Shown here one piece after another: positions 1 through 20,535 of a stretch of DNA of 20,535 nucleotides. How positions within the stretch are numbered: position 1 is the first letter of the stretch; each line of letters begins with the position of its first letter. Both the position numbers and the translations under genes were made by a program. The notes beneath the pieces are model-generated. The model worked only from the letters and a program-made list of their open reading frames with translations. It searched no databases and was not told the origin of the DNA. The stretch spans positions 1-20,535 of the IMG/VR virus record IMGVR_UViG_3300031696_000084. The stretch is one strand, 5' to 3'. This stretch comes from a virus.

Positions 1-6
1 ATATTA

Positions 7-35
7 AATATACTATACTTAGTAGCAAATGTCAA
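7..35 (-). promoter_or_regulatory. Sigma70-like promoter leaving the window
   Basis: On the minus strand there is TTGACA (30-35), a 17-nt spacer and TATATT (7-12). The -35 box contains the TGA stop codon of the small gene ending at 32. It would drive a gene beyond position 1; in T4 the gene after 59 is 32 (ssDNA-binding protein), but nothing of it is visible here. Confidence 0.55.
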
Positions 36-190
36 TCTTTTTTTCCTCTTTCTTTTAAAACATTATAAAAAAATGGTTCGTTTGTTGTAGCATTAAAGGC
101 ATTCGGTATACCTAATCTTTGTTCAAGATCCGCTACCCGCTGGCGAAGCTCTCGGAGTTCACCAACGTATCTTTCAACTTCATTGTTCAC
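32..190 (-). CDS. Small coiled-coil protein (52 aa)
   Basis: The function is not recognised. The sequence is charged and heptad-like over residues 3-27 (VERYVGELRELRQRVADLEQ), suggesting a short coiled coil, followed by a polar tail ending ERGKKD. The reading frame is open to an upstream TTG, but I chose GTG at 188-190 because AGGAG stands 6 nt upstream of it and it gives only an 11-nt overlap with the end of the lipoprotein gene. It is the last gene of the 33-59-lipoprotein run, and its stop codon lies inside the -35 box of the next promoter. Confidence 0.6.
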   Translation of the reverse strand: MNNEVERYVGELRELRQRVADLEQRLGIPNAFNATTNEPFFYNVLKERGKKD

Positions 191-434
191 AAGGTACTCC
201 TGTAGTTGTAGGAGTAACAGATCCATCTTTGTTTACTTGCTTCAAGTAAATCTTATCAACTTTCAAACCAAAAGGTCCAAAAGCTATTTCACCAGTGTCA
301 GATGGATTAATAACTACATCGTGGCAACCAATCCATACATATTCTGGCTTGCCATTAGCTTTACTCCATACGCCACTAGGAGCACAAGCACCTAAAAAGC
401 CAAGAGCTACTAATGATAATATAATTTTATTCAT
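180..434 (-). CDS. Small phage lipoprotein
   Basis: This 84-aa protein starts MNKIILSLVALGFLGACAP: a Lys-bearing n-region, a hydrophobic core and a lipobox LGAC with Cys at residue 17, so it should be cleaved by signal peptidase II and lipidated. Two further cysteines (about residues 38 and 82) could form a disulfide in the periplasm. The start codon overlaps the gp59 stop by ATGA, indicating translational coupling. Phage lipoproteins can be outer-membrane spanins or superinfection-exclusion proteins; no partner spanin is evident, so the role is open. Confidence 0.75.
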   Translation of the reverse strand: MNKIILSLVALGFLGACAPSGVWSKANGKPEYVWIGCHDVVINPSDTGEIAFGPFGLKVDKIYLKQVNKDGSVTPTTTGVPCEQ

Positions 435-1045
435 AGTAATGTCTCCTTTGTTAATTGTTTACATTTGTCGATATCATACCGTACGAATGATTTATAATTA
501 TTCAATAACTTCTTTTTCTCATCCCAAATAATGTCATCTATCTTAGCATTCCAATATCGAACAAAGCCAAGAACGCTATCAAGAATGATGACTGTCTCTG
601 TTGTTATTTTGTTTTGAAGAAAAAGTTTAAGTAGAATTGGATGATCGTTCTTATCTACAACAATAAGATCGTTAGCTGATATATCATTTTCGCTGCAATA
701 ATCAGACAACCAACGTAGGTCGTTATGAAAATTATAGGTAATACTTTCAGAACTCTTTCGCCAATTTGCATAATTATCTTCGCTTTCTTTTGATATTAAA
801 TTACCAATCCAATTGTTTCCACCCACAATAAAATTACTAACAAAGAACTCAACAAGCTCATCCTTAGAGTATTTCTTTTGTAGCTTTCTAAAAAAGAACT
901 TATCGTTTCTTTTCAAAAAAGATTCGGACTTAGCACGTACCTTACCGTTGTATTTAAAGTAGTCATAATCGCTCGTGAAGTGTTGCTTCAGAGCGAGATA
1001 TGTTTTATACGCATCAAATCCTTCATTTACATCATACATAATCAT
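431..1045 (-). CDS. 59: gp59-like loader of the replicative helicase
   Basis: In T4, gp59 binds fork DNA and gp32 and loads the gp41 helicase during origin- and recombination-dependent replication. This 204-aa protein (T4 gp59 is 217 aa) resembles it along most of its length: an N-terminal YKTYLALKQHF segment like T4 YKLYLMIKQHM, RNDKFFFRKLQKKYSKDEL like the T4 RRDKYFFQKLSEKYKLKEL region, a WIGN/WIGD tetrad, and a C-terminal TETVIILDSVLGFV block like T4 FETFILLDSFLNII. The ATG overlaps the stop of the upstream 33-like gene (ATGA). The 33-59 order is the T4 order, which supports both calls. A second Met at residue 3 is an alternative start. Confidence 0.88.
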   Translation of the reverse strand: MIMYDVNEGFDAYKTYLALKQHFTSDYDYFKYNGKVRAKSESFLKRNDKFFFRKLQKKYSKDELVEFFVSNFIVGGNNWIGNLISKESEDNYANWRKSSESITYNFHNDLRWLSDYCSENDISANDLIVVDKNDHPILLKLFLQNKITTETVIILDSVLGFVRYWNAKIDDIIWDEKKKLLNNYKSFVRYDIDKCKQLTKETLL

Positions 1046-1257
1046 ACTGGCAGACTGTTAATCTTTTCTTTCATGAGGTTGAGGTCACTTGCTTCAAGAG
1101 CAATACACTGTTTAATCTTTGTATTGATTAGCTTTGCCGCTGTTTCAACTTCAATTTCATTCTTATCGCAGTACCAGCATATGGCATCCATATATGGTAT
1201 CTTTAATTCATTAACAACTTTTTCAATTGTTATTGAGAAGTTCTTTGTATCGAGCAT
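1042..1257 (-). CDS. 33: gp33-like late-transcription coactivator
   Basis: T4 gp33 binds host RNA polymerase (the beta flap) and bridges it to the sliding clamp to activate late promoters with the sigma factor gp55. This 71-aa protein is shorter than T4 gp33 (112 aa) but has the pattern I know from marine T4-like phages: YMDAICWYCDKNEIEVETAAKL, here residues 22-43, followed by a Leu-rich stretch and a short C-terminal tail ending INSLPV, which could be the clamp-binding hydrophobic tail. The identification rests on this pattern, the size and the position directly before 59. It abuts the stop of the SleB-like gene with no gap. Confidence 0.75.
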   Translation of the reverse strand: MLDTKNFSITIEKVVNELKIPYMDAICWYCDKNEIEVETAAKLINTKIKQCIALEASDLNLMKEKINSLPV

Positions 1258-1839
1258 TTATTTTTCCCATCTATAAAAAATATGATCATCAATCTTTGTT
1301 GTTCGTGTCTTTGTTGCAGCCCAAGCTGGCTTAACATAGTCCGCATGATAGTGTGTTGCACCATCAGTAATATCTACCACAAGCTGAGTTATAATAATAT
1401 CTGCAAGTTTTGTTATATTCATAAACGTATCAAAATCTTTTACAGTATCAGATAGACCATCGCAAAACCAACTAAATTGACAACGGTGTTTAATAGGGTA
1501 TTCTTTTGTTTTGTCGTTCCAAGATACTCTGGTCGGACCTTCCATTACAACTTCGCATATTGTATTGGGGTAACGATGGTCGTTCATACGGTTGATAGTT
1601 ACCAGTGCCACAGCCATTTGTCCAGCTATAGATTGGTTCCTTGCTTCATGATATATATTCATGGCAAGGCAGATCAGCTCGGGATCTGTTTTCTCTTCTA
1701 CAATTTCAGGCTCCACAACAGCCTCAACAACTGGTTCAAGAACTTCTATAGGAGGGCTAACCTTTTCCTCAGCAAGAATAAAACTTGCTGAGAATGCAAC
1801 TAACGAAATCGCAGGTATTACCAATAAGTATTTTTTCAT
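1258..1839 (-). CDS. Exported SleB-type cell wall hydrolase
   Basis: This is a likely endolysin of the SleB/Hydrolase_2 family, which cuts the glycan backbone of peptidoglycan. Residues 1-23 form a signal peptide or signal anchor (MKKYLLVIPA, hydrophobic core, then ILAEE), followed by a Pro/Val/Glu-rich linker (about 24-50) and the catalytic domain (about 52-193) with AMNIYHEARNQSIAGQMAVA (Glu65 as the expected catalytic acid), INRM, and CQFSWFCDG (120-128). Export by the host Sec system would make holin timing unnecessary or turn it into a signal-arrest-release mechanism. A GAGG ribosome site precedes ATG 1839, and its own promoter lies at 1870-1898. It is co-transcribed with 33 and 59. Confidence 0.85.
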   Translation of the reverse strand: MKKYLLVIPAISLVAFSASFILAEEKVSPPIEVLEPVVEAVVEPEIVEEKTDPELICLAMNIYHEARNQSIAGQMAVALVTINRMNDHRYPNTICEVVMEGPTRVSWNDKTKEYPIKHRCQFSWFCDGLSDTVKDFDTFMNITKLADIIITQLVVDITDGATHYHADYVKPAWAATKTRTTKIDDHIFYRWEK

Positions 1840-1869
1840 TCACATCCCTCATCATCAATCAATATAACA

Positions 1870-1898
1870 ATAATAACCTATTTAATTACATAAGTCAA
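1870..1898 (-). promoter_or_regulatory. Sigma70-like promoter for the SleB-33-59 operon
   Basis: On the minus strand there is TTGACT (1893-1898), a 17-nt spacer and TATTAT (1870-1875). The -35 is preceded by the AAAATAACCC flank seen in the other promoters of this family, and it lies 10 nt downstream of the TGA stop of the preceding gene. Confidence 0.7.
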
Positions 1899-1907
1899 GG
1901 GTTATTT

Positions 1908-2123
1908 TCATTTTTCTGGAACAACTGCTATTGCCCGAGAAACCTCTTTGTCCAAATCACCCATAGTTTGCGTTAAGGAAGTCAATTGATCGCGTAGATC
2001 AAAAGCACCAGATGTTGTATTGTCTCCATCTAACGCTTCAAGAACTTGTAATTTCTGAGTAAAGCAAGCTACATGACTGGCCATTTCGTTTAAAGTATGT
2101 AATTTCATTTCATTGTTTGTCAT
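1908..2123 (-). CDS. Small hypothetical protein (71 aa)
   Basis: The function is not recognised. The protein starts MTNNEMKLHTLNEMASHVAC and continues as a helical, heptad-like sequence with a LRDQLTSLTQTMGDLDKEV segment that could form a coiled coil. The frame extends upstream to a TTG, but ATG 2121-2123 is preceded by AGGA with a 9-nt spacing and is chosen. It lies behind its own promoter (2163-2191) with a leader, TTAACACTTGATAGGAAA, nearly identical to leaders of genes at 9.1 and 9.5 kb, so it probably belongs to the same regulon. Confidence 0.65.
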   Translation of the reverse strand: MTNNEMKLHTLNEMASHVACFTQKLQVLEALDGDNTTSGAFDLRDQLTSLTQTMGDLDKEVSRAIAVVPEK

Positions 2124-2162
2124 AATATAGTTTCCTATCAAGTGTTAATCCCTATTATACTA

Positions 2163-2191
2163 ATTATAGTTTATTTTCATAATAAAGTCAA
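2163..2191 (-). promoter_or_regulatory. Sigma70-like promoter, -35 overlapping a stop codon
   Basis: TTGACT (2186-2191), a 17-nt spacer and consensus TATAAT (2163-2168) on the minus strand. The TGA stop of the upstream gene (2188-2190) lies within the -35 box. Confidence 0.8.
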
Positions 2192-2796
2192 GGGTTATTT
2201 TCAATAAAAACAATGTTTTTTGAAGATTCAACAATCAATGTTGGTTCTGAACCAGCGCGGTTTATCCATATAAAATAGACAACCATACTAAATACTAATA
2301 GAACTATAATAACCTTGCCAATTTCACCCATAATGTAAAGAACCCTGTCCCAAAACGCATTTTTTTCTTTGATGCGTTCTTCAGTAGCTTCTTTCAGTTT
2401 TTTACGCTTTATGTTGCGTTCTACAATCATCTTCTCACGTGTCTCTATAATCTCTGTCCATGTTCCTAATCCAAACTTGTTGTCGATCCGAATACCCAAG
2501 TTTAAGATGTCCCGGTCTATTTTCTTCTGTTCCAACACCATGGCCGCAACATTACCAACACTAAGATCGTCTTCTGTATCTTCGTTTGTTTTTTTATTAA
2601 AGAAAAGGCTCAATTTGCTTTTGGGTTTAACTTGTTTGCTTTTCTTTACTTCTTTTGCTACAGCATCACGGTGTTTGAATAGCGAGTCGAGTCCAGAGTA
2701 AATACCTTTTACATCATCAGCTGTATCAATAGCGGACTTTACAGCATCGACGGCACCTTTTACAAGTGCAAATGCAGCCATACTTTCTACAATCAT
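2188..2796 (-). CDS. C-terminally membrane-anchored helical protein
   Basis: This 202-aa protein is of unknown function. The N-terminus is Ala/Val-rich and helical (residues 5-45, with VKGAVDAVKSAIDTADDVKG), then comes a Lys-rich linker, a charged helical middle (about 85-145) and one membrane span near residues 158-180 (IGKVIIVLLVFSMVVYFIWI), leaving a short polar tail. The start ATG 2796 has GAGG at 8 nt. It follows the N-terminally anchored coiled-coil gene by one base, suggesting the two products work together at the inner membrane or in the virion. I know similar conserved hypothetical proteins from marine T4-like phages but no role. Confidence 0.7.
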   Translation of the reverse strand: MIVESMAAFALVKGAVDAVKSAIDTADDVKGIYSGLDSLFKHRDAVAKEVKKSKQVKPKSKLSLFFNKKTNEDTEDDLSVGNVAAMVLEQKKIDRDILNLGIRIDNKFGLGTWTEIIETREKMIVERNIKRKKLKEATEERIKEKNAFWDRVLYIMGEIGKVIIVLLVFSMVVYFIWINRAGSEPTLIVESSKNIVFIENNP

Positions 2797-2797
2797 G

Positions 2798-3370
2798 TTA
2801 TTTCCTCATATTTGCTAAAGGATTTTCCAATGCTTTCTTTATCTTATTATTTATCTCACCCTTTAAATTTTTCATCTCGCTCTTAATACGAGTTTCAAGA
2901 TTATCCATATCGTTTCGTAATTGCTCTCTGCGTTTATCAAACCGATCACTACTATCTGTCACTAACTTGCGAACTTTTGTATCGTTAGTATCAACACTTT
3001 CTCTTACCATACGAAACGCTTCTTTACCACGCTTCTCTATATCATCCACCTGTTTTGACATATGATGTATTTCTTCTTTTAAGTCTCTTTTTATATCTTT
3101 TGTATAATCTCTTGCATCATTGGCTGATTGTTTTATCATATTTTCCATCTCTTTAAGTGCTACCATCTCACCATGCAACACTGCAAGTTTTTGTTTAAAG
3201 TCAGACAAATCTGGTGCTTGATAACTTTCTATTTTTTCTTTCATATCCATATAATCTTTATACACTTCAAACGCACCATATAGACCACCAACCAGAGTCG
3301 ATAATGCCATAACGATAGCAATCATTTTACCGCCTTTAAATTTTACTCCAGCAAATTCTACTTCAGCCAT
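2798..3370 (-). CDS. Membrane-anchored coiled-coil protein
   Basis: A 190-aa protein of unknown function. After a short N-terminus (MAEVEFAGVKFKGGKM) there is one hydrophobic segment at about residues 16-35 (IAIVMALSTLVGGLYGAF), then a long, highly charged helix from about 40 to the end with repeating Glu/Lys/Asp and Met/Leu/Val heptads, predicting a continuous coiled coil. It is the middle gene of a tightly spaced set (2188-5439). Such a tethered rod could be a structural or membrane-spanning adaptor; this is inference only. Its final codons, AGG AAA TAA, form the ribosome site of the next gene. Confidence 0.7.
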   Translation of the reverse strand: MAEVEFAGVKFKGGKMIAIVMALSTLVGGLYGAFEVYKDYMDMKEKIESYQAPDLSDFKQKLAVLHGEMVALKEMENMIKQSANDARDYTKDIKRDLKEEIHHMSKQVDDIEKRGKEAFRMVRESVDTNDTKVRKLVTDSSDRFDKRREQLRNDMDNLETRIKSEMKNLKGEINNKIKKALENPLANMRK

Positions 3371-3372
3371 GA

Positions 3373-4959
3373 TTATCTCCTATACTGGGTTCCTATTAAT
3401 GCATCGTGATCACTGTCACTGCCACCAAATAAAAAATAAGATGTATAGTTGTTATCTGATATATTATTATCAGGTATTGATCTGTCACTAAAGAAATTAG
3501 GTGTATCTTTCAGTTGCGCTTGAGTATTGAAGAAACTCTTTGTGTTACCCAACACTTGCATAATAACAAGTGTTTTTATTTGATTGGTATCGGAGTATTT
3601 TTTGTTGCCCATCTTCTTAACTGCTTTATTTCCAGCCTTTGACATAGCCTTCTTCTTTACCGCTGCCTTCTGTTTGACAGTAGTCTTTTTTCCTTTTGAC
3701 TGAGTGCTCGAATTAGAACTTCTAGACGGAGCAGAACTTCCAGATTTTTTGGGCTCAACAATGGAAACTTTGGATTTTGCACTCTGTTTTTCTTGAGCAA
3801 CTTGTTGTTTGACTTCTGGTTCTGCTTCTGGTTCAACTTCAAGGGATGATGAGACTGATTCTGACTCCACAGATGTTCCTGTATCAGATGTACTTGCTGT
3901 ATCATTTGTTATCTCCGATATCTGTGCTATTTCAGCAACTTCTAAAGTAGTTTCTACTGAGGCAACAACTGTTGGTAATGGCACAACTACAACAGGTGCA
4001 GATATAGTTGTTTCTGCTACGCTTGTATCACTAACAATATCAATTGTTCCTGTTGCAATATCATCTGCTGTAGATGTGCTTATAACAGCGCATGTGTTTA
4101 GAACTTCACAGCTAATATTAGTAATGAGAGTATCGTATGTTAATGCTGTAGTAATTGTCTCTTCTATTTCGTTATAGGTAAAGGTAGTAAATACATCATT
4201 AAAGAAAGGACCAAATCTGTGATCGCCATTAAGAGCTGTATTTCCAAATATAGTTAACACCCCAGTATCAACAACACTCCCAGAATCTATTTCTAATGCA
4301 CCAGTTCTAATAGTTGGGGCAAATATTACAGTACTACCAATTTCAGTACTACCCAATGATGAATTATCTGAATCAAACAATTCTAATTTTATTGACCAAG
4401 TATCTGCTAGATTGTTTCCTGCTTGATCATTATCTACTTCTGCACCAAAAGAAAATGTCATTCCCTGTGCTTCTTCTGTCGAATTAATTGCGTCTGGAAA
4501 AAGATCATCCTGGGTATACGATTGGGTTATCGTGCCACCGTTGCCTGCCATAAATCCATTATTAGGACTAAATGCACAACCACCTGGGCATTGTGTAATA
4601 GACCAACCACTACTTGAACCACCGCCAAGTGAATTTGTAAAGGTAGGATTTGTTACAACATTAGGAGCCTCAGTTTGGGTAACACCAAATGTAGTTGTAG
4701 TTGTTGTAATTGGGGTTGTCTGGGTAGTAGTAGTTGAATTATCATCGTTAGTAACAGTAACACTAGTCGGATTACCACTTGATGTACCAGTAGTAGATGA
4801 CCCGTCTAAAATTGTATTTGAGTTTACCCCGCCTGCGTTAGAATATGAGGAAGGGAGGAATACCAAAGAGCATACCAACAATGGCAAGAGCAATCCCACC
4901 GCTGACGTATACACCAGTTTCTGGAGCTTCTGTAATTCGTTCTTCGTCGGAATAATCAT
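3373..4959 (-). CDS. Exported Ser/Thr-rich protein
   Basis: A protein of about 528 aa and unknown function. It has a Lys-containing n-region, a hydrophobic core (GLLLPLLVCSLVFLP) and a likely cleavage site after SYSNA, then a Thr/Ser-rich segment, a beta-rich globular part around residues 100-300 with WSITQCPGGC and a later C..C pair, a Val/Thr/Glu-rich linker, and a Lys/Ala-rich basic stretch (KKTTVKQKAAVKKKAMSKAG) before the C-terminus. Low-complexity linkers and a basic tail suggest an extended surface or fibre-like protein. The frame is open back to the amber stop of the upstream gene; I chose ATG 4957-4959, though no strong ribosome site is visible and ATG 4969-4971 is possible. Its 5' end overlaps the alternative frame of the preceding gene. 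Confidence 0.65.
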   Translation of the reverse strand: MIIPTKNELQKLQKLVYTSAVGLLLPLLVCSLVFLPSSYSNAGGVNSNTILDGSSTTGTSSGNPTSVTVTNDDNSTTTTQTTPITTTTTTFGVTQTEAPNVVTNPTFTNSLGGGSSSGWSITQCPGGCAFSPNNGFMAGNGGTITQSYTQDDLFPDAINSTEEAQGMTFSFGAEVDNDQAGNNLADTWSIKLELFDSDNSSLGSTEIGSTVIFAPTIRTGALEIDSGSVVDTGVLTIFGNTALNGDHRFGPFFNDVFTTFTYNEIEETITTALTYDTLITNISCEVLNTCAVISTSTADDIATGTIDIVSDTSVAETTISAPVVVVPLPTVVASVETTLEVAEIAQISEITNDTASTSDTGTSVESESVSSSLEVEPEAEPEVKQQVAQEKQSAKSKVSIVEPKKSGSSAPSRSSNSSTQSKGKKTTVKQKAAVKKKAMSKAGNKAVKKMGNKKYSDTNQIKTLVIMQVLGNTKSFFNTQAQLKDTPNFFSDRSIPDNNISDNNYTSYFLFGGSDSDHDALIGTQYRR

Positions 4960-4977
4960 CGGGCATATCATATTCAA

Positions 4978-5439
4978 CTACCCGCTGTTCTTCGTTACTT
5001 TTTTTTTAACGTATTTGCTATCGTCAGGAGCATCCTCTGGGTTTTCTAACCATGCAGCTTGAGCAGCATCCCCAATTCGACCTTTGTATGGACAAGGTGT
5101 ACCAGCCATCCACATTGCATCAAACACTCTTGCGTCTTGGCATAATAATGAAACACCAGCAACTTTCATACCCATACCATACATACTACGAGCAAGTTTG
5201 AGTCTTTCACAATTTTCATCAGTAATAGTAATGCCTGAAGCAAATCCAAGTATCTGTGTTTGGATTGCAGCACTAGCCGCACTCTTACATACATCGCTAT
5301 TATTAATAACAATTGACGGAGCCGATGCTGTTGGTGGTGCTTTATCGGTCACTACTGTAGACGATGTATTTGTGTCAGCAGCAAGTAATATAGAAGGATA
5401 AAACAATACCAAAGCAAATATTATTGCTTTGAGTTTCAT
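4978..5439 (-). CDS. Exported conserved phage protein, possible frameshift
   Basis: The in-frame product is 153 aa: a signal peptide (MKLKAIIFALVLFYPSILLA, cleavage before AD), a Thr/Ser/Pro-rich stretch, then a conserved region with SAPSIVINNSDVC, NCERLKLARSMYGMGMKVA, LLCQDARVFDAM and AGTPCPYKG, with cysteines suited to disulfides. Near its end is a run of nine A (4999-5007). A -1 slip there would avoid the TAG at 4978 and add 53 residues, an acidic stretch then a hydrophobic segment (GGIALAIVGMLFGIPP), ending at TAA 4838-4840, 200 aa in all. A good ribosome site (AAGGA) precedes ATG 5439, and a TATAAATA box lies upstream. Confidence 0.75.
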   Translation of the reverse strand: MKLKAIIFALVLFYPSILLAADTNTSSTVVTDKAPPTASAPSIVINNSDVCKSAASAAIQTQILGFASGITITDENCERLKLARSMYGMGMKVAGVSLLCQDARVFDAMWMAGTPCPYKGRIGDAAQAAWLENPEDAPDDSKYVKKKVTKNSG

Positions 5440-5458
5440 AGTTTTCCTTTTCTATTAC

Positions 5459-5466
5459 TATTTATA
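5459..5466 (-). promoter_or_regulatory. Candidate T4-type late promoter
   Basis: A minus-strand TATAAATA octamer lies 20 nt upstream of the start of the exported protein gene at 5439, in an otherwise gene-free gap. The position fits the short leaders of T4 late genes and gp33 is encoded nearby. By chance alone several such octamers would be expected in DNA this AT-rich, so the support is positional only. Confidence 0.4.
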
Positions 5467-5483
5467 GATTTTTGTTTTTAATA

Positions 5484-5539
5484 AAAGGGTTGACTTTATA
5501 AAAAAAATGTGCTATGATATAATATTAACTATTTTTTAC
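5484..5539. repeat. 56-bp dispersed promoter-like element, copy A
   Basis: This stretch is nearly identical, in opposite orientation, to 9860-9917. Read on the plus strand it contains TTGACT (5490-5495), a 17-nt spacer and TATGAT (5513-5518), a good sigma70 promoter pointing rightward, antisense to the 3' end of the small gene 5529-5654. Read on the minus strand it is a gene end followed by a T-rich tract. Confidence 0.7.
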
Positions 5540-5654
5540 GACTATGTAAAAATTGGAAGCTAACCATAGGCTCCCGCGGATGTATTGAGGCATCACCCTT
5601 TGCAATGTGTGTGTGTGCAAGCCATTCGGCTTCTTCATCTGTATAAGGAAACAA
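5529..5654 (-). CDS. Mini-protein with TTG start (41 aa)
   Basis: The function is not recognised. The product is acidic then basic: (M)FPYTDEEAEWLAHTHIAKGD and on to a tail ending LHSRKK. The start is TTG 5652-5654, preceded by GAGG at 8 nt; the same GAGGAAATAACAT string stands before the ATG at 2796, which supports this start. It begins 2 nt after the stop of the upstream gene, so the two are probably coupled. The stop TAG (5529-5531) lies inside the dispersed element at 5484-5539. Confidence 0.6.
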   Translation of the reverse strand: MFPYTDEEAEWLAHTHIAKGDASIHPREPMVSFQFLHSRKK

Positions 5655-5656
5655 TG

Positions 5657-5788
5657 TTATTTCCTCACTCGCCAATTATTATAAAGACGTTTGCCTTCGA
5701 CATCACCATATTCAACAATATAGTACCGATGCATATCATCATTATTTCTGGGTAGACCAATACCCCACCTTTTAAGGAAGTTAATCAT
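5657..5788 (-). CDS. Mini-protein (43 aa)
   Basis: The function is not recognised. The sequence is MINFLKRWGIGLPRNNDDMH followed by a tyrosine-rich part with VEYGDVEGKRLYNNW. The frame is open further upstream, but those codons overlap the gene 5796-5945 almost completely, so I use ATG 5786-5788, 7 nt after that gene's stop. The AAGGA in front is very close to the ATG (about 2 nt), which is unusual; an ATT or coupled start is possible. Confidence 0.5.
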   Translation of the reverse strand: MINFLKRWGIGLPRNNDDMHRYYIVEYGDVEGKRLYNNWRVRK

Positions 5789-5795
5789 TTCCTTA

Positions 5796-5945
5796 TCAAT
5801 GATTATGTTGATTGTATTGGCGGCGCATAAGTTTATCCGCATCAACGTGTAGACCTTCTTTGCGAAGTGCATTCAATGTATGTGAAGCTCGTGCTGTACC
5901 AATTGTCTCAAAGTATTTAACCAAACCGTCGAAAAACGTATTCAT
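5796..5945 (-). CDS. Mini-protein (49 aa)
   Basis: The function is not recognised. The sequence begins MNTFFDGLVKYFETIGTARA and continues through a basic helix (SHTLNALRKEGLHVDADKL) to a His/Asn-rich tail, so it is probably a small soluble helical protein that might bind nucleic acid or a host factor. ATG 5943-5945 has GGGAA at about 7 nt. It is the first gene of a three-gene mini-operon behind the extended -10 promoter at 6002-6010. Confidence 0.65.
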   Translation of the reverse strand: MNTFFDGLVKYFETIGTARASHTLNALRKEGLHVDADKLMRRQYNQHNH

Positions 5946-6001
5946 TTTTTTATTCCCAAAAAATATTTTAAGGAGCCATATTGCTCACAAGTATTTATTA
6001 C

Positions 6002-6010
6002 ATTATATCA
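6002..6010 (-). promoter_or_regulatory. Extended -10 promoter for the mini-protein operon
   Basis: On the minus strand TGATATAAT is an extended -10 (TGN-TATAAT). No good -35 lies 17 nt upstream. It is about 55 nt before the ATG at 5945. Confidence 0.45.
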
Positions 6011-6032
6011 AATTTTACCCAAGCTAAGATTA

Positions 6033-6094
6033 AACCTCAGTCAAGCGTTTTCCTCATAGCTAGAACCTCAACCAAGCGTTTCAAGGGTAGCTAG
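6033..6094. repeat. Imperfect 31-bp tandem repeat
   Basis: Units 6033-6063 and 6064-6094 match at 23 of 31 positions, sharing AACCTCA at one end, CAAGCGTTT inside and TAGCTAG at the other. The second unit overlaps the stop codon of the Na/Pi-like gene. No long hairpin or T-run was found, so it is not an obvious terminator. Confidence 0.6.
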
Positions 6095-6528
6095 TATCTA
6101 GTCAGGAAACGAGCTATATGATGTACAAATGGAAGGAGTGATATAGACATGAACAAATTTGCTCCAGTATGTGCAAGTGCTATTCTCAACGTGTCCCCTT
6201 TAGGCATACCATCACTTACAAGGAAACCAGCAATCCATATTGTACCTGTCGTTCCAATATTTGCTCCAAGAACAGCTGCAATAGCAGCTGGAAGAGGAAC
6301 AGCCCCAGAAGCTACCAATGCAATAATAGCAGTAGTAGATAGGGAAGATGATTGCCAGAGTATCGTCATTACAATACCGCCAAGGAACATCCAATAGGGA
6401 TTGTGAATAAAATAACTCAAATGATCTAGGTTTCCCATCTGCTTCATTCCACCAGAAAACATCTTTAAACCAATATAGAATACTACTAGTCCAACTAGTG
6501 TTGTCAGTACAGGATTACCAAGCTCCAT
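6091..6528 (-). CDS. Single-repeat Na+/phosphate cotransporter-like protein
   Basis: This is a membrane protein of the Na/Pi cotransporter family (PF02690-like, NptA/SLC34 type), which moves phosphate inward with sodium. It has the family's WQSSSLSTTAIIALVASGAV signature (residues 58-77, QSSS 59-62), GANIGTT (88-94) and ALAHTGAN (117-124). Spans: about 6-27, 45-57, the re-entrant QSSS region to about 78, 79-104 and 117-137. Full transporters carry two inverted QSSS repeats; this 145-aa protein carries one, so it would have to dimerise or associate with a host protein. The start is ATG 6528 (AAGGTG at 6 nt) rather than ATG 6561, which has no ribosome site at normal distance. It lies directly downstream of the tmRNA. 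Confidence 0.8.
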   Translation of the reverse strand: MELGNPVLTTLVGLVVFYIGLKMFSGGMKQMGNLDHLSYFIHNPYWMFLGGIVMTILWQSSSLSTTAIIALVASGAVPLPAAIAAVLGANIGTTGTIWIAGFLVSDGMPKGDTLRIALAHTGANLFMSISLLPFVHHIARFLTRY

Positions 6529-6598
6529 CTTTTTCACCTTTTTTATTAATTTATTTTTCATTATTATTATTATCTATATCCTCACATTCAAATAGAGT

Positions 6599-7034
6599 GG
6601 TGGGTGATTCTGTTGCTAGGACACCCACCGAAACCCCGACAATCACAGCTTACGCTGCAAGAGCCATTGGTGATACATTATCGTTTGCATCTATAGTGTT
6701 TGGCGAATAACGCTGCCAGTCGGTAGTTCTACTCTCATCTATCCCTGCCTGTCGATCCTATTTCGCCCCCATCATAAACACACGATACGAATCTTCAAAC
6801 CCCTCTTCGGCCATGTAACTCTCATTATTATTCCACATTCTTTTAAAATAATAATCGTAACAATCTTCTATGGTTTGTTTTGATACGTTAAGATGTCCTT
6901 TAACAATATAAAATATTTTACATTTAAATTTAAGATTGCTAATACTTCTATTCCTTATTCGTGTGCTTATGGTGGAGGCGTGGGGTACTGCCCCCCAGTC
7001 CAGTACAGTAGTCAATTTGTATCAACGAACTACA
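6599..7034 (-). ncRNA. ssrA: Circularly permuted (two-piece) tmRNA
   Basis: tmRNA rescues stalled ribosomes by adding a degradation tag. The acceptor piece comes first and ends at an encoded CCA (6972-6970) after CGCCTCC and A; just before it TGGGG-GGCAGTA-CCCCA forms a T-arm. A 199-nt intervening segment (6969-6771) follows, then the coding piece starting GGGGGCG at 6770, continuing with the tmRNA-like GGATCGACAGG. GGGGGCG pairs with CGCCTCC over 7 bp, including G3-U70, the alanine-tRNA identity pair. The coding piece carries a TAGATGCAAACGAT resume region (E. coli: UAGUCGCAAACGAC), the tag and a P5-like hairpin with the stop codon in its loop (6643-6660). A stem 6599-6606/6622-6629 lies at the 3' end. 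Outer ends are approximate. The T-loop is non-canonical and I could not pair P2 by eye. Confidence 0.9.
6650..6688 (-). other. tmRNA tag reading frame
   Basis: The resume codon is GCA (6686-6688) and the tag is ANDNVSPMALAA, then TAA (6650-6652). The ANDN start resembles alphaproteobacterial tags (for example Caulobacter AANDNFAEEFAVAA), and the C-terminal ALAA is the ClpXP-type degron also found in the E. coli tag. The stop codon sits in a GUAA loop closed by UUGCAGC/GCUGUGA. Confidence 0.9.
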
Positions 7035-7040
7035 ATCTTA

Positions 7041-7069
7041 TTTATAGTCTATATTGACTGAAATGTCAA
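7041..7069 (-). promoter_or_regulatory. Promoter of the tmRNA gene
   Basis: Consensus TTGACA (7064-7069), a 17-nt spacer and TATAAA (7041-7046) on the minus strand place the start of transcription near 7034, just before the acceptor piece. The same place holds a TATAAATA octamer (7039-7046) resembling a T4 late promoter. The TGA stop of the upstream mini-gene lies in the -35. Confidence 0.75.
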
Positions 7070-7227
7070 CCCTTTTTTACAATTGCAATTACGCCCCATG
7101 CAATAGCTGCATAAGCAGCAATCTTAACAAAAGGAGCTCCAATTAAAATGACAACACCCATGGCGATAAGAGCACCACCGTGAAGTGAAGATGCTTCTTT
7201 GATTCGTTCTTTAATGTAATCGATCAT
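7066..7227 (-). CDS. Small membrane protein (53 aa)
   Basis: The function is not recognised. A charged amphipathic start (MIDYIKERIKEASSLHGG) is followed by two closely spaced hydrophobic stretches, ALIAMGVVILIGAPFVKI and AAYAAIAWGVIAIV, and a short KKG tail, so it is probably an inner-membrane protein of two spans or one long hairpin. Its size and layout are holin-like, but nothing proves that role. ATG 7225-7227 overlaps the stop of the upstream gene (ATGA), with AAGGA about 8 nt before. The stop codon overlaps the -35 of the tmRNA promoter. Confidence 0.7.
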   Translation of the reverse strand: MIDYIKERIKEASSLHGGALIAMGVVILIGAPFVKIAAYAAIAWGVIAIVKKG

Positions 7228-7403
7228 TTAATATCCTTTTCTTGTTTAATAGAACAGTCCCAACGACCGCCCTTCGTACCTATATTTAATTGTTTAGCGT
7301 TTTCTTTACACGTTTGATATGCACCTGGAGCAGTTGGATATACATCAGCAATCTTTGCAGGTTCACCATTTGCAATATACAATAACACAATAAACATTTT
7401 CAT
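7224..7403 (-). CDS. Small phage protein (59 aa)
   Basis: The function is not recognised. The sequence begins MKMFIVLLYIANGEPAKIAD, goes on to YPTAPGAYQTCKENAKQLN and ends with a WDCSIKQEKDIK tail. The first ten residues are hydrophobic but too short for a signal peptide; they look like the first beta strand of a small domain. Two cysteines (about residues 32 and 50) could pair. I know proteins with an LLYxxNGEP start from marine T4-like phages, none characterised. ATG 7401-7403 has GGAG at 8 nt. It is coupled to the small membrane protein. Confidence 0.7.
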   Translation of the reverse strand: MKMFIVLLYIANGEPAKIADVYPTAPGAYQTCKENAKQLNIGTKGGRWDCSIKQEKDIK

Positions 7404-7420
7404 AATAAAAACTCCAAGTA

Positions 7421-7438
7421 GGGGAGCCGAAGCTCCCC
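7421..7438 (-). terminator. TTCG hairpin after the DUF932 gene
   Basis: GGGGAGC-TTCG-GCTCCCC on the minus strand is a 7-bp GC-rich stem with a stable tetraloop, 7 nt after the TAA of the DUF932 gene. The T-run (7406-7410) begins only 10 nt after the stem, so it may be a leaky terminator or a 3'-end stabiliser; it sits just before the ribosome site of the next gene. Confidence 0.55.
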
Positions 7439-7445
7439 ATTTAGA

Positions 7446-8393
7446 TTAAGCTGCTTCTGCGTATTCGATTGCAGATTTAAGAGCTTTTGCTTTCAATTTA
7501 GAGTTAGCACCATACCAAGCTGAAGTCAGGCGACTATCATTGTTACGACCAATTGTGTGATCAGTCATGTAGGTAACGGTGTTGAAAGCATTCCACCAAG
7601 TGCCAGCACCAAACTCTGCTCCTGGCTGTGTGTAAAGATGCTCCATAGCTTCTTCAGAATTCTTCGACTGTGCATTTTCAGCATCTTTTCTGTTAGAAGT
7701 GCGAGGGAACATAGAGTTGAAGTACTCAACGATGTTATCGTTAGTGAAACGCTTAGAGCCAAGAAACTGAGCAGCTTCTTTGTACATAGCTAATTTCTCT
7801 TTTGCGACACCAAGCTGTTCTTTAACTATGTCACCATCAAATTTTTGACGATGATTTACTTTAACAGCATAGTCAGTAGCACCTTGAAGAGCAAAGTGAA
7901 GAGTATTTGTACAAACAACACGAGTCGGTGTCATTTTAATATCTATCGAAGCACCATACATATGTGGGTTTGAGAACAAAAGAAACTGCTCAATAACATC
8001 GCCTTTGAATACTTCAAACGCATCGTTGACTTTAGCAAGAGCCCAAACACGAGATCCTCCTTGCAATGAACCTGCTGTATGCATTTCCATGTCACCAGCT
8101 TGTACAAAGTCATCAAAAAACTCAAACGCTTGAGTGTTCTGAAGTGGCTTCCAGTCATCACCAATCACTGAAAAGAACTTATCGTCCGAAGCACGATAAA
8201 GAGCTTTTTTCTTTGGAACCATGACTTGCTCACCGTTACCATCTGTAACGAACATATCGCGGGCTTCAACTTCCCAGTTAAGACCTGCTACTTCGAGCAT
8301 CTGCTCTGGTGTCAAGTCTGAAGGAACTTTAGTACCAAGACCGTGCCAAGGTAATTCGCCTGCATATGCCATTGTTTCTACTAATGCACTCAT
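7446..8393 (-). CDS. DUF932 phage/plasmid-like protein
   Basis: This 315-aa protein matches the DUF932 family (phage/plasmid-like protein, TIGR03299 type), common in plasmids and large phages with no firmly known role. Typical traits: an N-terminal PWHGLGTKVP, DWKPLQNTQAFEFFDDFV, AGSLQGGSRVWALAKV, FSNPHMYGASIDIKMTPTRVVCTNTL, and a C-terminal TWWNAFNTVTYMTDH. The length is usual for the family. ATG 8393 is preceded by GGAG at 9 nt. It has its own promoter (8438-8466) and a hairpin at the end, so it is mostly transcribed alone; the two small downstream genes may receive read-through. Confidence 0.88.
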   Translation of the reverse strand: MSALVETMAYAGELPWHGLGTKVPSDLTPEQMLEVAGLNWEVEARDMFVTDGNGEQVMVPKKKALYRASDDKFFSVIGDDWKPLQNTQAFEFFDDFVQAGDMEMHTAGSLQGGSRVWALAKVNDAFEVFKGDVIEQFLLFSNPHMYGASIDIKMTPTRVVCTNTLHFALQGATDYAVKVNHRQKFDGDIVKEQLGVAKEKLAMYKEAAQFLGSKRFTNDNIVEYFNSMFPRTSNRKDAENAQSKNSEEAMEHLYTQPGAEFGAGTWWNAFNTVTYMTDHTIGRNNDSRLTSAWYGANSKLKAKALKSAIEYAEAA

Positions 8394-8437
8394 AATATAT
8401 ATTCTCCAGTTAAATCTTGTTAATCTCTAGTATACTA

Positions 8438-8466
8438 ACTATACTTTGTTTTAATAATAAAGTCAA
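8438..8466 (-). promoter_or_regulatory. Sigma70-like promoter of the DUF932 gene
   Basis: TTGACT (8461-8466), a 17-nt spacer and TATAGT (8438-8443) on the minus strand, within the shared block running from AAAATAACCC through to AGAGATTAAC. A second TATACT lies a few bases downstream. Confidence 0.75.
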
Positions 8467-8546
8467 GGGTTATTTTCGATAAAAGAAGAAATTTTCAGTG
8501 GCTCTTAACCCTAACCCGAAGGTTCCAGTAATTTCCTCTCCCCTAT

Positions 8547-8786
8547 TTAATTTTTAATTGCGCGAATAAAACGCTGAACATCGCTATCAGCAAAGTTACC
8601 AGCTGCGGTCCAGTTGCGAAAAGCAGAGCATTCAGTCATGTTATCAGCACACGAATCTACCTTAGAACATGTATCGCAAGGCATCTCACGAACATTTTCA
8701 GGAATAGGAAGAACTGTTTGGCTATGGGTACATTTGCCCCAAGATGAATCAAACTCAGTTCCGATTGAAAAATAATCACTAGACAT
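8547..8786 (-). CDS. Cysteine-rich small protein, possible zinc binder
   Basis: A 79-aa protein with five cysteines, including MPCDTCSKVDSCADNMTEC, the pattern of a small metal-binding knuckle, followed by AFRNWTAAGNFADSDVQRFI. I know this pattern from uncharacterised proteins of marine T4-like phages. Zinc binding is inferred. The frame opens with a GTG at 8792, but ATG 8784-8786 stands 8 nt after GGAG and is chosen. It has its own promoter. The gap downstream (8467-8546) holds a weak AACC-TTCG-GGTT hairpin and no gene. Confidence 0.72.
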   Translation of the reverse strand: MSSDYFSIGTEFDSSWGKCTHSQTVLPIPENVREMPCDTCSKVDSCADNMTECSAFRNWTAAGNFADSDVQRFIRAIKN

Positions 8787-8827
8787 ATTCACTTCTCCAT
8801 AATTTAATGTTAATCTCTATTATACTA

Positions 8828-8856
8828 AGTATACTTTGTTTTAATAATAAAGTCAA
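8828..8856 (-). promoter_or_regulatory. Sigma70-like promoter
   Basis: TTGACT (8851-8856), a 17-nt spacer and TATACT (8828-8833) on the minus strand, nearly identical to the promoters at 8438 and 9172. Confidence 0.78.
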
Positions 8857-8886
8857 GGGTTATTTTTCAATAAAAACAAATTAATT

Positions 8887-9135
8887 TCAAATTAACTCAA
8901 ATGCACGTTTAAGAAGAAGCTGGGCTCCATCATCAGTATCAAAGCCTTCTTCAGTAGCAAAATCCATGTTGCTAGAACCCATAAGTGTTTCAGCAAGACC
9001 AAGCTCGTTCATGAAACCAGCAACTCCAACTGGAGTGGTAGAGAAAACAAAGTCTTTAAATTGACCTTGGCTACCACGGCTTTCGCCGTAAAACATTTTA
9101 ATTCCACCGTTACAAGCTGCTACATAATTAATCAT
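8887..9135 (-). CDS. Small hypothetical protein (82 aa)
   Basis: The function is not recognised. The sequence runs MINYVAACNGGIKMFYGESR, then FVFSTTPVGVAGFMNELGLA, and ends with an acidic and helical tail (DTDDGAQLLLKRAFELI). It appears soluble, with no membrane segment. ATG 9135 follows AAGGAA with a 6-nt gap; the leader is shared almost base for base with the gene at 9224-9529. It has its own promoter. Confidence 0.68.
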   Translation of the reverse strand: MINYVAACNGGIKMFYGESRGSQGQFKDFVFSTTPVGVAGFMNELGLAETLMGSSNMDFATEEGFDTDDGAQLLLKRAFELI

Positions 9136-9171
9136 TTCAATTTCCTTATCAAGTTAATCTCTATTATACTT

Positions 9172-9200
9172 AGTATACTTTGTTTTCATAATAAAGTCAA
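9172..9200 (-). promoter_or_regulatory. Sigma70-like promoter
   Basis: TTGACT (9195-9200), a 17-nt spacer and TATACT (9172-9177) on the minus strand, flanked by the same AAAATAACCC upstream and AGAGATTAAC downstream strings as its relatives. Confidence 0.78.
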
Positions 9201-9223
9201 GGGTTATTTTCGATAAAAACAAA

Positions 9224-9529
9224 TTATTCTTCAGAATAAACGCCAATTCCAAATTTGCTTATGCCAATTCCATTTTCTCCTTTTTCAACAAGCCACGAAA
9301 CACCACCTATAATGTCTTCACACATTCCGTCATTTAATACAGATTCGAGGTCTGACATAGGGTACTTTATTTCACCCATATCATTCCATTTCACAACAGC
9401 AACTGGAGGAACTGACACACCACTTACTGACTTAATGATACCAGTAACTATACCATAAGAAAAAGGCATTGATGAACACCAGTTACCAATTAATTTCGTT
9501 CCAACTACTACTTCGTTTAAATTTGTCAT
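9224..9529 (-). CDS. Small hypothetical protein (101 aa)
   Basis: The function is not recognised. The N-terminal two thirds alternate beta-type residues and turns (VVVGTKLIGNWCSSMPFSYG, VTGIIKSV, VAVVKWNDMGEIKYP), suggesting a small beta-barrel of the SH3-like kind; the C-terminus is Gly-rich (GENGIGISKFGIGVYSEE). ATG 9529 follows AAGGAA with a 6-nt gap. It is the first (rightmost) gene of the row of singly promoted genes between 7.4 and 9.6 kb. Confidence 0.68.
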   Translation of the reverse strand: MTNLNEVVVGTKLIGNWCSSMPFSYGIVTGIIKSVSGVSVPPVAVVKWNDMGEIKYPMSDLESVLNDGMCEDIIGGVSWLVEKGENGIGISKFGIGVYSEE

Positions 9530-9567
9530 TTCAATTTCCTTATCAAGTGTTAATCTCTATTATAACT

Positions 9568-9596
9568 ATATTACTTTGTTTTCATAATAAAGTCAA
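9568..9596 (-). promoter_or_regulatory. Sigma70-like promoter, diverged copy
   Basis: TTGACT (9591-9596), a 17-nt spacer and TAATAT (9568-9573) on the minus strand. The -10 is weaker than in its neighbours, and the upstream AAAATAACCC string is lost. The gap 9597-9722 holds no other gene. Confidence 0.6.
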
Positions 9597-9722
9597 GAAA
9601 AATCGTACCTGCTAAGTGGTTGATTTTAAACGATACTTGAAAAAAGATTATTTTTGTTTTTTTTAATTAAATATTAATACGTTTAGTGTATAATAGTATA
9701 ATTGAAACAGATAGGATATATT

Positions 9723-9857
9723 ATGAATAAGATGACCAAAGAAGGAACAGCATACGTTAAATGCTTCGCATACGAAGAGGCAGCGAGGTTACAAAAAAAG
9801 AATGAAGATGATGTTAGAGTAGTCAATAGACCACGGAAGATTAAAATAAGAGTTTAG
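9723..9857 (+). CDS. Mini-protein on the plus strand (44 aa)
   Basis: This is the only convincing plus-strand gene. The product (MNKMTKEGTAYVKCFAYEEA, then a basic tail with VVNRPRKIKIRV) is small and basic; the function is not recognised. Upstream are two overlapping TATAAT boxes (9689-9694 and 9697-9702) without a clear -35, and a weak AGGA 9 nt before the ATG. It is convergent with the long operon ending at 9925 and divergent from the gene at 9529. A strong minus-strand promoter immediately after its stop codon points into it. Confidence 0.65.
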   Translation: MNKMTKEGTAYVKCFAYEEAARLQKKNEDDVRVVNRPRKIKIRV

Positions 9858-9859
9858 TT

Positions 9860-9917
9860 GTAAAAAATAGTGAATATTATATAATACCACATTTTTTTTA
9901 TAAAGTCAACTTTTTTA
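9860..9917. repeat. 56-bp dispersed promoter-like element, copy B
   Basis: Nearly identical to 5484-5539 in inverted orientation. Both start with GTAAAAAATAGT just at or after the stop codon of a small gene and end with CACA, a T8 tract and ATAAAGTCAAC. Copy B also has a perfect 12-bp palindrome, TATTATATAATA. Confidence 0.7.
9881..9909 (-). promoter_or_regulatory. Minus-strand promoter facing the plus-strand mini-gene
   Basis: TTGACT (9904-9909), a 17-nt spacer and TATTAT (9881-9886). Transcription would run antisense across the mini-gene 9723-9857 and towards the gene at 9529. Confidence 0.55.
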
Positions 9918-9924
9918 TAAAAAT

Positions 9925-10392
9925 CTAATTTTTAGGGAACCGCTCTTGGAAAGGGAAATCATAGAACATAAGCTTAGTTTTGCTGGTTTCAAATAGATTC
10001 TTTTTCTTCTTACGAGACATCTTACCCTTCTGAGCTATACCCTTCTGAGCACGTTTCTGAACTCTCTGGAGCTGCTTTTGCTTCTCCTTGGTCCATGGGA
10101 AACGAATGAGTAGATCATCTTTACCATCATGGACTACCATTGTGATGTACTTCTCACCCCAAACATTACCAATAGAGTGATACTTGTATACGAACTCTTT
10201 AATGAATGGTTCATGCCTTGATCTGCCGATAAACTCTTTATTGACCATGAATGTTGTATAAACAACACCAAGAACGACACCAACCACGACATACTTAAAA
10301 AAGGGGCTTTTTACGACAAGAGGGATAAAGCATACAATCCCTGCAAATATCCATAACAGTAACAAATTTGTTGATGTGAATAACATATCCAT
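9925..10392 (-). CDS. Membrane protein with basic cytoplasmic tail
   Basis: A 155-aa protein with two N-terminal spans (about residues 8-28 and 33-50: LLLLWIFAGIVCFIPLVV and FKYVVVGVVLGVVYTTFMV), a soluble part, and a strongly basic segment around 100-130 (KEKQKQLQRVQKRAQKG, SRKKKKNLF). The function is not recognised. Its start overlaps the stop of the ExbD-like gene (TAATG), and it completes a three-gene membrane cassette with the MotA/ExbB-like gene, so it may be an accessory subunit. It is the last gene of the long rnh operon. Confidence 0.7.
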   Translation of the reverse strand: MDMLFTSTNLLLLWIFAGIVCFIPLVVKSPFFKYVVVGVVLGVVYTTFMVNKEFIGRSRHEPFIKEFVYKYHSIGNVWGEKYITMVVHDGKDDLLIRFPWTKEKQKQLQRVQKRAQKGIAQKGKMSRKKKKNLFETSKTKLMFYDFPFQERFPKN

Positions 10393-11021
10393 TAGGGTCG
10401 ATCCATATATGGTATTGATTGAAGAGCGACATCGTTAACAATCAGTTGATTACTTTCATGAAAGACAACATCACCATCATTAAGGACTTCAAATTCAAAC
10501 ACATGCTTCTCTTCACTAGGCTCAGTGAGTGTTACCTCTACAATCTTTAGAATCCTATACGGGTTTACCTGAAGTAATTCAATCTTAATGTTTTCAGGTG
10601 TTATATCAGGGTTACCAAGATTGTTATAAAAATGTGTTGTGACTACATATCTTCTCTGTGTCTTTGATCTGATGCTTATAACTTCTCTATTGACAGGGAT
10701 AAGTTCAACATTTTCCTTGGAGGTATACATATCGTTCCGATCACCAAGGTCATCTCTATCAAGTGTGAGCAAAGCAAAATCTTTTGCGCGGAAACCAACT
10801 ACGTTATCCTTATCGTCTTTAATCCATAGATCGATATCAGATTTACTATTATCATCCCATGACATAATAACAAGATACTCAGCCTTTGGGTCATGAGCTT
10901 CTTTTTTAGCGACTGGATTGATAAGAATGAACGCAAGCATGAATAGGAATGTAAAACCTACAAGAAGGTTAAACAATAAATCTACAAATCCAAACGTGCT
11001 TTTATATCGATTTGTGTCCAT
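10392..11021 (-). CDS. ExbD/MotB-like single-span protein
   Basis: This 209-aa protein has a short cytoplasmic N-terminus, one span (about residues 12-34, FVDLLFNLLVGFTFLFMLAF) and a large periplasmic domain. In ExbD, TolR and MotB a single N-terminal span with an essential Asp carries the proton path; here Asp14 lies at the start of the span, as expected for that role. The periplasmic part includes SDIDLWIKDDKDNVVGFRAK and LTLDRDDLGDRND, a beta-rich motif unlike the peptidoglycan-binding domain of MotB. It lies one base after the MotA/ExbB-like gene. The partner assignment is inferred from topology and adjacency. Confidence 0.65.
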   Translation of the reverse strand: MDTNRYKSTFGFVDLLFNLLVGFTFLFMLAFILINPVAKKEAHDPKAEYLVIMSWDDNSKSDIDLWIKDDKDNVVGFRAKDFALLTLDRDDLGDRNDMYTSKENVELIPVNREVISIRSKTQRRYVVTTHFYNNLGNPDITPENIKIELLQVNPYRILKIVEVTLTEPSEEKHVFEFEVLNDGDVVFHESNQLIVNDVALQSIPYMDRP

Positions 11022-11022
11022 G

Positions 11023-11472
11023 TCATGTATTTTCGTAAATAATCATTTGTATCTTAATGATAGTTGAACAAACAAGTCCCACCAATGTAGTAACAAGAGC
11101 AGTGCTCATACCAATAGCCATGTCAGATATGGCTTCCTGCACGTTTTTAATATCATTTACATCTAAACCAGTGAACGCTGTATTCAACATGATAAGGAAG
11201 CCAGCAACAGTACCAATCATACCAAGCGTGACCATTACCTCGCTGCCAAACCAAACATAGTTAGTTAGCCTATCAACGTGGTCCCAGTTAGTGCTTTTAA
11301 GACTGATGAACCCAATTGATAGAGAGGAGATTATAAACACACCAATAATAACAAAACTGATCTTCGTCATGTCAGCATTGTATAGAAACTCCCACCAACC
11401 ATATTGATCAATCATGAATGCAGAGAAAACAATAATTGCTGTCTGTATCCACCATTTCAAGGCTGCATTCAT
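11023..11472 (-). CDS. MotA/TolQ/ExbB-like proton channel protein
   Basis: The MotA/TolQ/ExbB family forms inner-membrane pentamers that couple proton flow to motion of a single-span partner. This 149-aa protein is short for the family. It has spans at about 9-27, 37-57, 77-97 and 115-143; the last two carry the family signature, LGMIGTVAGFLIML (83-96) and ISDMAIGMSTALVTTLVG (115-132). The large cytoplasmic loop between the first pairs is reduced. ATG 11470-11472 overlaps the previous stop, with AAGGA at 8 nt. The next gene encodes the ExbD-like partner. Confidence 0.82.
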   Translation of the reverse strand: MNAALKWWIQTAIIVFSAFMIDQYGWWEFLYNADMTKISFVIIGVFIISSLSIGFISLKSTNWDHVDRLTNYVWFGSEVMVTLGMIGTVAGFLIMLNTAFTGLDVNDIKNVQEAISDMAIGMSTALVTTLVGLVCSTIIKIQMIIYENT

Positions 11473-11792
11473 AATTTAGGTCCTTTTATTTGTTGTTTAA
11501 ACCAACCACCCCCAATAATACAGGAAACGCCTGAAATTGATGTTTCCATTATTGTAAATGTTTTATTCTTTGGACTTCTATATATTGAAAACACGACCTG
11601 TACGTTCTTATCTGTTTCTGGTTCATACATGCCAAGGTATTCAAACTCTGTTTCACCAGCAGCAGTAATTTTTTCAGTTATCTCAGTATGCGGACCGCAG
11701 ACGACTGGCTTGGGAACTAACTTAATTGATTCTTGAGCAACCACAGGGTTTGTAAGCATCAAAACTAGTGTAAGAACCGCCCATTTAAACAT
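11469..11792 (-). CDS. Small exported protein (107 aa)
   Basis: A signal peptide (MFKWAVLTLVLMLTNPVVA, cleavage before QES) and a small periplasmic domain with CGPHTEITEKI near the N-terminus, FEYLGMYEP, an FTIME strand and SCIIGGGW near the end; the two cysteines probably form a disulfide. I recall similar small exported proteins with a CGP...SC..GxGW layout in alphaproteobacteria and their phages, of unknown role. It is coupled to the MotA/ExbB-like gene downstream (ATGA), so it may act on the periplasmic side of that channel. AGGA stands about 7 nt before the ATG. Confidence 0.7.
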   Translation of the reverse strand: MFKWAVLTLVLMLTNPVVAQESIKLVPKPVVCGPHTEITEKITAAGETEFEYLGMYEPETDKNVQVVFSIYRSPKNKTFTIMETSISGVSCIIGGGWFKQQIKGPKL

Positions 11793-11796
11793 TGTA

Positions 11797-12468
11797 TTAT
11801 CCTATACGACTTGTAAAAAAATGATCGTCTTTGTATTTATAAGGGTCTCCCATAAATAATTGTGGCTCGTTATCTTGCACAGCAATTATAATTAACAATT
11901 GATCTGCCTTTACGCCATACATCTCTTCAAGCATAAACGAATAAGCAGAGCATTGGAGATAATAATCTTTAACCCAATCTCGTTTCTTTGGCTTCATTGA
12001 TGTCTTAAAATCAACGACAGTCAACTGACCTTTGATATCAGCAATACAATCTACCCGACCTGCCAATTTATATACATCACTATACAAAGCGCACTCTTGC
12101 ATATAGACTTTTGTGATTGCTTTATCGAGGATGGGTCTGATTGTGCGGAACATATCAACAGCGTTTGGCATTGCTTTACCAACATAATCTTCTTCATTGT
12201 TGAGATAGTTCTCACAGATGGTATGCATGGAAGTACCACGTGTAGATGCCAGGCGACTAATACGATTGGCTTCTTTTTCGCCAACTCGCTTTCGCCACGC
12301 CATTAATCCTTTTTTCTTTTCTGGATCTTTACCGAGAGCAGTGGTAACTGATTCATACAATTCACCCGAGGGAGTGACATATCGCCTTCCCTCAGGTGTT
12401 GTTGTAGCGTTTAAATCAACAGGTGTGAACCTGTCATCATGAACAAACTTAGTAGTAGATACCTTCAT
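11797..12468 (-). CDS. PD-(D/E)XK exonuclease
   Basis: A RecB/Cas4-like nuclease of 223 aa, probably acting on DNA ends in phage recombination or host DNA breakdown. Motifs in order: RGTSMH (78-83), the helix that positions DNA in RecB-type nucleases; AGRVDCIAD with Asp140; VVDFKTS (151-157), the D-X-K core; and QCSAY (172-176), the usual motif IV Gln/Tyr. The length is normal for a stand-alone phage member. The start overlaps phoH by 20 nt and has no strong ribosome site, so it is probably translated by coupling. Confidence 0.85.
   Translation of the reverse strand: MKVSTTKFVHDDRFTPVDLNATTTPEGRRYVTPSGELYESVTTALGKDPEKKKGLMAWRKRVGEKEANRISRLASTRGTSMHTICENYLNNEEDYVGKAMPNAVDMFRTIRPILDKAITKVYMQECALYSDVYKLAGRVDCIADIKGQLTVVDFKTSMKPKKRDWVKDYYLQCSAYSFMLEEMYGVKADQLLIIIAVQDNEPQLFMGDPYKYKDDHFFTSRIG
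11834..11841 (-). promoter_or_regulatory. Possible late promoter inside the nuclease gene
   Basis: TATAAATA on the minus strand, 42 nt before the ATG of the exported protein at 11792. It could give late expression of the exported-protein/MotA/ExbD-like block separately from the upstream replication genes. It is a chance-prone motif inside coding sequence. Confidence 0.25.
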
Positions 12469-13222
12469 TTAATTTAGCAATAATATACGATTTGACCAAT
12501 TCACTTCGTACAATATCTTCCTCCACAAAATTAACCGTTTTAAAACCTTTTATAGATTTAACAATTTTCATAAAATCAAGAATGCCTTGTCGGTCGCCTG
12601 ATTTTTCTAAATCACTCTGTCTAAAATCACCCGAGAATATAATACGAGTGTTCTCTCCAATACGTGTTACAATAGAATCTAATTCGTGAAATGTGAGGTT
12701 CTGGCATTCATCAACAAGAACAATACAATCACTGAGAGTAATTCCACGAATGAAGGATGTACTGATAAACTCCACCATGTTTTTATTCTTGAAAACATCG
12801 TATGCATCGCCACGCCCAAATAACTCTGAAAATATACTAATGTATGGTAGTTCATATGCTTTCTGCTTCTCTTTTTGACTCCCTGGAAGAAATCCCATGT
12901 CCCTGGTAGGGACTACTGATCGTACAATAACTAGCTTTTGTTTTTTTTCGTTCTGATTCAAAACTTCTTTCATAGCAAGATATGAAGAAATAAATGTCTT
13001 ACCTGTACCAGCCACACCTTGTAGTAGTAAGTGGTTGCCTTGGTCATATTCTCTAAATGTCTTAGATTGATTTGATGTTTTTGGTTGTATTAATCTTAAC
13101 GACATTCCTGCATTTGGTGTTTGATCAGTTCTTTTTTTCTCTTTTCTTTTTTGTTTTTTAGTCTTTTGATTATTAAATTTGACATAATCATCAACGAAAG
13201 CTAAGTTAGAGTTATTATACAT
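12449..13222 (-). CDS. phoH: PhoH-like ATPase
   Basis: A P-loop ATPase of the PhoH family, with a helicase-like core; widespread in marine phages, with an undefined role in RNA metabolism or phosphate stress. The 257-aa protein has a Lys-rich N-terminus (19-32), Walker A GVAGTGKT (69-76), VRSVVPTRDMGFLPG (100-114), Walker B IVLVDECQN (167-175) and SGDFRQ (197-202), all typical. The Walker A lysine and the DE pair are intact. It is part of the long rnh operon, with nuclease genes around it. Confidence 0.93.
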   Translation of the reverse strand: MYNNSNLAFVDDYVKFNNQKTKKQKRKEKKRTDQTPNAGMSLRLIQPKTSNQSKTFREYDQGNHLLLQGVAGTGKTFISSYLAMKEVLNQNEKKQKLVIVRSVVPTRDMGFLPGSQKEKQKAYELPYISIFSELFGRGDAYDVFKNKNMVEFISTSFIRGITLSDCIVLVDECQNLTFHELDSIVTRIGENTRIIFSGDFRQSDLEKSGDRQGILDFMKIVKSIKGFKTVNFVEEDIVRSELVKSYIIAKLNEGIYY

Positions 13223-13249
13223 GAGAAATCCTTAGGTAATGTTAGAGGA

Positions 13250-13573
13250 TCATCGTGTAGTGTCTGCTGCCCTTTTACTTTTCCATTTATCTACTACTTG
13301 ACGGGTTTTCGCTTCTTTAGCAGACTTATCACCGTGTGTACTGGCAAGCTCAGATGTAGGATGAGCTTCCGCAATTCGAGATAGATTTTCTTTCCAACCA
13401 TCGTCCGTGCGCAGTGATTTGCTTGCTGACGTGCCAGCAACAATATTTAATTGGGTTGGGGGTAGTTGTCGGATATGAGGAGAGTTTTCCAATAATGTAC
13501 TGCGCTCGGCAATAGACATCAGGTCTTCCCACTCTTCGCCTGTTTTTTCATTCTTAAAACAATATGTAGGCAT
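13250..13573 (-). CDS. FmdB-like small phage protein
   Basis: A 107-aa protein whose start, MPTYCFKNEKTGEEWEDLMS, resembles the N-terminus of FmdB-type regulatory zinc-ribbon proteins, but the paired cysteines of that family are missing apart from Cys5, so metal binding is doubtful. The rest is polar and helical, with a basic tail (DKWKSKRAADTTR). Similar proteins occur in marine T4-like phages with no known role. AGGAG stands 5 nt before ATG 13573, a strong site. It lies between phoH and the HCDKH protein gene. Confidence 0.65.
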   Translation of the reverse strand: MPTYCFKNEKTGEEWEDLMSIAERSTLLENSPHIRQLPPTQLNIVAGTSASKSLRTDDGWKENLSRIAEAHPTSELASTHGDKSAKEAKTRQVVDKWKSKRAADTTR

Positions 13574-13587
13574 AGTTTCTCCTGTTT

Positions 13588-14139
13588 TTATTTAGTGTTC
13601 CACCAACTTGGAGCAGGGCGACCCTTCTCCCACTTGGCAAAGTTAATCTTATCTGCTTTGTAAAATTGCTGGTATGCTTTTACTGGGTCTTCGATACTCT
13701 CAATATCGGGGTATGCTTTCATCGCTTTTGCGTATTTAGAACGACCAATAGACGGGATATTACGAGGGCATGGAGATAGAATAGTTTGAAGTATTTCCCA
13801 TGAACGATGAATCTTACCGAATCGAAACTCAAACTCTTTTGCAAGTTCACGGAATAGATTATAGTGCCAATGATAATTACCTGCTGATGCCATTGTCCAC
13901 ACAGTACATGGGTGAGCGGCATGAACTGCTTTGTATACTATATTATCATGCTCTGGTAAACGATAATGTTTGACCATACGCTTACCTGATTTAGATGGAG
14001 CAATATACTCTTCACCATCCAAGATACGATGAGCGGTTGATAGCATCTGAGCAGATTCAACAATCATCTTTGGCACATGTTTATCGCAATGCATACGAGC
14101 AGCAACCCCTGGGGATTCATCAAGTACGAAAATATTCAT
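13588..14139 (-). CDS. Conserved phage HCDKH-motif protein
   Basis: A 183-aa protein that I recognise as a conserved family in marine phages but cannot assign a function. It opens MNIFVLDESPGVAARMHCDK, giving HCDKHVPKMIVESAQMLSTA (residues 18-37), then several His/Trp-rich stretches (KHYRLPEHDN, HAAHPCTVW, NYHWHYNLFRELAKEF) and a C-terminal KINFAKWEKGRPAPSWW. The clustered His, Cys and Asp suggest a metal-dependent enzyme or a DNA-binding protein. The start overlaps the stop of the upstream small membrane protein gene (ATGA). Confidence 0.75.
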   Translation of the reverse strand: MNIFVLDESPGVAARMHCDKHVPKMIVESAQMLSTAHRILDGEEYIAPSKSGKRMVKHYRLPEHDNIVYKAVHAAHPCTVWTMASAGNYHWHYNLFRELAKEFEFRFGKIHRSWEILQTILSPCPRNIPSIGRSKYAKAMKAYPDIESIEDPVKAYQQFYKADKINFAKWEKGRPAPSWWNTK

Positions 14140-14342
14140 CTATTAACCTCATTATAAAATTTAGTCCCACTATAAACTTCAACATCACCATCTGGTAATT
14201 CAATCAATCGAATAATATTATCTTCTTCTAATACTGTAAGCGTCGAATCGATAACTTTATAATAAGCGTATTTGTAACCTGCATAAAAGCTAAGACCAAC
14301 AATAGATATCAATAAAGAACCAATCATAAGATCATTATACAT
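14136..14342 (-). CDS. Small single-span membrane protein (68 aa)
   Basis: The function is not recognised. One N-terminal span (about residues 6-24, MIGSLLISIVGLSFYAGYKY) is followed by a short cytoplasmic or periplasmic domain with IIRLIELPDGDVEVYSG, probably a small beta hairpin. It begins 4 nt after the stop of the upstream gene and is coupled to the next. A second Met (residue 6) is an alternative start. Confidence 0.65.
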   Translation of the reverse strand: MYNDLMIGSLLISIVGLSFYAGYKYAYYKVIDSTLTVLEEDNIIRLIELPDGDVEVYSGTKFYNEVNR

Positions 14343-14346
14343 CTTA

Positions 14347-14982
14347 TTACTCCAAAAGTAAAGTGTTTAATTCATCAAAATCCAACATAGTTACATTATC
14401 CGCTTCTGGTGTGTATACACCACCTTTAATTACATTTTTAGGATAACAAAAAAGAAACTTTACATCTGGATTCTGTTCAATCATCCAGCCAAGATAATTC
14501 ATTCGATTGCGAGTGTCGTTTAAGTTTGCTCTTGTATCTAAACCATAACACTCTGTGCCATGGAATACGTTTGATATAGCAATCTTTTCATTCACAACTA
14601 AGAAATCAAACCCAAAAATGTAGATGGATGTATAACCTTTTTTGATTGCTTCATTGATAGCATTCATGCCAGCGTTTGAACGTGGTCGCGCTGGGTTCCA
14701 ATCTTTCTTATCAGATTTACCCCAGTGTAGCTCTACAGGCTCCCACTTCTCATCTTCTGGAGGATTTAAGAATCGATCCTTTGGGAATTTTGACCCTTCA
14801 ATCTCTTTAATGATAGCTTCATCAATAGCAACCAAGTAGTCAGGTAAGATATAATCTTCATAGTCTCTATAGAGAGCATTACAACCAAAAACTGTACCTT
14901 TACCTTTGAGGCTTTCAAGTTTAAATTTTTCTCTCGAACTTCCGTTCCCTATCACGTATGCCGTCTTCAGTACGTTCTTCAT
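14347..14982 (-). CDS. Putative nucleotide-sugar/glycan enzyme, Rossmann-like
   Basis: A 211-aa protein starting with a nucleotide-binding type loop, AYVIGNGSSREKF (8-20), then GTVFGCNALYRDY, PDYLVAIDEAII and, later, SNAGMNAINEAIKKGYTSIY leading into IFGFDF. This layout is seen in DUF115/MptE-like and related glycosyltransferase-type proteins of phages, where the neighbours are often glycan genes. The exact reaction is unknown. The first 62 nt overlap the end of the small basic gene at 14921, a longer overlap than elsewhere, so a later start (GTG at residue 10) is possible but would cut the loop. Confidence 0.6.
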   Translation of the reverse strand: MKNVLKTAYVIGNGSSREKFKLESLKGKGTVFGCNALYRDYEDYILPDYLVAIDEAIIKEIEGSKFPKDRFLNPPEDEKWEPVELHWGKSDKKDWNPARPRSNAGMNAINEAIKKGYTSIYIFGFDFLVVNEKIAISNVFHGTECYGLDTRANLNDTRNRMNYLGWMIEQNPDVKFLFCYPKNVIKGGVYTPEADNVTMLDFDELNTLLLE

Positions 14983-15097
14983 TATGAATCATCTCTTTTC
15001 GTTTATCTTTACGCTGAGTGAATTTTGTTTTTTGAGAAACATTAGTGGAATGATCATCATCCCATTCGTCTTTTGTTCTACGATATGTCTTACCCAT
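14921..15097 (-). CDS. Small highly charged protein (58 aa)
   Basis: The function is not recognised. It begins MGKTYRRTKDEWDDDHSTNV and is almost entirely charged to the end (RKDKRKEM, IRDRERKFERKI), so it is probably disordered or helical and may bind nucleic acid. The frame is open further upstream, but that part lies within the gene 15090-15542 and reads as a shadow, so I chose ATG 15095-15097, with AAAGG a few bases in front and an 8-nt overlap with the previous gene. Confidence 0.65.
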   Translation of the reverse strand: MGKTYRRTKDEWDDDHSTNVSQKTKFTQRKDKRKEMIHNEERTEDGIRDRERKFERKI

Positions 15098-15542
15098 TTG
15101 CCTTTTCTTTTTCCACCCAAGTTGAAGCCAAAGCTGGCCAAGCTTCTTCAAACAGTTTACGAGTGATACCTTTATATGGCATCTTCTTATCTTTAATCGA
15201 AATGACAAATTTAGCATCATCTGGATCAAGAGACTCTAAGAAGTTCACAAACTGCACTTCTCTTATATGTGGATTCATAGTAGGATATGGACCACTCTCA
15301 ATAAACACACCAAACTTACGCATATTAGCATAGAGAGTCATTTCAAATCCCTGTGCTTTTGTTGCTGGTCTGTATGGTGGTGTGCCTTCTGGCAATAGAA
15401 ACTTTAAGTTTGGATTGAAGCAAAGATCAACAAGATTCTCTAAGACAATGTTATGCTCACTGCGCAACATATCAATCTTATCTTTCCTGCTTGATAGCTT
15501 CGATACTTTGGTAAGCAATTCTGAAATGCTATATTTGTACAT
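15090..15542 (-). CDS. Conserved T4-like phage protein (DUF6433-like)
   Basis: A 150-aa protein, mostly helical at the N-terminus (ISELLTKVSKLSSRKDKIDM), then LCFNPNLKFLLPEGTPPYRP and a C-terminal part with ESLDPDDAKFVISIKDKKM and GITRKLFEEAWPAL. I know this arrangement from a conserved family in T4-like phages of cyanobacteria and pelagic bacteria (I believe DUF6433); no function is established. It starts directly after the stop of the preceding small gene, within the rnh operon, which suggests a role in replication or DNA metabolism. Confidence 0.7.
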   Translation of the reverse strand: MYKYSISELLTKVSKLSSRKDKIDMLRSEHNIVLENLVDLCFNPNLKFLLPEGTPPYRPATKAQGFEMTLYANMRKFGVFIESGPYPTMNPHIREVQFVNFLESLDPDDAKFVISIKDKKMPYKGITRKLFEEAWPALASTWVEKEKANG

Positions 15543-15716
15543 TTAGATTTTCTCTCTAATATTATTTTCTATTTCTTCTACCCTGCGCTCAAGAACGCTG
15601 ACAGCAGTGCGGAGATTACCCGTATCTTGATCGGTATATCTATCTTTAATAATACCAATTTCACGTTCAAGTATACGCATGTGTATCAAATCATCATAGT
15701 CTCGTGTGTAGTTCAT
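15543..15716 (-). CDS. Small coiled-coil protein (57 aa)
   Basis: The function is not recognised. MNYTRDYDDLIHMRILEREI is followed by a charged helix with VSVLERRVEEIENNIREKI, a probable coiled coil. A GTG at 15734 opens the frame, but AAGGA lies about 10 nt before ATG 15714-15716, which I chose. It lies between rnh and the DUF6433-like gene. Confidence 0.62.
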   Translation of the reverse strand: MNYTRDYDDLIHMRILEREIGIIKDRYTDQDTGNLRTAVSVLERRVEEIENNIREKI

Positions 15717-15736
15717 TGCATTAATATCCTTCACAG

Positions 15737-16606
15737 TTAAAAGTCATGGATGACATTCATCATATTCTTCATTTTATTCTTAACAAAATAGTTAAAAATT
15801 TTACTTCTTTCGTTTAATTTATAATTGTCATAGATTTCATTTGTCTGTTCAATTATATTTTCAGGAATAAAATCAAGATCAACTAACTGTTGATTGCGAC
15901 GATAGTTACGTAGCATACGCTCATCACAGAATTCTTCTGGATCTTTACCATTCCAAGCATCAACCTTTTTAGTAGCAAGAGGTGTCTGACGTTTGCCTGT
16001 AACGAACACATCATCGGCTGATAAGAAGTTAGGAACACCATCACCTCTGTCGCCTCTGAGAATATGCTCATGCACGTAACGAGCAGGATTACTGCATGTT
16101 ACATACTTCTTACCCATAGGGCTATACTGCTCTACATTAGCGTACTTTTGTAGCTGCGCGAAGTCTTTATCTGAAGATAAGATTAAAATAGGCTCGGCTG
16201 AACCATTCATAATACCAAGATGACCAAAACGATGACAGAGTGTACCGATAACATCATCAGCTTCTGCATGTGGTACTTGAATTACTTTGTAGGGGAATTC
16301 CGAACGAATATCATCACGAATACCATTGAGTATTGTGAAGATCATATTCCAGTCAAGAGCAGACTCATCACGATCTTTTTTACGATGAATTTTGTAATAG
16401 GGATAAAGTTCTCTACGCCAGTAATCTTTGTCATCACAACAAATAACTAACTCGCCATATTTCTTACCGAACTTTGCACGATACATCCTAAGAGAATTAA
16501 GTACCATATGACGAATAAGGTCTTCTTCAGGTTGTATATTCTTTTTACCTCCAATCTGCATCATCAGATTAGAGATCATCACTTGATTTAAGTCAACTAA
16601 TATCAT
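15737..16606 (-). CDS. rnh: RNase H / 5'-3' exonuclease, T4 type
   Basis: T4 RNase H removes RNA primers from lagging-strand fragments; it belongs to the FEN1/5'-3' exonuclease family. This 289-aa protein (T4: 305) has the acidic metal sites in order: VDLNQ with Asp5, CCDDKDYWRRELYPYYK (56-72), EADDVIG (115-121), SSDKDFAQLQ (144-153) and GDRGDGVPN (185-193). The C-terminus (KLNERSKIFNYFVKNKMKNM) parallels the T4 end. In T4 rnh is close to 33 and 59; here 14 kb of other genes separates them. It heads the long operon running to 9925, behind the promoter at 16642-16670. Confidence 0.93.
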   Translation of the reverse strand: MILVDLNQVMISNLMMQIGGKKNIQPEEDLIRHMVLNSLRMYRAKFGKKYGELVICCDDKDYWRRELYPYYKIHRKKDRDESALDWNMIFTILNGIRDDIRSEFPYKVIQVPHAEADDVIGTLCHRFGHLGIMNGSAEPILILSSDKDFAQLQKYANVEQYSPMGKKYVTCSNPARYVHEHILRGDRGDGVPNFLSADDVFVTGKRQTPLATKKVDAWNGKDPEEFCDERMLRNYRRNQQLVDLDFIPENIIEQTNEIYDNYKLNERSKIFNYFVKNKMKNMMNVIHDF

Positions 16607-16641
16607 AATTTTTCACTCAGTTAATTTCAATTTATAGTACT

Positions 16642-16670
16642 ATTATATATCATTTTTAATAATAAGTCAA
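16642..16670 (-). promoter_or_regulatory. Promoter of the long rnh operon
   Basis: TTGACT (16665-16670), a 17-nt spacer and consensus TATAAT (16642-16647) on the minus strand. The -35 contains the TGA stop (16667-16669) of the upstream gene. Confidence 0.8.
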
Positions 16671-17005
16671 TCTAAATCTGGCAATTCATCATCAGTTTCT
16701 ATGATTTCTATCATTTCATCGATATGTTTTGCTAATGGATGATCCATACTCATACTTTTATACAAACAATACCTCAGAGTTTCTACGGTATATGTAAAGT
16801 ATGTAATGAAGTTTTCGTCCATTATCTCAAAGCCATGACCACCTAGTTTGTTATATAATGAATGTGAATAGTGATCACATATGTGGTCGATGTATTCTTT
16901 CTTGTTTTTGTCGAAATAAGCACCAAGCTCCTCCTCAGAACGAGGAGGAGCTGAACCTATATCATCATTCAGCGTTGGAAATTTTATTACATTGTTTGCT
17001 GTCAT
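16667..17005 (-). CDS. Conserved phage protein with VIKFP start (112 aa)
   Basis: The function is not recognised. It has MTANNVIKFP at the N-terminus, a polar stretch with a Pro-Pro-Arg, then a helical domain (EEELGAYFDKNKKEYIDHIC, YFTYTVETLRYCLYKSM) and a very acidic tail ending DDELPDLD. Proteins with a V(I/V)KFP start and helical core occur in marine T4-like phages. Its ATG overlaps the stop of the 17002-18147 gene, and its stop lies in the -35 of the rnh promoter. Confidence 0.68.
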   Translation of the reverse strand: MTANNVIKFPTLNDDIGSAPPRSEEELGAYFDKNKKEYIDHICDHYSHSLYNKLGGHGFEIMDENFITYFTYTVETLRYCLYKSMSMDHPLAKHIDEMIEIIETDDELPDLD

Positions 17006-18147
17006 TTTACCACACGAAGTAATATCGTCTCTCCATTGATTCTTCCATTAGGCTTTGATGGCTTACTACTTATTTCATCTATCAACTTACGAAGAATCAA
17101 TTTACCACCATCTAACAATCGAGGTAAAACTTGCTCAGGTTTTCTTAGTTTTTTACACACAGACAAATCCTCGTCATAACCTTTTATACTGGTACCTTTA
17201 ATTGAAAGACCAGTTGGTCCAAGAGCATCATACCTTTGGAGTGTACGATATTTAGTGTTAAAAACCCATAGCTGTTTGCAACCAACAATCAGAGCAGGGT
17301 TAATACTTACTAACTTGAACTCTTTGTTTTCTTTTGCGTATTTTATACGAGCAACTTGTTTCTCAACAGACGCTGGTTTTTTTATTCGAGTCTTACGAAC
17401 TGTTTTCTGGTTCGAACTCCACGTATCACAATCATTGATGATGCTGCTTAGAAACTCAACAAACTTTTTAACTTGAGCAGGTTTCATATAAGAATAACCT
17501 TCAACGAGTTGCTCATCGGATGAAGGATGTACCAATTTCGACGTTTCAATTTGAGCTAACTCATCGCGCCATGGCACATAATACTCACCAATAGCATTCG
17601 CTTGTTGAGATTTTACATTGTTTGCCATAAGCCATTTGTACATATCAAAATCAGACTTATAGCCACCTTCAGAAAACAAATCAACTTGCTCTTCAATATC
17701 ACCAATATAATCACTAATCTGATCACGAATACGGTCTTGAATAGAAACGACTGGTTTTTTAATTGTTTCTATCGGAGTCTCTTCAATAGCAGTCTTACCG
17801 ACTTCTTCAAGTTCATTCCACTTACCTTCTAACCAATCAATTGTTTCTTGATCAAAAGAACCACCACGATTCATAACATAACAGTATTTACCTACTGTCA
17901 TAAAATTATATGGTTGAATCGAAGAATACTTAAACTTCCGCATTTGTTCTTTACGAAGTTTCTTGCTGTATTTAATAGCTTCGTCTTTATAATCTTTGAT
18001 TGAAGTATTAGCACCCATCCAAACGAAACTCCAATGTTTAGACATTGAATAGTTTTCAAATTCTGGATTGATTTCCAACCAAACAGGTGCATTTGGATCA
18101 ACTCGGCGAGTAACTTTTTTCTTTTTACGACTAGTAGATAAGTTCAT
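17002..18147 (-). CDS. Large conserved phage protein of unknown function
   Basis: A 381-aa protein that I do not recognise beyond being of phage type. It begins with a basic stretch (MNLSTSRKKKKVTRRV), has a WLEINPEFENYSMSKHWSFV segment, a middle helical region with IRDQISDYIGDIEEQVDLFS, a SYMKPAQVKKFVEFLSSII segment, a second basic stretch (RKTRIKKPA) and a beta-rich C-terminal part with LWVFNTKYRTLQRYDA and GTSIKGYD. The basic patches suggest nucleic acid binding. ATG 18145-18147 (GGAG at 7 nt, ATGA overlap with the upstream stop) is preferred over the codon at 18171. Confidence 0.75.
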   Translation of the reverse strand: MNLSTSRKKKKVTRRVDPNAPVWLEINPEFENYSMSKHWSFVWMGANTSIKDYKDEAIKYSKKLRKEQMRKFKYSSIQPYNFMTVGKYCYVMNRGGSFDQETIDWLEGKWNELEEVGKTAIEETPIETIKKPVVSIQDRIRDQISDYIGDIEEQVDLFSEGGYKSDFDMYKWLMANNVKSQQANAIGEYYVPWRDELAQIETSKLVHPSSDEQLVEGYSYMKPAQVKKFVEFLSSIINDCDTWSSNQKTVRKTRIKKPASVEKQVARIKYAKENKEFKLVSINPALIVGCKQLWVFNTKYRTLQRYDALGPTGLSIKGTSIKGYDEDLSVCKKLRKPEQVLPRLLDGGKLILRKLIDEISSKPSKPNGRINGETILLRVVK

Positions 18148-18326
18148 TTTACTGCTCCGTTCTTGATACATTTACGCCAAAACTCACGAGCTTCTTCAAC
18201 CAGCATATCAGCTTGGATACCAAGATACTCACCATCGTGAATCTGCTCAACGAAAACCAAAGTCCCGTCTGACCATGGTCTAAAATTGGTTACTGTACCT
18301 GTTTCGATATTTTTTAGTGTAAACAT
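18144..18326 (-). CDS. Small hypothetical protein (60 aa)
   Basis: The function is not recognised. MFTLKNIETGTVTNFRPWSD followed by LVFVEQIHDGEYLGIQADML and a short helix with FWRKCIK suggests a small beta domain closed by a helix. AAGGAA stands 6 nt before ATG 18326. It has its own promoter and is coupled to the large downstream gene. Confidence 0.68.
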   Translation of the reverse strand: MFTLKNIETGTVTNFRPWSDGTLVFVEQIHDGEYLGIQADMLVEEAREFWRKCIKNGAVK

Positions 18327-18359
18327 TATCTATTCCTTGTTTAATCATTCATTATACTA

Positions 18360-18388
18360 ATAATACTACATATAATTAAATAAGTCAA
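18360..18388 (-). promoter_or_regulatory. Sigma70-like promoter
   Basis: TTGACT... read as TTGACT (18383-18388), a 17-nt spacer and TATTAT (18360-18365) on the minus strand, 34 nt before the ATG at 18326. It lies in the 110-nt gap after the glycosyltransferase gene, which holds nothing else. Confidence 0.68.
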
Positions 18389-18436
18389 CAAGTTTCTTTG
18401 TTTTAATAAAAAAAAGATTTGTTTAATATCAATGAC

Positions 18437-19408
18437 TTACAGATTCCTCAACATATTATTCCATTCAATCATACGTGCATCCCATGAATAGAAGTTATCC
18501 ACAAAGATTTTCTGGAAGTTTAGTTTATCCATATGCCGAGGATTATGATAGTCTGCAATTGCGGCATCAAGTAATTGTAGATGTCGATTGGCATGCATTG
18601 TTGGATCTTCATGCCACTGATAGATAAGACCAAAGTCATTTACAGTTTCGGCTAGAGCAGCGTAATTAGGGCATACAACAGCACACCGAGCACTCATTGC
18701 TTCAATAGCAGCAATACAAGATGTTTCTTGCCATATAGATGGATAAGCAAAGATATGAGCTTTCTTCAATGCTTCACGAATTTCATCATTAGGAACAGAC
18801 CCATGATACTCAATACCAGGATGCGCTTTACATTTATCAAATATCTCTTGATATTGTTCATCTCGCTGCGGCCAACCATATATGTTAAAAGAAGAGTAAA
18901 CATCAAGATGGATTTTATCACCCCATTTGTTATGCAATACTTCATATACAGGAAGAAGAAGTTCAAGCCCACGATGAGGTGTTGTATGATAGATCAAATT
19001 AATTGGTCCATCCATATCTTTTTCATGTGCTTCAATAGGCTCAATAGCATTCCTTAATATTATAGATTCACTATAAGGAACACCATGACGCATATTGTAT
19101 GTTTGGAACTGCCAGTTAGATACAAACACTAACTTTTCAAACCTTGCACGAGAGTCTGGGTCTTTCAGATGCACTGCTTCAGGATCATCAGCTAAGTCAT
19201 GAAGAACTAAAATATTCTTCTTGTCTTTACTTACATTACGAACCCGCGAATGAATGATATTGAATTGATTAAGAAGGTCATCATCGAGACGATCAATAAT
19301 GCCTTGCTTCATCATTTCAGTACCACCTTTAGCATCGATCACATTACCATCATCATCAATAGTACCTGTGGTGGTTTCTTTCTCGATACCTGTTACCTTG
19401 AACTTCAT
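18437..19408 (-). CDS. GT-B glycosyltransferase (GT4-like)
   Basis: A 323-aa glycosyltransferase that would transfer a sugar from a nucleotide donor. The C-terminal donor domain shows NLIYHTTPHRGLELLLPVYE (137-156), the strand-loop typical of the GT4 fold, IEYHGSVPNDEIREALKKAH (199-218), and AYPSIWQETSCIAAIEAMSA (221-240) containing the E-x7-E motif (Glu228 and Glu236). The N-terminal acceptor domain is short and begins with an acidic linker. Phage enzymes of this kind decorate DNA or virion proteins, or modify host glycans; which applies is not visible. The ATG overlaps the upstream stop (TAATG). Confidence 0.88.
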   Translation of the reverse strand: MKFKVTGIEKETTTGTIDDDGNVIDAKGGTEMMKQGIIDRLDDDLLNQFNIIHSRVRNVSKDKKNILVLHDLADDPEAVHLKDPDSRARFEKLVFVSNWQFQTYNMRHGVPYSESIILRNAIEPIEAHEKDMDGPINLIYHTTPHRGLELLLPVYEVLHNKWGDKIHLDVYSSFNIYGWPQRDEQYQEIFDKCKAHPGIEYHGSVPNDEIREALKKAHIFAYPSIWQETSCIAAIEAMSARCAVVCPNYAALAETVNDFGLIYQWHEDPTMHANRHLQLLDAAIADYHNPRHMDKLNFQKIFVDNFYSWDARMIEWNNMLRNL

Positions 19409-19683
19409 TATAATACCTTAATCCCTTTTACTGAATCAACACGGAATGAACGCCATGCGCTCTTATCAATATCCCACACAGGAAGAACCTGCTCATTAAC
19501 ATCACGAACTTTTTTCTGACTAAGTGGGTCTGTGTTGGTGGCTGCAGGCACAATACTTTTTTGTAATGTACATTTCATTAATCGCTCAGTACCATCTTTT
19601 TTTGTAAATGTTACTTCCGCAACATCAAAAGTTAAAACACTAATCATTCCATCACGAGTTATGCTATCTAAACCAATTACCAT
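19408..19683 (-). CDS. SH3-barrel phage protein (DUF2693-like)
   Basis: A 91-aa protein with the pattern of a small family in T4-like phages: FDVAEVTFTKKDGTERLMKC followed by TLQKSIVPAA, then LPVWDIDKSAWRSFRVDSVK. The alternating beta strands and the WRSFRVDSV ending fit an SH3-like barrel (DUF2693-type). The role is unknown; a nucleic-acid or protein adaptor is plausible. AGGATAA precedes ATG 19683. It is co-transcribed with the glycosyltransferase. Confidence 0.75.
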   Translation of the reverse strand: MVIGLDSITRDGMISVLTFDVAEVTFTKKDGTERLMKCTLQKSIVPAATNTDPLSQKKVRDVNEQVLPVWDIDKSAWRSFRVDSVKGIKVL

Positions 19684-19689
19684 AATATA

Positions 19690-19959
19690 TTATCCTTGTG
19701 TTTTCATCATATAGCCCTTGCCTGGAACACCCCAGACATCACGAGCATCGACACGAACAAATGGCATCTTACCAGCATCACCACCTTTGTTCGGAACGGT
19801 GAGCATTACTTTTTTACCTGCTGCCCAAGCTTTTATTTGATTGTTCATACGCAATAGAGGGTTGGACATATACTCTCTGCGTACTGCTTTTTGAGTGTGT
19901 TTTGACACACTTCGACGTTCACCTTTACTTGTTTGGCTTGTCCGTGATTTTTGTCCCAT
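19690..19959 (-). CDS. Small basic conserved phage protein (89 aa)
   Basis: The function is not recognised. The first 40 residues are Ser/Arg/Lys-rich (MGQKSRTSQTSKGERRSVSK), then MSNPLLRMNNQIKAWAAGKK and a Gly-rich C-terminal part with FVRVDARDVWGVPGKGY. Basic N-termini of this kind bind nucleic acid. I know comparable conserved hypothetical proteins from marine T4-like phages. It leads the operon to the DUF2693-like and glycosyltransferase genes behind the promoter at 19992-20020; GGAG lies 6 nt before the ATG. Confidence 0.72.
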   Translation of the reverse strand: MGQKSRTSQTSKGERRSVSKHTQKAVRREYMSNPLLRMNNQIKAWAAGKKVMLTVPNKGGDAGKMPFVRVDARDVWGVPGKGYMMKTQG

Positions 19960-19991
19960 ATTATATTCTCCTCACTTGTTCATTATTATTA

Positions 19992-20020
19992 ATAATACCG
20001 CATATCTTTAAAGAAGTCAA
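19992..20020 (-). promoter_or_regulatory. Sigma70-like promoter of the glycosyltransferase operon
   Basis: TTGACT (20015-20020), a 17-nt spacer and TATTAT (19992-19997) on the minus strand, 33 nt before ATG 19959. Confidence 0.7.
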
Positions 20021-20027
20021 TAGATTT

Positions 20028-20186
20028 TTACTCTGTCAATAATAAATGTTGCGAGCGTTCTTTTGCTTCTTGTAAGCTACAATTCAATTGTCGAGCAACT
20101 AGTGCTTGAAATTCCATAATATCTGCATTAGGATTTTGCTGATTAAACTGCGTCCACAGTTGGGCAATTTTTGTTTCTTCATTCAT
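20028..20186 (-). CDS. Small helical protein (52 aa)
   Basis: The function is not recognised. The sequence is MNEETKIAQLWTQFNQQNPN followed by a helix (DIMEFQALVARQLNCSLQEA) and a short tail ending LLLTE. It is too short to stand out, but ATG 20184-20186 overlaps the stop of the cupin gene (ATGA), the frame is open for 52 codons, and it ends just before a promoter. Confidence 0.65.
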   Translation of the reverse strand: MNEETKIAQLWTQFNQQNPNADIMEFQALVARQLNCSLQEAKERSQHLLLTE

Positions 20187-20535
20187 GGGTCATACCTTTC
20201 AATGTCATCTTCTGTTAAAAACTCTGATTTGCCTTTCCATATTTCTACAATATGAGCTGGCTCATCACTATCATTCTTACCTTGGTGCCATGTATTGGCT
20301 GGTATATTATATGGGTTATCTTTATGTAGTTGCCAGATATTAGCGCCATCAAATGGATCTAGTGTTATTCTATGATTTGTTATAATAGATGCTTTACCAC
20401 TAACAATGTTCCACGTTTCGCTTCTGTGATTATGTTTCTGCATACTCAACGCACTATGCGGAGCAATCACAAGTTCTTTAACTTTAAAATCTTCACCATC
20501 ATATAAATTGCGATAATAACCCCATTCCCGCTCAA
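20183..20535 (-). CDS. Cupin, mannose-6-phosphate isomerase type II-like (5' end missing)
   Basis: The frame is open to the window edge; a GTG at 20470 lies inside conserved sequence, so the start is outside. The visible 117 residues read ERE WGYYRNLYDG, then a cupin motif 1 with APHSALSMQKHNHRSETWNI (two His and a Glu as metal ligands) and IVSGKA, then IPANTWHQGKN (a His of motif 2) and AHIVEIWKGK. This matches the C-terminal cupin of mannose-1-phosphate guanylyltransferase/mannose-6-phosphate isomerase type II, here stand-alone. It may supply or modify sugar for the neighbouring glycosyltransferase. Confidence 0.82.
   Translation of the reverse strand, partial: EREWGYYRNLYDGEDFKVKELVIAPHSALSMQKHNHRSETWNIVSGKASIITNHRITLDPFDGANIWQLHKDNPYNIPANTWHQGKNDSDEPAHIVEIWKGKSEFLTEDDIERYDP

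Follow-up and report, generated by a model that had tools for sequence, protein, structure and literature searches.

A half-size Na+/phosphate symporter family gene with two apparent translation starts in marine phage contigs

Results and Discussion

The half-size gene and its genomic neighborhood

The window analyzed here, a stretch of viral DNA of 20,535 nucleotides taken at its full length, encodes on its minus strand a half-size protein of the Na+/phosphate (Na/Pi) symporter family. A preliminary description had placed the gene at 6091-6528. That gene is real, and its frame is the same as that of 6091-6561, begun at an internal ATG. The single QSSS repeat noted in that description was also borne out, with one QSSS (residues 70-73) and one GANIGTT (residues 99-105) per protein. 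The parts of the gene and the adjoining RNA gene are as follows.

6091..6561, minus strand: half-size Na/Pi-family protein, long form, 156 amino acids, with a lysine-rich N-terminal tail (open reading frame with PF02690 match; tail codons constrained in relatives)
6091..6528, minus strand: predicted short form, 145 amino acids, from the internal ATG at codon 12 (start kept in 125 of 127 unique homologous genes)
6529..6561, minus strand: tail codons 1-11, MKNKLIKKVKK, six lysines; N-terminus predicted inside by the positive-inside rule
6535..6540, minus strand: AAGGTG, resembling a Shine-Dalgarno site and lying 6 nt before the internal ATG (synonymous-codon shuffles and control)
6436..6513, minus strand: TM1, residues 17-42 (AlphaFold model)
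6310..6399, minus strand: helical hairpin, residues 55-84, interrupted at QSSS (AlphaFold model)
6343..6354, minus strand: QSSS, residues 70-73 (intact in 127 of 127 unique homologous genes)
6217..6294, minus strand: TM2, residues 90-115 (AlphaFold model)
6247-6267, minus strand: GANIGTT, residues 99-105, within TM2 (motif intact in 127 of 127)
6100..6195, minus strand: TM3 and C-terminal helix, residues 123-154 (model; matches only the C-terminal repeat of bacterial relatives)
6599..7073, minus strand: permuted alphaproteobacterial-type tmRNA adjoining the half-size gene on its upstream side, a neighbor outside the system

The tmRNA was detected on the same strand as the half-size gene by Rfam model RF01849 (6599-7073, E = 5e-33) and by ARAGORN (6559-7066, tag ANDNVSPMALAA). 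Its type suggests an alphaproteobacterial host, and marine phages, Melnitz among them, are known to carry two-piece tmRNAs (PMC9004378). The preliminary description had drawn attention to the adjacency of the two genes. A permuted alphaproteobacterial-type tmRNA does adjoin the half-size gene, but ARAGORN detected a tmRNA in 0 of 53 related loci, indicating that this neighbor is particular to the window and that the link is incidental. Just upstream of the tmRNA, positions 7066-7227 (minus strand) encode a 53-amino-acid protein with hydrophobic segments and no PHROGs match, which could be a holin candidate.

Several other genes of the window and of related contigs were recorded. A three-gene membrane module lies at 9925-11472 (minus strand) and comprises a MotA/TolQ/ExbB-like gene (PF01618, E = 9e-6) and genes for a second membrane protein, with one N-terminal span, and for a small membrane protein; it is possibly a phage-encoded ion-driven stator-like system. 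In one related contig (L056, 3403-4986), homologues of the module immediately precede the half-size gene, and one module gene occurs in 8 loci. Positions 1258-1839 (minus strand) encode a secreted protein that by eye resembles SleB-type cell wall hydrolases, with a similar protein in contig L073 (8121-8618), and positions 3373-4977 (minus strand) encode a Thr/Ser-rich, low-complexity secreted protein of 534 amino acids with a TTG start and no family assignment. Periplasmic substrate-binding-like proteins, by eye BMP/PnrA-like and of amino-acid type, are encoded in contig L090 (13-1084), in 14 further loci, and in contig L082 (8726-9802). Curli-like genes lie near the half-size gene in contig L006 (410-2868); such genes have reportedly been found in Melnitz-type phages.

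Family membership and origin of the repeat

PF02690 (Na_Pi_cotrans) matches the protein once, over residues 28-118, with 61.5 bits against a cut-off of 29.1 bits (E = 1e-16). This single match above the curated cut-off supports the earlier assignment of a half-size protein to the Na/Pi family. The architecture of SLC34, NptA, and YjbB, with two inverted repeats in one chain, was not found, as there is only one PF02690 stretch per protein. Two NCBIfam models of Na/Pi symporters, in which two repeats are expected, scored the protein under their cut-offs (NF037997, 46.4 versus 50 bits; TIGR00704, 53.2 versus 210.1 bits), and no family in PHROGs matched it.

Both repeats of the solved zebrafish Slc34a2a were matched by sequence (E = 1e-16 overall), and the phage profile detects both repeats of bacterial two-repeat transporters. 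The bacterial C-terminal repeat aligns with the profile end to end (positions 8-144 of 145), whereas the N-terminal repeat aligns only over about positions 8-106. Over the shared part, the C-terminal repeat scored 57 bits versus 52 bits for the N-terminal repeat and was favored in 113 of 114 proteins. On these alignments, the phage protein is best described as a single repeat that stands alone and most resembles the C-terminal repeat of bacterial two-repeat proteins. All PF02690 frames in 201 Chloroflexota genomes are at least 355 amino acids long, save one 165-amino-acid copy on a phage-like contig. A phage-like Chloroflexi MAG contig was the sole match among genome contigs when a bacterial source of the half form was sought, and no relative of the half-size gene was found on plasmids.

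Conservation and distribution of the half-size gene

Of 553 candidate stretches found by scanning IMG/VR, 530 encode relatives; the best 80 were fetched, and a second scan with a divergent member added 80 more. The fetched relatives contain 127 unique homologous genes (126 viral-contig or window genes and one on the phage-like MAG contig L082), which fall into two families about 70% identical to each other. The half-size form noted in the preliminary description recurs in these relatives as 127 genes of the same length with the motifs: the body from codon 12 is 145 to 147 amino acids long in all of them, and QSSS and GAN[IVL]GTT are intact in 127 of 127. Pairwise dN/dS has a median of 0.10 and a maximum of 0.29 (1,725 pairs). 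As judged by these substitution ratios, the half-size gene is under strong purifying selection, and it is widespread in marine phage contigs. A length half of the usual might point to a truncated, decaying bacterial transporter gene, and the preliminary description had named a truncated pseudogene as the finding that would overturn its proposal. Decay is hardly credible, however, for a gene whose length and motifs are kept in 127 copies, in many genomic contexts and with a dN/dS of 0.10, and on these grounds we exclude the pseudogene.

Exactly one PF02690 match per contig was found in 35 of 35 longer contigs (25 of the first family and 10 of the second; up to 177 kb). No second half encoded elsewhere was found in these contigs, which are mostly partial. 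Among annotated isolate phages, none carrying the half-size form was found by tblastn against 50,697 phage records, where the matches were weak and fell in unannotated records, with partial query cover or less than 60% identity. The T4-type major capsid protein gp23 is encoded on 6 of 23 contigs tested. The neighbors of the half-size gene include T4-like replication genes, and no neighbor is constant.

Two apparent translation starts

A basic tail is encoded upstream of codon 12 in every member except one clade (L038, L040, and L077). The pN/pS of the tail codons is 0.18 in family 1 and 0.34 in family 2, compared to 1.0 in the DNA upstream of the tail, indicating that the tail is translated. 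An internal start codon is present in 125 of the 127 genes: 119 have ATG at codon 12, and 6 have their start at codon 11, 5 as TTG and 1 as ATG. The starts at codon 11 accompany Thr12 (the five TTG) or Ile12 (the one ATG). The remaining two genes, from one clade, lack the tail; their first codon is an ATG that lies four codons upstream. Plain conservation of Met12 was considered as evidence for an internal start and rejected; since other internal methionines are equally conserved, the evidence for this start is limited to the Shine-Dalgarno-like site and the moved start codons.

AAGGT, AAGGA, or AGGAGG is found 4 to 7 nt before the internal start in most genes, and 23 of the 127 have no recognizable Shine-Dalgarno motif at this place. 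The Shine-Dalgarno-like site exceeded synonymous shuffles in 45 of 52 representatives differing by >15%, although here, as in the other start-site counts and statistics, the sequences are related and their independence is overstated. The mean z was -1.4 for the Met12 site. Ten further Met positions within the gene gave -0.35 to +0.6, and a background of 471 internal Met codons of other genes on the same contigs gave +0.16. The lowest mean z in 5,000 draws of 52 background sites was -0.25. Lys8 is encoded by AAG in 45 of 50 cases, compared to 34 of 142 lysines in KKV contexts elsewhere. By these sequence statistics, the half-size gene has two constrained starts: the upstream one is followed by the translated basic tail, and the internal one has a Shine-Dalgarno-like site of its own. 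The two conserved starts are the new element of this analysis; the short product itself is predicted from the comparisons with shuffled codons and with the Met background.

Structure model and charge bias

An AlphaFold model built from a 63-sequence alignment (pLDDT 82, pTM 0.71) has, in order, a tail helix, TM1 (residues 17-42), a hairpin (55-84) broken at QSSS, TM2 (90-115), and TM3 (123-154). These three spans and the re-entrant hairpin are in line with the repeat units of NaPi-II transporters, which have two inverted repeats (PMC6325988). With this odd number of spans, a functional core of the known type would need two oppositely oriented copies. Foldseek gave no significant hit for this model (the best was 9x2m, E = 0.08) and listed no SLC34 chain, and VIA-align gave no Z above 6.1. 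A first, poor model (pLDDT 71) had given no fold match.

The Lys/Arg bias was calculated as inside (tail and loop 115-127) minus outside (39-57, 85-90, and 145 to the end). With inside and outside assigned by the positive-inside rule on the single-chain model, the long form has a bias of mostly +3 to +6, about +5 (N-in), and the predicted short form a small one of -1 to -3; in the tail-less clade L038/L077 the bias is 0. By its charges, the long form has the orientation of the bacterial C-terminal repeat. For comparison, small multidrug resistance (SMR) singletons with dual topology have biases centered on 0, with 3% beyond +/-2, and those of paired SMR transporters are centered on +4 and -4 (PMC9574504). 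The near-zero bias of EmrE-type proteins is thus absent from the long form and was found only in the tail-less clade. The preliminary description had envisaged a homodimer, but with about +5 against 0 for the SMR singletons, the long form is unlikely to make a simple homodimer of dual topology, and for this form that part of the proposal was not supported. The simplest way to obtain both orientations would probably be a pair of one long and one short form.

Possible relation to phosphate uptake

A role as an auxiliary gene for phosphate uptake, as the preliminary description had suggested, is plausible. Such a role for phage PF02690 genes is already known as a proposal: in the passages of PMC9038755 considered here, PF02690 genes are described in eight HMO-2011-type marine phage genomes and phosphate uptake is proposed. 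The window also encodes PhoH (PF02562, E = 4.5e-43) at 12449-13222. PhoH was matched in 3,422 of 50,697 phage records and, being so widespread in phages, says little about a phosphate theme. A phosphate module with PstS was considered and rejected, as a PF12849 search of 23 related contigs detected no PstS-type binding protein.

Proposed mechanism and alternative explanations

We propose, with a probability of roughly 0.4, that the long and short products of the two starts pair in antiparallel orientation into a Na+/phosphate transporter, likely serving phosphate uptake during infection. The long form would insert N-in, like the C-terminal repeat of bacterial relatives, and the short form, with its charge bias reversed, could insert N-out. 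Antiparallel pairing of the two would restore the inverted-repeat core that ordinary transporters carry within a single chain, and the two QSSS hairpins would lie opposite each other around the Na+/phosphate site. Such a pair would couple phosphate transport to Na+, most probably to take up phosphate while the host is infected; E. coli YjbB, of the same family, is annotated as an exporter, and transport might also run outward. That one phage gene with two starts supplies both half-transporter orientations of an antiparallel Na+/phosphate transporter is a tentative proposal, to which we give appreciably less than even odds.

The long form may instead be the only product and have a fixed orientation, joining or modifying a full-length host transporter (the preliminary description had also raised a modifier role) or forming a parallel oligomer, with the internal Shine-Dalgarno-like site serving as a pause that aids membrane targeting. 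Internal Shine-Dalgarno-like sites can act as translational pauses. The strong N-in bias of the long form and its charge orientation, the same as that of the bacterial C-terminal repeat, are consistent with this explanation. However, a pause needs no correctly spaced start codon, and genes with Thr or Ile at codon 12 retain a start all the same (TTG or ATG at codon 11); the tail-less clade L038/L040/L077 also has no fixed bias. We consider a fixed orientation unlikely. A single form with dual topology, making a plain antiparallel homodimer as in EmrE, is in our judgment distinctly improbable. It would account for the odd number of spans, the single gene copy, and the zero bias of the tail-less clade, but most relatives have a long-form bias of about +5, and SMR singletons rarely exceed +/-2.

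The layout of the starts also resembles that of lysis genes, and the Na/Pi repeat might have been recruited as a holin- or antiholin-like membrane protein. The hallmark of lambda S107/S105 is a pair of starts that enclose basic residues. This layout is present here as well, and the holins of lambda and phage 21 use it (PMC9671378). A GH108-like endolysin gene lies near the half-size gene in 9 loci, but this is only 9 of 162, and no other recurrent lysis gene was seen among the neighbor clusters listed for these 162 loci. A hole-forming protein would not need QSSS and GANIGTT, which are intact in 127 of 127 genes, and the half-size protein is larger and more conserved than holins. Recruitment for lysis accordingly seems a long shot.

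If the pairing of long and short forms is true, it would join dual topology and gene pairs as a third route to an inverted-repeat transporter. Half-size proteins that paired antiparallel are the supposed ancestors of inverted-repeat transporters, but few homodimers show inverted symmetry (PMC3962082). A Na/Pi half-unit that is natural and widespread would serve directly as an experimental model of the antiparallel-pairing step and of the way in which a cell produces one sequence in two orientations. In marine phages, it would further amount to a phage-encoded phosphate transporter of about 150 residues, relevant to phosphate-limited oceans.

Comparison with known systems

In the literature searched, mostly without subscription papers, we found no half-size Na/Pi protein in phages and no dual starts giving two transporter topologies. 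Among the closest known systems is the PF02690 family itself (bacterial YjbB/NptA type and animal SLC34), which shares the elements of the repeat fold, the QSSS hairpin, and GANIGTT. Its members have two repeats, whereas the phage protein has one and is without a PhoU-like domain. The PF02690 genes of HMO-2011-type phages belong to the same Pfam family and have the same proposed role in uptake, according to the passages of PMC9038755 considered, which state neither length nor repeat number nor start structure for them. Those phages are a different group; of the contigs studied here, the ones with gp23 (6 of 23) are T4-like.

SMR singletons and pairs are, like the phage unit, small proteins that must assemble in antiparallel orientation, and their pairs have opposite biases (PMC9574504). 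They differ in fold, and their opposite biases come from two genes, whereas here they would come from two starts. Lambda S107/S105 likewise has two starts split by basic residues that set the N-terminal topology, but this holin functions in lysis and is without transporter motifs. The SITL silicon transporters of coccolithophores offer a half-size, single-repeat relative that transports, probably as a dimer (PMC10098502, in the part considered). They belong to an unrelated family, and the passages of that source describe no dual start.

Follow-up and report, generated by a model that had tools for sequence, protein, structure and literature searches.

Ion-driven motors in which MotA, TolQ or ExbB is combined with ExbD, TolR or MotB have a 5:2 composition, and an aspartate in the membrane span of the axle, the hallmark of that subunit, takes up the proton (PMC9389320, in the excerpts consulted). 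TolQ rings have also been paired, by structure prediction, with membrane-tethered vWA axle proteins, and within the portion of PMC12204202 consulted this is the nearest published idea to the system considered here. Two further groups of proteins bear on it, namely Zorya, whose ZorA subunit is among the nearest scoring relatives of the ring protein described below, and the TerD family of tellurite-resistance and stress proteins (structures 2kxt and 3ibz). In Zorya, ZorA has a long tail, ZorB has an OmpA-like domain and nuclease partners are present; ordinary TerD is cytosolic.

In the current work, we describe a set of three adjacent phage genes (B, C and D) whose products very probably constitute a proton-driven ring-and-axle motor, for which we infer the complex itself, its 5:2 make-up and the flow of protons. 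The trio would represent a previously undescribed motor family, in that the superfamily of B is already known and the TerD-like axle and the extra subunit are new; no description of it was found in the open-licence full-text literature, as searched through titles and abstract openings. The known ion-driven motors are of few kinds, to which the trio would add one whose axle domain is new and which has a third subunit.

Like the MotA/TolQ/ExbB motors, the trio has a PF01618-type ring protein with a G-x-x-G-T motif and a threonine in the last span, encoded next to its partner, and like ExbD, TolR and MotB, C is a single-span partner with an invariant aspartate near the start of its span. In contrast to these motors, phage B proteins measure about 150 aa and probably combine four spans with a cytosolic linker of roughly 15–20 residues; unlike ExbD, TolR and MotB, C matches no ExbD/TolR or OmpA model and is accompanied by the constant third subunit D. 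The long ZorA tail, the OmpA-like domain of ZorB and the nuclease partners that mark Zorya are all missing from the trio. The preliminary description had set the system apart from Ton, Tol, Mot and Zorya, and this is supported by a C protein without an ExbD or OmpA match and a B protein far below the ZorA cut-off. The trio resembles the TolQ-vWA arrangement in joining a TolQ-like ring to an aspartate-bearing axle with another periplasmic domain, and differs from it in that a TerD-like domain takes the place of vWA and that D is present here only (PMC12204202, in the portion consulted); the term TerD does not occur in that portion of the text.

Genes of the locus

The window (that is, the whole stretch of DNA analysed, 20,535 bases) carries T4-type genes, a gp59 loader and PhoH, together with a permuted tmRNA of alphaproteobacterial type, and because of this combination the host of the window phage is probably an alphaproteobacterium. 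Four coupled genes had been reported in it, and all four open reading frames (A, B, C and D) were confirmed at 9925–11792 on the minus strand: A and B share a 4-nt overlap, 1 base separates the stop codon of B from the start of C, and C and D share TAATG. The genes, residues and domains that enter the argument are listed here.

11469..11792, minus strand: A, a small exported protein of 107 aa with a hydrophobic N-terminus
11023..11472, minus strand: B, a channel subunit of the MotA/TolQ/ExbB family, 149 aa (PF01618 above cut-off, span analysis)
11209..11211, minus strand: Thr88 of B, presumably a residue of the ring, within G-x-x-G-T (threonine in 94 of 98 distinct rows)
11086..11088, minus strand: Thr129 of B, presumably a further ring residue, located in the last span (threonine in 97 of 98 distinct rows)
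10392..11021, minus strand: C, an ExbD-like axle protein of 209 aa with an N-terminal span and a predicted periplasmic beta domain (model and alignments)
10980..10982, minus strand: Asp14 of C, the membrane aspartate (conserved in all 100 distinct C sequences from phages and bacteria)
10458..10883, minus strand: residues 47–188 of C, a predicted TerD-like fold with D-x-D and LDRDDLG motifs (VIA-align to 3ibz)
9925..10392, minus strand: D, a two-span protein of 155 aa with a C-terminal domain predicted to be periplasmic (model)
9952..10209, minus strand: residues 62–147 of D, a small barrel-like alpha/beta domain in the model (weak OB-fold resemblance, VIA-align Z 7.2)
11797..12468, minus strand: a PD-(D/E)XK exonuclease directly upstream of A (PF12705, E 2.9e-8; phrog_298, E 9.6e-71)
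1258..1839, minus strand: the candidate endolysin of the window, a cell-wall hydrolase of the Hydrolase_2 family situated about 8 kb away from B-C-D (PF07486, E 2.8e-20)

As for the proposal that all four genes form one unit, the B-C-D core stood and the membership of A did not. The A family adjoins the trio in only 4 of 97 phage clusters, on which ground A was rejected as a core component; it is clade-specific, lies outside the conserved trio and yielded no match in Pfam, PHROG, NCBIfam or PADLOC.

Ring, axle and third subunit

Profile searches place B in the MotA/TolQ/ExbB channel family, as its sequence had first suggested. The window protein matches Pfam MotA_ExbB (PF01618) with 25.8 bits against a curated cut-off of 22.9 (E 9.4e-6), and the same family was matched by 31 of 31 aligned relatives when judged at E≤0.01 rather than by the cut-off (the B protein of locus L010 scored 20.1 bits). 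A search of the PDB with the B profile returned 16 rows (best E 0.009); all of the top 10, and 13 in total, are MotA, TolQ, ZorA or ExbB or are named as members of that family. Thr88 and Thr129 are conserved threonines of the last two spans, and we take them to be equivalent to the pore threonines of ExbB, TolQ and MotA. Four segments rise above the hydropathy threshold (in 93/95, 95/96, 97/97 and 97/98 rows, respectively), and the cytosolic linker comprises about 15–20 residues in most rows; by this measure B probably has four spans rather than three and almost no cytosolic domain. MotA also has four spans.

For C, the single span with an aspartate near its start that had been read from the sequence is borne out by the structural model (pLDDT 86, pTM 0.74), in which the span corresponds to helix 5–34. 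In addition to Asp14, residues W55, D62, D64, L87, D90, D91, G93 and E113 are invariant in 100 of 100 distinct rows, and this set of acidic and other residues suggests a metal site, perhaps for calcium. The best VIA-align partner of the model is 3ibz (Z 11.3 over 142 residues, 3.8 A); the top five rows have Z values of 8.8–11.3, three of these five are titled TerD, and the next row falls to 5.9. The likeness to the TerD family thus lies in the fold (Z 8.8–11.3) and in conserved, aspartate-rich loops, whereas C differs from TerD in lacking a PF02342 or TerD profile match and in being membrane-tethered and predicted to be periplasmic. Because Foldseek alone (nothing in the PDB at E≤0.001) and profile–profile comparison found nothing, we speak of a TerD-like fold rather than of a TerD protein: hhalign of the C domain against a seven-sequence TerD profile failed (probability ≤0.2), and the C profile retrieved no TerD row from the PDB at E≤10. 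The preliminary description had expected a periplasmic domain of another kind than the established ones, and this agrees with the predicted fold, which appears to be neither ExbD nor OmpA, and with the absence of any ExbD, TolR or OmpA model match.

Model searches with the window C protein returned no Pfam family at E≤1, no NCBIfam match and no PADLOC model, and the C proteins of three further loci (L006, L007 and L010) have no Pfam match to PF02472, MotB/OmpA or PF02342. Two candidate identities were rejected: TerD by sequence, given no PF02342 match and the failure of hhalign; and the leucocidin rows returned by Foldseek, with TM-scores of at most 0.18. For a further candidate, DUF2135/YfaP, C has no match in Pfam. 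A TerD gene was absent from 11 of 11 searched records that carry the trio. Among viral models in BFVD, A0A292GCF5 (1088 aa) and the Cellulophaga phage protein S0A5K4 (713 aa) were hit by the C model at E≤0.001 and may contain a similar domain.

The model of D (pLDDT 86, pTM 0.63) contains the two spans first proposed for it, and the "basic tail" of that proposal requires correction. The loop between the spans holds 221 K/R against 9 D/E, with a net positive charge in 96 of 98 rows, and the N-terminal tails are acidic (15 K/R against 68 D/E). Since the inner loop is net positive, the positive-inside rule predicts an N-out/C-out topology with both ends, and hence the tail, most likely in the periplasm. 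Against the PDB, the best VIA-align row for D has Z 7.2 and none reaches 8; OB-like rows (Z ≤7.2) occur there mixed with unrelated helical rows, and an OB-fold was not accepted as an identification of the domain. D, like C, hit none of the PADLOC models.

Linkage, neighbours and spread of the trio

Conserved linkage in relatives, a check named beforehand, was found on a large scale. All three genes are present in 236 of 243 loci, and 235 of these 236 have the order B-C-D on one strand, the sole complete exception being L122 (B-D-C); among the seven incomplete loci, five are cut by contig ends and in two (L129 and L130) D was not recognised. Such recurrence is far beyond chance. The loci come from a scan of viral contigs with C (255 relatives, the best 80 of 255 taken), from two further C scans with overlapping lists (278 relatives, the best 80 taken, and 35) and from a genome scan with C (10 loci). 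Many loci are near copies, and the 196 phage-side loci were reduced by a simple k-mer rule to the 97 clusters on which the phage counts are based.

No neighbour of the trio is universal among the 97 clusters. Within 2.5 kb, ClpP was found in 11, Hsp20 in 9, ClpS in 10 and DnaK in 6 clusters, with at least one of the four in 19; ClpS, where present (10/97), always follows D directly, within 13 nt. An exported trypsin-like protease lies within the same distance in 15 clusters and a DNA polymerase in 12, while in 63 of the 97 that range is free of every chaperone and protease gene named here. The counts were made with HMMs built on seeds, chosen for ClpP, Hsp20 and ClpS from Pfam counts, for trypsin by GenBank label plus a single Pfam match, and for DnaK by a motif recognised by eye. 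Clusters within one clade have common neighbours by descent. The trio of the window is not accompanied by Clp, Hsp or trypsin genes, and its D carries no lysozyme. Bacterial trios have no neighbour in common beyond close relatives, although three trypsin-like genes stand upstream of the trio in L129, and a group of nine bacterial loci of ABC-transporter type reflects a common domain.

In four of the genome loci (L090, L094, L097 and L098) the trio sits among ordinary bacterial genes, in L094 within a chromosome record of 6.97 Mb, and these bacterial neighbours rule out phage contamination as the sole source of the genome loci. L089, by comparison, is probably a phage contig because a lysozyme fusion begins with its D. 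L090 comes from a MAG titled Pelagibacteraceae, whose class is apparently alphaproteobacterial, and 39 of 289 sampled genomes of that class have a C match at E≤0.001, two of which, with E of about 4e-4 and 8e-4 and long frames, may be false. In each of two other phyla (297 and 286 genomes), C matched a single genome, the one around which the search was centred; class and phyla are named through the titles of the loci used as centres. C was further found on seven Azospirillum plasmids, with the full trio in the one that was checked; in Azospirillum brasilense, the trio (L262) is located on plasmid p1. Matches among phage isolates (22, 27 and 10 records) were confined to rhizobial phages, and in Rhizobium phage 16-3 B, C and D correspond to p038, p040 and p042, respectively. 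The trio is thus spread over the chromosomes of one bacterial class and over many phages, including this classic temperate one. The preliminary description had not anticipated the constancy of D, the copies in bacterial chromosomes or the chaperone and protease neighbours in phages.

A tree of 80 C sequences (with L065, of ambiguous origin, left ungrouped) contains four changes between phage and bacteria, at least two of which are forced by well-supported branches. From this we infer a bacterial accessory system that phages acquired in at least two, probably about four, transfers, the direction being part of that inference.

Proposed function and its alternatives

The proton-driven motor is well supported because Asp14 of C is kept in 100 of 100 rows and Thr129 of B in 97 of 98. 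In the mechanism we propose, B would form the ring and C the axle, and Asp14 would be protonated opposite the ring threonines during proton entry; the TerD-like domain would reach the periplasm, replacing the ExbD/TolR or OmpA domain, and D would be a constant third subunit with its periplasmic domain beside C. Action on the cell envelope is likely because the domains of C and D are predicted to be periplasmic, and the fusions and exported neighbours agree with this. During infection, the phage trio would tap the proton gradient to act on the envelope, as one element in the management of envelope and protein stress, and in at least two phage lineages it would have become linked to the final breakage of the wall. 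The stress component of this proposal is based on the Clp/Hsp genes (19/97) and the exported trypsin-like protease (15/97) that adjoin phage trios. We lean slightly towards the view that phages use the trio for envelope and protein-stress management, with wall lysis in some lineages, and consider it reasonably probable that the trio is a new ion-driven motor family, borrowed by phages, that manages the stressed envelope and serves lysis in some lineages.

It is also conceivable, albeit rather doubtful, that the trio is primarily a module for lysis or its timing, in which energised B-C would hold or drive D and its lysozyme until collapse of the gradient, or proton flow, releases hydrolysis. 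A predicted periplasmic D would suit such a role, and in one phage lineage D is fused in frame to a GH24 lysozyme (Phage_lysozyme; 7 of 42 aligned D proteins), giving 13 distinct ORFs in 5 of 97 clusters, all with an intact E-D-T triad. In 12 of 12 inspected genes, however, a start codon (ATG or GTG) accompanied by a stretch resembling a ribosome site lies exactly at the junction; tethered and free lysozyme may both be made from the fused genes because of this internal start, which could release a cytosolic enzyme, and the fusion may partly reflect the loss of a stop codon. In the L068 group, an endolysin (phrog_315, E 1.7e-48) is followed by Rz (8.7e-10), Rz1 (1.2e-10) and then directly by the trio. 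Lysozyme fusion and spanin neighbours are two independent ties to the wall, and a lysis role, as suggested in the preliminary description, is supported in these two lineages only; in the window, the sole endolysin candidate lies about 8 kb away. No more than 6 of 97 clusters have a lysis gene fused to the trio or next to it, and none was seen beside the bacterial trios in the loci read. Phage 16-3 also argues against a primary role in lysis. Its trio and protease span 21.6–24.5 kb, and a figure legend locates the "silent" region between the late and early genes (PMC10460002, legend only); p036–p042, including the trio, seem by our own placement from that legend to fall within this arm, and the trio is for that reason probably dispensable for plaques.

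A more specific version of the motor, which we regard as speculative and unlikely, is a rotary machine with a periplasmic tool, in which the C axle, perhaps sensing calcium, would work D, and D would present or release a wall-active enzyme, which in one phage lineage is a lysozyme. If this were true, phages would remodel or breach the wall by drawing directly on the proton gradient of the host, with loss of the gradient as the release signal, and in bacteria the motor would serve to repair the stressed envelope.

It is very unlikely that the trio shields an infected cell or a lysogen from other phages or from host defence by interfering with DNA entry or competing with Zorya-type ZorAB. The place of ZorA among the nearest known relatives of B (PADLOC ZorA2, E 1.8e-7) invites the idea, as do the frequency of the trio in temperate rhizobial phages and its position about 4 kb from the immX genes in 16-3. 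B nonetheless scores 17.6 bits where the NCBIfam ZorA cut-off is 500, C has no OmpA-type match, and neither ZorC, ZorD or ZorE among the ten scanned proteins nor an effector in the window was found.

Still less credible is a role like that of TonB, in which the trio would energise outer-membrane transporters and thereby raise the nutrient uptake of the infected cell. B and ExbBD do belong to one motor superfamily, and a TonB-receptor-like gene was noticed by eye about 4.6 kb from the trio in the bacterial locus L090, but the loci read showed no TonB-like gene next to the trio, C has no ExbD domain match and the bacterial trios have no conserved neighbour. The ten scanned genes of the window include no TolA, TonB, TolB or Pal gene, and no Ton/Tol partner gene appears among the 25 listed of 29 families from 88 scanned neighbours. 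A plain proton leak, through which the membrane potential would break down at a late stage of infection, is hardly tenable: the phage does encode a channel-family subunit, but an invariant aspartate, a conserved TerD-like domain and D would not all be needed for a leak, and the trio is kept in bacterial chromosomes. None of the results speaks for the draining of the gradient or the block to superinfection that the preliminary description had raised.

We return to the motor that manages the stressed envelope. In that reading, the trio is the element common to the Clp/Hsp-linked stress islands of phages and to the lysozyme-fused D proteins, and whether phages run a proton-powered envelope machine of their own becomes testable. 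In phages such as 16-3, the three genes are annotated as unnamed or hypothetical.

The D-lysozyme junction

In all 12 of the in-frame fusions of the two-span protein D to lysozyme that were inspected (loci L048, L050, L052-L055, L057, L059, L060, L062, L063, and L089, the last a genome locus that is probably a phage contig), an internal ATG or GTG with a ribosome-site-like stretch lies at the D/lysozyme junction. Because this internal start and its accompanying stretch are kept, the sequences suggest that the single open reading frame would yield two products.

Genes beside and within the trio

Among the loci listed, three carry D followed directly by ClpS and then by an SbmA/BacA-like membrane protein, the latter recognised by eye:

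L157, 5280-6614, ClpS and SbmA/BacA-like entry
L159, 5238-6518, ClpS and SbmA/BacA-like entry
L161, 5256-6536, ClpS and SbmA/BacA-like entry

Upstream of the bacterial B-C (channel-axle) pair of L129, three consecutive membrane-anchored trypsin-like proteases are encoded (1093-4315), a row that echoes the trypsin-like gene found upstream of B in rhizobial phages. The trio itself is split by homing-endonuclease-like genes in two loci:

L009 (RHph_X2_25), 4535-5077, HNH gene between C and D, from annotation
L261 (NV1.1.1), 4273-5010, GIY-YIG-like ORF between B and C, recognised by eye

A possible C domain in other phage proteins

The C domain may also form part of large phage proteins, since phrog_1735 (673 positions) matches the C protein of the related locus L006 (4004-4585; E 3.4e-4) and a BFVD search returned a similar fold in two long viral proteins, A0A292GCF5 and S0A5K4.

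Other features of the window

3373-4977, minus, Ser/Thr-rich mucin-like protein, 534 aa (weak PF01456 match, E 0.008)
4978-5439, exported protein, 153 aa, adjoining the mucin-like protein gene
6091-6561, minus, Na/Pi-cotransporter domain protein, 156 aa (PF02690, E 1.1e-16)
6599-7073, minus, permuted tmRNA, alphaproteobacterial type (RF01849, 121.2 bits; RF04321, 101.3 bits)

The usual Na/Pi carriers are much longer than the 156-aa PF02690 protein. The permuted tmRNA of alphaproteobacterial type is carried by a phage fragment, and its tag was read by ARAGORN as ANDNVSPMALAA.
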